The notes below the pieces were generated by a model. That model searched no databases. It saw nothing but the letters and a program-made list of their open reading frames with translations, and was not told the origin of the DNA. The position numbers were made by a program, and so were the translations under genes. A stretch of DNA of 50,344 nt. Origin: Nitrospira sp. CG24A. Its GTDB lineage: Bacteria; Nitrospirota; Nitrospiria; Nitrospirales; Nitrospiraceae. Positions within the stretch are counted from its first letter, which is position 1, and the number at the start of each line of letters is the position of its first letter. Below are positions 1-50,344 of this stretch, in pieces. The stretch lies in contig NEWT02000028.1 of NCBI GenBank assembly GCA_002869925.2, positions 64,908-115,251 on the forward strand, in the 5' to 3' direction.

Positions 1-97
1 CCACCCCACAAACAGCGTTCCGAGTGGAATGTGAATTAATCAGACCTTCCCTAGAGAACAGCTCCGTGCCTCATCTGGTCGCTAGCGTGATTCTGCC

Positions 98-112
98 GTC
101 TATGCTATAGAC
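98..112. promoter_or_regulatory. 15-nt dyad upstream of the antiporter gene
   Basis: The sequence GTCTAT-GCT-ATAGAC is a perfect 6-bp inverted repeat with a 3-nt centre, about 40 nt before the antiporter start. It also contains a TATGCT-like -10 box. It could be a promoter or operator, but no partner is visible and chance is possible. Confidence 0.25.
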
Positions 113-153
113 CGCATCAGATCTGGGCAAACAACCTCGAAAGATAACGCACG

Positions 154-1377
154 ATGCCGTATTCCATTGGTGTGATCTTCATCGTGTTCTCCACGCTCGT
201 CATTCTGAGCGTGTTGACGATCAAGCTCTCGAATCGATTTGGTATCCCCTCGCTAGTCTTGTTCCTCGCCATCGGCATGTTGGCAGGGTCCGACGGTCTC
301 GGCGGCATCTCGTTCGACAATCCGTCCCTGGTGCGATCGCTGGGTATCACGGCGCTCGTCTTGATTCTGTTTTCGGGTGGATTGGACACGGAATGGACAG
401 CGGTGCGGCCCATTGTATGGCAGGGGCTGTCGCTCTCGACCATCGGGGTTCTGGTGACGGCTCTGCTCATCGGGGTGTTTGTCGCCTGGGTCCAGGGATT
501 TTCATTTCTAGAAGGCCTCTTGCTCGGCGCCATTGTGTCGTCCACCGATGCTGCGGCCGTCTTCATGGTGCTACGGGCGCGAAAAACCAAGATCCCCAGG
601 CGATTGATCCAATTGCTCGAATTCGAGTCAGGCAGTAACGATCCAATGGCCGTCGTGTTGACGATCGCGCTGATTCGACTATTGACGGAACCCTCGACCT
701 CTTTCGGGGAACTTGTCGTATTCTTTGTGATGCAAATGGGCGTGGGAACCGTGATCGGCATTGCGATGGGCGAAATCATGCGGCGATTGTTCAATGCGCT
801 CGACTTGGAGTTAGAAGGCATTTATCCGGTACTGTCGCTGGCCTTGGCGCTGCTGACCTACGGCCTCACCGACTACCTGGACGGGAGTGGTTTTCTTGCC
901 GTATACCTGGCGGGGCTCGTCATGGCGCGAAAACCGTTTACTCACCAGCAGAGCGTCTTACGTTTTCACGATGGGCTGGCCTGGCTGATGCAGGTCACCA
1001 TGTTTTTGGCGCTGGGGTTGCAGGTATTTCCGGCAAGGCTTGTACCAATCGCCGGGGTAGGCATCCTGATTTCTCTTTTCCTGATCTTCATCGCACGCCC
1101 TGCGAGTGTCCACGCGGCGCTGGCTTTTTCGCCTATGTCCCTTCGAGAGCAGACTCTTGTGGCCTGGGCGGGGCTCCGTGGGGCCGTGCCGATCATCTTG
1201 GCCACATTTCCCATAGTGGCCGGGATCGAAAAGGCCGACATGATCTTTCATTTGGTGTTCTTTATTGCACTCACATCTGTCGTCATGCAGGGGACAGCGA
1301 TTCCGTTACTGACACGAATATTGAAGATCGGAAGCCCACAGCCCAATCTGCAATCACCCCCCAAACCGATACCGTAA
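154..1377 (+). CDS. CPA1-family monovalent cation/H+ antiporter (NhaP/CvrA-like)
   Basis: A 407-aa polytopic membrane protein expected to exchange Na+ or K+ for protons across the inner membrane, serving pH and osmotic homeostasis. The sequence is almost entirely hydrophobic helices. It shows the CPA1 signatures: the acidic SSTDAAAVF helix near residue 130 and the ESGSNDPMAV stretch near 155, which carries the conserved Asp of the ion site, followed by a late WAGLRGAVPI helix near 340. Many NhaP2/CvrA proteins are about 570 aa and carry a cytoplasmic TrkA-C/CorC regulatory tail; this one ends soon after the last helix, so the tail is absent. The start follows a weak GAAAGA ribosome site. It stands alone and converges on the next gene across a strong hairpin. 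The transported ion cannot be told from sequence. Confidence 0.85.
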   Translation: MPYSIGVIFIVFSTLVILSVLTIKLSNRFGIPSLVLFLAIGMLAGSDGLGGISFDNPSLVRSLGITALVLILFSGGLDTEWTAVRPIVWQGLSLSTIGVLVTALLIGVFVAWVQGFSFLEGLLLGAIVSSTDAAAVFMVLRARKTKIPRRLIQLLEFESGSNDPMAVVLTIALIRLLTEPSTSFGELVVFFVMQMGVGTVIGIAMGEIMRRLFNALDLELEGIYPVLSLALALLTYGLTDYLDGSGFLAVYLAGLVMARKPFTHQQSVLRFHDGLAWLMQVTMFLALGLQVFPARLVPIAGVGILISLFLIFIARPASVHAALAFSPMSLREQTLVAWAGLRGAVPIILATFPIVAGIEKADMIFHLVFFIALTSVVMQGTAIPLLTRILKIGSPQPNLQSPPKPIP

Positions 1378-1452
1378 CTTTCTTTTGGTTTGCCGATTCT
1401 TGTGGTAGGGCTAGGCGGGTGAAGGGTGGAAACTGTTTGGCAAATCCGGCAC

Positions 1453-1482
1453 ACGAGGGCCTCTTTTACAAGAGGCCCTCGT
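1453..1482. terminator. 13-bp perfect hairpin between convergent genes
   Basis: ACGAGGGCCTCTT, a TTAC loop, then AAGAGGCCCTCGT form a perfect 13-bp stem in the 131-bp gap between the antiporter stop and the stop of the convergent lipoprotein-like gene. There is no T-run on either side, so it is not a canonical intrinsic terminator. Its position and strength suggest a bidirectional transcription end or an mRNA 3'-end stabiliser. Confidence 0.6.
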
Positions 1483-1508
1483 AGCCGTAAAGATGGCTGA
1501 CCTTGGCT

Positions 1509-1874
1509 TTATTGTACGTCGACGGTGACGCTATGGGTAGCCATGACAAGGTCATGGTCCTTAGTGGCGCCGGTCACAGTGACCTTGTGTGTCCCCTTGC
1601 TCAGGCTCTTCAGCGTACCGGCAAACCCCTTCTGATACTCTCCATCCACATAGGCATGGACATGCGTCGCTTGCGAACCCTTTGTCAAGTCGTACTTCAC
1701 CTCAAAGGTGTCTGCGACCTTATCCCCATCCTTGGGGGACATAATCATCAACTTCGACCCGTCCTCGACCGGTGCTTTCGCTGGTTTATCCCCTGCGAAA
1801 GCTGGAACCACGCTGAGACAGCCTGCCAGCGCAATCCCTAACCCCATCAACCCAATACGTCCCATCCCTTGCAT
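1509..1874 (-). CDS. Small exported Ig-like protein, possible lipoprotein
   Basis: A 121-aa protein of unknown function. The chosen ATG sits 8 nt after a clear AAGGAGG ribosome site; a longer reading frame upstream lacks one. The N-terminus is a signal peptide with an LAGC lipobox at about residues 17-20, but an AFA|G site a few residues later could instead be cut by signal peptidase I. Lipoprotein and soluble periplasmic forms are therefore both possible. The rest looks like one beta-sandwich: SPKDGDKV, a THVHAYVDGEYQ segment, then KGTHKVTVTGATKDHD, the pattern of small Ig-like domains of periplasmic proteins. The histidines in THVHAY and KDHD could bind metal, but this is only inferred. It appears monocistronic and probably ends at the shared hairpin downstream. 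Confidence 0.7.
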   Translation of the reverse strand: MQGMGRIGLMGLGIALAGCLSVVPAFAGDKPAKAPVEDGSKLMIMSPKDGDKVADTFEVKYDLTKGSQATHVHAYVDGEYQKGFAGTLKSLSKGTHKVTVTGATKDHDLVMATHSVTVDVQ

Positions 1875-2338
1875 CACGACGACCTCCTTGTTTGAACCAA
1901 CTGAATGAACATGACCGCCTCCCATCCCCTCTCGGATACCCTCTAGCCTGATGACCACTCGTTCCCCGAGAAAGAATATTGATACATTTTACTTTCCGGA
2001 ATTTCCTCAGTCAATCCGCGCCTACGCGCATCAGACGATATACATGCTCCCTCCAAGCTTGCTCGTTATCTCTTCAGGGATGGGGGCTGATTGATCTTCT
2101 ACTGCGCGCGGTCCCCCAATCCTCTACTTCATTTTTAAGGGCAGCTTGGTCGATCCTCAAATGCGCGCGTCGAACGAGCACCTTCCGAGCGTGCGCGTTC
2201 CGCGAGCAGGAGGACGGCCAGGCTGCCCGTCTCACCCTTCCGAGACCGCGCGTTGCACGAGCACAGAAGATCATCAGCCTCCATCCTCTCCCCCCTCACT
2301 CCCCAATATGGTACGGTAGAGAAACACGGATCTTGACC
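1875..2338. other. 464-bp intergenic region holding a family B element
   Basis: This gap separates divergent genes. An open frame runs through it in phase with the reductase, but its translation is composition-driven and unlike any family I know. The right half is occupied by the inverted-repeat element at 2078-2286. No RNA gene was recognised. Confidence 0.6.
2078..2286. repeat. Family B element: inverted repeat with GCGCGCGTT-rich core
   Basis: The ends, GGATGGGGGCTGATTGATC at 2078 and GATCATCAGCCTCCATCC closing at 2286, are imperfect inverted repeats of about 20 bp. The core contains units of the form CTTCCGAG-GCGCGTT-GCGAGCA near 2183-2211 and 2239-2263, and a half copy near 2162-2178. 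The element at 7115-7204 has a related unit. It looks like a small non-autonomous palindromic element; mobility is inferred. Confidence 0.55.
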
Positions 2339-3289
2339 ATGACCATTCAGGCACAATTTCCAGACGAACAGAGCGGCGAAGGCGCCTTCATCAGGCAACC
2401 GGATGCCTTTCAAAGCTGGGTGACCGCCAATGGGAATTCCGGTTATCCGGCGGCGAGCGGCCGTTACCATCTCTATGTTTCCTGGGCTTGCCCTTGGGCA
2501 CATCGAACGATCATTGTGCGAAAGCTCAAGAAGCTTGAAGGCGTCATCGGCATGACGGTCGTGGATCCGATCCGCGACGAGCGGGGCTGGGCCTTCCGTG
2601 AAGGGCCTGGCCATTCGCTCGATCCCATCAACGGCTTCCAATTCCTCAGCCAGGCCTACAAAGCCACCGATCCGAACTATCGAGGACGATTTACCGTCCC
2701 TGTGTTGTGGGATACGGTGACGAAACGCATCGTGACCAATTCAGACGATGATCTCATGCGCATGTTCAACGGCGAGTTCAATCGCTTTACTGAAAGCAGG
2801 ATCGACCTGTATCAGGACGGCATCAGGAAGGAGATCGACGACCTCAATACCTTCATCTACGAGAACGTGAACGACGGGGTCTATCGCGCAGGATTCGCCA
2901 CATCGCAGCAGGCCTATGAACGGACTCTGTTGCGCCTCTTCGACGCGCTCGACCAACTGGAGACCAGGCTGGCACGCCAACGCTATCTCTTCGGCTCACA
3001 ATTCGTCGAAACCGATTGGCGCTTGTTCGTCACCCTCGTGCGCTTCGACCCCGTCTACCACGGCCATTTCAAGTGCAACCTCCGGCGGATTATCGACTAC
3101 CCCAACCTCTTCGGCTACCTCAAAGACCTCTATCAGACCGACGGGATCGCCGACACCGTGAACTTCGACCACATCAAGCGGCACTACTACATCACCCACG
3201 ACGACATCAATCCAACCCGTATTGTCCCTCTTGGCCCCGACCAAGACCTTTCGACCCCTCACGGCCGCGAACGGCTAGCAGGGCACTGA
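2339..3289 (+). CDS. Glutathionyl-hydroquinone reductase (YqjG/ECM4 family)
   Basis: A 316-aa cytoplasmic omega/xi-class glutathione transferase that reduces glutathionyl-hydroquinones (GS-hydroquinone + GSH to hydroquinone + GSSG). The N-terminal thioredoxin-like domain carries the family motif SWACPWAHRT, placing the catalytic cysteine at residue 51 in the CPWAHR context typical of this class. The helical C-terminal domain follows, with the conserved RFDPVYHGHFKCN segment near 237-250. The ORF is open 120 codons further upstream, but that part reads through a repeat element; the ATG at 2339 gives the normal family length and N-terminus. The ribosome site is weak. The gene stands alone, apparently as a detoxification function. 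Confidence 0.9.
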   Translation: MTIQAQFPDEQSGEGAFIRQPDAFQSWVTANGNSGYPAASGRYHLYVSWACPWAHRTIIVRKLKKLEGVIGMTVVDPIRDERGWAFREGPGHSLDPINGFQFLSQAYKATDPNYRGRFTVPVLWDTVTKRIVTNSDDDLMRMFNGEFNRFTESRIDLYQDGIRKEIDDLNTFIYENVNDGVYRAGFATSQQAYERTLLRLFDALDQLETRLARQRYLFGSQFVETDWRLFVTLVRFDPVYHGHFKCNLRRIIDYPNLFGYLKDLYQTDGIADTVNFDHIKRHYYITHDDINPTRIVPLGPDQDLSTPHGRERLAGH

Positions 3290-3457
3290 AAGCTACGCCT
3301 GATGGAGTCTTGGCCGCCTCAGGGCAGATAGTAAGCGGAGCGGGTTTAGCAATTGAGTGCTTTCAATAGGGAGCGGCGTATCACTATGATGGAGATACAG
3401 AGATAACCGCACCGACAATCAGCCGTACCATTTATTTTCCAGAAAGCCTGTCCTCCC

Positions 3458-4342
3458 ATGTCCATCCAGTGGTTCCCCGGTCACATGAATACCGCGCGCA
3501 AAGAAGCGGCCAAGACGATGGAGGCGATCGATGTCGTCGTCGAAGTATTAGATGCACGCATACCGAACGCCAGCTGCAATCCTCTGATCGAAGAGCTGCG
3601 CCTGGCCCGCCAGCGTCCTAGCCTCAAAGTCCTCAACAAAGCTGATCTTGCCGACCCCACTAGCACTCAGGCTTGGCTGGACCTGTATAACCGACAACCG
3701 GGCGTCAGCGCCGTGGCCCTTTCTTGTCGTCATGCAGGTGATGCCGCCAAGATACCTCAGCTCTGTCAGCCGCTCGCCCCCCATCGCCACAGCAGCGCAA
3801 AGCCGTTGCGCATGCTGATCATGGGGGTCCCCAACGTCGGCAAATCGACGCTGATGAACATGCTCCTTAAACGCCGCATCGCTCGTGTGGGAGATGAGCC
3901 GGCTGTGACCAAGGTCCAACAACGTCACAAACTGAACGACCACATGGCCATCACCGATTCACCTGGGCTATTGTGGGGAACCATCAAAGACCCTCAGGTG
4001 GGCCTCCTCCTCGCCACGGTCAACGCCATCGGCCACAAGGTCGTCGATGACGAAGCGGTCGCAGAATTTCTCGCCGGCATTTTGCTTGCGCGCTATCCTG
4101 CCAGACTCACAGCCCGCTATGGTTTTGGCGTGGAGGGGCTGACGAGTACGGGCGTGATCGACGCCATCGGCAAAAAGCGTGGCTGCCTATTGACCAGAAG
4201 CGGCGGCGGAATAGACCGGGACAAAGCGGCGAGAATACTCTTGTCGGACTATCGAGACGGCACACTCGGCCGCACCAGCTTGGAGACACCGGATAAGCGG
4301 GCAGAAGAACAGCCCGGCATGGGCAGTGTATCTGGTGCATAG
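3458..4342 (+). CDS. rbgA: Ribosome biogenesis GTPase RbgA/YlqF
   Basis: A 294-aa circularly permuted GTPase that acts in late assembly of the 50S ribosomal subunit. The permuted order is visible: G4 NKAD at residues 60-63 comes before G1 GVPNVGKST at 123-131, followed by G3 DSPG at 167-170. The N-terminus, with WFPGHMNTARKE, is the family hallmark, and total length is normal. The C-terminal helical RNA-binding part appears complete. The stop codon lies inside a 10-bp inverted repeat that probably ends the message. The gene converges on an RNase pseudogene. Confidence 0.93.
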   Translation: MSIQWFPGHMNTARKEAAKTMEAIDVVVEVLDARIPNASCNPLIEELRLARQRPSLKVLNKADLADPTSTQAWLDLYNRQPGVSAVALSCRHAGDAAKIPQLCQPLAPHRHSSAKPLRMLIMGVPNVGKSTLMNMLLKRRIARVGDEPAVTKVQQRHKLNDHMAITDSPGLLWGTIKDPQVGLLLATVNAIGHKVVDDEAVAEFLAGILLARYPARLTARYGFGVEGLTSTGVIDAIGKKRGCLLTRSGGGIDRDKAARILLSDYRDGTLGRTSLETPDKRAEEQPGMGSVSGA

Positions 4343-4379
4343 GTTGTCTGGTCTGTTTCGTTCCCTGACCCAGACAACC
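4342..4379. terminator. 10-bp inverted repeat after rbgA
   Basis: GGTTGTCTGG at 4342-4351 pairs perfectly with CCAGACAACC at 4370-4379 across an 18-nt loop. It starts in the rbgA stop codon and lies between convergent genes. No T-run follows, so termination is inferred from position only. Confidence 0.4.
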
Positions 4380-4402
4380 AGAGCATGGCGACCCTCTCAC
4401 AA

Positions 4403-5054
4403 TCAGGCCCTGCCGAAATCGATAAACCCTCGTTCGACGTCCGTGCTGATAAGCTCTACCCACACCTTATCTCCGACATCCAGGCCACGCTCGCCCGTCA
4501 CCAGGCGCAGGAACCTCCCCTGCAAGCCAGGCTGCGATGTTGTTATAGGCCAACTTCGCATGGTTGTGGACCAGTGCCCGAAAGAGAGTCGAGCTGAGGA
4601 TTGCCCCGTCTTCCGCAACCGCCATCTCCACTACGATTGCCAGACGGTCTTGCCCTTCGCCGAGAGACGTCAAATCGGTCGACAGTTTTTCCGGCAGCAT
4701 GGGGAAGATTCCGCCGGACGTATAGACCGACGTCGTATTATTCTTGGCATGAATATCCAGGGCAGATTCCTTCGTGACCAGCGCGTCCACATCGGCAATC
4801 GCCACCAGAATTGTGACAGACCCATCAGCATGAGATTCAGCCACGGTAAGTTGGTCGAGGTCTCGGGAGTCGTCGTTGTCGATCGATGACCAGAGCAACC
4901 CCGTTAAGTCACGGATGTCCGTATGCTGATCTGTAACGGCAGCTTGTACGCGGGCAAGCTCGGCCATCGCCGCGGGAGAAAACTCCGGCAAGAGGCCTCG
5001 TTCGACCATGGCACGACGAGCGATACTTCTGAGATCCGTGCGATGATTTGCCAT
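4403..5054 (-). pseudogene. Decayed RNase II/R-type exoribonuclease (RNB domain)
   Basis: The 5' part encodes the beginning of an RNB-family 3'-5' exoribonuclease: the ATG at 5054 follows a GAAAGAG ribosome site, and the active-site stretch IDNDDSRDLDQL is intact. The frame stops at 4467, soon after LVHNHAKLAYNNIAAWLAG. From about 4510 to 4403 the expected C-terminal end, GLDVGDKVWVELISTDVERG followed by FIDF, continues in another frame. The middle of the catalytic domain, which should span a few hundred residues, is missing. The simplest reading is one internal deletion that joined the two ends out of frame near 4510-4530. The protein cannot be active, although a 195-aa N-terminal fragment could still be made. 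Confidence 0.8.
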
Positions 5055-5402
5055 GCGCTCTCTTTCATCTTTCAGATGAGCAGACCACCCGCTCTCTCCA
5101 TCGATCGCCCAAACAAGCAAGGCATACTACCATGTTCATCATAAGAGTTCGGCGAACACGAACGACTCTTGGCTATTCCCCGTTTCTTCCAAGCGAAAAA
5201 TGTATCTCGTCGCGAGTTCGCCGCCGCCTGACGTATCCCAGCAACGGATGCAGGAGAAGTCTTCGTGAATGATACGGCCGACGCATACACGTTGCATGGT
5301 TCTGATTGCGTTCTCAGTTTGTACCAGTTATATGATAGGAAATGAATGAGCACTGCCGCGATGAGGGGAACCAATACATACTTCTGATGTCCGCTTCAAC
5401 CA
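5055..5402. other. 348-bp intergenic region
   Basis: This lies between the divergent RNase pseudogene and the membrane-protein gene. I see no convincing gene, RNA or repeat; it presumably holds both promoters. Confidence 0.5.
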
Positions 5403-5873
5403 ATGCGCAATAATCCAGCGATACATATCCTTCGATGGGCCCTTGCGGTGCCGGCAGGTATCATGCTGTGGTACGCAGCGAACCATTCTATCGGCGCGGC
5501 GTTCGGCATTATCCATGGCATTGAACGTGTCGAAGATTTTTGGGAAGCGCCGGATATGGCTGGGGTGCCGATTATCGGCACGTACATCATCTTTATCACG
5601 AGGACGATTTCCGCAGCATCCTTTGTGGGTGCGATCATCTACCTCGTCCCGAGCTATCGCAAGCAGGTCGCAATCATTACAGCGTCTGTGGTCTGCGTCG
5701 CCACTGCAGGCCTTTTAGGTTTTCTCTTGTTTGAAGCCGCGACTTCGGATCCAGGCCTCAGCCCGGACGGCTGGTACAAACACATTCTGGACATGCTGAG
5801 CATTATGTTTGGCGCAACGGCTGGTGCATGGTTGGCGCGTAGAAGTCAGCGGCGCCGCATCAAGGCTTCATGA
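5403..5873 (+). CDS. Small four-helix membrane protein, unknown
   Basis: A 156-aa protein I do not recognise. It has about four hydrophobic helices, at roughly residues 10-35, 55-80, 90-112 and 130-147, and a positively charged tail (ARRSQRRRIKAS), which suggests a cytoplasmic C-terminus. A polar loop, GIERVEDFWEAPD, follows helix 1. There is no clear ribosome site before the ATG, so the start is uncertain. It is flanked by divergent and convergent genes and is probably transcribed alone. Confidence 0.55.
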   Translation: MRNNPAIHILRWALAVPAGIMLWYAANHSIGAAFGIIHGIERVEDFWEAPDMAGVPIIGTYIIFITRTISAASFVGAIIYLVPSYRKQVAIITASVVCVATAGLLGFLLFEAATSDPGLSPDGWYKHILDMLSIMFGATAGAWLARRSQRRRIKAS

Positions 5874-5927
5874 GTGCTTTGAAATCCCGTGGCAATCGCC
5901 GGCATCTTTCCGTGCATCGTCTCCAAG

Positions 5928-6440
5928 CTATCGTGTCCTCTTACGCCTAGTCGCCGCCGCCCCCACCATAACCACCACCCGCATCTGGGTCAAAAAAGCT
6001 TGCTCGATGTGTCGCATTCCATTCGTTGTCACAATCACAATTCCGTGATGATGCTCAATGCGGTGGAGAAAATGGGCCGTCTCCGGATCCGCAAATCGAT
6101 CATGGCTGTCATTGACCGTGGTGCGCACCCCGAATAACGCATCGGCTTCGTCGAAAAATAGAATCGAACCACTGGTCTCTGCTTTATCGAATACATCGTT
6201 CAGATTCTTCTCCGTTTCGGCGATATATTTGCTCACAACCGCCGACACATCGACCCTGAACAACTCGACCTGTAAAGATTCGGCCAATCTTTCCGCCGAC
6301 TTCCTTCGGCGGAGCGCCGTGGAGCCGTGCAGGACCAGGACCACGGCGGATGTCGCCTTGGACTTCTTCCCCCGACGCACCGACGGCGCCTTCTTCACCG
6401 AGACCTTCTGCTTCTTCCCTTCGATTATCTTTGCGGCCAT
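5928..6440 (-). CDS. Stand-alone AAA+ domain with degenerate Walker A
   Basis: A 170-aa protein corresponding to a single AAA+ core. After a Lys/Arg-rich N-terminus (1-30), the strand VVLVLHGS leads into TALRRRKSAERLA where GPxGTGKT is expected, so the P-loop glycines and the catalytic Lys-Thr pair are gone. The rest is well preserved: VSKYIAETEKNL at 69-80, Walker B ILFFDEADALFG at 93-104, SHDRFAD at 112-118, and sensor-1 Asn140 in VTTN. The usual C-terminal lid is absent; the chain ends about 20 residues after an Arg-finger-like FLTQMR. It resembles bacterial AAA proteins of the KYIGETEKNL type but probably cannot bind ATP normally. It could be a regulatory pseudo-ATPase or a decaying gene. 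A GAGGAG ribosome site lies 12 nt upstream. Confidence 0.7.
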   Translation of the reverse strand: MAAKIIEGKKQKVSVKKAPSVRRGKKSKATSAVVLVLHGSTALRRRKSAERLAESLQVELFRVDVSAVVSKYIAETEKNLNDVFDKAETSGSILFFDEADALFGVRTTVNDSHDRFADPETAHFLHRIEHHHGIVIVTTNGMRHIEQAFLTQMRVVVMVGAAATRRKRTR

Positions 6441-6598
6441 TATTTTTCACGCTCCTCTTACTACGGTGAACGCTCGTTCCATCCAATGTCCTGCCGGCGG
6501 CATCGTTCCAAAATATGCAGGCGATGGCTTGCGGATCTTATCTGTAATTGATCACAATGAACAACAGCGTACCCTGCACATCGGAAAGATTTCTCCTG

Positions 6599-6946
6599 AT
6601 GACGCCAATGGTCCTAATTGAACGGGAACTTGCGGCAGCTGAAGCCGCGCGGCAGGAACGCAATGACGGGAAGGCGAGAGTCTGTGCTCGCCGCGCCGTG
6701 GCCCATGCCATCGAAGCGTGGATCGCACGATTCTCTGTCCCAGGATGGCGCGGCGATGCCATGGCATACCTCAGAAAAATACAGGAAGACGCCTCCTTCC
6801 CTCTGCCCATCCGCCAAGCAGCCGAGAGATTGGGAACCCCGGTCACCCGTCAGCACACAGCCCCCTTCACCATAGACCCCATCGCCGACGCAAGACTCAT
6901 CATCGCGCATCTCAGTAGCATCACTTCAAAGGATGCGTCACAATAG
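6599..6946 (+). CDS. Hypothetical protein, Ala/Arg-rich
   Basis: A 115-aa unrecognised soluble protein. I chose the ATG at 6599, preceded by GGAAAGA with 9-nt spacing; an in-frame ATG at 6548 has no ribosome site. Residues 5-45 form a charged helix (ERELAAAEAARQERNDGKAR, then VCARRAV), followed by AIEAWI and IRQAAERL helices, so the fold is probably all-alpha. It is divergent from the AAA-like gene, from which it is separated by about 160 bp. Codon use resembles its neighbours, so I think it is real, but function cannot be assigned. Confidence 0.55.
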   Translation: MTPMVLIERELAAAEAARQERNDGKARVCARRAVAHAIEAWIARFSVPGWRGDAMAYLRKIQEDASFPLPIRQAAERLGTPVTRQHTAPFTIDPIADARLIIAHLSSITSKDASQ

Positions 6947-7114
6947 ATGGCCGGACGCTGGAAAAGATAGGCTGGCCTGATTGGTCTCTCACCGCGCGCG
7001 CCTAATGAGGCCCCCAACTATCTCTCCATCTCTCTCAAAAAGGAAGTGGCGAGGCTACCCCCGACTGCGCGCATCCATTCATATTCTCTTCTTCAATTCA
7101 ATACCCAGACAAGT

Positions 7115-7204
7115 AAGGGTGTGAGGAGCTTTCGACTGCGGCCGTCGAGCGAGGCCCTTCTGAGGGCGCGCGCTCCGGGAGCAAAGAAAGCTCCTCACAC
7201 CCTT
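7115..7204. repeat. Family B element: 18-19-bp perfect inverted repeat
   Basis: AAGGGTGTGAGGAGCTTT at 7115-7132 is exactly complementary to AAAGCTCCTCACACCCTT at 7187-7204, and the stem extends one more base pair inward. The loop of about 52 nt carries CTTCTGAGGGCGCGCGCTC-type sequence related to the units of the element near 2.1 kb. It lies just beyond the zwf stop between convergent genes and could also act as a bidirectional terminator. Confidence 0.7.
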
Positions 7205-7208
7205 GCGC

Positions 7209-8672
7209 TTACCACCCCAATGCCCACCGATGTCCATTCCTTTCCAGCAGCGCATCCGCTTCTCTCGGCCCCCAGCTTCCCGCGCTGTAGAAGTGGACGG
7301 ATTTTTCTCCAGCCAACAGCGGATCACAGAGGCGCCACGCCGTTTCGGTGAAATCTGCACTGACAAAGAGGGTCTGGTCGCCGATCATCACGTCGCGGAG
7401 CAACGTCTCATAGGCTTCGGGGAGCTGGCCAAACGCTTGCTGATAGTCGAACTGCAACGCGCGGTCGCTCAGTTGGAACGGCCGTCCTGGACTCTTCACG
7501 GAAAAACAGAGCGAGAATCCTTCACTGGGCTGGAGCGTGATCAGCAACATGTTGGGCGAAATACTGCCGGGATCGAGAGACCGAAATACTTGAGTGGGCG
7601 CCTCACGAAAGGTCACCGCAATCTGGGTCATTTTACGAGGAAGGCGTTTTCCCGTCCTGAGATAAAAGGGCACGCCCTTCCATCGCCAATTGTGAATCTC
7701 GACTTTCAGCGCCACATACGTTTCCGTGGTCGAATCCTCTGGAACCCCAGGTTCCTCACGATACCCGCGAATCGTCTGATCGGCAACCTGCCAGGACGTG
7801 TACTGCCCAAACACAACATCGTCAGGAAGAATCGGTGCGATGGAATGGAGAACTTTTTGTTTTTCGTTCAAAATCGCCGCGGCATCGAACGACACCGGCA
7901 CTTCCATTCCCACCACCGTCATGAGTTGAGTGAGATGATTCTGCACCATGTCGCGAAGCGCCCCGGCCTGTTGGTAGTAGGCGCCTCGATGCTCGACGCC
8001 GAGATCTTCTGCTACCGTAATCTGAACGTTCTCGATCGTGTCGCGTTTCCAGAGCGATTCAAAAATCGGGTTGGCGAAGCGGAACGCCAGGAGATTCTGC
8101 ACCGTCTCTTTGCCGAGGTAATGATCGATGCGGTAGATCTGGGATTCTTCGATATAGTGATGCAGGGTCGTGTTCAGATGCCGGGCTGAGTGAAAATCGC
8201 GGCCAAATGGTTTTTCGAACACGACACGGACCCACCCGTGGCTCTTGAGCAACCCCGCCTGGTCCAGCTTCTCCATCGCGAGAGGGACAGTGTCCGGTGG
8301 CAACGCCAGGTAGAACACCCGGTTCTCCGGCATCCTGTGGGTACGTTCCAGCCGACGGATGTACAAGGCTAAGGCCTCATAATCTTGCAATCCCCCTTCA
8401 TGCAACGTCTGGTAGTGCAAGCACTCTTCGCACCAGGCGCGCAACTCCGTTTCATTGTGCCAGCCTGCTTGCTCAAGACCTTCGAAGGCCCAGAGCCGAA
8501 ACCCCTCTTCACCCATCTCTGGCAAGGCAGCTCCGACGATCAGCGTGTTGCGGGTTTCCAGGATTCCCTGGTCGCGCAAATGATACAGCGCCGGCAGGAG
8601 CTTCCGACGCGTGAGATCGCCAGTCGCACCGATGATGACAAACACATGGGGTTCAACCTGATGCTCCGACAT
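7209..8672 (-). CDS. zwf: Glucose-6-phosphate 1-dehydrogenase
   Basis: A 487-aa cytoplasmic enzyme oxidising glucose-6-phosphate to 6-phosphogluconolactone with NAD(P)+, the first step of the oxidative pentose phosphate path. The N-terminal Rossmann motif GATGDLTRRKLLPALYHL is present. The active-site segment YRIDHYLGKETVQN follows near residue 180, with its catalytic His expected further on in the HxxxD region. The longer open frame starts 31 codons upstream, but the ATG at 8672 has a GGAGG ribosome site 9 nt before it and gives the usual family length. It follows copB by about 100 bp on the same strand; I see no edd, pgl or gnd nearby. Its coding end touches an inverted repeat that may stop transcription. 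Confidence 0.93.
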   Translation of the reverse strand: MSEHQVEPHVFVIIGATGDLTRRKLLPALYHLRDQGILETRNTLIVGAALPEMGEEGFRLWAFEGLEQAGWHNETELRAWCEECLHYQTLHEGGLQDYEALALYIRRLERTHRMPENRVFYLALPPDTVPLAMEKLDQAGLLKSHGWVRVVFEKPFGRDFHSARHLNTTLHHYIEESQIYRIDHYLGKETVQNLLAFRFANPIFESLWKRDTIENVQITVAEDLGVEHRGAYYQQAGALRDMVQNHLTQLMTVVGMEVPVSFDAAAILNEKQKVLHSIAPILPDDVVFGQYTSWQVADQTIRGYREEPGVPEDSTTETYVALKVEIHNWRWKGVPFYLRTGKRLPRKMTQIAVTFREAPTQVFRSLDPGSISPNMLLITLQPSEGFSLCFSVKSPGRPFQLSDRALQFDYQQAFGQLPEAYETLLRDVMIGDQTLFVSADFTETAWRLCDPLLAGEKSVHFYSAGSWGPREADALLERNGHRWALGW

Positions 8673-8774
8673 CTGCCGGGTCCTCCGTGGAAACGACCAA
8701 CCCTTTATGAGTCTACAATATTCATGGGCCGGTCTGCCCCAATCGGCAGGTTCGGCGAGAGACACCGGCCCTAT

Positions 8775-9605
8775 TCAGAACCATGCCCGCACGCCCACAA
8801 GGAATCGAATCTGAGTCGGATCGCCCCCATCTTGACGCACGAGGGTCGCGGTCTCACCAAAGCTCCGGTCGAAGGAGATGCCGATATAGGGGGCAAATTC
8901 TCGCCGGATCTCGTATCGCAGCCGAGCCCCGAATTCAAGATTATTGAGGCCCGATCCGGTCGTAAATTTCTCGACTCGTTGGACAGCGGCGTTCGTCTCG
9001 AAGCGAGTCTGAAAGATCAGCCGTTGTGTCAGTAGCAAGTCTTTCGTAAACGACAGCCGGGCGGATACCGCGCCGTTCTGATCGATGAACAGAGCGGACT
9101 CGAACTCATAGTTGTACGGAACAAGCCCTTCGATTCCGATTACCCCAAAACCTCGCGTCACATTGCGCCCCTTGAAGGCCTGTGTTTCGACACGGCTGCC
9201 TATCTGTAGATCGTAATGCTTCCGGATAAACCGGCCATAGAGCAGTTGAAAGTCGACGTCGTAGTCTGCCTTGAAGGCGGTATCGCGTTGCCCTTCGCTC
9301 TTGAACCAGAGTCGGTTGTAGTCCCCTCCGTACCAGCCTTCGACGTCCCATCGGTAATCGTCATGGCCTTGCCCTCCGCTTATTTTCGGACGGTAGTCGA
9401 GGACATCGACCAGCGTGAAGAGACGATGCTCCTGATCGTTGACGGGAGCAGGCCAGTGTTGGGGTGGAAATACAATGGGTCGCGTGCCTGCTTGCAGAGT
9501 AGTTGGGCTTGCCTCAGTAGGTGTCGCGGAAGTCCCTTGTATCGTTTGCGCAAAGACTACCGTTGCACCGATGCCATGACTGAGCATGCCGATCAGTACC
9601 ATCAT
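8775..9605 (-). CDS. copB: Outer-membrane copper resistance protein CopB/PcoB
   Basis: About 276 aa. The N-terminus is a hydrophobic signal ending near VVFAQ; the mature part begins with a short low-complexity stretch and then the CopB core, including EHRLFTLVDVLDYRP, an RLWFKSEGQRD strand, and alternating beta strands to the C-terminal LVGVRAWF, the aromatic end typical of outer-membrane barrels. CopB proteins work with the multicopper oxidase CopA in periplasmic copper tolerance. The usual Met/His-rich N-terminal region is much reduced here. The start is uncertain: the ATG pair at 9605 lacks a good ribosome site, and a GTG lies two codons upstream. It follows copA by about 40 bp in the same operon. 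Confidence 0.85.
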   Translation of the reverse strand: MMVLIGMLSHGIGATVVFAQTIQGTSATPTEASPTTLQAGTRPIVFPPQHWPAPVNDQEHRLFTLVDVLDYRPKISGGQGHDDYRWDVEGWYGGDYNRLWFKSEGQRDTAFKADYDVDFQLLYGRFIRKHYDLQIGSRVETQAFKGRNVTRGFGVIGIEGLVPYNYEFESALFIDQNGAVSARLSFTKDLLLTQRLIFQTRFETNAAVQRVEKFTTGSGLNNLEFGARLRYEIRREFAPYIGISFDRSFGETATLVRQDGGDPTQIRFLVGVRAWF

Positions 9606-9645
9606 AAAGACACTGTGCTGAAAACCTCTCGTCCGCGCACTCCCC

Positions 9646-11502
9646 TTACTGATCGGACACCTCGACGACGCGGAACATCCCCGCCTCCATGTGGAGGAGC
9701 AGATGGCAGTGAAACGCCCAGCGTCCTGGCGCGTCCGCTGTGATGGCGACAGACAACCGCTCCGCCGGCTTGACCACGACGGTATGTTTCCGTGAAAGAT
9801 AGGCGCCGGCGCCGTTTTCCAGATACATCCACATTCCATGCAGATGGAGCGGATGCTCCATCATCGTATCGTTCACAAAGGTCAGACGCACTCGCTCGCC
9901 ATACCGGAAGTGAATCGGCTCTTTCGCTTCCGAATACGTCTTGCCGTCGAATGACCACATATACCGGGTCATCTGGCCCGTGAGATGAAGCTCAATCTCA
10001 CGCACCGGTTCACGTTGGTCGGGGTAAGGCACAAGACTTTTCAAATCGGTGTAGAGCAGCACCCGTCGCTCACTGTCTTCCAGTCCTCTTCCTGGCTCCC
10101 CCATGCGGTTCTGCGAATACTCGGCGACCGTTTGATTGCCCGGTCCATGGTGATCGGGACTATGCGCGACAGGCTCGGCGCCTGGTATCAGCGAGCGGCC
10201 GTGATCGCCCGCATCCATGGCCGGCATCTCATGCATGTGTTGCAGAGGCGGCGTTCCAGCATCGCGCAGTCTGTGTTCCATGCTGGCGTGATCATCAGAA
10301 GATTCTATCTTCTTGGTGTCTCCTGAGTGCTCCGTGCCATGCATCGTCATCCCAGGCATGTCCATGCCTTTCATGCTCATGCCCATATCTTCCATCGTGC
10401 GGAGCGGTCTAGGCCGCCGCTCAGGAATCTCCGCACTCATGCCCTGGCGCGGCGCAAGCGTGCCGCGCGCATAGCCGCTGCGGTCCATCGTCTCGGCAAA
10501 GATGGTATACGCGCGATTCTCGGCAGGTTCGACAATCACATCGTAGGTCTCCGCCGGCCCCATACGGAACTCATCCACGACAACAGGTTGGATATTCTGT
10601 CCATCGACTTGCACCACCGTCATCCTGAGACCGGGGATACGTACGTCGTAAAAAGTCATACCAGCAGCGTTGATCAATCGCAGGCGTACCCGCTCGCCCG
10701 GACGAAACAGCCCAGTCCAGTTGTCAGCAGGCGACAAACCATTCATCAAATAGGTGAAGGCATAGCCGGTGACGTCCGCGAAGTCGGTCGGATCCATCCG
10801 CATCCGGTCCCACATCAAGTAGTTCTGCAATGCAGGCCAGAAACCCATGCGCCCCACATCGGTAAAGAAGTCGCCGGCCGTGCGTTTCTGGAAGTTGTAA
10901 TAGCCCCCTTGCTTCTTGAGATTGGAGAGCAGCGCTTCCGGCGATTCGAAGCTCCAATCTGAGAGCATCACCACATAATCACGCTCGGGGCGAAACGGCT
11001 CCGGCTCGGCGGGGTCGATGATCATCGGGCCGTAGACGCCCGATTCCTCTTGTAACCCCGAATGGCTGTGGTACCAATAGGTGCCGCTTTGACGGATGGG
11101 GAACCGATAGGTAAAGGTGGTGCCCGGTTCGATGCCGGCGAAGCTCACGCCAGGCACGCCATCCATCGCGGGTGGCAGGAGCAACCCGTGCCAATGAATC
11201 GACGAACTTTCCTCTAGGCGGTTTGTGACGCGCAGCGTCGCCTGTTGACCTTCTTTCAGACGAATGACGGGCCCCGGGATCGTTCCATTGATTGACATGG
11301 CGGTTCCAGTGCGCCCGTCAAGATGGAATGGCTGCTCGGCGATCGTCAGATCGATGACGTCTCCGCTGAGCGCGATCTGTGAACCGGCGCCGGCGGCGCT
11401 CGTCAAAGCATAGGCAGGCACGAGTCGTTCCGCCACTGCCAGCAGCCCCAACGCCGCCGCACACTTCAGCAACAGACGCCTCGAAATATGGTCGGGATTC
11501 AT
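9646..11502 (-). CDS. copA: Multicopper oxidase, copper resistance protein CopA
   Basis: A 618-aa periplasmic multicopper oxidase expected to oxidise Cu(I) and sequester copper. It begins with a Tat signal (ISRRLLLKCAAALGLLAVAE). Copper ligands are visible: SSIHWHGLLLP near 98-108, WYHSHSGLQEE near 143-153, and near the C-terminus MEHPLHLHGMW and FHCHLLLHMEAGMF, the last containing the type-1 Cys-His-Met set. Between the second and third cupredoxin domains is a Met/His-rich insert around 368-385 (MEDMGMSMKGMDMPGMTMHG), typical of CopA for binding excess copper, followed by a second His-rich stretch. It lies downstream of the RND efflux genes and just before copB, so the whole block is probably co-regulated. 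No regulator gene is adjacent. Confidence 0.94.
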   Translation of the reverse strand: MNPDHISRRLLLKCAAALGLLAVAERLVPAYALTSAAGAGSQIALSGDVIDLTIAEQPFHLDGRTGTAMSINGTIPGPVIRLKEGQQATLRVTNRLEESSSIHWHGLLLPPAMDGVPGVSFAGIEPGTTFTYRFPIRQSGTYWYHSHSGLQEESGVYGPMIIDPAEPEPFRPERDYVVMLSDWSFESPEALLSNLKKQGGYYNFQKRTAGDFFTDVGRMGFWPALQNYLMWDRMRMDPTDFADVTGYAFTYLMNGLSPADNWTGLFRPGERVRLRLINAAGMTFYDVRIPGLRMTVVQVDGQNIQPVVVDEFRMGPAETYDVIVEPAENRAYTIFAETMDRSGYARGTLAPRQGMSAEIPERRPRPLRTMEDMGMSMKGMDMPGMTMHGTEHSGDTKKIESSDDHASMEHRLRDAGTPPLQHMHEMPAMDAGDHGRSLIPGAEPVAHSPDHHGPGNQTVAEYSQNRMGEPGRGLEDSERRVLLYTDLKSLVPYPDQREPVREIELHLTGQMTRYMWSFDGKTYSEAKEPIHFRYGERVRLTFVNDTMMEHPLHLHGMWMYLENGAGAYLSRKHTVVVKPAERLSVAITADAPGRWAFHCHLLLHMEAGMFRVVEVSDQ

Positions 11503-11636
11503 GGTGAGGGAAAAGTGGAGATAGCAGACGTACAGACTAAGAACCGGTTGTGTGAAACGTCAATGAACTCGATCAGCAGTATACGCTCGGCATGACCTCT
11601 TTGCGAGCGCTCATCCCCTCACAGCCATGACACGTC

Positions 11637-14600
11637 TCATATATGCCGCGATGGAACCGCTTGCACCGTTCCATCCGTGTGGTCAATAGCCCCCTGTGCC
11701 ACGCGCAAAGGGCTCGGAGCGGCGGCACGCTCTTCGATCCATTGGTAGAGCACCGGCAGGACGACAAGCGTGAGGAACGTCGAGCTGACGAGCCCGCCGA
11801 TCACCACGACGGCCAGCGGCCGTTGCACTTCAGACCCGATCCCCTGGGAAAGAGCGAGCGGCACCAGTCCCAGTAACGCGACCAGCGCCGTCATCAAGAC
11901 GGGACGGAGACGCATCACGCAGCCGGACAGCACCGCCTGCCGCACTTCCATCCCCTCCTGCCGCCGAAGCGAATTCATGTACGAGACCAACACGATGCCG
12001 TTCAACACCGCCACGCCGAACAGATTGATGAAACCGACCGAAGCCGGCACGCTCAGGTATTCTCCCGTCACCCATAAGGCGACAATTCCACCAATGAGCG
12101 CAAACGGGAGATTGCAAATGATCAGCGCCGCCTGCTTGAGCGAGGAAAACGACGAAAACAGGAGCAAGAAGATCACCGCAATCGTAATCGGCACGATGAT
12201 CTTGATGCGGGCCATCGCCCGCTGCATATTTTCGAACGATCCGCCCCAAACAACCGCGTACCCCTCCGGAAGCCTGATCTCCCGGGCCATTCGCTCCTGG
12301 GCCTCAGCCACAATACCTCCAATATCACGTCCATGGGTATTGAAGCTGACCGGCAGATACCGTTGAAGTTGATCGCGGTTGATGCGCCCCGGCCCTTCGT
12401 GCATCCTGATGGTGCCGAGATCGCTGAGCGGAATGTAGGCCCCACCGCTGGCCTTCAGTCGAATGTTTCCGATAGTCTCAATACTATTCCGATATTGTTC
12501 CGGAAACCGCACCACTAAACTGAACCGTCGATTTTCTTCGTACACCCTGGTCGCAGCTTGTCCACCGATTGCAGTGGCAATGACTTCTCGTACATCCGAG
12601 ACATTGATGCCATGCCGGGCGATTTTCCCACGGTCGATATCGATCGTGATATACGGTTGGCCGAAGAGTTGCTCGACCTTGAGGTCTTCGACGCCCCGAA
12701 TCGTGCCAAGGATGCCGGCGATCGCATCTCCCGTCTTACGCAGCTCATCCAAGTCCGGGCCAAACAGTTTGACCGTGACCTCAGCGCGCACCCCCGAGAT
12801 GAGTTCATCCACCCGTTGCTGGATCGGCTGGCTGATCAAGAAGTTCGCGCCGGGCACCTTGGCCAGCCGCTCGCGAACTTTCTCTTTTAACTCAGCCATC
12901 GTGGAGGCCGTCGTCCACGTGTCAATCGGATGCAACATCGCAACGGAATCGCTTTCGTTCGGCTCTTGCGGGTCGTTCGCCAACTCCGTTCGCCCGATCT
13001 TGGATACCATCATCTGCACTTCAGGAAACTCCATCACCGCCTTCTGCACCTCGCGCTCGATCTTGATCGACTGCTCCAAAGAAATGCTCGGCAAGCGGAT
13101 CGTAAGAGGGGCCATGGTGCCCTCATTCAGGATAGGAACAAACTCCGACCCCAAAAATGGAAAGAGCGCAATACTGCCTGCCAGCGCCAATCCGGTGGCG
13201 GTCAGCACGACACCCCGATGCCCTAACGCCCAGCGCAATACAGGAAGATAGCTGCGCTTGGCCCATCGAAGCACGAACGGATCGGTGTCGCCATGCCCTG
13301 CCCGTAAACTCAGCAAACACAAGACCGGCGACAGGGTGATGGACAGGATGAGCGACACCATCAGCGCAATCATGATGGTAAAGGCCATTGGCCTGAACAT
13401 TTTTCCTTCCATGCCCTGGAACGAGAGGATGGGCATGAAGACGATGATGATGATGATAATACCGAAGACCACGGGGCGGGCGACTTCCCGGGCGGCATTG
13501 AGGATGAGGGCTTGTCGCGGCAAGCCTTGGTGACGGGGATCCGACAGATGCCGATGGATGTTTTCCACCACCACCACGGAGGCATCGACCATCATACCAA
13601 TGGCGATGGCCAGACCACCCAAGGACATCAGATTCGCCGTCAGATCGAACCGATCCATCACAAAAAACGTCACGAGCGGTGTGACAGTGAGTGTTGCCGC
13701 CACGATCAACGCGCTCCTGGTATCGCCCAGGAAGATGAACAGCACGACCACCACCAGAAGAACACCCTCGCCCAACGCTTTATAGACGGTCTTTAGCGCG
13801 GCGGAGATCAATTCGATACGATCGTAAAATGGAACGATCCGCCATCCTGCCGGCAGCAGACCCTTGTCCTGTATTTCGGCGATCTTGACCTTGATGCCTT
13901 CCACAACGTCTCGGGCATTTCCGCCGCGTAACATGAGCGCGATTCCGGCCACCACCTCGCGCTCACCATTGAGGACGACCGCGCCATGACGAATGGCATG
14001 GCCGATTTGTACCTGGGCGATATCATGGATATGCACAGGAGTGCCGCCCGCTTCCTTGACGACGATGTCCTCGATGTCGCTCAGCTTCTTAATCAATCCA
14101 GCGCCACGAACAATGTACTTTTCGGCATAGGTCTCTAATATGTTGCCTGCGGCATTCGCATTGTTGTTCGCCACGGAAGCAAACACGTCGTCCAACGAAA
14201 GCGCGTATTTCCGCAAGAGTTCAGGCTCGATAAGCACCTGGAACTGTTTCACATACCCGCCTTGCGAGTTGATATCAATCACTCCAGGAACACCCTTGAG
14301 CAACGGTCGGATAACCCAGTCCTGCACCGTTCGCTGTTCGATCAACTCGCGTTCTACTGCGGCAGTGTCCAATCCGGTATGCGGAGGGCCTTCCAGATAG
14401 TACTGATACACCTCGCCCAGTCCGGTGCTGTTCGGCGTCATCATCGGCTCAGATCCTGGCGGTAAGTTTTCCTTCACTTCGATCAACCGTTCCAGCACAA
14501 GTTGGCGAGCGAGGTTGATGTCCATCTGATCGTCGAATACCACCGTGATCAGCGACAGTCCTACTTTGGTGAGCGAGCGTAACTCCGTCAGATGCGGAAC

Positions 14601-14825
14601 CCCGGTGACCTGTTGTTCGATAGGAAAGGTCACCAGCCGCTCGACTTCTTCGGGGGATAAACCGGGCGCTTTTGTGACGACTTGCACCAATACACTCGTC
14701 ACATCGGGAAACGCGTCGATCGGAATCGTGCGGAAGGCGTAGAACCCCAGGAGGGTGAGCAGGCCCGCAAACGTCAGGATGAGGAGGGGACGGCGCAGAG
14801 AAAACTCAAGAAGTGTATCGATCAT
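11637..14825 (-). CDS. Heavy-metal efflux RND transporter (CzcA/CusA-type)
   Basis: A 1062-aa inner-membrane proton-driven pump of the HME-RND class, which with the adaptor and outer-membrane channel exports metal ions from periplasm to outside. It has the two-fold RND layout: one helix, a large porter/docking loop, helices 2-7, a second loop, helices 8-12. The TM4 proton-relay region reads AIAIGMMVDASVVVVEN. The porter region reads IQQRVDELISGVRAEVTVKL; where CusA has a copper-binding Met in this stretch (DMLSTG), this protein has Glu, and at CusA's MPGIS position it reads LPSIS. So despite the copper neighbours the pump lacks at least two of the Cus methionines and may carry divalent ions. 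It starts 2 nt after the adaptor gene's stop. Confidence 0.92.
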   Translation of the reverse strand: MIDTLLEFSLRRPLLILTFAGLLTLLGFYAFRTIPIDAFPDVTSVLVQVVTKAPGLSPEEVERLVTFPIEQQVTGVPHLTELRSLTKVGLSLITVVFDDQMDINLARQLVLERLIEVKENLPPGSEPMMTPNSTGLGEVYQYYLEGPPHTGLDTAAVERELIEQRTVQDWVIRPLLKGVPGVIDINSQGGYVKQFQVLIEPELLRKYALSLDDVFASVANNNANAAGNILETYAEKYIVRGAGLIKKLSDIEDIVVKEAGGTPVHIHDIAQVQIGHAIRHGAVVLNGEREVVAGIALMLRGGNARDVVEGIKVKIAEIQDKGLLPAGWRIVPFYDRIELISAALKTVYKALGEGVLLVVVVLFIFLGDTRSALIVAATLTVTPLVTFFVMDRFDLTANLMSLGGLAIAIGMMVDASVVVVENIHRHLSDPRHQGLPRQALILNAAREVARPVVFGIIIIIIVFMPILSFQGMEGKMFRPMAFTIMIALMVSLILSITLSPVLCLLSLRAGHGDTDPFVLRWAKRSYLPVLRWALGHRGVVLTATGLALAGSIALFPFLGSEFVPILNEGTMAPLTIRLPSISLEQSIKIEREVQKAVMEFPEVQMMVSKIGRTELANDPQEPNESDSVAMLHPIDTWTTASTMAELKEKVRERLAKVPGANFLISQPIQQRVDELISGVRAEVTVKLFGPDLDELRKTGDAIAGILGTIRGVEDLKVEQLFGQPYITIDIDRGKIARHGINVSDVREVIATAIGGQAATRVYEENRRFSLVVRFPEQYRNSIETIGNIRLKASGGAYIPLSDLGTIRMHEGPGRINRDQLQRYLPVSFNTHGRDIGGIVAEAQERMAREIRLPEGYAVVWGGSFENMQRAMARIKIIVPITIAVIFLLLFSSFSSLKQAALIICNLPFALIGGIVALWVTGEYLSVPASVGFINLFGVAVLNGIVLVSYMNSLRRQEGMEVRQAVLSGCVMRLRPVLMTALVALLGLVPLALSQGIGSEVQRPLAVVVIGGLVSSTFLTLVVLPVLYQWIEERAAAPSPLRVAQGAIDHTDGTVQAVPSRHI

Positions 14826-14827
14826 GC

Positions 14828-16090
14828 TCAGTCTTTGGGCTTCAACAGCTCTGATTTCAAGGTAAACGCGCCTTCTTTCACGACCACTTCCCCTTCCCTC
14901 AGTCCTTCGAGGATCTCGGCCAAGGTTCCGTTCTTGTCGCCCAATCTGACTGTCCGTGCTTCAAACACGCCAGGCTCCTGTTGCACAAACACGAAGCTGC
15001 GATCCCGATCATGCTGAATGGCGGCTTCGGGAACGACGAGCACATCCGAAGTCGGTTCCGACAAGACGCGAATCGTGGCGAACATTTCCGGTTTCAGACG
15101 GCCGGTGGGATTCTCCAGAGCAAGGCGTACTTGCATGGTCCGCGTCGCCGTATCAAGTACATCACCGACGTACAAGACAGTTCCCTGGAACACTTCGTTA
15201 GGATAGGCGGTCACACGGACCTCGACCGGCTGATTCGGATTGGTGGTCGCGCGTTGTACATAGGAGATATCTTTTTCCGAGACATTGGCCACCACCCACA
15301 CCGTCGAGAGGTCGGCCACCGCAAACAATTTGTTGGTGGTTTCGACCAACTCGCCTTTGGTAAGGTCACGCGCAATCACCCGGCCAGCAAAAGGCGCGAC
15401 AATGGGAACCTGCGATCGGATCGTTTGGGTCTGCTCCAATTTCTTGATTTCTTTGTCGCTCATCCCTAACAATAGGAGCCCTTCACGCGCCTCCTGAGCT
15501 TCGGCGCGGATACTGATCATCTCCCCTTCGCGGCGCTGCGCTTCTGCCTGGCCAATGACTTTCTCTTGAAACAGAAACTGCGCCCGCTGATACGCCTGCT
15601 CCGCCACATGGCGCCGCGCGATGGCCTTGAGATAGGCTGACTGAGCAAGACCGAGATCACCGCTATGGAGCACAACCAACAGCTGATTGGCTTTGACCAT
15701 CTGTCCCAAATCGGCATGCACCTCGGCCACCCGCCCACGCACGAGCGTTGTGATATTCGCCAATGCGTTTTCGTTCGGCCGTACGACGCCGGGAAAGCTG
15801 CGGTAGGTGCGGAACGCCGTTCGTCCGACCGGCTCCACCGTCACACCGGACCGGGTCACTTCATCCAGGGGGAACCGAACAAGACTCGTCTCGTTAGCTG
15901 TACGTTTCGGTCCGCTCTCCTGCGCCGGAGCCGGCGCACGGTCACAGGCTGCGGAGGAGGCCAACAACAGCATGCCGAAGCAGACCCAAACGGTTCGGCT
16001 CAGACCAGTTCGTGGGCGCGCATGGTGCTCGCATCGTGCTGTACACCGGCCAGAATAAATGAGCATTCCTCTCATCTGTCCTTTTTCCAT
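14828..16090 (-). CDS. RND efflux periplasmic adaptor (CzcB/CusB-like)
   Basis: A 420-aa membrane fusion protein linking the RND pump to the outer-membrane channel. The N-terminus has a hydrophobic segment with a lipobox-like SSAAC near residue 50, so it is probably a periplasmic lipoprotein. The typical order follows: barrel-sandwich hybrid first half (TLVRGRVAEVHADLGQMVKA), an alpha hairpin (AYLKAIARRHVAEQAYQRAQ), second lipoyl half (VPIVAPFAGRVIARDLTKGE), beta-barrel (RVTAYPNEVFQGTVLYVGD) and membrane-proximal domain to the end. No Met-rich N-terminal metal-binding region like CusB's is visible. Its ATG directly follows the TAA of the channel gene, which implies coupled translation. The long 50-residue leader suggests the true start could be a later Met, although the coupled ATG is attractive. 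Confidence 0.9.
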   Translation of the reverse strand: MEKGQMRGMLIYSGRCTARCEHHARPRTGLSRTVWVCFGMLLLASSAACDRAPAPAQESGPKRTANETSLVRFPLDEVTRSGVTVEPVGRTAFRTYRSFPGVVRPNENALANITTLVRGRVAEVHADLGQMVKANQLLVVLHSGDLGLAQSAYLKAIARRHVAEQAYQRAQFLFQEKVIGQAEAQRREGEMISIRAEAQEAREGLLLLGMSDKEIKKLEQTQTIRSQVPIVAPFAGRVIARDLTKGELVETTNKLFAVADLSTVWVVANVSEKDISYVQRATTNPNQPVEVRVTAYPNEVFQGTVLYVGDVLDTATRTMQVRLALENPTGRLKPEMFATIRVLSEPTSDVLVVPEAAIQHDRDRSFVFVQQEPGVFEARTVRLGDKNGTLAEILEGLREGEVVVKEGAFTLKSELLKPKD

Positions 16091-17356
16091 TTAGAGTGAA
16101 CCACCCACGGCGCGCTCAAACCGCGTGAGCGCCAGGGAGAGTTCGAACCGCGCCTGATTGTAATCCACGGTGATCTGGCGTTGAACCCGTTGAGCATCGA
16201 GAACATCCAGAAGGCTGGACGCGCCCTGGCGGAAACTCAATTGGGCGATGCGAAGCGCTTCCTGCGCTTGCTTTAAGAGCCCTTCCTCGTAGACGAGGAT
16301 CTGATCTTGAGCCGTTTCTGCCTCCCGAGCATGCTGATTGATGGCGCGGGCGAGGTCGTTCCTGGCGCGAAGCAGCTCTGCCTCTTCTTTTCGTTGGGTG
16401 CCGAGCGCCGTCGCAATGTGCCCTTGCTGCCGATACCAAAGAGGCGTCGGCAGACTTACACCCCCCACCACCCCCTCACGGCCAGTCTCTCTGCTATACC
16501 CACCAAACAAGGTCACGTTCGGGACACGGCTCTGCCGTTCTTTTGTCACAGTCGATTCAGCCTGCTCCACCAGTTTTCCCTGGCGCTTGAGGATGGGATG
16601 TTGTGATAGATCCCTCGATGCCATCCGCTCAGGATCCAGACGATCCCGAAGTGAACGGAAATCCCCTTGCACCTCGTACCGAGCCCCCAACGCCCCGGAC
16701 GTCAAGGTATCCAATCCGACGAGTTTGACACGCACGGCATTTTTGGCTTTCGTCATCTCTTGCTTGGCTTTGAGCACCTCTACATCCGCCTTCACCGCTT
16801 CGAATTGAGGGCCTTCGCCTGATCGGACACGGGCTCGGACAATGCGCGCCACTTCCTGAACAATCTCCAAATTCTGTTGAAGAAGATCGACGGTCCGTTC
16901 CGCCAACAGCAGTTCGTAGAACATCTGCTTCACTTCCGCAATGAGATTGAGCTTGGCTTCATCGAGGCCGACCGTCGCGCTGGCCAAACCGGCTTCGGCT
17001 GCGTCTTGACGGGCTGCCCGCATACCCGGCCACTCCACCGTCTGATGCAACGTCATGCCATACTCTGTCACACGTGATCCCGTACTGGGGTCTCGAAGCG
17101 CGCCACTTCCCGTCTGGCCTCCGATCGTGGGATTAGGATAGGCGCCGGCTTGAGTCCGCATGCCTTCATTCTGATCAATCACGCTCCGGGCGCCCGCGAT
17201 TGTCGGGTTCCGTTCCAATGCCAACTCGATGATTCGGTCGAGAGTGAATGTGGAGGTTTGCTCTTTCGTCTGGGCGAAAGACGGCGCCGGCACCATGCTT
17301 GCCTCTGCTATGAAGACTGTCATCACTAGGGAAAAAATCAAAAACCGGGCCAGCAT
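16091..17356 (-). CDS. Outer-membrane efflux channel (CzcC/TolC family)
   Basis: A 421-aa outer-membrane factor forming the exit duct of the metal efflux system. A signal peptide covers about residues 1-28, with likely cleavage at SFA|QT. The two repeated OEP domains follow: long coiled-coil helices such as EAKLNLIAEVKQMFYELLLAER and a second set ending with QRQITVDYNQARFELSLALTRF. A GAAGGAGG ribosome site sits just before the ATG. It is the first core gene of the czcCBA-like set and its TAA abuts the adaptor's ATG. Between it and the small upstream gene is a 9-bp hairpin. Confidence 0.92.
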   Translation of the reverse strand: MLARFLIFSLVMTVFIAEASMVPAPSFAQTKEQTSTFTLDRIIELALERNPTIAGARSVIDQNEGMRTQAGAYPNPTIGGQTGSGALRDPSTGSRVTEYGMTLHQTVEWPGMRAARQDAAEAGLASATVGLDEAKLNLIAEVKQMFYELLLAERTVDLLQQNLEIVQEVARIVRARVRSGEGPQFEAVKADVEVLKAKQEMTKAKNAVRVKLVGLDTLTSGALGARYEVQGDFRSLRDRLDPERMASRDLSQHPILKRQGKLVEQAESTVTKERQSRVPNVTLFGGYSRETGREGVVGGVSLPTPLWYRQQGHIATALGTQRKEEAELLRARNDLARAINQHAREAETAQDQILVYEEGLLKQAQEALRIAQLSFRQGASSLLDVLDAQRVQRQITVDYNQARFELSLALTRFERAVGGSL

Positions 17357-17399
17357 GTGCTGCCTCCTTCGGAGTCACGATGAAGTTGCATGATCGAGA

Positions 17400-17422
17400 T
17401 CGAAGGCGACATGCGCCTTCGA
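17400..17422 (-). promoter_or_regulatory. Hairpin in the leader of the metal-efflux operon
   Basis: TCGAAGGCG at 17400-17408 pairs perfectly with CGCCTTCGA at 17414-17422 across a 5-nt loop. It sits just past the stop of the small Cys protein and 44 nt before the channel gene start. No T-run follows on the minus strand. It may be an attenuator or an RNA processing site that sets expression between the two genes. Confidence 0.4.
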
Positions 17423-17429
17423 CGTTGCG

Positions 17430-17759
17430 CTAACTGTGTGCGGTCGGAGGATGTAACAGCTGGGAGACGAGGAGGGTGGACGGAGGAACCTCGTCTACCC
17501 AGGCATGCAAGCGACTTGAGTGGCAGTCTGACGCACTCATACGAGACGTGACGCAATCCTCCGGCGTCTCTTGCGGCGAGTCGTCCTCGGTATCGGTCGC
17601 CTCTCCAGCGTCACTGAAATCACAGGCCAGCCCACTCTCAGTATCGCCGGTCGAACCGCATACAATCGTGAACGACCATGCGACCTGCCCAGCCGGGAAT
17701 AGGGTGCAGAGAAACAGTGCCAAGACGAATATGGAGCACAATGAGCGGATTCTTACCAC
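17430..17759 (-). CDS. Small exported cysteine-containing protein, unknown
   Basis: About 109 aa and not recognised. I chose a GTG at 17759, which follows AAAGG and puts positively charged RIR in front of a hydrophobic signal (SLCSIFVLALFLCTLFPAG); the frame is open to a GTG at 17831. The mature part is acidic in the middle (SDAGEATDTEDDSPQETPED) and has cysteines in IVCGS, LACDF, EDCVT and SDCHS, then a His-containing tail. It directly precedes the efflux channel gene on the same strand. Small periplasmic metal-binding proteins often lead such operons, so a metal-sensing or chaperone role is possible, but this is inference from position and Cys/His content only. Confidence 0.5.
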   Translation of the reverse strand: MVRIRSLCSIFVLALFLCTLFPAGQVAWSFTIVCGSTGDTESGLACDFSDAGEATDTEDDSPQETPEDCVTSRMSASDCHSSRLHAWVDEVPPSTLLVSQLLHPPTAHS

Positions 17760-18025
17760 AACACCTTTAAGTAAATACGAGGATAAGGAGGTTGTCAACA
17801 GGTTCTTGAATGCGTGCGCGGCTCCCCTCACGATTGTGGTGCAACATTTACACCAATTGCTATAGTACCCTTCTCGGCGCCTCGGTTACAAGAAAAACTG
17901 TGCCCCACATGTTTCATCACAGGTCAACACGAAATCGCTGGACATACGTCCCCGTAGGCTGTTGTAGCAGGTGAGGTGTCCTCTGGTTTTTCGACCTGTC
18001 GATCACACCCTCACGATTCTACGGG

Positions 18026-19384
18026 CTATCGACTGAAGAGCGCGCTGTTCATTATGAGATGCACGGCGATACTTGCGGCATAGCCCAAGGCAATCGCCCA
18101 TATCCATTTCAGGTGGGACGAGAAGGTATAGATCCCCCGGGCCTGGCCCATAAGGGCCACACCCGCAGCCGACCCGATCGACAACAACGACCCGCCGACA
18201 CCGGCTGTCAATGTCACCAACAACCATTGGCCGACGCTCATATCCGGATTCATGCTCAATACCGCAAACATAACGGGAATGTTGTCGATCACCGCCGAGA
18301 GAATCCCAACGAGTATATTCGCAGTCGTGGCTCCCAAATCCTTATAGAAGAAATCAGAGAGTGTGGCCAAATATCCCAGCGCGCCAAGACCGCCGACGCA
18401 GAGCATAATGCCGTAAAAGAACATGAGCGTATCCCATTCCACACGCTTCATGCTGATGAACACATCGAACGGCTTGACCGCAGGCTTGAACAATTCACGG
18501 CGACTCACGCCATTCTCGCCATCAAGCGCGGAGGTCTCTGTCCAGGTTGCCAGCTCCTTGCGCCGGAGAAAATACCCATATGATTTCAGGACACCTAACC
18601 CCGTCATCATCCCGAGAAACGGAGGTATCTCAAGCACATGATGCATGAGCACGGTTCCAGCTATGGTGAGGAGAAACAACATCACAACTACAATGCCGCC
18701 ATGCTTGACCTGCACACGAGCTGTTTTGGCCGACGGCTTTTCGTGCGGAATCGCGATAGAGATCAGGACCGCTGGAACGAGCCAATTGATGAGAGAAGGG
18801 ATGAACAGCGCAAAAAAATCGCCAAACTGCACCACGCCTTTTTGCCAGACCATGAGGGTCGTAATGTCGCCAAAGGGACTAAACGCGCCACCCGCGTTGG
18901 CAGCAACCACCACATTGATGCAAGCCGCGCTGATGAATCGTCTGTTGCCGGCCCCCATAGCCATGACCACAGCTCCCATCACCAGCGCCGTCGTTAGATT
19001 ATCCGCGACAGGAGATATGAAAAAGGCCAACGTGCCGGTCAGCCAAAACACCGCGCGCAAGGATAATCCGAATGACACGAGGCTGCTCTGCAACGCCGTA
19101 AAGATGTTGCGCTCCACCATGGTATTGACGAAGGTCATCGCAGAGAGAAGAAACAGCAGCAACTCTGCGTATTCCAGTAAATTATGGCGCAGGAGTTCAG
19201 CGACGGCATGGGTTTGGTGTTGAGAGGCATAGGCGATGGCCGTCAGGATCCAGATCACACCTGCCGCCACCATGACGGGTTTTGACTTCCGCAGATCGAT
19301 ATTTTCTTCGACAATCACCAACACATACGCGGCCAGAAACACCGCTAAGGCGAGGTAGCCCGTCCAGTGATCCGTAAAGCTCAC
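18026..19384 (-). CDS. nhaD: NhaD-type Na+/H+ antiporter
   Basis: A 452-aa polytopic inner-membrane protein of the ArsB/NhaD ion-transporter superfamily, expected to exchange Na+ (or Li+) for protons. It has roughly 12 helices. Typical NhaD stretches are visible: LLEYAELLLFLLSAMTFVN near 70-88, FISPVADNLTTALVMGAV near 122-139, ANAGGAFSPFGDITTLMVW near 163-181, and LSAVIDNIPVMFAVLSM near 363-379. The Asn/Asp/Thr residues in the paired discontinuous helices (DNLT, GDITT, DNIP) are the expected ion-binding positions. The start is GTG after an AAGGGACGGG ribosome site. It is separated by 266 bp from the upstream end of the metal operon, on the same strand, and seems independent. Confidence 0.9.
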   Translation of the reverse strand: MSFTDHWTGYLALAVFLAAYVLVIVEENIDLRKSKPVMVAAGVIWILTAIAYASQHQTHAVAELLRHNLLEYAELLLFLLSAMTFVNTMVERNIFTALQSSLVSFGLSLRAVFWLTGTLAFFISPVADNLTTALVMGAVVMAMGAGNRRFISAACINVVVAANAGGAFSPFGDITTLMVWQKGVVQFGDFFALFIPSLINWLVPAVLISIAIPHEKPSAKTARVQVKHGGIVVVMLFLLTIAGTVLMHHVLEIPPFLGMMTGLGVLKSYGYFLRRKELATWTETSALDGENGVSRRELFKPAVKPFDVFISMKRVEWDTLMFFYGIMLCVGGLGALGYLATLSDFFYKDLGATTANILVGILSAVIDNIPVMFAVLSMNPDMSVGQWLLVTLTAGVGGSLLSIGSAAGVALMGQARGIYTFSSHLKWIWAIALGYAASIAVHLIMNSALFSR

Positions 19385-19883
19385 TATCCCGTCCCTTTCA
19401 CAATGACACGACCCTGTCCTGTCAGCCGTTTCTGATTTTCCTGCCGATTTAATACCATAGTTTCTCCGTAGTATCCCAACGTTATCGGATTGATTGAATT
19501 GGAGAAGGAGTCTGATGACAGGCCCTCGGCTTCCGAGAGGAGGATCGTTGATCTAAGAGAACGGCTAGAACTTACGAGAAGACTAAAGGATACTGAAAAA
19601 GTCCGCCGGCTTTGTTCTCGCATTGTCCAGAGACTTGCCGTACGCAAAGGTATGCCTTGCCGCTTCGCTCGCTGCGGCATCGCGGAATAGCGTATTGGGC
19701 CTTCGGTGACTTGGCTTTTCGACGATGCAGAGTCAGCGCTGGGATACGTCGCATGATCCTTACCCGACACCAACGCAACGGGGGCCATCACATGGCTCAG
19801 CGCTTCAACGAGAGTACGTGGTGAGATGCCGACACCCCGCGTAGTCTCGCCACCTTGCCCCTCGATCTTCCTCGCTCAGACGG
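19385..19883. other. 499-bp intergenic region with a repeat fragment
   Basis: This lies between the NhaD gene start and the end of the SulP fusion gene. It contains a family A end fragment near 19588. A 66-codon plus-strand frame around 19490-19690 begins with a charged helix-like sequence but then runs into the repeat; I regard it as at most a remnant. The 135-codon minus-strand frame has no family character. Confidence 0.5.
19588..19610 (+). repeat. Family A end fragment
   Basis: AGGATACTGAAAAAGTCCGC, followed by CGGCTTTGTTCTCGC, matches the terminal motif of the repeat elements at 39220-39365 and at the right edge of the window. No matching opposite end is seen, so this appears to be a solo or decayed end. 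Confidence 0.55.
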
Positions 19884-22148
19884 TCAAACCGATTCCGGAG
19901 GTATCGCGTGATACATTCCATCCTCTGCCAGAAACTCGATGTCGCCCGTGACGACATCGTACATCGCGCCGACGATTGCGATCCGCCCCTCCCGGACGAG
20001 ACCGTCGAGCGTCCGGCTCTGCTCGCGCATCTGTTCAACAACCCGTAATACGTTGCGGCGGGCCACGGCATCGACGAACGATTGCTTCTCGGCAGCTGGT
20101 CGTGCTTCGACGGCCCTGCAGGTGGCCGGATCGATCGATTGCTGGATGTCTTTGAGGATGTAGTCGAGGTGCTGGCAACCGGTGGCCTCGGCGGCCGTCC
20201 GGACCTCGCCGATGAGGTTGACGGCTGCTGTGACAGCGCCGCACCGGGTATGTCCCATGACCAAGATCAGTTTTGCCCCGGCCACCGCACAGCCGTACTC
20301 CGCGCTGGCCAGCACCTTCCAGCTCGTAACGTTGCCGGCGATGCGGACGCTGAAGATGTCGCCCATGCCCAAATCGAAGATCAGCTCAGCAGGTGTGCGG
20401 GAATCGATGCAACTGAGCACGACGGCCAAGGGATGTTGCCCCTCGGCCGTGGCGCGGGCCTGGCGGACGAGGTCGCGGGTCAACCGCCGGCCGCTGCGAA
20501 ACCGCGCGTGGCCGCCCTTCAGGATGTGCAAGACCTGCTGCGGCGTGAGTGCATCTTGCAGGTCACGGGTCGAGTAGTCCACATACTGAATCTGGTCGTC
20601 AAATTGATACTCGCTCCGAAACCCAACCAGGCTCACTTCGACGCCGCGGGCCGGCCCCGTTTGTTCCTTAAAATCTCGAATCAGGTCGAGCACGTCCGGG
20701 TCGATGTAGTCCGTATTCTGCGCGTCGAGCAACACATCTCCGCCGCGGGGAACCTCGTTTAACACTTTGGACAGGGCAGCGCGATTCAGGAAACTCACCT
20801 GGTTGGCCAGCTCGATGTGCACCACGTCACCACCCAGGTGCTGCTCCACGAAACGGCGAATCGGCTGGCGCATGTTGCTGTAGAGAATAATGCCTGCGCT
20901 CACCGTCAGTCCGATCAGAACCCCGATCAGCAGATCGGTCACGACGATGGCCACCACCGTCAACGCAAAGGGGGCGAACTGGTATCGTCCCTCACTCCAC
21001 ATCTGCCTCACCAGCGCTGGGCTGGCCAGTTTGACGCCCGTGACCACGAGGATCGCCGCCAGACAGGACAGCGGGATCAAGTTCAGCCATACCGGCAGGA
21101 GCGCGACGCTGACCAGCAGGAAAACGCCGTGGATGACCGCGGCGAGTTTCGTCTTCCCTCCGGCGTTGATATTCACGGAGCTGCGAACGATCACCGATGT
21201 GATCGGCAGTCCGCCGATCAGTCCGGCGGTCATGTTCCCGATCCCCTGAACCAGCAGTTCCCGACTCGCGGGCGAAGTCCGCTGCTGGGGGTCGAGCTTA
21301 TCGACCGCCTCCAGATTCAACAGCGTTTCCAGTGAGGCCACGGTCGCAAGCGTGACGGCGGCGGTGTACAGGGCCGGGTTCGCCCACTGCGAGAAGTCGG
21401 GTAATTGCAGAAACCCGAAGAATCCCGCCAGGCTGTCCGCTACCGGCACTTGCACAAGGTGACTCGGCTCGATGACCCACGCCCCGCCGAGTTGTCGGAA
21501 CCACAGGCTGACTCCGACGCCCAGCAGCACCACAATCAGCGGTGCGGGAACAGGGGAGTGCTTCAACGGCTTCCACTTGCCCCACACGAACAGCACCACG
21601 ATCGACAAGAGGCCGATCGCGGCCGCGCCGGGGTGGATGTCCCCGATCGTTCGGGCCAATTCGGAGAACGTGTTCTCATGGTCCGGTTGTTGGAAGGCCA
21701 GATCCCCTTCCGGGTCGGGGTCGTGGCCGAAGAGGTGGGGGATCTGTTTCAGAATCAGGATCACCCCGATGGCGGCCAGGAGGCCCTTGATGACGCTGGA
21801 TGGGAAGAACGCAGCGAGGAACCCGGCCCGGGCGAGTCCCAGGCCGATCTGGATCAGACCCGCAAGCACCACCGCCAGGAGGAACGCCGGGAACGACCCA
21901 AGTGCCACGATCTGAGCGGCAACGACCGCTGTTAAACCGGCGGCCGGGCCGCTGACGCTGGTGTGCGACCCGCTCAACATCCCCACGAGGATGCCACCAA
22001 CGATCCCGGCCAATACCCCCGAGAGTAATGGCGCACCGGACGCCAGCGCCACCCCTAGACACAAGGGCAGCGCCACGAGAAACACCACCAAGCCGGACGT
22101 GAGGTCCCGCGGCAAGGTAGCAGATGACGGACCGTTCGTCTGCAGCAT
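19884..22148 (-). CDS. SulP-family anion transporter fused to beta-carbonic anhydrase
   Basis: A 754-aa fusion. Residues 10-400 are a SulP membrane domain with about ten or more helices, starting with LTSGLVVFLVALPLCLGVAL. A cytoplasmic STAS domain follows (about 415-510), and then a complete beta-carbonic anhydrase (about 545-754). The anhydrase has zinc ligands Cys580 in CIDSR, with Asp582/Arg584 as catalytic dyad, and His633 and Cys636 in GHTRC. Such fusions are known and are thought to import bicarbonate (or sulfate) and interconvert it with CO2; the combination fits an autotroph supplying HCO3-/CO2 to carbon fixation. I use the ATG at 22148, which begins right before the family's N-terminus; an upstream ATG at 22235 would add 29 residues without a good ribosome site. 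Confidence 0.92.
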   Translation of the reverse strand: MLQTNGPSSATLPRDLTSGLVVFLVALPLCLGVALASGAPLLSGVLAGIVGGILVGMLSGSHTSVSGPAAGLTAVVAAQIVALGSFPAFLLAVVLAGLIQIGLGLARAGFLAAFFPSSVIKGLLAAIGVILILKQIPHLFGHDPDPEGDLAFQQPDHENTFSELARTIGDIHPGAAAIGLLSIVVLFVWGKWKPLKHSPVPAPLIVVLLGVGVSLWFRQLGGAWVIEPSHLVQVPVADSLAGFFGFLQLPDFSQWANPALYTAAVTLATVASLETLLNLEAVDKLDPQQRTSPASRELLVQGIGNMTAGLIGGLPITSVIVRSSVNINAGGKTKLAAVIHGVFLLVSVALLPVWLNLIPLSCLAAILVVTGVKLASPALVRQMWSEGRYQFAPFALTVVAIVVTDLLIGVLIGLTVSAGIILYSNMRQPIRRFVEQHLGGDVVHIELANQVSFLNRAALSKVLNEVPRGGDVLLDAQNTDYIDPDVLDLIRDFKEQTGPARGVEVSLVGFRSEYQFDDQIQYVDYSTRDLQDALTPQQVLHILKGGHARFRSGRRLTRDLVRQARATAEGQHPLAVVLSCIDSRTPAELIFDLGMGDIFSVRIAGNVTSWKVLASAEYGCAVAGAKLILVMGHTRCGAVTAAVNLIGEVRTAAEATGCQHLDYILKDIQQSIDPATCRAVEARPAAEKQSFVDAVARRNVLRVVEQMREQSRTLDGLVREGRIAIVGAMYDVVTGDIEFLAEDGMYHAIPPESV

Positions 22149-22354
22149 GGAGCCACTCTTCTTTTTCGGTCGGTAGGCTACAAAAGGTATTAAACTGTGG
22201 GGCGTGGTCGGCGTTAGGGACGCTTCGACCGACATGCGTCTACGGCGCTGAACCGTGTATTACTGTATTCGCTAGGCATGCACAGGTCTGCATGTCTGCA
22301 ACGAACTTGCTGAAGATGTCACCCTGACCCGAGTTGAACGTACGACCCACGGGT

Positions 22355-23137
22355 TTAGGAAACGTGCGATTCCGGGGTTCGAACAAGACGATGTGCCAGG
22401 AAGCGGAGGATCTCTTCGACTTCTCCCTGATGCTTGATGAAATACCCCGCCCGCGACTTTTCATGCCGGCCCACTCGCACCCCCATGGCAAGCCCTTCTG
22501 ACAGCTCGAAGACATCCTCATCTGTGTCGTCATCGCCGATGAAGAACAGATGCGTCTGCCGCACATGCTTCATGAGAGCCAAGGCGGCTTGCCCTTTTCC
22601 TTGTTGCCCCGGGTACAACACATTCACCGAGGCTTTTCCAAATATGAGACGCGGAGTCGGCGTGAGCTGATCGAGAAGGACGACCAGAGCCCCACGAGCC
22701 TTGATCGGATCATCGGCCCCTCGATAATGGAAGGTGAGGGTATAGCGTTTATTTTCAACTTCAATCCCATAGTGCTTGAGCGGTTGAGCAAAGTCCGTGC
22801 TCACTCGCTTCATCCATTCCGCACAGACTTGTTCAGCCAAGATCAAGGCCGCGGGAGTCGCGCAGGGGCTTTCCAGCCCGTGATTCCCGATCAAATAAGG
22901 AACCGCTCGATCGACCCGCGGCGCAAGATCGGCAAGCGCCCGACCGGAAATCACCGCGCAGGGTGCGCGTGTTCCAAGCTCCTGTAACGGTTTATGCACG
23001 GAAGATGGAATTTTGACAGAGTCTCGATCCGGCGAGATCGGCGCAAGCGTCCCGTCGAAATCGAAGGCGTAGAGGACGGGCTTCTCAGTCAACGCGCACA
23101 GTGCCCGGCGCCCCTCCTCAGAAAGCACATAGGTCAT
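22355..23137 (-). CDS. otsB: Trehalose-6-phosphate phosphatase
   Basis: A 260-aa HAD-superfamily phosphatase converting trehalose-6-phosphate to trehalose, a compatible solute. HAD motif I is DFDGTLAPI at 26-33, containing the nucleophile and acid-base Asp pair; motif II is VISGR near 62; the C-terminal acidic motif GDDDTDEDVF near 200 coordinates Mg2+. Length is normal for OtsB. Its ATG overlaps the stop of the upstream synthase by 4 nt, so the two enzymes are made together. Confidence 0.93.
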   Translation of the reverse strand: MTYVLSEEGRRALCALTEKPVLYAFDFDGTLAPISPDRDSVKIPSSVHKPLQELGTRAPCAVISGRALADLAPRVDRAVPYLIGNHGLESPCATPAALILAEQVCAEWMKRVSTDFAQPLKHYGIEVENKRYTLTFHYRGADDPIKARGALVVLLDQLTPTPRLIFGKASVNVLYPGQQGKGQAALALMKHVRQTHLFFIGDDDTDEDVFELSEGLAMGVRVGRHEKSRAGYFIKHQGEVEEILRFLAHRLVRTPESHVS

Positions 23138-25383
23138 GCCTGACCGCCTGTGGCCGTGCGCGCGTCTCGCGCCCCCGTTTGGCGGGCGATGCGGGCTCGT
23201 TGCCGCATCCGAGCCGCATCCATCAGCATGCGCCCAGCCCAGCGATACACGTTAAATTCCTGCACAATGTCGCGCATACTACGCATGCGAGCCCGTTGTT
23301 CGCTTGGAGACATGGTTAGAGCCACATGCAGAGCAGCCGCGCACTGATCGATGTTGTACGGATTGATGATGAGCGCCTCGGGTAATTCAGTCGCGGCGCC
23401 GGTGAATTGGCTGAGGATCAGCACACCTTGCTCGTCGTCCCGCGCGGCGACGAATTCTTTCGCCACGAGATTCATGCCGTCATGGAGACTGCTGACGATG
23501 CAGAAGTCGACCCCTCGATAATGCGTCGCGATCTCTTGGGGATCGTGGTGTTCGATCCGGAGAGAAATCGGCTGATATCCCTCGCGCCCAAATCGTTGAT
23601 TGATGCGTTCGGCCGACGCACGTACTTGCTGCGTGAGCTGCTGATATTGTTCAATCTTGGAGCGGCTGGGGGCAGCGATTTGGATGAAGGAGAATATGCC
23701 AATCCATTCCGGCTGCAGTTCCAGAAGCCGTTCGACAGCAAGGAACCGCTCGAGAATACCCTTCGTATAATCCATTCGTTCGACGCCGAGGCCGACGCGC
23801 TGTGTGTGTGGGAGTCCGTTGCTCGAACGAATATGCGTCCGACAGGTCGGCACAGGCGGCTGTTCCTTGAGCACCCGACTCGGCCATTCGATTGAAATCG
23901 GGTAATGGTTCACCGCGGTTAACTTGCCGCCGTATGAAATGGTAGAGCTGTCCCAATCGATCTTCGTTTCCAGTGCGCGATCCACCGTTTCGATGAAGTT
24001 GGTGCGATTGAAGCGCGTGTGAAACCCGAGAATGCTGCTTCCCAAGAGTCCTTCGAGAATTTCTCGATGCCACGGACAAATCGCATAGCGCTCGGGATTA
24101 GGCCACGGAATGTGCCAAAACATAATGATCGTGGCATTCGGTAACAGATCTCGCACCATCTTGGGCACCAGCGCAAGGTGGAAATCCTGCACGAGTACAA
24201 CAGGGTTGTCGGTTTTGGCTTCCTCAATAATAGCCAACGCAAATCGCTCATTGATCTCCCGGTACCGTTGCCAGTCGGAGGTTCGGAACACAGGGCGCAC
24301 ATGGGCCAGATGGCAAAGCGGCCAAAGCCCCTCATTGGCAAATCCGTTGTAGTACCCGTCTTCTTCCTCCGGCGACATCCAAATCCGCCTGATCTCATAG
24401 GCGGGATTGTCCGGTGGGACGCGGACATGGCCGCGCGCATCGACGACCTCTCGATCAGCCGTGCCACTGCCGTGGGCAATCCACACGCCCGAGCAAGCAC
24501 GCATGACCGGTTCAAGGGCGGTGACGACGCCGCTGGCCGGAACTTGGACTTCGATATCTTGTCCATTCCAATTGTGGAGGTAGGGCTCGCGATTGGACAC
24601 GATGAGCACTTCGTCCCCGGCAAGATGGTCATGGAGAATGGCTTTCAATGTCGCCGGGGTCCAGCTCATCTGATGTTCATCCCTCAAGCGTTTATCCGCT
24701 TCGAGATCGTGAATGAGGGAACGAAGATCCTGAGCGACCGGCAGGAGATCGGCGCCATGCGGCTGATCGCCGATCAGGGCAGTCAACCCTTTGCCACGGA
24801 GCAGCGCTCGCACGCCTGTCACCCATCCACGCCAGCTCAGGTGCGCAACCAACACGGTCACAAGGGAAATCACCACGCCGATGATGGCAAACAGATAGAA
24901 GAGGTACCACTTCGTGTCGCTGCTTCGACGCTCAGCCCAGCTCATATCTTGGACCAGCATGAGGCGCCCCCATGCGCGGCCATTTCCCTCTATGCCGATC
25001 GCGGAGACATGGACCGTCCCTTGGGTCAGTCCCACGAGAGCGGTCTTCCCGGCTACAAGCGTGGTGGTTCCATCGCACGGGATTGAATCAGGATAGGTCA
25101 ACGTTTTATAGGTCAGCTTACCCTCACGGCTGCAAAACCCAATGGCAAAGAGCCGTTCGTCCTGAATGATTCGGTTAAAATAGTTGTGTAATTTTGTCTT
25201 GGATTCCGCCGCCAGAAGATCTACAAGGGGCGCTTCGACCGTGCGGCCGATGAGTTCCGACCGCATCTCGAGATCCCGCACAAACCATTTCAACGTCAAG
25301 GTATCGACAAGGGGAATGACGGCATAGGCCAAGACGGCTAACACCAAGGCCAGCGGCAGTAGAAATCGAAGCGATAAGCGCAT
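23134..25383 (-). CDS. otsA: Membrane-anchored trehalose-6-phosphate synthase with periplasmic sensor-like module
   Basis: A 749-aa protein. The C-terminal part, from about residue 255, is a GT20 glycosyltransferase joining UDP-glucose (or another NDP-glucose) and glucose-6-phosphate. Markers are VSNREPYLHNW, LVQDFHLALVPKMVRD, IMFWHIPWPNPE, GFHTRFNRTNFIE, GVERMDYTKGILERFLAVE and DGMNLVAKEFVAARDD. Unlike ordinary OtsA (about 450-480 aa), it has an N-terminal extension: TM helix at about 7-28, about 130 residues of periplasmic sequence with two cysteines (GFCSREG and SIPCDG), a second TM helix at about 160-183, then a HAMP-like linker. This is the layout of a sensor kinase input module fused to a metabolic enzyme, suggesting that trehalose synthesis is controlled by an envelope signal. 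otsB overlaps its end. Confidence 0.92.
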   Translation of the reverse strand: MRLSLRFLLPLALVLAVLAYAVIPLVDTLTLKWFVRDLEMRSELIGRTVEAPLVDLLAAESKTKLHNYFNRIIQDERLFAIGFCSREGKLTYKTLTYPDSIPCDGTTTLVAGKTALVGLTQGTVHVSAIGIEGNGRAWGRLMLVQDMSWAERRSSDTKWYLFYLFAIIGVVISLVTVLVAHLSWRGWVTGVRALLRGKGLTALIGDQPHGADLLPVAQDLRSLIHDLEADKRLRDEHQMSWTPATLKAILHDHLAGDEVLIVSNREPYLHNWNGQDIEVQVPASGVVTALEPVMRACSGVWIAHGSGTADREVVDARGHVRVPPDNPAYEIRRIWMSPEEEDGYYNGFANEGLWPLCHLAHVRPVFRTSDWQRYREINERFALAIIEEAKTDNPVVLVQDFHLALVPKMVRDLLPNATIIMFWHIPWPNPERYAICPWHREILEGLLGSSILGFHTRFNRTNFIETVDRALETKIDWDSSTISYGGKLTAVNHYPISIEWPSRVLKEQPPVPTCRTHIRSSNGLPHTQRVGLGVERMDYTKGILERFLAVERLLELQPEWIGIFSFIQIAAPSRSKIEQYQQLTQQVRASAERINQRFGREGYQPISLRIEHHDPQEIATHYRGVDFCIVSSLHDGMNLVAKEFVAARDDEQGVLILSQFTGAATELPEALIINPYNIDQCAAALHVALTMSPSEQRARMRSMRDIVQEFNVYRWAGRMLMDAARMRQRARIARQTGARDARTATGGQA

Positions 25384-25761
25384 AGATCACCTCTCGTGTA
25401 CGTCGATCGATCAGGCGCCCGTGGTATGGCGTCTATCATTACGACCTTATCGGCAATTGTCAAACCCCAGCGCTGGTCGGATTTGGTCTCGTCGCTGCAG
25501 AGACCGGCGCTTTCACCTAGGAGCCTACGCTCTTGCTCACAGAAGGCGTCTCGCTGCGATGTGGACCAAGGGCAAGAAACTCACGAACAGAAGCATAAAC
25601 CAGCGTGGAGGCGAGAACCTGCACAGGGGCAGATGGTACAGCGTCACATATGAAACCGCGTTAACCGAGAGCGTCAGTTGAAGGGACAAAACGGCACACA
25701 ACGAAAACCTTCATGACTCTCCCATTCTTCTCTCACTCTCCCCTATGAGCGTACCCCTCTG
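25384..25761. other. 378-bp intergenic region
   Basis: Upstream of otsA and downstream of the first stress-protein gene. Open frames of about 85 codons on the plus strand show no protein character. I see no repeat of families A or B; it presumably contains the otsAB promoter. Confidence 0.5.
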
Positions 25762-26625
25762 TCATCGAACCACAAGTACGGCCCCCTTCGCGTGCTGCAC
25801 CACTCGTGTCGACACACTCCCGATGAGAAACCGGGCGATGGCGCCGAGCCCTTGGGCCCCCATCACGATCAGATCGGCCCGTTGTTGCGAAGCCGCCTTC
25901 ATGATCTCCTGCGCAGGGTTCCCAAGATAACACAGCGGCTCGGCAGTAAATCCCGCTTTAATCAGCTTCTGCACGCTCTGTTCGAGCAACTTTTTGCTGG
26001 CCTCCTTTAACCCCGGGTACATGACCATCGGCAGCACATGGAGCACGTTCACGTGAATCGGCACGCGCCCACTCTTGCCGGTCGGCTGATCCGACTGAAA
26101 CTTGGTCAGCACAAACTTCAGAGCTTTGGCCGAGGCATCCGACCCATCGATCGCCAAGATCATCCGCCGTAACGGCACCGCCTCGCCTTTGACGACGAGG
26201 ACCGGACAGGTGGCATGATGAATGAGATTCGTCGAGACGCTGCCGAGCATGAAGCGGTCGAGAGCGTCGAGGCCCTGACTGCCCACCACCAGGAACCCGT
26301 CTCGTTTGGGCGCGCGTTTCAAGATCGTTGGGGCGACCGGCCCTTGCTCCTTGCGAACCGTTCCCGTAAGCTTCAGCGAGGCCAACTGTCGTGTCGCTTC
26401 CTGGATGGTCTCGGCTGAACGCGCCTCCATGCGCTGGATTTCCTCTTGAACATACGGCTCGATACCGGCCATCGCCGGTTGCGCCAGAAACGGCGCACGG
26501 AGCGTAGCGACATCCAGCACATGCAATGCCATGACCTTTGCCGGTTCAACAAGCGGCAACCGGGCCACCCAGTCCAGTGCCCATCGTCCATACTTCGATC
26601 CATCCGTCGCCACAAGCACATTCAT
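25762..26625 (-). CDS. Tandem universal stress protein (UspA x2)
   Basis: A 287-aa cytoplasmic protein with two UspA domains. Each ends with an ATP-binding motif of the G-x2-G-x9-G-S type: VVGSQGLDALDRFMLGS in the first half, VMGAQGLGAIARFLIGS in the second. Both domains start with the usual beta-strand plus Asp (VLVATDGS; MILAIDGS). Two-domain ATP-binding Usps help survival during energy or oxygen limitation. I prefer the ATG at 26625, where the domain begins, over the ATG three codons earlier; the upstream GAAAGG fits the former. It is followed upstream by a close paralogue, suggesting tandem duplication: their C-termini are nearly the same (SVSTRVVQHAKGAVLVVR versus SVSTRVVQYANGAVLVVR). 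Confidence 0.9.
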   Translation of the reverse strand: MNVLVATDGSKYGRWALDWVARLPLVEPAKVMALHVLDVATLRAPFLAQPAMAGIEPYVQEEIQRMEARSAETIQEATRQLASLKLTGTVRKEQGPVAPTILKRAPKRDGFLVVGSQGLDALDRFMLGSVSTNLIHHATCPVLVVKGEAVPLRRMILAIDGSDASAKALKFVLTKFQSDQPTGKSGRVPIHVNVLHVLPMVMYPGLKEASKKLLEQSVQKLIKAGFTAEPLCYLGNPAQEIMKAASQQRADLIVMGAQGLGAIARFLIGSVSTRVVQHAKGAVLVVR

Positions 26626-26740
26626 GGTGCCCATCCTTTCATCAATTGAGTTCTCACTGCGTTCGAGCCGACAGACAGAAACCGGCGGTCACCTGCTTGA
26701 GGCGATAGCCCCGACAACGCGACAGAGCACTCTCTCTCCG

Positions 26741-27619
26741 TCATCGAACGACGAGCACGGCACCGTTCGCGTACTGCACCACTCGCGTCGACACGCTGCC
26801 GAGAAAAAACCGATCAAGCGCGCCCAGCCCTTGGGCCCCCATCACGATCAGATCCGCCTGTTGTTTCGACGCCGCTGCCATGATCTGTTCAGCGGGATTC
26901 CCCACCCGGCTCACGGACTTGGCCCTAAATCCCGCCTCGATCAGCTTCTGCACACTCTGGTCGAGTAAAGTCCGGCTTTCCTCCTTGACCTTCAGTCTCC
27001 GTTGCTGGGTCCAGGGGATCGTCGTGCCGATATCGAAGAGGGCTAACGGGCGGCGTAGGGTCACATGGATCACGCTCACATGAATCGGCGCCGACCGGCC
27101 CTTGCCGGTCGGCCGATCAGGCTGAAACTTGGCCAGCACAAATTCCAGGGCTTTGGCCGATGCAGGGGACCCATCGGTCGCCAAGGCGATGCGCCGCAAG
27201 GGGACCGCCTCGTTCTTGACGACGAGCACAGGACAGGTCGCCTGCTGGATGAGTTTCGTCGACACACTGCCGAGTGTGAAGCGGTCGAGGGCACCGAGGC
27301 CCTGACTGCCGACCACTAGGAGCCCATTGTGTTTGGGTATGCGCTTCAGGATCGTCGGCGCCACGCTCCCTTCTTCCTCACGGACCGTACCCCTCAGTTG
27401 CAGCGCCGCCAACCGCTCGGTGACGTTCTTGAGGGTTCGTGCCGAGCGCGCTTCCACGCGCTGCGTCTCTACCTTCGTCCGAAACGGCAACTGAAGCCAC
27501 GCACGATCAAGCACGTGCAGCGCCAGGACTTTGGGCGGCTCGACCAGCGGCAGCTTGGCCACCCAGTGCAAGGCCCAGTGCCCGTACTTCGATCCATCCA
27601 TCGCCACGACCACATTCAT
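26741..27619 (-). CDS. Tandem universal stress protein (UspA x2), paralogue
   Basis: A 292-aa two-domain UspA protein. Domain 1 starts VVVAMDGSKYGHW and has VVGSQGLGALDRFTLGS; domain 2 starts RIALATDGS and has VMGAQGLGALDRFFLGS. Both ATP motifs are intact. Compared with its neighbour it carries a few extra residues in the domain-2 loop (TIPWTQQRRLK). An AGGAGG site lies 7 nt before the ATG. It directly follows the PFK gene, 19 bp away, so it probably belongs to the FNT-PFK transcript. Confidence 0.9.
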   Translation of the reverse strand: MNVVVAMDGSKYGHWALHWVAKLPLVEPPKVLALHVLDRAWLQLPFRTKVETQRVEARSARTLKNVTERLAALQLRGTVREEEGSVAPTILKRIPKHNGLLVVGSQGLGALDRFTLGSVSTKLIQQATCPVLVVKNEAVPLRRIALATDGSPASAKALEFVLAKFQPDRPTGKGRSAPIHVSVIHVTLRRPLALFDIGTTIPWTQQRRLKVKEESRTLLDQSVQKLIEAGFRAKSVSRVGNPAEQIMAAASKQQADLIVMGAQGLGALDRFFLGSVSTRVVQYANGAVLVVR

Positions 27620-27638
27620 GATGCACCCTCCTAGGTGT

Positions 27639-28904
27639 TTAAGAGCCCGTTATCTTCGACCCAACAGGCTGAAACCGGTCTCGAAAGGCCTCCGGCGATA
27701 GCCCTGTGAGGGCTGCATAACGGCCCAATGCGACAGGGTCTGTGACATCTTCGTCGGATAGCCGGACCATGTACTGGCGCGCAATCTGATACGACTGCGC
27801 CGTGATGTCCACCATCCGTACTTTCGCACGGCCGCTGACGGGATCCACCATCTGCGGGAAAGGAATCGGGGTAAATCGCCCATTTTGGATCGACACCATG
27901 GCCGCCGTGCCTCCATCCAGAAGAAACTGCGCCGCACAAAAACCGAGATCGCGGGTGTACTCCATATCGAACGGGATCGGGTCCGCACAGCGTAATTCAT
28001 ACCCCACATTCTTCGCAACGATCGCCGTCGTCAGTCCCAAGGCTTTCATCCCCTTTGTCACTTCACGCCGGAGCACATCGCCGATATCCACATCTGCTAA
28101 TCGAAGGTTGCCATGCTCATCCCGCTCGACATGCTCCAAGCCACCCAAGTCTTGCGGATCAAGAATCTCGATCAGTCCTTCCGCCAACACAACCACCCCG
28201 TCAGAGCGCCCTCCGCTAAGCCGCTTGATCATCGTCCCGATGACGAGATCGACCAGGCGCTGAAGCTTCACAGGTCGCTCCCCAAATTCCTCGGGAATAA
28301 TCGTAAGGGTCGCGCCGACAGCCTTGCCGACTCCAAGCGCCAAATGGCCGGCTTTCCGCCCCATGGTCACCGCAAAATACCAGCGCGAAGTCGTGTGAGC
28401 GTCCACCATGAGGTTTTTCACGATTTCGACGGCGACATGCCGGGCCGTTTGAAAACCGAACGTCGGAATGCCATAAGGAAGATCGAGGTCGTTGTCGATG
28501 GTCTTCGGCACATGCACGATTTGAATCCGCCCGGCCGCCTGTTCCTCCAGTTTGAGCGATGAGAAGGCCGTATCGTCGCCGCCGATGGTCACCAAGCGTG
28601 TGACGCCCAGCTGCATCAAGGAGGACAGGACCTTGGCGAGAGGCTCAGCCTTCTTTGTCGGATTCGCCCGCGAGGTGCCCAGATACGAACCACCCCGGAA
28701 GTGAATGCGACTGACTTCTTCAATGGAGAGGGGGCGTACCCGACTCTCACTGCCTTCCATAAGCCACTTGAACCCATCGATAATGCCGATCACGTCGCAG
28801 CCGCCGAGTATGCTTCGGATCGTGACCGCGCTGATGACACTATTGATTCCCGGCGCCGGTCCACCCCCGACGAGGATACCGACAATCGTGCGAGACGTAT
28901 TCAT
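27639..28904 (-). CDS. 6-phosphofructokinase, pyrophosphate-type by residues
   Basis: A 421-aa glycolytic enzyme interconverting fructose-6-phosphate and fructose-1,6-bisphosphate. The PFK N-terminus GGGPAPGINSVISA is clear. The residues that separate donor types read GGDDT at 108-112 (Asp where ATP enzymes have Gly) and PKTIDND at 133-139 (Lys where ATP enzymes have Gly); in known families this Asp/Lys pair marks pyrophosphate use, which makes the step reversible. Later motifs such as VTMGRKAGHLAL support catalytic competence. I chose the ATG at 28904, overlapping the FNT stop as ATGA, over a start 17 codons upstream inside that gene. No ribosome site is visible, so translation is probably coupled to the transporter. 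Confidence 0.9.
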   Translation of the reverse strand: MNTSRTIVGILVGGGPAPGINSVISAVTIRSILGGCDVIGIIDGFKWLMEGSESRVRPLSIEEVSRIHFRGGSYLGTSRANPTKKAEPLAKVLSSLMQLGVTRLVTIGGDDTAFSSLKLEEQAAGRIQIVHVPKTIDNDLDLPYGIPTFGFQTARHVAVEIVKNLMVDAHTTSRWYFAVTMGRKAGHLALGVGKAVGATLTIIPEEFGERPVKLQRLVDLVIGTMIKRLSGGRSDGVVVLAEGLIEILDPQDLGGLEHVERDEHGNLRLADVDIGDVLRREVTKGMKALGLTTAIVAKNVGYELRCADPIPFDMEYTRDLGFCAAQFLLDGGTAAMVSIQNGRFTPIPFPQMVDPVSGRAKVRMVDITAQSYQIARQYMVRLSDEDVTDPVALGRYAALTGLSPEAFRDRFQPVGSKITGS

Positions 28905-29755
28905 GACGAGAGGGTTCCGGTGATCTGAGTTAAGCGTCGCAAATACACCGTCCAATAGACCAATGCGACGAGAACAGTCCCGCCGAAGATATTGCCGATC
29001 GTGACGAGCGCAAGATTGCTCAATGCATCAACGGCTGAGAGCGGCATCGAGGTTCCCGCAGCGAGTGCCACGCCGATGGGGAGAAAATACATGTTGGCCA
29101 CGGAATGTTCAAATCCGCAGGCGACGAAGGCACTGATGGGGAAAAGAATCGCAAGGATCTTATCCGTGACACTCCGTGCTCCCATGCACAACCAGACGGC
29201 CAGACAGACCAGCACGTTGCAGAGGACACCACGGGCTACTGCCGAGACCGGATCGAGCGCGATCTTGCCACGCGCAATCTGGACCATCGTCTCTCCGACC
29301 GCACCATCGCCCATGCTCTGTATGCCGGCCAGCCATACTAACACTGCTGTTCCAACTGCTCCGACCAGGTTGCCGAGATAGACCCATCCCCAATTCCTTA
29401 TGACTTGTTGTGTCGTCACTCGACCGGATGCCCAGGCCATGGCAATCAGGTTATTGCCGGTAAAGAGCTCCGCCCCGCCCACCACCACGAGAATGAGCCC
29501 CACACTGAACGTGATGCCACCCGCCACACGCATAAGCCCAAAGGGCATCTGTGGACCGGTTTTCCCCCCGGTCATTGTGATGGTAAAAAACACGGCGCCC
29601 AGCGCAATGAACGCCCCCGCCAAGACGGCCAGGGCAAACATGGTCAGGACCGGCATCGCCGCTTTCGCGACGCCGATTTCACGCACCCGCAAGGCAATCT
29701 CCGCGGGTGCGTAGGCATCGAAAAAAGCAATCGGGGTGGCGGTTGTTTGATCCAT
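28901..29755 (-). CDS. Formate/nitrite transporter family channel (FocA/NirC)
   Basis: A 284-aa inner-membrane protein of the FNT family, pentameric channels for small monovalent anions such as formate and nitrite. Six helices are apparent. Family signatures include ELFTGNNLIAMAW near 110-122, RGVLCNVLVCLAVWLCMGAR, and FVACGFEHSVANMYFLPIG with the central His of the pore. FocA (formate) and NirC (nitrite) cannot be separated by eye. Location between PFK and formate dehydrogenase favours formate, while the presumed nitrite-oxidising lifestyle makes nitrite equally attractive. Its stop overlaps the PFK start by 4 nt. A 10-bp inverted repeat lies upstream. Confidence 0.9.
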   Translation of the reverse strand: MDQTTATPIAFFDAYAPAEIALRVREIGVAKAAMPVLTMFALAVLAGAFIALGAVFFTITMTGGKTGPQMPFGLMRVAGGITFSVGLILVVVGGAELFTGNNLIAMAWASGRVTTQQVIRNWGWVYLGNLVGAVGTAVLVWLAGIQSMGDGAVGETMVQIARGKIALDPVSAVARGVLCNVLVCLAVWLCMGARSVTDKILAILFPISAFVACGFEHSVANMYFLPIGVALAAGTSMPLSAVDALSNLALVTIGNIFGGTVLVALVYWTVYLRRLTQITGTLSS

Positions 29756-29786
29756 TGGTTCAATACGTGATCAGCTTTCAGCCATC

Positions 29787-29851
29787 AGCGGTCAGCTCGA
29801 ACTATCTTTCAGATTCGTCCACTGAACGCGAACAGCTGATCGCTGACCGCT
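29787..29851. repeat. Inverted repeat upstream of the FNT gene
   Basis: AGCGGTCAGC at 29787-29796 is exactly complementary to GCTGACCGCT at 29842-29851. Related pieces (TCAGCTTTCAGCCATCAGC; CAGCTGATCG) lie around the arms. It fills the gap between the formate dehydrogenase end and the transporter start, and could be a REP-like hairpin limiting read-through. Confidence 0.5.
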
Positions 29852-29855
29852 ATCA

Positions 29856-32609
29856 TTATGTAATCAATTGTCGGCGCATGTGCCGGAGTTCCGCTTCATC
29901 TTCCGGATCGAGTTCATCCCGTTCGATCGGTTCCACGCGCACGGCGGACACCTTGTACTCCGGACACTTTGAATTCTCATCCGCACTCGACGAGAGCAAT
30001 GAGTTCACCGTTGAGGCCGGAAAGTGAAAGCTGGTGAAGAGATGTCCCGACATGACTCGTTCACTCCCCACGACGGGAAGCAGTGCCTCGCCACGGACGC
30101 TCACCACACGAACGATCTCACCGTCACGCAGATGCAGCACCTCCATATCGGCTGGATGCATTTCCAGCACATCGGTATCGACCAACTCGAGAATGTCCGT
30201 CCGCCTGGTTTGAGCCCCGCAGTTATAATGCTGGAGAATACGGCCAGTCGTCAGCACGAAGGGATACTCCTTGCTCGCCGCTTCACCCGGCGGCAAGTAC
30301 TCAACGCCGACAAAGTGCGCCTTCCCCTTTGGAAAGGTCTTCCAATGCATGAGGGCTGTGCCTTCGTGGGCGGCAGTCGGCACAGGCCACTGTAAACCAG
30401 CATGCTGATCGAGCCGGTCGTAGGACACGCCAGCGAACATCGGCGTGAGTGTCGCAATCTCGTCCATGATCTCCGAGGGATGCCGGTACGGCATGGAGTA
30501 GCCCATCCGGTTGGAAACTTCGCAGACCACACGCCAATCTGGAAGAATCCCGTGAGGTGGCTCTACGACTTTCCTGATCCGCTGAATACGGCGTTCAAGA
30601 TTGGTAAAGGTGCCGTCCTTTTCTAGAAACGATACGCCGGGCAATACTAGATGCGCAAACTTCGTGGTCTCGCAGAGAAACAGATCTTGCACCACGAGAA
30701 ACTCCACCTGCTTCAGGGCCTCGTGCACCTTTTTTAAATTCGGATCGGTCTGTGCGACATCATAGCCGATGATCCAGAGCCCCTTGAGCCGGCCCGCAAT
30801 CGCCGCGTCCCACATTTCGGGCGTTTTCATACCGCGCTTCGTGGGCAACGGACGGCCAGTGGTAGCCTGATGCAGCGCTGCCAGCTTCGGATCGTCCAAA
30901 CTCTGGTAGCCGGCGAAGTAGGTCGGGAGGCAGCCCATATCCGAGGCCCCCTGCACATTGTTTTGCCCACGCAAGGGATTGATGCCGGTGCCCGGCTTTC
31001 CGATGTTGCCGGTGGCCAAGGCGAGGTTGCAGAGCGCGATCACCCCATGACTGCCCCAGCGATGTTCCGTTACACCGAGACCATGGCAGCAGAACGAGGC
31101 GCCGCTGCTCCCATAAAGTCGTGCTGCCTGCGCGATGAGATGGGCCGGCACGCCAGTGATAACCTCAGCCGCTTCCGGCGTGCAGTCCGAGACCGTCTTA
31201 ATCCAGTCCTCAATGCCTTCGGCCCTTGCCGCAATAAAGGCCTGATCGAGAAGCCCCTCCTTGACCAAGACATGGCCCATCGCATTGAGCAAGGCGACAT
31301 TTGTACCAGGCCTCAGTTGGAGATGCAGATCGGCCAGTCGCGCCAGTTCTGTGCGCCTAGGATCGATAACAATCAAGGGTACCCCTCGCCGATGGGCCTG
31401 TTTGATCTTGGCCCCGACCACTGGATGCGACTCCGTCGGGTTCGCCCCTACCACTATAATCAACTGAGTCAAATCGAGGTCCTGAATGGAATTGGTTGCC
31501 GCCGAAGCGCCGAGCGTGTCCATCATGCCGGTGACGGTTGCGCTATGACAGACACGGGCACAGTTGTCGATGTGGTTCGTCCCGATCACACAACGCATGA
31601 ACTTGGCAAAGAGATAATTTTCTTCGTTCGTGCCCCGGCTGGACGAAATAGTCGCAAGCGCATCCGGACCCTTCGTCTCCTTGATGCGCGTGAGCTCCTG
31701 TGCAATCCGATCCAAGGCCGATTCCCAGGAAATCTCTTCCCAATCATTCCCGCGTCGTAGTAGTGGAACACGCAGCCGATCCGGTGCATCGTTGTAGGTC
31801 CAACCGAACCGCCCCTTCATGCAGGCGTGTCCCCGATTTGAAGGCCCATCGTCTGCCGGAATCATCTGAACCACTCGTCCATCCCGCACACCGGCATCGA
31901 ACGCACAACCTACGCCACAATAGGCGCAGGTTGTCCGCACCGTTCCGGTCGGTAGGCCCTTCTCCAACACTGTTTTCTCCGTGAGCGCGCCGGTCGGACA
32001 TTCCTTCACACAAGCGCCACAGGACACACAGTTGGATGTGGCAAAGGCTGCCGCTTCACCCATAATTGAGCCGGCTCCCGCCGCCGGTCTTGCCTGAAAT
32101 CCTCGCCCGATCATGGTCAAGGCATGTGTGCCTTGAATTTCATCGCAGGCTCGCACGCAGCGGGCGCAGGAAATACAGGCTGTATTGTCGAAGGTGAAAA
32201 ACGGGTTCGAGTCGTCCCGCACGGAAGCGCGCTTGCTACGCGCCCCATCGGGATACCGCACTCTATCGACGCCGCATGCGAGCGCCAGCTCGCGCAATGG
32301 GCCCGACATCTCGCTTCCTTCAGGGTGCTCAGACACATAGAGTTCGACGATGTTATGGCGATGCCGCCTGAGTCGATCGCTCTCGGTTCGGACCACCATA
32401 TCGGGTCTGACCGGAGTCGTGCAGGAGGCAGGAGTCCCGGACTGCCCATCTATCTCACATATGCAAAGACGGCAGGAGCCGAAGGGAGCAAGTTGGTGCG
32501 AGACGCAGAGACTGGGGATCGAAATCCCGGCCTTCCGCGCGGCCATATAAATGGTTTCGCCCGGTTCAGCAGCGACAGAACGGCCATTGATGGTCAGATT
32601 CAGCATCAT
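29856..32609 (-). CDS. NAD-dependent formate dehydrogenase, catalytic alpha subunit
   Basis: A 917-aa molybdenum (or tungsten) bis-MGD enzyme oxidising formate to CO2 or running in reverse. Order: N-terminal [2Fe-2S] domain (Cys35, 46, 49, 63), a degenerate NuoG-like stretch (His95 without the expected cysteines), two [4Fe-4S] clusters (CISCARCVRAC at 145-155; CVSCGACVKEC at 194-204), then the molybdopterin part with its own cluster (CAYCGVGC at 228-235, Cys263). The active site uses cysteine, not selenocysteine: RVCHSATV with Cys353-His354. The C-terminal dinucleotide-binding domain (GRILQHYNCG near 786) is complete. It lies 20 nt after the flavoprotein subunit gene and has no transmembrane segment, so it is a soluble FdsA-like subunit. 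The substrate assignment is supported by the FNT neighbour. Confidence 0.92.
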   Translation of the reverse strand: MMLNLTINGRSVAAEPGETIYMAARKAGISIPSLCVSHQLAPFGSCRLCICEIDGQSGTPASCTTPVRPDMVVRTESDRLRRHRHNIVELYVSEHPEGSEMSGPLRELALACGVDRVRYPDGARSKRASVRDDSNPFFTFDNTACISCARCVRACDEIQGTHALTMIGRGFQARPAAGAGSIMGEAAAFATSNCVSCGACVKECPTGALTEKTVLEKGLPTGTVRTTCAYCGVGCAFDAGVRDGRVVQMIPADDGPSNRGHACMKGRFGWTYNDAPDRLRVPLLRRGNDWEEISWESALDRIAQELTRIKETKGPDALATISSSRGTNEENYLFAKFMRCVIGTNHIDNCARVCHSATVTGMMDTLGASAATNSIQDLDLTQLIIVVGANPTESHPVVGAKIKQAHRRGVPLIVIDPRRTELARLADLHLQLRPGTNVALLNAMGHVLVKEGLLDQAFIAARAEGIEDWIKTVSDCTPEAAEVITGVPAHLIAQAARLYGSSGASFCCHGLGVTEHRWGSHGVIALCNLALATGNIGKPGTGINPLRGQNNVQGASDMGCLPTYFAGYQSLDDPKLAALHQATTGRPLPTKRGMKTPEMWDAAIAGRLKGLWIIGYDVAQTDPNLKKVHEALKQVEFLVVQDLFLCETTKFAHLVLPGVSFLEKDGTFTNLERRIQRIRKVVEPPHGILPDWRVVCEVSNRMGYSMPYRHPSEIMDEIATLTPMFAGVSYDRLDQHAGLQWPVPTAAHEGTALMHWKTFPKGKAHFVGVEYLPPGEAASKEYPFVLTTGRILQHYNCGAQTRRTDILELVDTDVLEMHPADMEVLHLRDGEIVRVVSVRGEALLPVVGSERVMSGHLFTSFHFPASTVNSLLSSSADENSKCPEYKVSAVRVEPIERDELDPEDEAELRHMRRQLIT

Positions 32610-32629
32610 GCTCTCGTACCCCTCACGTC

Positions 32630-34120
32630 TTACCCCTGACGCCTCACGAATTCCCCCGGGAAATGTTCAATCGCCGTCAACACAGGGTATGGGGCACGCC
32701 CCCCTAATGCACAGAGGCTGGTCGCTTTCATGGTCTCTCCAAGATCGGACAGGAGAAAGAGATCCTCCGCAGTTCCCTGGCCGCGCTGAATCCGTTCGAG
32801 AATTTCACGCCCACGCACCGATCCAATGCGACATGGAGTGCACTTGCCGCACGATTCGTCCGCCGTGAATGCCATGAAATGCCGTGCCAACTCGACCATG
32901 TCCGTCTCGTGATCATAGACGACGATACCGCCATGCCCGAGAATAGCTCCAGCCTCGGCGAATGCGTCATAGCAAATAGGGATATCCAGTTGCGATTCGG
33001 GAAACAGGCTCCCCAACGGCCCCCCGACCTGTACGGCTTTGAACCTCGAGCCCGCTGCCATGCCGCCACCGAATCGATCCAAGACGTCCTGGAGCGTGAG
33101 GCCAAAAGGAATTTCAATCAGCCCGGGCTGCTTCACTCGACCACCGAGCTGCACGGCCATCGTCCCGCGCGACCCTTCTGTCCCGAGGGAGGCATGCCAC
33201 GCGCCCCCATTGGCTAGAATATTGGGAATCGTCGCGAACGTCAGCACGTTGCTCACGATCGTCGGTTTGCCATGCAGTCCTGATTCTGACGGGTAAGGCG
33301 GCTTGGCCAGCACGACGCCTCGGCGGCCCTCCAGCGATTCCAGCAGGGCGGTTTCTTCGCCGCAGACGTAGGAGCCGGCACCGCTCACCACCTCAAGATC
33401 GAACGGATCATCGTCGCAGTCCAACAGGTCTGCCTCACGCGCTTTCTGAATGGCAAACCGCATGGCCCGCGCAGCCGCCGGATATTCGTACCGGCAATAG
33501 ATATAACCACGAGTCGCCCCGATCGCACGCGCACAGATCATCATGCCTTCGATTAACCGGAAGGGATCGCCCTCCATGATCATCCGATCGCAATAGGTGC
33601 CGGCGTCCCCTTCGTCGGCATTCGCCACCACGTACTTCTGCTCGGACCTGATCTGTTGCGCAACCTGCCACTTCTTCCACACAGGAAACGCCGCGCCCCC
33701 GCGACCGCGCAATCGCGAGATGCGCAGCTCTTCGACAATCGCTTCCGGCGAGAGGCTCCGCGCCGCCGCCAATCCTTTGAGTCCGCCTCGCGTGTGATAC
33801 TCATCGAGTGCAAGCGGCTCAGTGATGCCGAAGTTGGCGAAGGTGAAGCGGGTCTGTTGTTGCAAGAACGGTATCCCGGCAACCGGCGTCCCACCCACGC
33901 CGGCCACGACGCGCGGCAAGTCGTTCGGCGCCACGTTGAACCAGGCCTCACGCCCGTTGGGTGTCTCTCGCTCCACCATCGGCTCCAGAAAGAAGGCTCC
34001 GCGCGAGGACGTGCGAATCAGTTGAATCTCTTGCCGCTCGCTCCAAGTATCGGCAAGTCGCTCGGCGCCGGCCGCACGGGAGGAGGTATCGTCGGCAAGA
34101 TAGCAGCGTATTGTTTTCAT
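32630..34120 (-). CDS. Formate dehydrogenase flavoprotein/NAD subunit (NuoF/FdsB-like)
   Basis: A 496-aa subunit that passes electrons from the alpha subunit to NAD+ through FMN. NuoF signatures are present: the FMN/NAD-binding GRGGAAFPVWKKW near 139-151, NADEGDAGTYCDR near 170-182, GAGSYVCGEETALLESLEG near 246-264, and the [4Fe-4S] ligands ESCGKCTPCRIG near 421-432 with a last Cys in SLCALGG near 470. The first 100 residues match no clear domain but occupy the place of the thioredoxin-like domain in longer HoxF/FdsB proteins, without its Cys motif. Its ATG follows the TAG of the small subunit gene with no gap, so expression is coupled. Confidence 0.92.
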   Translation of the reverse strand: MKTIRCYLADDTSSRAAGAERLADTWSERQEIQLIRTSSRGAFFLEPMVERETPNGREAWFNVAPNDLPRVVAGVGGTPVAGIPFLQQQTRFTFANFGITEPLALDEYHTRGGLKGLAAARSLSPEAIVEELRISRLRGRGGAAFPVWKKWQVAQQIRSEQKYVVANADEGDAGTYCDRMIMEGDPFRLIEGMMICARAIGATRGYIYCRYEYPAAARAMRFAIQKAREADLLDCDDDPFDLEVVSGAGSYVCGEETALLESLEGRRGVVLAKPPYPSESGLHGKPTIVSNVLTFATIPNILANGGAWHASLGTEGSRGTMAVQLGGRVKQPGLIEIPFGLTLQDVLDRFGGGMAAGSRFKAVQVGGPLGSLFPESQLDIPICYDAFAEAGAILGHGGIVVYDHETDMVELARHFMAFTADESCGKCTPCRIGSVRGREILERIQRGQGTAEDLFLLSDLGETMKATSLCALGGRAPYPVLTAIEHFPGEFVRRQG

Positions 34121-34591
34121 CTATGAAAGCGGCTCCAGAAGTAACGGAACGTCGGACGGGTCGACTCCACCATGGAGATCTTCACCAATCATGATGGTCG
34201 GCGACACCGCACAGTTTCCTGCGCAGGACATCTGCTCCACAGTGAACCGCTCTGCCTGCGTGGGGTCTCCGGCAGTCATGCGTATATAATCTTGGATGGC
34301 ACGGAAGACTCGCGCGCCGTGGTTGGCCATGCAGGATTCGCCCATGCACACTCGAATAAGATGCCGACCGGGCGGCTGAGTCCGTAGGTCGGAATAATAA
34401 GACAAGACCCCCGCAACCTGGGCATCCGTCACGCCTAATACCTGCGCAATCTGAGGAATGGCATTCGTTGGCACATAGCCTCTGGCAGACTGGACGGCCA
34501 GGAGTGCCTTGAGGATGTTCGGATTATCTGGCCACGCAGGGCGGCAAGTTTCGAGTATCTCGGCGAACCTGTCCTTGTACCGAATCGTCAT
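34121..34591 (-). CDS. Formate dehydrogenase gamma subunit (NuoE/FdsG-like)
   Basis: A 156-aa thioredoxin-like [2Fe-2S] protein. After the N-terminal helical part (RFAEILETCRPAWPDNPN, then ILKALLAVQ) come the NuoE family cysteines in VCMGESCMANHG and MSCAGNCAVSPT, which ligate the [2Fe-2S] cluster that exchanges electrons with the FMN subunit. The chosen ATG at 34591 has GAGGTGATGTG before it; the frame is open 36 codons upstream, but that extension is repeat-derived sequence. It is the first of three consecutive genes forming the FdsGBA-like enzyme. A family A repeat separates it from the upstream unknown gene, so it may have its own promoter. Confidence 0.9.
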   Translation of the reverse strand: MTIRYKDRFAEILETCRPAWPDNPNILKALLAVQSARGYVPTNAIPQIAQVLGVTDAQVAGVLSYYSDLRTQPPGRHLIRVCMGESCMANHGARVFRAIQDYIRMTAGDPTQAERFTVEQMSCAGNCAVSPTIMIGEDLHGGVDPSDVPLLLEPLS

Positions 34592-34606
34592 CACATCACC
34601 TCGCAG

Positions 34607-34716
34607 ACTGCTCAAAAAGTCCGCCTGCGTCGTCCGTGAAAGGTGAGACGTAAAAGGTAAAAGGTTTCGGGGGAAAGCACTCGCATTTCTACGTTTCACC
34701 TTTCACGTTTCACGAC
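34607..34716. repeat. Family A element, copy 1
   Basis: An end-like GACTGCTCAAAAAGTCCGCC is followed by GTGAAAGGTGAGACGTAAAA on the left arm (from 34636) and ACGTTTCACCTTTCACGTTT on the right arm (from 34691). The arms are complementary and would form a hairpin of about 25 bp. It sits between the small dehydrogenase subunit and the 457-aa gene. Confidence 0.75.
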
Positions 34717-34721
34717 TCCTG

Positions 34722-36095
34722 TTAGTCGAGTCCCACATGGGCCCTGAGCTTGTTATAGTCGAACGATGCCCGGCCCACGCGCCTCACCCCGGGATCGTAT
34801 CGCTCCATGTCGGCAATCACGGCGGCAACCTGCTCGCGACCGGCAGCCGACATTGCAACATGACGCGGCATATGATTCCCCAGCGCCGGGCAAGCCCTTT
34901 CCGCCCACTCTAAGTAGAGCGTCTCTAAGAATCCGTGTAAGAGAGCCCGATCTTCCTCTGCTGAAATCGTCAAGGTCAGAGGCTCCTCGATGGCCAACTC
35001 CGACTCCTTCAGCTGTCGCGGAGGTGGCCTATAGGTCTCGCCGCGGAAGTGAAGAGAGAATCCGAACGTGGCCGCTAGTTTGTGTTTAACAGTATCGAGC
35101 CGCTCCCTCGAATCGCACTCCGCCCACAACTGAGTCGCCGTGAGGATCAGTCTTGAAACCACTGCGGATTCAAAGGACCCTGATGTCCCTCGCTGCACGA
35201 AATGCTGCGCGTCCTTTGACGTTGTGATCCCGCTGGGTGGGGAAGCGGCTGCTTCCCGCTCGAATCCTTCAAGGCCCGCGAGCCTGTCAGCCATGTATTC
35301 GTACTGGCTATGGTCATAGAGGGCCAAGGCGTACAGCAAGGGCTGTCCCCCTTCTGCCACATAGTGAATACTGTTTACAGCATCCACGAGTGCGGCGAAC
35401 CGCATACGCGCGAAGGTCCACATCAGTGCATGCCCATAGCGCTTGGCGAATTCCGGCCAATCGCCGAGCTCGAAAGACCCGGCAGAAATTTCTACCTGCC
35501 GCCGGTAATCGAGCGTGGCGTTCAGCAGGCCCTTTCCGTCCTCGTTGGATAACACGATTGCAGCGCCTGCAATAACCGACCGCTCCCACTCGACATCCCC
35601 CGGCTCACGGATCAGCCGCGTAAGAAGGACCAGGCCAGGCTGTAAGTCCTTGCGGAAGACTCCGTCAGGCACGTGATAGATGCGTCCATTTCCGATCGAG
35701 CGGAAGACCAGACGCTGGGTGGGCTCGTCGACCGACAGGAATTCGGCCAGGTCGAGATAGGAATGTTTCAGCGGATCCAACCACGCTCGCTCTTCTTGCG
35801 GAATATGCTCAGTGATGACATCACGCAACTGCTCGATCAACGTCAGTTGCCCGTCCTGCGGGTAGAAGTCGGCATAGAGTATGAGGTCGGCTAACTCCTT
35901 TTCCTGCGGCAGCGGAGACAACAACGCTCCTGCCCCACCCTCAAGATAGGGCTGAAGGGCAAGACCTAGCGCGATCTGCCGCTGGCCAGCCATCCTCGGT
36001 TCCGACGAAAGGATATCCAACCGAGCGAGCAACGTGTCGAGCGACGGGGCAAGAGGTACCCAGAGACCGGCTGTTGTCTCACTCGCGAGCTTCAT
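34722..36095 (-). CDS. Unrecognised 457-aa protein of the formate dehydrogenase locus
   Basis: I do not recognise this protein. It is soluble, without signal peptide, membrane segment or Cys motif (only two cysteines). It is rich in aromatic residues and in amphipathic helices: VPLAPSLDTLLARLDILSSE at the start, PYLEGGAGALLSPLPQEKEL, HSYLDLAEFLSVDEPTQRLV, FAKRYGHALMWTFARMRFAA near 226, and a C-terminal AERACPALGNHMPRHVAMSA. The composition suggests an all-alpha fold. Its start overlaps the DUF2934 gene by 17 nt and it is read in the same direction as the dehydrogenase genes, 130 bp away across a repeat. A role as chaperone or sulfurase-type maturation factor would be a guess; no FdhD motif is seen. 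Confidence 0.7.
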   Translation of the reverse strand: MKLASETTAGLWVPLAPSLDTLLARLDILSSEPRMAGQRQIALGLALQPYLEGGAGALLSPLPQEKELADLILYADFYPQDGQLTLIEQLRDVITEHIPQEERAWLDPLKHSYLDLAEFLSVDEPTQRLVFRSIGNGRIYHVPDGVFRKDLQPGLVLLTRLIREPGDVEWERSVIAGAAIVLSNEDGKGLLNATLDYRRQVEISAGSFELGDWPEFAKRYGHALMWTFARMRFAALVDAVNSIHYVAEGGQPLLYALALYDHSQYEYMADRLAGLEGFEREAAASPPSGITTSKDAQHFVQRGTSGSFESAVVSRLILTATQLWAECDSRERLDTVKHKLAATFGFSLHFRGETYRPPPRQLKESELAIEEPLTLTISAEEDRALLHGFLETLYLEWAERACPALGNHMPRHVAMSAAGREQVAAVIADMERYDPGVRRVGRASFDYNKLRAHVGLD

Positions 36096-36303
36096 GAATT
36101 TCTTCCATCACGATGGCCTCGGCGTCGATCCAGTCTTCAAGATCGTGTCCGTCTCGATAGCCTCGCTCTTGCCACAATTCGAACGCCTTACTCAAAATCC
36201 GTTCCCGCATACCTTCTGGCAGCTCGATTGATCGTGGCGATGCCGCCAAGGGCGAGCGCATCGGCGGTTTCATGGTCTTCGTGGGTTTTGTTGCACTCAT
36301 CAT
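36079..36303 (-). CDS. DUF2934-domain small protein
   Basis: A 74-aa protein. After a Pro/Lys/Thr-rich N-terminus (1-28), residues 33-65 match the DUF2934 pattern: RERILSKAFELWQERGYRDG and then HDLEDWIDAE, a compact helix-turn-helix-like unit of unknown function common in small bacterial proteins. The acidic tail EAIVMEEIHEARE overlaps the start of the 457-aa gene, so the two are translationally linked. It may be a small partner of the downstream protein. Confidence 0.8.
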   Translation of the reverse strand: MMSATKPTKTMKPPMRSPLAASPRSIELPEGMRERILSKAFELWQERGYRDGHDLEDWIDAEAIVMEEIHEARE

Positions 36304-36320
36304 GACTTACTCCTTTGTCG

Positions 36321-37280
36321 TTAGGTAGATAGGACGGGAGAGTCTTCTTCCGGAACCGTCTGGCGATGACCTGGCCCGAACTTCGGGGTCCGCACCGTGA
36401 TGACAGGGCAACGAGCTTTTCGCAGAACGGCCTCGGCCACGCTGCCAGAAATGCTGTGCGAGATCCCACGGCGCCCATGCGTGCCCATGACGATGAGGTC
36501 ACAGGGCAGGGTCTGGGCAGAATCTAAGATTGAATCGGCCGGAAACCCTCCCCTCAGCCGAGATTCCACCTGCATCGCGGGATGCTGGAGGGAAGACACC
36601 AGCTCCTCCAGTCGTTTCGTCCACGTCTCGGCGTCAGCATGACGTGCCTTACTCTGACCGAGCGTAAAATCCAAGCCATAGGACACCGGCTCCAAGACAT
36701 GCAGCAACATGAGAGAGGCCTTCGCCTGCTGCGCCACCACGGCGGCATAGCCTAAGGCATCAAGAGAGCAGTCGGAAAAATCGACCGGCACGAGGATGCG
36801 TTCCAGTGTGATAGGCTTTGACAAGGCACCCTCCTCCTCTTCAATGTCTGCCGGTTCCATTCGCACCGTCAGCACGGGGCAAGGGGCTCCACGAATGACT
36901 CGCTCGGCAGTGCTGCCTAATAAAATATGTGCAAGGCCGGTCTTGCCCCTGGTCCCTACGACGATCAGGTCTGAGTCCTCAGCCTGCGCCGCGGCAATGA
37001 CCTCTTCCCTCGGAATCCCCGTAGCCACCCTGGTCGTGACCGCAATCCCCCGCCGCTCCACCCGGCCTTTGAGACCGACGAGCTGCGACGATGCGGTCTT
37101 GAGCAGATCGGCCAGATATTGCTGATTGACGAGGTAATCGGGATTGAGTCCCGGTGGAAACTCCGCGACGCACAGCACAGTCAAGGAGGCCTTCCACGAG
37201 CAGGCAAGGGCACAGGCATAGTCTTCGGCCCGTTGGGCCCAGTGCGAAAAGTCTGTGGCAAACAAGATTCGCTTGATCAC
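36321..37280 (-). CDS. Tandem universal stress protein (UspA x2)
   Basis: A 319-aa two-domain Usp. The GTG at 37280 follows an AGGAGG site by 6 nt and begins VIKRILFATDFSHWA, the usual Usp start; the longer open frame reads back through a family A repeat and is not genuine. Domain 1 carries VVGTRGKTGLAHILLGS and domain 2 VMGTHGRRGISHSISGS, both of the ATP-binding form. Domain 2 begins RILVPVDFSDCS. The sequence differs clearly from the pair at 25.7-27.6 kb. It is 17 bp upstream of the DUF2934 gene on the same strand, probably leading a four-gene stress/formate transcript. Confidence 0.88.
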   Translation of the reverse strand: MIKRILFATDFSHWAQRAEDYACALACSWKASLTVLCVAEFPPGLNPDYLVNQQYLADLLKTASSQLVGLKGRVERRGIAVTTRVATGIPREEVIAAAQAEDSDLIVVGTRGKTGLAHILLGSTAERVIRGAPCPVLTVRMEPADIEEEEGALSKPITLERILVPVDFSDCSLDALGYAAVVAQQAKASLMLLHVLEPVSYGLDFTLGQSKARHADAETWTKRLEELVSSLQHPAMQVESRLRGGFPADSILDSAQTLPCDLIVMGTHGRRGISHSISGSVAEAVLRKARCPVITVRTPKFGPGHRQTVPEEDSPVLST

Positions 37281-37305
37281 GGGCGGCCTCCTGTCCTCGT
37301 CATTC

Positions 37306-37394
37306 GTGAAAGGTGAAACGTAAAAGGTGAAAGGTTTCAAAGGAAGGGCCTTCGGCAATCCTAGGTTTTACCTTTCACTTTTCACGTCTCACGC
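37306..37394. repeat. Family A element, copy 2
   Basis: The left arm GTGAAAGGTGAAACGTAAAA starts at 37306 and the right arm (TTTTACCTTTCACTTTTCAC) ends near 37385. About 80 bp around it, from TGTCCTCGTCATTCG onward, is nearly the same as copy 5 at 39.2 kb. It lies immediately upstream of a Usp gene and contributes an artificial 5' extension to its reading frame. Confidence 0.75.
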
Positions 37395-37412
37395 GTTGAG
37401 CAGCCCGTTTGC

Positions 37413-37838
37413 TTACACCGCCTCTGCGCTGAGCAGAAGTAACTCGCCCTTCATGTTCGGATGGATGGAGCACCTAAACTCATGATGGCCAGGCCGCGAC
37501 ATGTTGAATCGAATGGCCACCTCCCGTTTGGGATCGAGAAATACCCCACCCACGCCTCGGCCATAGACGATCACCCCGTCCTTCTCGACCTGAGTCGGGA
37601 TGCCCTCAAACATGGTCGAGCCAAAGTCGTGCTTTTCGGCATCTTCGTTTCTGATCTTAATCACCGTAGGAAATCCAAGGCGGAGCACTCCCTGCTTGGC
37701 TACGAACTTGAAATCCTTGATTGTGACCTCGACGGCTTGCTCCGACTGAGCGAAAATAGGCCCCGCCTCCTCCCACCAGAACCCACACGTGGCGGCAAGT
37801 ACAAGCACCCATCCCCACTGCATCTTGTGACTGCTCAT
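37413..37838 (-). CDS. Exported cupredoxin (plastocyanin/azurin-like)
   Basis: A 141-aa periplasmic blue-copper protein. The signal peptide covers about 1-30 (cleavage near IFA|QS). The mature domain has a cupredoxin layout with type-1 ligands His70 in EKHDFGS and then Cys123-His126-Met129 in FRCSIHPNMKGEL. The neighbouring GHHEFRC strand is typical. Such proteins shuttle electrons or bind copper. It lies between two stress-protein genes with family A repeats on either side, so its transcript is probably its own. A copper-dependent respiratory partner is plausible, but none lies in the window other than the cytochrome c at 49.9 kb. Confidence 0.88.
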   Translation of the reverse strand: MSSHKMQWGWVLVLAATCGFWWEEAGPIFAQSEQAVEVTIKDFKFVAKQGVLRLGFPTVIKIRNEDAEKHDFGSTMFEGIPTQVEKDGVIVYGRGVGGVFLDPKREVAIRFNMSRPGHHEFRCSIHPNMKGELLLLSAEAV

Positions 37839-37860
37839 GTACTCCTCCTTCTCAAGAACC

Positions 37861-37940
37861 GTAAAAGGTGAGACGTGAAAAGTGAAACGTGTGACTGGAG
37901 AATAATTTTCCTCCGATACCTTTCATGTTTCACCTTTCAC
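37861..37940. repeat. Family A element, copy 3
   Basis: GTAAAAGGTGAGACGTGAAA on the left and CTTTCATGTTTCACCTTTCA on the right form an imperfect hairpin. It lies between the cupredoxin gene start and the next Usp gene's end; its right arm touches the Usp stop codon. Confidence 0.7.
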
Positions 37941-38422
37941 GAGCGCTTCGGCGTAGGTGGCAGCGGAACAGTCAACACCGGACAACCCGCAGTCCGCACC
38001 ACCCGTTCTGCCGTACTGCCAAAAAATATTTTATCGAGCGTGTCCGACCGCCCCCCATAACTGCCCAACACCACCAGGTTGACTTTTTCCACCCGGACTA
38101 TCTTTGCGATCTCCACAAAGGGCACACCTTCCACCAGCAACCTGGTGATCTTCACACCTTTGGCCGGTTCCGAATCAAGCAACCGCCGCGTATTTAAACG
38201 GGCGTGGTGCCGCAGTCGCCGCTTCTGCGCTTGCGCGTCGGACGGCACAGCCAACAACCCAAGACGGTTGAAGGCCGCCAGGGCACTCGTATCGATCACA
38301 TGCAACAACAGCAACTCGGCTTGAAAGGTCTTGGCAAGCATCAGCGCGATACGGAAGGCTTCTCCTGAGCAAGGAGAGAAATCTACCGGAACAAGAATCC
38401 TCGTACAGAACGGATCAGCCAC
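37937..38422 (-). CDS. Single-domain universal stress protein
   Basis: A 161-aa protein with one UspA domain. The start is probably the GTG at 38422, after GGGAGGTCGT; a GTG four codons upstream lacks a ribosome site. It begins TRILVPVDFSPCSGEAF, and the nucleotide motif VLGSYGGRSDTLDKIFFGS has two extra residues compared with the standard G-x2-G-x9-G, so ATP binding is less certain. It ends PVLTVPLPPTPKRS. It is the only single-domain Usp in the window. Confidence 0.85.
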   Translation of the reverse strand: MADPFCTRILVPVDFSPCSGEAFRIALMLAKTFQAELLLLHVIDTSALAAFNRLGLLAVPSDAQAQKRRLRHHARLNTRRLLDSEPAKGVKITRLLVEGVPFVEIAKIVRVEKVNLVVLGSYGGRSDTLDKIFFGSTAERVVRTAGCPVLTVPLPPTPKRS

Positions 38423-38590
38423 ACGACCTCCCACTGGATCGACTCACTCTCTGCTACCAGCAAGGGCGGTGCCACCGCACCAAGAGTCGGAAGCGATGAC
38501 TAAGAGCATAGAGGAAACAAAGACTTTGTCTTTCTTGTCGGACCATACGCCATCCACCATCGACTCTTCGCATTGTGAGCAGGGGTGTCC

Positions 38591-38620
38591 TGCTACAGCT
38601 CGACTTTCTCTGCTGTAGCA
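38591..38620. repeat. 9-bp inverted repeat
   Basis: TGCTACAGC and GCTGTAGCA are perfectly complementary across a 12-nt loop. It directly precedes family A copy 4. It may be a terminator or part of a composite element. Confidence 0.5.
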
Positions 38621-38635
38621 GAAGGCCACAGAAGA

Positions 38636-38697
38636 CGTGAAATGTGAGAAGTGAAAGGCCTCCCTTCGTTTCACATTTCACTTTTTACGTCTTACGC
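38636..38697. repeat. Family A element, copy 4
   Basis: CGTGAAATGTGAGAAGTGAA at the left pairs with TTTCACATTTCACTTTTTAC and CGTCTTACG at the right. This is a short, more diverged copy, located 56 nt before the small membrane gene. Confidence 0.65.
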
Positions 38698-38752
38698 CCG
38701 CTACGGCATTGGACTTGCTGAGATATTGCCTGGAGAAAGGTCATGCCGACAC

Positions 38753-39013
38753 ATGACACGGAATCGATGGTTGCTCTTAGGGGCGATACTGCTAGGACTC
38801 GCGGTCGGACTCTATTTTCTGTTCTTCTGTCCAACCGACTGTCATTAGCCTCGAGTACTCGGCCTCCTCATCGGCGGGATCGTGGGACTGTCCGCTGGAG
38901 CCTGCCTGCTGGCCTGGGGCGGAACAAGATCGGTTGCCTCCACGCTTGCAATCACGCTCGCCTTCACCGCCATGATCGCCACATTCGTCGCAGCCTGTTA
39001 CCGATTGGACTGA
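38753..39013 (+). pseudogene. Small three-helix membrane protein interrupted by an in-frame TAG
   Basis: From the ATG at 38753 one frame reads MTRNRWLLLGAILLGLAVGL followed by YFLFFCPTDCH, then TAG (38846-38848), and continues in the same frame as PRVLGLLIGGIVGLSAGACL and two further hydrophobic helices up to RLD and TGA at 39013. Both halves have strong membrane-protein character, so they look like one 86-residue protein with an amber codon at codon 32. A CAG-to-TAG change is the simplest cause. Alternatives are a genuine 31-aa peptide followed by an untranslated or re-initiated segment, or readthrough. A GAGAAAGG site lies 12 nt upstream of the ATG, further than ideal. Confidence 0.6.
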
Positions 39014-39379
39014 GCCGAGCAGGCATTGATCCCGCACTCGTGAGTAGCCCGATGGCTACCGTAGCGTAAGATATTCTCAATGTGGCGGCTATCTGGGGAT
39101 CGCCACGCTCATCCTGTGAGCGCAGGACAATCGAGATCTAGCAGTCTGCGGAAAGACTCAGTTTTTGCACAACACGCTGTGGAGATAATACATGGAGTAC
39201 TCATGCTTGAATGGCCAGCAGGATGCTCAAAAAGGCTGTCCTCGTCGTTCGTGAAAGGTGAAACGTAAAAGGTGAAAGGTTTCAGAGGAAGAGCCTTCGA
39301 CAATCCTACGTTTCACGTTTCACGCGTGACGATCTTCGTATGCTGGCGGACTTTTTCAGCATCCTATTAAAGGAAGACG
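39014..39379. other. 366-bp intergenic region, largely a repeat element
   Basis: The right 146 bp is the best-preserved family A element (39220-39365). The left 200 bp contains no convincing gene. The hydrolase ribosome site (AAAGGAAG) begins a few bases after the element's end. Confidence 0.6.
39220..39365. repeat. Family A element, copy 5, complete with terminal inverted repeats
   Basis: It starts AGGATGCTCAAAAAG and ends CTTTTTCAGCATCCT, inverted repeats of 15 bp with one mismatch. Inside, GTGAAAGGTGAAACGTAAAA (from 39251) and CCTACGTTTCACGTTTCACG (from 39305) form an inner hairpin. The 146-bp size, terminal inverted repeats and multiple genomic copies are those of a miniature non-autonomous element. 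No clear target duplication was seen. Confidence 0.8.
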
Positions 39380-40081
39380 ATGGCATCATCGACGGACTTG
39401 CAGGCTCCACAGGAGGTGACGATCCGATCCGGCCGCGTCAGCCTGAAAGGCCATCTGGGGATTCCTGTGTCACCGCTCGGCATGGTGGTCTTCGCCCACG
39501 GAAGCGGCAGCGGGCGATTCAGTCCGCGCAATAATTTCGTCGCTCGTTTTCTCCAGCAAAGACGGATCACCACGCTCCTGATTGACCTTCTGACCCCGGA
39601 GGAAGCCGAAGACCGCCGCAAGGTCTTCGACATTGACCTGCTGGCAGATCGGCTTCTGTTGGCCAAAACCTGGCTCGATCAGGACGACCGGACGAAGGGC
39701 CTGGGCATCGGCTATTTCGGCGCCAGTACAGGAGCGGGCGCGGCTCTACAGGCGGCAGCCCGCGATCCCTCGTCGATCCAGGCCATCGTGTCGCGGGGAG
39801 GCAGACCGGATCTAGCCGAAGCCTATCTCCCGTCGGTGACTGCGCCGACCATGCTGATTGTCGGTGGAGACGATGAGCCGGTTATCGAAATGAATCGAAC
39901 AGCCTACCGACTCCTCACCTGCCCTAAACATCTCGTGATCGTGCCCGGCGCAACACATCTCTTCGAAGAACCCGGCGCACTTGAGCAGGTGGCAGAACAT
40001 GCTCTGACTTGGTTCCAGCAATATTTTCACCCTGCCCGGCACGAGGGCACAGGTGCCCACAGAAAGGAGCGTCTCCGATGA
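39380..40081 (+). CDS. Alpha/beta hydrolase (dienelactone-hydrolase type)
   Basis: A 233-aa cytoplasmic hydrolase of unknown substrate. The fold begins with an oxyanion strand VVFAHGSGSGRFSPRN at 37-52. The nucleophile elbow is GYFGASTGAGAAL with Ser116; the acid is probably Asp164 or Asp165 in VGGDDEPV, and the base His193 in GATHLFEE. This set is typical of small hydrolases often found next to stress-protein or phosphoribosyltransferase genes. AAGGAAG precedes the ATG closely, and the stop overlaps the next Usp gene as ATGA, so the two are co-translated. Confidence 0.88.
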   Translation: MASSTDLQAPQEVTIRSGRVSLKGHLGIPVSPLGMVVFAHGSGSGRFSPRNNFVARFLQQRRITTLLIDLLTPEEAEDRRKVFDIDLLADRLLLAKTWLDQDDRTKGLGIGYFGASTGAGAALQAAARDPSSIQAIVSRGGRPDLAEAYLPSVTAPTMLIVGGDDEPVIEMNRTAYRLLTCPKHLVIVPGATHLFEEPGALEQVAEHALTWFQQYFHPARHEGTGAHRKERLR

Positions 40082-40947
40082 AAACATTGCTCGCGGTTGA
40101 CGGATCGGATAATTCCTATGAGGCCGTTCACGTGATGAAATACATGGCCAGGTCAGAGCAGCTCACTCTGCTTCATGCGCTGAATGTCCCACGGCCAGCA
40201 TATCTTGAAATGTCGATGATTCCGGAAGCAGCAGAGGAACTCTACAAGACGCTTGAGCAAAGCATGAAGGAAGACGGCGAGCGACTGCTCGATAGAGTTC
40301 AGTCCCTCCTTCCACTGCACGCAGGACCGACGAAGAAACATCTTCAAATCGGGTCTCCATCAGAAGTGATCGTGTCGATGGCTGAGGAACAAAAAGCCGA
40401 TCTGATCGTGATGGGAGCACGGGGTCTTGGCCCTATCAAGGAGCGGCTGCTCGGCAGCGTGTCGCACCGCATCCTCACTCTGGCCCCTTGTGCCACATTG
40501 ATTGTGAACGGTCCGGTTAAGGCTATGAAACAGATCCTGTTGCCGCTCCAAGGTCCATTTGACACAGAGGCCATGATTCGTTTTCTCCAACTCAAACCGT
40601 TTCATGATGCGGTTGAGTTGACGCTGATGACGGTCTTGCCTTCGACAGAGCCGCCATGGCCCAGCAATGCCGCAGCGGCTGCCGCCGCCACCGAGATGCT
40701 GGAGAAGCAAGCCGAATACGTCGAGAGTGTGGCGGAACGTCTGCGCGTCATAGGCTATCAGGCGCATGGAGTCGCCCTGATCGGGACACCGTCTACCATG
40801 ATTCTGCAACAAGCGACCACCTTGCGATCGGATCTGATTCTGATGGGGACAAGAGGCAGGAAGGGCATCACTCGCTTTGTGATCGGGAGCGTATCTCATG
40901 CCGTGCTGCACAAGATGCCCTGCCCGGTGCTGGCATTTCATGCATGA
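40078..40947 (+). CDS. Tandem universal stress protein (UspA x2)
   Basis: A 289-aa two-domain Usp. The ATG at 40078 overlaps the hydrolase stop, has GAAAGGAG upstream inside that gene, and begins MKTLLAVDGSDNSYEAV. ATP-type motifs are VMGARGLGPIKERLLGS in domain 1 and LMGTRGRKGITRFVIGS in domain 2. Between them lies an Ala-rich stretch, SNAAAAAAATEMLEKQAEYV. It is the only Usp here on the plus strand and the fifth in 15 kb. Confidence 0.9.
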   Translation: MKTLLAVDGSDNSYEAVHVMKYMARSEQLTLLHALNVPRPAYLEMSMIPEAAEELYKTLEQSMKEDGERLLDRVQSLLPLHAGPTKKHLQIGSPSEVIVSMAEEQKADLIVMGARGLGPIKERLLGSVSHRILTLAPCATLIVNGPVKAMKQILLPLQGPFDTEAMIRFLQLKPFHDAVELTLMTVLPSTEPPWPSNAAAAAAATEMLEKQAEYVESVAERLRVIGYQAHGVALIGTPSTMILQQATTLRSDLILMGTRGRKGITRFVIGSVSHAVLHKMPCPVLAFHA

Positions 40948-41082
40948 AGCAGGCGGCAGAACGCTACACATCCGCCAACCTGTCTCGTTCATGTCGATGC
41001 GTTAGTCTGTCGAGTTGTACAAGCTAATCCGGCAGGGTAAACGTACGGTACATTGAAGTTCGCAAGAGGATTCCGCAGCCTG

Positions 41083-41514
41083 CTAGACCTCGGCTCCATC
41101 GGAGAGCGCACACTCCTCTCGTATCCCCAACCCGATATAGCGATCGCCCGCGATCACGCGCTGAAGCGCTTTCGGCAATTCTGTATGGAGGCCCGTTCTC
41201 TTGAGGAGGTAAGCGCACGCTCCTGCATTGAACGCCAAGGACACATAGACCGGCTCCCGATGGACCGAAAGAATGATCACTTTGCTGTCCGGGACACTGG
41301 TGTGTAAGACACGAGTGGCATCGAGACCGTTCAGCTTCGGCATTGAAATATCTGTGATAATAATGTCCGGCTTCAGCCGTTGTGCTGCCTCCACAAGGGC
41401 TTCCCCATCTGCCACCACCCCCACGACCTCACCGAACTTGTCTTCCAATACACCACATATTGCGCTGAGCATTTCCGGGTGATCGTCGGCAAGAAGGATT
41501 CGCGGTTTCTTCAT
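41083..41514 (-). CDS. Receiver-only response regulator (NarL-type REC, no HTH)
   Basis: A 143-aa protein consisting of one REC domain. It begins MKKPRILLADDHPEM; the phospho-acceptor is Asp55 in IIITDISMPKLNG, with acidic pocket Asp10/Asp11, switch Ser in IILSVH and Lys in YLLKRTG. The frame ends right after GDRYIGLGIREECALSDGAE, where NarL-type regulators continue with a LuxR HTH. No HTH remnant is readable in the 135 bp downstream. It may act through protein contacts or as a phosphate sink for the adjacent kinase. Its sequence is clearly related to the full regulator next to it. Confidence 0.85.
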   Translation of the reverse strand: MKKPRILLADDHPEMLSAICGVLEDKFGEVVGVVADGEALVEAAQRLKPDIIITDISMPKLNGLDATRVLHTSVPDSKVIILSVHREPVYVSLAFNAGACAYLLKRTGLHTELPKALQRVIAGDRYIGLGIREECALSDGAEV

Positions 41515-41645
41515 GTAAGGTCATCTCCTCTCCACACACGTCATGATACTGGAATCATAGGCCTCTTGGAAAGTGGGCGGAATGAGGAAAACCCCTGGCG
41601 TTCAAGGGCATCCTACCAGAGGCTGGCAGGGGCGAGACCTAAGGC

Positions 41646-41705
41646 GTGAAACGTTCTAGTCCGGAAACGAGCTACGTTTCACGTCTCACGTTTTACCTTT
41701 CACGT
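41646..41705. repeat. Family A element, copy 6 (short)
   Basis: GTGAAACGTTCTAG at the left and CTACGTTTCACGTCTCACG followed by TTTTACCTTTCACG at the right. The left arm is truncated. It lies between the two response-regulator genes and may end the kinase-regulator transcript. Confidence 0.6.
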
Positions 41706-41710
41706 CATTG

Positions 41711-42358
41711 CTAGAGGCTGGTGATGCCGTGAGTAATCGCATACTTGGTCAAACTGGCAGTGGTATGAATGTCCAACTGCTGCATGATGCGGGACTTGTG
41801 AAACTCCACCGTTTTCACCGATACCTTGAGCGCCGTGGCAATGGCCTTGGTGCCGCGGCCCTCAGCGACAAGCTGCAACACTTCCCGCTGGCGCGGGGTC
41901 AGCGCCATGGGCACAGGCGTACCTCGCTCACCGGAGGAGGGATTGAGGACCGAGCCCAGCACATCTTTCGTAATCAAGGGGGTCAGATAGTGTTGGCCGT
42001 GGAGGACTGATCGGATCGCCACGCTGAGCTCTGAGGCCGCGGAGCGCTTGAGGAGGTATCCTGAAGCCCCTGCCTGGAACGCCTCGGTGGCATAGGTCGG
42101 GCTGGCATGCATGGTGAGAAAAATGAGTTTGCTTTCCGGCACCAATACCCGGAGTTGCCGGGCCGCTTCAAGCCCATTCAAACACGGCATTGCGATGTCC
42201 AGGAGAATCAGATCCGGCTGTAACTTCTGCGCCGCCTCAATCAACGATCGCCCGTCTTCCACCGTGCCCACCACCTCACACTCAACCTCCACGAGCTTCC
42301 GCAACCCGGCGAGGATCAACGAATGGTCATCAGCCATGAGCACGCGTGGTTTCTTCAT
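41711..42358 (-). CDS. NarL/FixJ-family response regulator
   Basis: A 215-aa transcription factor with REC (1-120; phospho-acceptor Asp54 in LILLDIAMPCLNG, Lys in YLLKRSA) and a C-terminal LuxR-type HTH (LTPRQREVLQLVAEGRGTKA and then KTVEFHKSRIMQQLDIHTTA). The ATG at 42358 follows AGGAGG by 4 nt and overlaps the kinase stop codon as ATGA, so kinase and regulator are made together. It most likely receives phosphate from that kinase. Two CTAG-N8-CTAG elements upstream of the kinase are candidate binding sites, though this is untested. Confidence 0.92.
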   Translation of the reverse strand: MKKPRVLMADDHSLILAGLRKLVEVECEVVGTVEDGRSLIEAAQKLQPDLILLDIAMPCLNGLEAARQLRVLVPESKLIFLTMHASPTYATEAFQAGASGYLLKRSAASELSVAIRSVLHGQHYLTPLITKDVLGSVLNPSSGERGTPVPMALTPRQREVLQLVAEGRGTKAIATALKVSVKTVEFHKSRIMQQLDIHTTASLTKYAITHGITSL

Positions 42359-45165
42359 GCGTCCTCCTGTAAATTGGGAATCCACGCACAGATCTTCGTC
42401 CCGCTCCTGGGCAAGGAATGGATCCGAAGAAGCCCTCCTAATCCACGCGTTCGCTCCTGCATGCTCACCAAACCAAGTCCTCTTGCGCCGGCATTCTTGT
42501 CCTCAAAGTCGAACCCTTTGCCGTTATCGCGCACCGACAAGCCAACCCCCCTGGACGAGCCGCTCAGTCTGACGGAGACGTCTGTCGCCTGGGCATGCTT
42601 GGACACATTCTGCAAACTCTCCTGCAAGACGCGAAATAGATTGGTGGCGACCTCCGGTGAGAGCGTCTTCGGCACCCCTCGCCCGGTAAACCTCACGGAC
42701 AACCCGGTCCGCTTCGCAAACTCGGAGACATGATCCCGTGCAGCAACCTCCAAGCCAACATGCTCGAGCAAGGACGGGTGCAGCCTGTACGCCAGATCGT
42801 GTAGGTCATCGGACAGCATTCCAGTCTGAATGCGGACCGCGGCGAGTTGCCGGGCGATTGGCTCTGGCAGCGCGAGAGGGGCTCTCTCCATACTCTCCAG
42901 TTCCAGCGACAGAGCCGCCAATCGCTGATTGAAGTCGTCGTGCAGTTCGCGCGCAATCCGCTTGCGCTCAGCTTCTTGAGCTTCGATCAGCTTCCCTGCC
43001 AAGGATTCCAATTCCTTCTGTTTTTCGCCGAGCAGCACTGTTTTTTGCTCCAGCGCCAACCCCATCTGGACACGCCGTGAGATATCCGTATGAGAAATGA
43101 CCACGCCCTTCGCGTCTTTCAACGGAGTCACGCGCATCAGGAACCAGCATTCTTCTTCCGGCACATGACAGGCATATTCATAGATAAAACTCCGTTCGCT
43201 GCCCGTCAGTACATCCTCAACACCTTTCAGAATGGCCTGGCCTTCCAACAGACTGCCGGCAGTGGTATGACGACAGCCATCAAGATAATTGCCTGAGACC
43301 TCCCCAAAGATGAATGCACGATCCACGTGCCGTTTGGTAAATTCTCTCCAGGGATCATTCGTCGTGACGATGACCCCTTCTTTGTCCAGCACGCAGACAG
43401 GCGCGGAAAGTGAGTTCAGGACCGCACGGGTGAAGACATCGCTGGCCTGCAGTGCTGCCTCAGCCCACTTGCGTTCAGTCATGTCGATGCAGGTGCCGAT
43501 GTACCCCGCAAACTCGCCGGAGGGGAAGTAGCGCGGTACGCCTTTATCAAACACCCAGCCATATTGCCCATCCGCCTTGCGTAGGCGGTATTCCATCTCG
43601 AAGGGCTCGCGCCGATCAAAGGCCTCGGCATACGTCTTCCGACACCGGTCGAAGTCTTCCTGGTGCACGCCGTCCGTCCAGCCGTTCCCCAGTTCCTGCT
43701 CCATCGTCCGACCGGTATAGTCCAACCAGACCTGATTAAAATACGTGCACCCCTTGTCGAGGCCCGACATCCAGATCAGGGTCGGCGCCGTATCCGCCAT
43801 GATCCGGAAGCGCGACTCACTCTCGCGCAACGCCTCCTCCGCTCGTTTTCGCTCAGTGATGTCTTCACAGGCAAGTAGCATGACCAGCGCTCCACCATCG
43901 TCCTCTACGAGCCGGACAGTTTCCCGGACCCAGAGGGTGGTCCCATCCTTACGCACTTTGCGGAACTCCCAGGTAGCCAGATCGGTTGGATTCGCCAAAC
44001 TTCGGTCGAGGGATATGCGCGCTGCGTCCCGATCTTCTTCATAGAATATCGACAACACGGACCGGCCGATCAGTTCCTCGGCCCGAAAACCGAGCGATTC
44101 AGCACCCAGTCGGTTGACGGAAAGGATAGTTCCATCCGCGCTCACGGTGAAATACATGAAAGGGCTGTCTTGATAAAGCGCGCGATACCGGTCCTCGCTT
44201 TTACGCAGCGCCTCTTCCGCCCGCTTGCGATCGGTAATGTCATGGCCCAGATAGATCAGGCAGGGAGTGGGCCCAAGTTGGATCGGGTGAAGGGAGATCA
44301 TGAGAGAACGAATCTCTCCGGATTTGGTCCGAAGCAGTCCTTCCCGATTGTGCAGAGAGCCCTGTTTCTGAAGTTCTTGGAGCACAATCGCGCGCTGAGA
44401 TGGATCAACCCACATCCCCAATTCTAAAGTGGTACGGCCAATCACTTCCTCTCGCCTGTATCCGGTCAGCCGGCTAAACCCCTCATTCACATCAATAAAT
44501 CGACCGTCCGCCACGGTACTGATTCCGACGGCGGATGGAATCCAGTGGAAGAGAGCTTGAAAATGTTTTTGCGACCGGGTCAGATCCTCGATGAGCCGGG
44601 CTTGTTCCTGCTCAGCCCGTTTCCGTTCGGTGATATCGAGAAGCGCCGTCCTCCAATGGGCAGCACGCCCCGGCTCCTCGTGCATCGCGATGCTCTCGAG
44701 ATGGACACAACAGGAGGCGTCGGGCGTTTCCGTGAGCCGCACCTCGCAACTTTGCGGGGTGCCTGTCTTGAAGACCTCCTGACAATGCCGATGGAGGGTA
44801 TCCTGATCGTCCCGTGCAACGAAGTGGCCGAATGATTGGCCGATCAGCTCCTTCTGGTTGACGCCGAGGAGCGTCCCAGCCCTCAGATTGGCCTCCACAA
44901 TCGTGCCGGACCTATCCAATGTAAGATGGCCTGCCGGGGAGAAATCGTAGAGCGCCGCATAGCGGTCACGAGCCGCTTCGAGTTCCTTCTGGGTCCGGCG
45001 CAGCTCGTCGTTCTGCATAGTCTGAAGCGCGTCGCGTTCAGGCAGAGGCAACCGCCCCCCTAGAGATCTCGGCTTGGCACCCTCCTGCTTGGCGCCGCTC
45101 TTTGCAGGAACTGCTTTTTTGGGAATCTTTCGTGCCGAAGCCACAGCCTGTTTCTTCCTCGTCAT
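42355..45165 (-). CDS. Soluble multi-PAS sensor histidine kinase (NarX/HisKA_3 class)
   Basis: About 936 aa, cytoplasmic, no transmembrane segment. The N-terminus is Lys/Ala-rich. Five PAS domains follow: about 50-170 (RYAALYDFSPAGHLTLDRSG), 190-315 (LFHWIPSAVGISTVADG), 320-440 (YRALYQDSPFMYFTVSADG), 445-575 (IMADTAPTLIWMSGLD) and 580-700 (AVLNSLSAPVCVLDKEG), several with PAC tails ending DITERKRAEE. The dimerisation domain has the phospho-acceptor His742 in RIARELHDDFNQRLAALSLE, and the HATPase ends with RDNGKGFD and GLGLVSMQER. The signal is unknown: no heme or flavin motif is obvious. I chose the ATG at 45165; a GTG at 45222 is an alternative and neither has a good ribosome site. It is paired with the downstream regulator. 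Confidence 0.9.
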   Translation of the reverse strand: MTRKKQAVASARKIPKKAVPAKSGAKQEGAKPRSLGGRLPLPERDALQTMQNDELRRTQKELEAARDRYAALYDFSPAGHLTLDRSGTIVEANLRAGTLLGVNQKELIGQSFGHFVARDDQDTLHRHCQEVFKTGTPQSCEVRLTETPDASCCVHLESIAMHEEPGRAAHWRTALLDITERKRAEQEQARLIEDLTRSQKHFQALFHWIPSAVGISTVADGRFIDVNEGFSRLTGYRREEVIGRTTLELGMWVDPSQRAIVLQELQKQGSLHNREGLLRTKSGEIRSLMISLHPIQLGPTPCLIYLGHDITDRKRAEEALRKSEDRYRALYQDSPFMYFTVSADGTILSVNRLGAESLGFRAEELIGRSVLSIFYEEDRDAARISLDRSLANPTDLATWEFRKVRKDGTTLWVRETVRLVEDDGGALVMLLACEDITERKRAEEALRESESRFRIMADTAPTLIWMSGLDKGCTYFNQVWLDYTGRTMEQELGNGWTDGVHQEDFDRCRKTYAEAFDRREPFEMEYRLRKADGQYGWVFDKGVPRYFPSGEFAGYIGTCIDMTERKWAEAALQASDVFTRAVLNSLSAPVCVLDKEGVIVTTNDPWREFTKRHVDRAFIFGEVSGNYLDGCRHTTAGSLLEGQAILKGVEDVLTGSERSFIYEYACHVPEEECWFLMRVTPLKDAKGVVISHTDISRRVQMGLALEQKTVLLGEKQKELESLAGKLIEAQEAERKRIARELHDDFNQRLAALSLELESMERAPLALPEPIARQLAAVRIQTGMLSDDLHDLAYRLHPSLLEHVGLEVAARDHVSEFAKRTGLSVRFTGRGVPKTLSPEVATNLFRVLQESLQNVSKHAQATDVSVRLSGSSRGVGLSVRDNGKGFDFEDKNAGARGLGLVSMQERTRGLGGLLRIHSLPRSGTKICAWIPNLQEDA

Positions 45166-45283
45166 GACAAATACCGCAGCACCGAACAGTCGTCGGTCGC
45201 GGGTGATGGCCTTACTCGACACGAGAGTGTAGGCTTTTTCTCAAGATCAGACAAGCAGGGAGATCATCAATCATCATCGTGCA

Positions 45284-45325
45284 GGCCCTAAGAAGGTCTT
45301 CCTTCAGACCTAGGGAACCCCCTAG
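45284..45325. promoter_or_regulatory. CTAG-N8-CTAG element, copy A
   Basis: The block reads AAGGTCTTCCTTCAGAC and ends in CTAGGGAACCCCCTAG at 45310-45325, an inverted CTAGG/CCTAG pair with a 6-nt centre. It lies 120-160 nt before the kinase start. The same layout recurs 254 bp further right. Its form is that of an operator for a dimeric regulator. Confidence 0.5.
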
Positions 45326-45538
45326 CGTCTCTAAACGAATCCTTGCCGTAAGCGTGTTAGCTCACGGTCCGTTGAGCGAGGGTCTGGGATGGTGCGGGCG
45401 ATGCGGAGGCGCCCTCCGCGCTATTTTCTGTTGTGATGCGACACATGACGCAAACATATTTTCCGAATCGGAAATCCATCGGCAACTGACTCGAGTCGAC
45501 TCCTGCTCGCCGGGCGAACTCGCTGCCCCGTGAGCCTC

Positions 45539-45579
45539 CCTCTAGTAAGGTTTCCTTCCAGAACTAGTAAAAATCCTAG
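45539..45579. promoter_or_regulatory. CTAG-N8-CTAG element, copy B
   Basis: The block reads TAAGGTTTCCTTCCAGAA and ends in CTAGTAAAAATCCTAG at 45564-45579. Spacing between the AAGGTxTTCCTT part and the CTAG pair matches copy A almost exactly. A TATATA-like -10 sequence follows about 20 nt downstream on the plus strand. Confidence 0.5.
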
Positions 45580-45879
45580 TATCGGAGGCGAATCCTCTCT
45601 TGTATATAGTTCCGGCATGTCTCGACATGCCACCACAGCACCATGCATTCCCTCACGATTACATGGTGCGACAATGCGGGTATCACGATATGGGCGTTTG
45701 GCTCCAGGGTGGACTCAGAACAAGGACCCCGCATCTGCTGCTTTCACGCAGACACACCGCTTTAGATCAACCGGAAATTTTCAATGGAGCTCCACTGAAG
45801 TCATCGGGCATATCAGATGCTGTTCTCCAGCCAGGACGGCACAGCCCATACTCCGCCGACAAGCATATGGAGGCCTGTC

Positions 45880-46173
45880 ATGGCTATGAAAGAAACCGCT
45901 ATGCAGCGCATTCGCGAAGCGCCTTCCGCTCCGGGGAGGGAAACGTTCATTCCACCGACGTTGCTCCCCATCTGTTGCACCTGCGGACTCATTCGCGACG
46001 ATACAAGATTTTCCCCAGGTCGTGAACTCTGGATCACGCAACGGACGTACCGAAAGACCCATGGGATGAATCCAGCCGATCTTGCACTCTCGCACACCTA
46101 CTGTCCGACGTGTTTCAGAAAGGTCGAAGAGACCATGCGGCAGGACTTCAAGGAAAGAGAACCAATGCCATGA
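45880..46173 (+). CDS. Small zinc-ribbon-like protein related to sensor-protein tails
   Basis: A 97-aa protein starting at the ATG with GGAGG 6 nt upstream. Its core, LPICCTCGLIRDDTRFSPGR to SHTYCPTCFRKVEE, has Cys32/33/35 and Cys75/Cys78 with His72. This resembles the C-terminal tail seen on many PAS, GAF and REC proteins (pattern: PICxxCxxIRDD, W, Y, then SHGICPxC). Here the tail stands alone as its own gene, divergent from a multi-PAS kinase. Metal binding by the Cys set is likely but inferred. It may be a partner or modulator of the neighbouring two-component system. Confidence 0.75.
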   Translation: MAMKETAMQRIREAPSAPGRETFIPPTLLPICCTCGLIRDDTRFSPGRELWITQRTYRKTHGMNPADLALSHTYCPTCFRKVEETMRQDFKEREPMP

Positions 46174-46362
46174 CGCTGCCTCTGCAGTCTGTACAAGCCC
46201 TTTCGCCCTGACAGAATCGACTGCCCGCGCGTACGCATCGCCGTTGAATCGATAGCCTAGCCGCAATCCCTACCCCGCGTTGCTCAAGATTGTTTGCGGC
46301 GAAGTTGCAGAGAAAACAGACACGAGGCGAGGACGGGAGAAACTACTCGCGAATCATACCGG

Positions 46363-47358
46363 CTACATAGAGAGTGAACGGTTTTGCATGAAGTCCACAA
46401 TCCGATTCTCAGCCCAGTAGGAATCTTCTCCGTTGCGGGCGAATTGGAAGAATCCACAATGGCCTCCGTGGCGAGGCGCGATCACCCGAATCATCGGGTG
46501 ACGCTGAATCAGCGGCACCGTAAACATGGAGTAAGGAATGAAGGGATCGTCTTGTGACGTGATAATAAGGGTGGGGACGGTGATGGAATCGAGCACAAGG
46601 CGTGCGCCTGAGCGATTGTAGTAGTCAGCTCCACTGGCATACCCTCCGTCTGGAGCCGTGTAACGGTCCTCGAATTCGCTGAGGGTGCGAATGCCGTCAA
46701 GTCCGGCGAGATCCCACTTGCCTGGAAAGAGCCTCGCTTTCCGCCGCATGCGCCGCTTGAGTTGGGTCAAAAAGTGATAGTGATAGACCCAATTCCGAGA
46801 CGCTTCCAACGCCTTGGCGCATTGCGTTGGGTCGATAGTCGGGCAGACCGCAATCGCGCCGGCCAACGCGGCCTCTGACGAGCTAGCTTCTCCCGCTGCT
46901 TTCAGGACGAGATTCCCTCCCAACGAATAACCGACAAGCCAGATGCGAGTGAGCCCATCCACACGCGACAACTCATGGACAATGGCTCGGTAGTCCTGAC
47001 TCAAGCCGCTGTTGTAGAGCGTCGGTGTGAGGTGTTCAGTTCCGCCACACGTGCGCTGGTTCATCCGAACGACGTTGAATCCTGCACGGTAAGCTTTCGC
47101 GGCGATACCCCGCATATAGTGAGACTCGCTGGAACCCTCAAGACCATGCACAAGCACCACGGTCTGACAGGCAGTGCGATGCGGCTGCCAATGGCAGAAG
47201 CCGAGTAATTGGGTGTGCGGCTCAGTGGTGAAGAGCCGGGACTCGGTAGGGACTCCGGCAAGAACCGCGCGGCGGGGCCAACAGCCTGGGAGCACGGTCA
47301 TAAAATGGGGATTGCGGAGCAACGCTGCCGCTGTAAAATTTCTCCTGTCACGTGGCAT
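46363..47358 (-). CDS. YheT-family alpha/beta hydrolase
   Basis: A 331-aa hydrolase of the YheT/EMB8 group, whose members are predicted esterases of unknown physiological substrate. The N-terminal LLRNPHFMTVLPGCWPRR is typical of the group. Oxyanion region VLVHGLEGSSESHYMRG lies near 68-84, NQRTCGGTEHLTPTLYNSG at 100-118, and the nucleophile elbow VGYSLGGNL puts the catalytic Ser at 145. An Asp in TSQDDPFIPY and a His in APRHGGHCGFF complete the triad. It is apparently monocistronic, upstream of a repeat element. Confidence 0.88.
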   Translation of the reverse strand: MPRDRRNFTAAALLRNPHFMTVLPGCWPRRAVLAGVPTESRLFTTEPHTQLLGFCHWQPHRTACQTVVLVHGLEGSSESHYMRGIAAKAYRAGFNVVRMNQRTCGGTEHLTPTLYNSGLSQDYRAIVHELSRVDGLTRIWLVGYSLGGNLVLKAAGEASSSEAALAGAIAVCPTIDPTQCAKALEASRNWVYHYHFLTQLKRRMRRKARLFPGKWDLAGLDGIRTLSEFEDRYTAPDGGYASGADYYNRSGARLVLDSITVPTLIITSQDDPFIPYSMFTVPLIQRHPMIRVIAPRHGGHCGFFQFARNGEDSYWAENRIVDFMQNRSLSM

Positions 47359-47417
47359 AAAGCGGTTATCATAGCCAACCGCTCTATGATTTCACAGTAT
47401 AAATCTTCAGAAGGCAC

Positions 47418-47525
47418 AATGCTCAAAAGGGCCGTTCTTGCCGTTCGTGAAACGTAAAAGGTGAAAGGTTTAGCGGTACGAACAGCGGGCATCTCGACGT
47501 TTCACCTTTCACGTCTTACTTTTTA
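47418..47525. repeat. Family A element, copy 7
   Basis: An end-like AATGCTCAAAAGGGCCGTTC, then CGTTCGTGAAACGTAAAAGG (from 47442) and CGACGTTTCACCTTTCACGT followed by CTTACTTTTTACGG. The arms are complementary. It lies between the YheT gene start and the kinase-like gene's end and touches the latter's stop region. Confidence 0.7.
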
Positions 47526-48095
47526 CGGCTCTAGGAATTTCACTTTGACCAGGTCCAAGATCAAGCGTGCTGCGTCGGCGGAAGAAATGCTGGTGCTGTC
47601 GATTCGGAGATCCGGGCTGATCGGCGCTTCGTAGGGAGATTGAAGCCCCGGAACGGTAAGAGATTCGCCTAACTGGCCCTTTCGATAAGTCCCTTTCCTG
47701 TCTCGCTCCATGCAAATCGCGAGAGGGCATTCCACGGACACTTCAATAAGACGAGGAATCACGGACTTCGCAAAGTCCCGATAGACCCGGCGGCTGGCTG
47801 TCGCATCGAAGACTACTGTTACGCCATATGCCACAAGTTTCTGACCGGTGAAGACCAATGCGCGATAGAAAAGATCCCGCTCCGATTCTGAGTAGGTCGG
47901 CATCGGTGTGATGACCCGACGGACCTCATCGGACTCCAACACCTCGACCGTCAGTCCAAGACCCTCGAGCTGTGGCTTCAGGGCAGAAACAATCGTGCTC
48001 TTGCCCGAGGCTGGCAGGCCGGTGATCCACATGGCAAACGCTAACCCGTGAGGGGTGAGGGGTGAGGGGTGATCAGGAATGGCTTGTTCGTTCAT
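47523..48095 (-). CDS. APS-kinase-like P-loop kinase (CysC family)
   Basis: A 190-aa nucleotide kinase. Walker A is GLPASGKST at 26-34. The usual APS-kinase LDGDxVR is replaced by LESDEVRRVI near 64-73, and the helix after it reads TYSESERDLFYRA instead of GFSxxDR, so the nucleotide-sulfate pocket is altered. The family's C-terminal YEAPISPDLRIDS and the ECPLAICMERDRKGTYRKG lid are retained. It may phosphorylate adenylylsulfate to PAPS or a related substrate. No sulfurylase lies nearby; instead it follows a phosphotransferase gene by 32 bp. Confidence 0.8.
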   Translation of the reverse strand: MNEQAIPDHPSPLTPHGLAFAMWITGLPASGKSTIVSALKPQLEGLGLTVEVLESDEVRRVITPMPTYSESERDLFYRALVFTGQKLVAYGVTVVFDATASRRVYRDFAKSVIPRLIEVSVECPLAICMERDRKGTYRKGQLGESLTVPGLQSPYEAPISPDLRIDSTSISSADAARLILDLVKVKFLEP

Positions 48096-48127
48096 CGTGC
48101 TCGCTCATCACCAATCACTGACGCCCT

Positions 48128-49216
48128 TCACTCTCGGCAATATTCGTTCACCCGCGACGGGTCAAATCGCGGCTCATCGAGCACATGTTCGATAAATTGG
48201 AAGATGGTCCGGCGCACCTCGACCGGCAGCGTGGGATACCACACAGGACTCGCCAAGACCAACCCTCGAAACGCAAAGAAGGGAGCGGCCGACTCTGTCA
48301 CCGCCTGATCGTGACTGGCCTCTATATAGGTGTCCCAAAAAATCCGGAACAGCACTTCCAACGGCCCCTGCAAGGTACCCCATCGGCAGAGTGAGAAAAA
48401 CAGGTAGTTGACCGTCATCGAGGTCACGTCGTCCGCCGGTTCCCCCCACTCCCCTCGTGACCGATCCAGCACCGAAAAGTCCGTTCCCTTCCTGAATAAG
48501 ACATTCCAGGGGTGAAAATCTCCATGGACTTGCGACAGCCGCTGCGTCTCTCCGCGCAAGCGCCAACGCCACCGGTTGCAGGCTTCTTCGACCCGGCGCA
48601 AAAGATCTGCCGTGATGAACTCATAGCGGTCCGGGTAACTATCGGTCAGTCCCATAATGCATTCGCCGTGACCGAGCAATTCCCTGAGCCTGCGCCGATA
48701 GAGGGCTGGGTCGTGCAATTTTCTGGCATGGATCTCCGCCAAATAACGCGCCAAGGCTTTTGTCCGCTCTCGATCCTGCTTCCGGAGCCTTCCGCCTTTG
48801 GCCAATCGTTCTAGATCGAGATGATAGCTGCTCCCTTCCGTCCATTGGGTCAGGACGAAAAACTCCCTTGCCTGCGCAATCGATATGAGTTTTTGGTCGG
48901 CCGTAAACGCGCCGACGTCAAGCGCCTTCACGTGGCGCGGCAACCGGCCATAGGAATCATAGTCCCAGAGAATCGCTTGAGCCCGGTCCGCCGGATGCTC
49001 ATGACCGAACGGACCTGGTTTCATGGTTTCAAGTACGGCCGATTGCACACGTTGGCCAATACGGAACGTCAACTTGACCGGCGTGCCATAGCCATACTGT
49101 TTCTGCGCTCCCTTCGAACTGGCCTTGCCGATCACCTCATACGACAGTAATGTGACGTCGGGACCGAAGCGAGCCCGGAGGTATTGCTCAAGAGAATCCT
49201 TTTTCAGCGTCGGCAT
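48128..49216 (-). CDS. Aminoglycoside-phosphotransferase-fold kinase (APH family)
   Basis: A 362-aa protein-kinase-like small-molecule kinase. The catalytic loop is HGDFHPWNVLF at 231-241, with Asp233 as base and Asn238 as metal ligand. The second metal site reads VLDRSRGEWGEPADDV, an unusual form of the common IDFxRxxxGDPxxD. The substrate is unknown; such proteins often phosphorylate sugars or amino alcohols rather than antibiotics. The start is a Met before PTLKKDSLEQYLRARFG. The downstream APS-kinase-like gene is 32 bp away, suggesting a two-kinase operon. Confidence 0.82.
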   Translation of the reverse strand: MPTLKKDSLEQYLRARFGPDVTLLSYEVIGKASSKGAQKQYGYGTPVKLTFRIGQRVQSAVLETMKPGPFGHEHPADRAQAILWDYDSYGRLPRHVKALDVGAFTADQKLISIAQAREFFVLTQWTEGSSYHLDLERLAKGGRLRKQDRERTKALARYLAEIHARKLHDPALYRRRLRELLGHGECIMGLTDSYPDRYEFITADLLRRVEEACNRWRWRLRGETQRLSQVHGDFHPWNVLFRKGTDFSVLDRSRGEWGEPADDVTSMTVNYLFFSLCRWGTLQGPLEVLFRIFWDTYIEASHDQAVTESAAPFFAFRGLVLASPVWYPTLPVEVRRTIFQFIEHVLDEPRFDPSRVNEYCRE

Positions 49217-49571
49217 ACACCTGAGCCTCGCAAGTCACGTTCCAACTCAATACTCGGTAAGGAGCACAAGGCCAGGAGTGAGAAGAAAGAAAAATCCCTT
49301 GAAATTTTAGCCCATGCGCTCAGACCGCCGCCTATCACTGGCGCATTGAGCTGCACTGCCAAGGCAGCCTCTGAGGAAAAATGCACCACTCGAACGAAGG
49401 CAAGAAGCAGCCTGGGACAGCCAGAGATACGAATAATCAGTCCCCTGGCTCGTGCCAATAGACTCACCCCTCCGTTCACATGCGGCACACCCCTTGCTGC
49501 TATTAATCTGAGCAAACTCAGGCCGAGGTCAAGGTTGAGCACAGCCCTTGACGTGTAAAAGGAGGACCGTC
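49217..49571. other. 355-bp intergenic region
   Basis: This lies between the APH-like gene start and the divergent FmdB gene. A 112-codon minus-strand frame spans it and overlaps the APH-like gene; its hydrophobic bias looks accidental and no ribosome site is seen. I find no repeat or RNA gene. Confidence 0.5.
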
Positions 49572-49736
49572 ATGCCCATGTACGACTATAACTGTCTGGA
49601 TTGCGGGAAGGAATCGTTGGTGGTCTTGACGCTGAAGCAACATGAAACGAATCGCGTGACATGCCCGAAATGCGGCAGCAGCAAGATGCAGCAACTGTAT
49701 TCATCGTTTGTTGCCCACACCACGAAGAAGAGCTAG
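49572..49736 (+). CDS. FmdB-family zinc-ribbon protein
   Basis: A 54-aa small protein starting MPMYDYNCLDCGKE, with Cys8/Cys11 and Cys31/Cys34 (CPKCGSSKM) forming one zinc knuckle pair, as in FmdB-type putative regulatory proteins. An AAAGGAGG site precedes the chosen ATG at 49572 by 7 nt; an upstream frame start at 49548 overlaps the ribosome site. Function is unknown in general; the name comes from a formamidase locus. It stands between an intergenic gap and a family A repeat. Confidence 0.85.
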   Translation: MPMYDYNCLDCGKESLVVLTLKQHETNRVTCPKCGSSKMQQLYSSFVAHTTKKS

Positions 49737-49758
49737 GAATACGCAGAGATCGTTTAGC

Positions 49759-49840
49759 GTGAAAGGTAAAAAGTGAAACGTGGGACTTCCAAATACTCTC
49801 TCTCAGAAACCTTTCACCTTTTACGTTTCACTTTTCACGC
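49759..49840. repeat. Family A element, copy 8
   Basis: GTGAAAGGTAAAAAGTGAAA followed by CGTG on the left and AACCTTTCACCTTTTACGTT then TCACTTTTCACGC on the right. The arms form a long imperfect hairpin between the FmdB gene and the cytochrome gene. Confidence 0.75.
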
Positions 49841-49876
49841 GCAACATGGGTTTTCGAAGCTTACGAGGAGGCTGTC

Positions 49877-50263
49877 ATGCGTCCGATCCATTATGACCTG
49901 ATGTCGACTATAGTCCCAGTCATCATCGTCGCAGGACTGATAGGCCTGGGAATCCATTCGTTTGCCCACGCGCAAGAGTATCCGTCCGATACCACGCGCG
50001 GGAAAGCCGTGTATGAGCGCCATTGCCAGAAGTGTCACGGTGTCGGAGGCTGGGGGGATGGACCTGACGCGCAGGCCCTCAAGGTAGCACCGGCCAATTT
50101 CCACCGTTTCTCGTCTTTTCTGAAATCCGACGAAGAACTGTTGCGGACTATTGAACACGGGGTCGTCTTCAGCCCCATGCATTCATGGCGCGGCCAGCTG
50201 ACGGACGGAGAAATGCAGGATGTGGTGACCTATATACGTCTGTTGGCCCAGCAGGGACGGTAG
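49877..50263 (+). CDS. Exported monohaem c-type cytochrome
   Basis: A 128-aa periplasmic class I cytochrome c. A hydrophobic signal or anchor covers about residues 10-31 (cleavage possible at AHA|QE). The haem motif is CQKCH at 50-54, followed by GVGGWGDGPDA, PANFHRFSSFLKSDEELLRT, and a probable axial Met in FSPMHSWRGQL; the C-terminal helix is EMQDVVTYIRLLAQQ. An AGGAGG site stands before the ATG at 49877. Small cytochromes of this type carry electrons to terminal oxidases. The partner is not in the window, and the next element is a repeat end at the right edge. Confidence 0.9.
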   Translation: MRPIHYDLMSTIVPVIIVAGLIGLGIHSFAHAQEYPSDTTRGKAVYERHCQKCHGVGGWGDGPDAQALKVAPANFHRFSSFLKSDEELLRTIEHGVVFSPMHSWRGQLTDGEMQDVVTYIRLLAQQGR

Positions 50264-50264
50264 C

Positions 50265-50344
50265 AGGATGCTGAAAAAGCCCGCCAGCGTCGTTCTCGCA
50301 TCGTTCAGGCTCTCATCGCTGAGGAGGAGTTTCCCGGAGATCGG
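50265..50344 (+). repeat. Family A end motif at the window edge (partial)
   Basis: AGGATGCTGAAAAAGCCCGC followed by CAGCGTCGTTCTCGC matches the end of the complete element at 39220-39365 read from its right side, and the 19588 fragment. The element continues beyond the window. Confidence 0.6.

Follow-up and report, generated by a model that had tools for sequence, protein, structure and literature searches.

Transmembrane sensors of the PAS/Cache type are known with signalling outputs: kinases, cyclases and chemoreceptors. In the two-TM kinases (WalK, CitA, DcuS, KinD and LuxQ), a first transmembrane helix (TM1) is followed by a periplasmic PAS/Cache domain, a second transmembrane helix (TM2) and a helical linker. 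Trehalose-6-phosphate (T6P) synthase, OtsA, has been described in other settings. The canonical enzymes of E. coli and Mycobacterium thermoresistibile are soluble and consist of a GT20 domain alone, with otsB adjacent, whereas OtsA–OtsB fusions (TPSP) reach ~740 amino acids through a C-terminal OtsB and have no TM segment. In the archaeal msc-gt-tpsp operon of Thermoproteus tenax, the TPS gene is linked with that of a mechanosensitive channel and TPS activity depends on contact with a partner protein, an activating glycosyltransferase; channel and enzyme are separate and there is no sensor fusion (PMC3634074). Arthrobacter OtsA is tied to osmotic sensing, acts on cell shape via T6P and is described with no mention of a TM sensor module (PMC5685639).

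The protein analyzed here is encoded within a 50,344-nucleotide stretch of the Nitrospira sp. CG24A genome (hereafter the window, to whose positions coordinates refer unless stated otherwise). It shares with canonical OtsA a full GT-B domain (31–33% identity, VIA Z 38–40) and an adjacent otsB, but it carries 257 extra residues that form a membrane sensor module, and its GT20 domain falls in a clade of its own. With the two-TM kinases it shares the layout of the N terminus and, via a divergent subfamily, sequence homology; unlike them, it has no HisKA or HATPase_c domain (Pfam), its output is biosynthetic and a HAMP domain is unrecognizable in its subfamily. The TPSP proteins, which it resembles in length and in having GT20, formed a separate set in our surveys. 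No published account of this sensor-OtsA architecture was found in the literature searched, which left most subscription journals beyond reach. Sensor-OtsA is a new combination of known parts.

The gene lies at 23134..25383 on the minus strand, as do all window features given below, and its open reading frame encodes a sensor-fused T6P synthase of 749 aa with a Pfam GT20 domain. A ribosome-binding site rated good, GAGAGGTGA (25387..25395), stands just ahead of the otsA ATG. The T6P phosphatase gene otsB (22355..23137; Pfam Trehalose_PPase, 3e-26) has a 4-nt overlap with the otsA stop, in agreement with the coupling proposed from the letters, and its product scored 97.9 bits against TIGR00685 (NCBIfam T6PP), over the cut-off of 68. 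One scan of species genomes yielded 80 homologous loci, with 76 full-length proteins of ~740–750 aa. Their single open frames rule out an artifact of ORF joining. Length was dropped as the sole marker of the fusion; many GT20 proteins of ~740 aa in these phyla are OtsA–OtsB fusions. At 76 of the 80 loci otsB lies downstream of sensor-otsA, and no other conserved neighbor was found across them: the window's Usp, PFK, SulP-CA and FNT genes recur in the nearest relative only, or nowhere. Directly 3' of otsB (19884–22235) is a fusion of a SulP-type anion transporter with a beta-carbonic anhydrase domain (Pfam Sulfate_transp, Pro_CA). Upstream of otsA (25762–28955) lie genes for a phosphofructokinase and for two universal stress proteins with tandem domains, an arrangement that the window shares with the nearest relative only.

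Hydropathy analysis of the N terminus gave exactly two TM segments, TM1 (residues 8–26, 25306..25362; Kyte-Doolittle maximum 2.66) and TM2 (residues 161–179, 24847..24903; maximum 2.84). The periplasmic part between them (residues 27–160, 24904..25305; ~134 residues) has C84 (25132..25134) and C103 (25075..25077) as its sole cysteines. The sequence-only reading had proposed just such a topology, two N-terminal TM helices flanking a two-cysteine periplasmic domain of ~130 residues, and had called for modelling of this region. An AlphaFold2 model of residues 1–257, with 34 relatives in the alignment, had a mean pLDDT of 78.6, with values of ~85–90 over residues 11–190 (save loop 100–120) and values below 60 in the linker. 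It begins with a long helix containing TM1 (2–59), followed by helix 62–76, five strands forming an antiparallel sheet and a second long helix containing TM2 (148–195). The best Foldseek and VIA-align matches were all sensor domains of kinases or chemoreceptors (WalK, LuxQ, DctB, CitA, DcuS, KinD), with Z scores of 11–13 over 110–180 residues at ~10% identity. The model thus places a domain with the fold of the PAS/Cache (PDC) superfamily between two TM helices, and the N terminus is no disordered anchor. Curated Cache and CHASE families gave no match above cut-off in either subfamily A (that of the window protein) or the divergent subfamily B; the sub-threshold matches were to CHASE4 in 3 of 34 subfamily A members (E 0.003) and to sCache_3_2 (E 4e-4) and dCache_3 (E 2e-4) in subfamily B. 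The subfamily A profile found nothing significant among PDB sequences. Pfam matches to Adeno_E3B at the TM2 region were read as hydrophobic-segment matches with no kinship. The assignment of the N terminus as a PAS/Cache-type sensor, made by fold and homology with no curated family match, is well supported.

The homology was found through subfamily B, which occurs in other Nitrospirota and in Deltaproteobacteria and agrees with subfamily A in length and layout but lacks the cysteines. Comparison of the two subfamilies with hhalign joined them along the whole N terminus (99.6%, E 4e-24). The subfamily B profile matched the extracellular sensor of WalK by sequence (PDB 5is1, E 3.5e-4) and, in the genomes, a kinase in which Pfam recognizes HAMP, HisKA and HATPase_c (L195; positions 2–262, 261 of 273, E 3e-18), as well as two other non-OtsA kinases (L204 and L206). 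A profile built from its periplasmic part only matched the latter two at 3e-17 and 8e-6, respectively (E values scaled to 10,000 sequences). Homology of the sensor module to histidine-kinase input domains is well supported by these profiles. Because both the full and the periplasmic-only profile match kinases, the architecture represents the fusion of a histidine-kinase input module with a GT20 enzyme.

All 76 full-length homologues carry the entire N-terminal module, and the survey therefore found the same architecture, with a conserved N-terminal region, in several phyla. Carriers belong to Nitrospirota (Nitrospira), Bdellovibrionota, Pseudomonadota (Betaproteobacteria), Desulfobacterota-type Deltaproteobacteria, Nitrospinota and Peribacteria. 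In the non-redundant set, identity to the window protein is 34–59% for the periplasmic part and 63–81% for the enzyme; the lower periplasmic conservation fits sensing, and would also fit a spacer. Both cysteines are invariant (76/76), as are D37, R41, H125, G139, R153 and four residues of the junction with the enzyme (W241, L246, L250 and G256) in 34 diverse members. Pairwise dN/dS was 0.03–0.19 for the periplasmic part and 0.02–0.09 for GT20, values that point to purifying selection on the sensor. A frame of 207 aa in a same-genus genome (G161 contig 8, 42657–43049) retains the sensor module no further than its first ~134 residues; no GT20 match was found in that genome, and the frame is possibly a decayed or truncated otsA.

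The N terminus might instead be a mere membrane anchor that sites trehalose synthesis at the envelope, its sensor fold a relic with no gating function. GT20-only enzymes such as E. coli OtsA do work without such a module, and the linker shows neither a HAMP family match nor good model confidence, all of which suits an anchor. Yet the domain is folded as a sensor, its invariant positions include D37, R41, H125, R153 and both cysteines, the junction residues W241, L246, L250 and G256 are invariant too, it is under purifying selection, and a plain anchor has never been substituted for it in the sampled clade. These features make the anchor reading improbable.

The cytoplasmic linker (residues 180–240, 24664..24846) stands at the position of a HAMP domain and is modelled as helix-loop-helix, with helices up to residue 195 and at 213–238 and pLDDT of 43–60 in between. 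Pfam HAMP had no match at E≤1 after TM2 in any of the 34 subfamily A members. Two subfamily B members gave sub-threshold HAMP matches (E 0.1–0.23), and the HAMP part of the subfamily B profile had no match to kinase HAMPs. The HAMP-like linker of the earlier reading therefore survives in part: the position holds, and a low-confidence model gives it a helix-loop-helix form. We regard the linker as HAMP-like in position only, since the sequence does not establish a HAMP domain. It leads into a junction helix (residues 241–257, 24613..24663) that contains the four invariant residues named above; the tryptophan and first leucine are invariant over subfamilies A and B alike. With no significant match to HAMP and low model confidence there, the linker is a putative route of transmission.

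The GT20 catalytic domain (residues 258–723, 23215..24612) is intact and covers almost the whole Pfam profile (positions 2–471 of 473, E 2e-116), as the sequence-only reading had stated. OtsA structures matched the full-length model from residue 256 onward (Z 36–40), and the GT20 domain gave VIA Z scores of 40.2 to 5jio and 38.1 to E. coli OtsA (1gz5). Of the 11 residues listed as contacting UDP-glucose or G6P in E. coli OtsA (PMC1769515, where numbering is one below that of the translated sequence), 10 are kept: R265, G285, Y345, W354, D400, H424, R536, R574, D635 and E643, corresponding to E. coli R9, G22, Y76, W85, D130, H154, R262, R300, D361 and E369. The Trp40 position is ambiguous: W301 is kept, and H304 replaces the second WFGW tryptophan of canonical enzymes. 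This His304 is clade-wide, as is His634 in place of the E. coli Arg before the DGMNLVAKE motif; the two may mark altered substrate handling. The NCBIfam OtsA equivalog (TIGR02400) scored 405.7 bits, under its cut-off of 564.85, and the catalytic part is best filed as a divergent OtsA clade outside the equivalog.

The noncanonical histidines and the shortfall against the OtsA cut-off (405 versus 565) would suit an enzyme that makes another product, such as glucosylglycerol phosphate, or one that is inactive and purely regulatory. That possibility is very slight: the OtsA model scores far above the GgpS model (405 versus 281), 10 of the 11 substrate residues are retained and otsB is coupled to the gene. 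Furthermore, in many other Nitrospira the sensor form is the only GT20 and must therefore be able to supply T6P, if trehalose is made by this path. The window's own genome has a second, plain OtsA (G000 contig 16, 24552–25976; L002), 39% identical in GT20.

A quick IQ-TREE phylogeny of 128 GT20 domains, 58 of them sensor-bearing and 70 others, placed 58 of 58 sensor-OtsA proteins from several phyla, the window protein and 57 others, in one clade (support 98), with none of the 70 others inside. No sampled clade member is without the sensor module. Long-branch rows (E. coli, L229 and L230) fall far from the sensor-clade branch, and the closest neighbors of the clade are plain Deltaproteobacteria GT20 enzymes (L227, support 81). 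A single fusion followed by long retention is the simplest reading of this tree; rare losses may have occurred, given the limited sampling.

The nature of the cue was approached through gene context. In other Nitrospirota, mscS lies directly upstream of sensor-otsA at two loci (L242 and L243), and the order otsA–otsB–mscS occurs at three (L093, L097 and L144). At L242, L243, L093, L097, L144 and L134, mscS directly adjoins otsA, and in several the gene ends overlap. No mscS match was found in the window, and none adjoins otsA there. A different fusion, in which an MscS-type domain (Pfam beta-domain, 8e-11) is N-terminal to GT20, is shared by five genomes from a single Nitrospirota family (L211:481-2649, minus strand; also L231–L235), with 80–82% identity over the full length. 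Its GT20 domain lies on a different branch of the tree from sensor-OtsA, and MscS-OtsA is of separate origin. Because mscS stands beside sensor-otsA elsewhere and MscS-OtsA is a separate fusion, osmotic or envelope stress would be the likeliest cue; the context favours an osmotic one, with all of this evidence, we stress, coming from loci outside the window's own.

A sensor-enzyme could also be built to answer the redox state of the periplasm, through C84–C103, or a small molecule, whether an organic acid, an amino acid or a fragment of the envelope. By the titles of the matched structures, the PAS/Cache sensors CitA, DcuS and DctB bind small acids, and the cysteines are invariant in subfamily A. 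Redox as a general cue is excluded, however, by subfamily B, which has the same architecture without such cysteines, and the mscS context again speaks for osmotic state. We therefore consider a non-osmotic cue unlikely, though less so than a mere anchor.

The reading that we favour, and hold to be probable, is a receptor-enzyme: a T6P synthase with an observed sensor architecture that would be gated by an envelope cue. Such gating of trehalose synthesis is a reasonable inference from the architecture. The PAS/Cache-type sensor, held between two TM helices in the inner membrane, would be changed by a periplasmic cue, most likely osmotic or envelope stress. TM2, the helical linker and the conserved junction helix would relay the change to the synthase, presumably within a dimer, and T6P synthesis would rise or fall at once with no transcription step. 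The co-translated OtsB would then convert the product to trehalose.

More tentatively, with the balance tipped slightly against it, there may be a class of receptor-enzymes in which trehalose synthesis is switched by a transmembrane sensor and osmotic state acts directly on the enzyme, a design built at least twice (as PAS/Cache-OtsA widely and as MscS-OtsA in one Nitrospirota family). The output of sensor-OtsA is an osmoprotectant biosynthetic enzyme rather than a signalling one. Sensor, linker and enzyme are separable and swappable, which makes for a clean test system, and MscS-OtsA, an independent design built on a membrane-tension module, could reveal how an enzyme's activity can track turgor. 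If gating is true, ecologically important nitrifiers and members of several other phyla would combine sensing and response in one polypeptide, faster than transcription.
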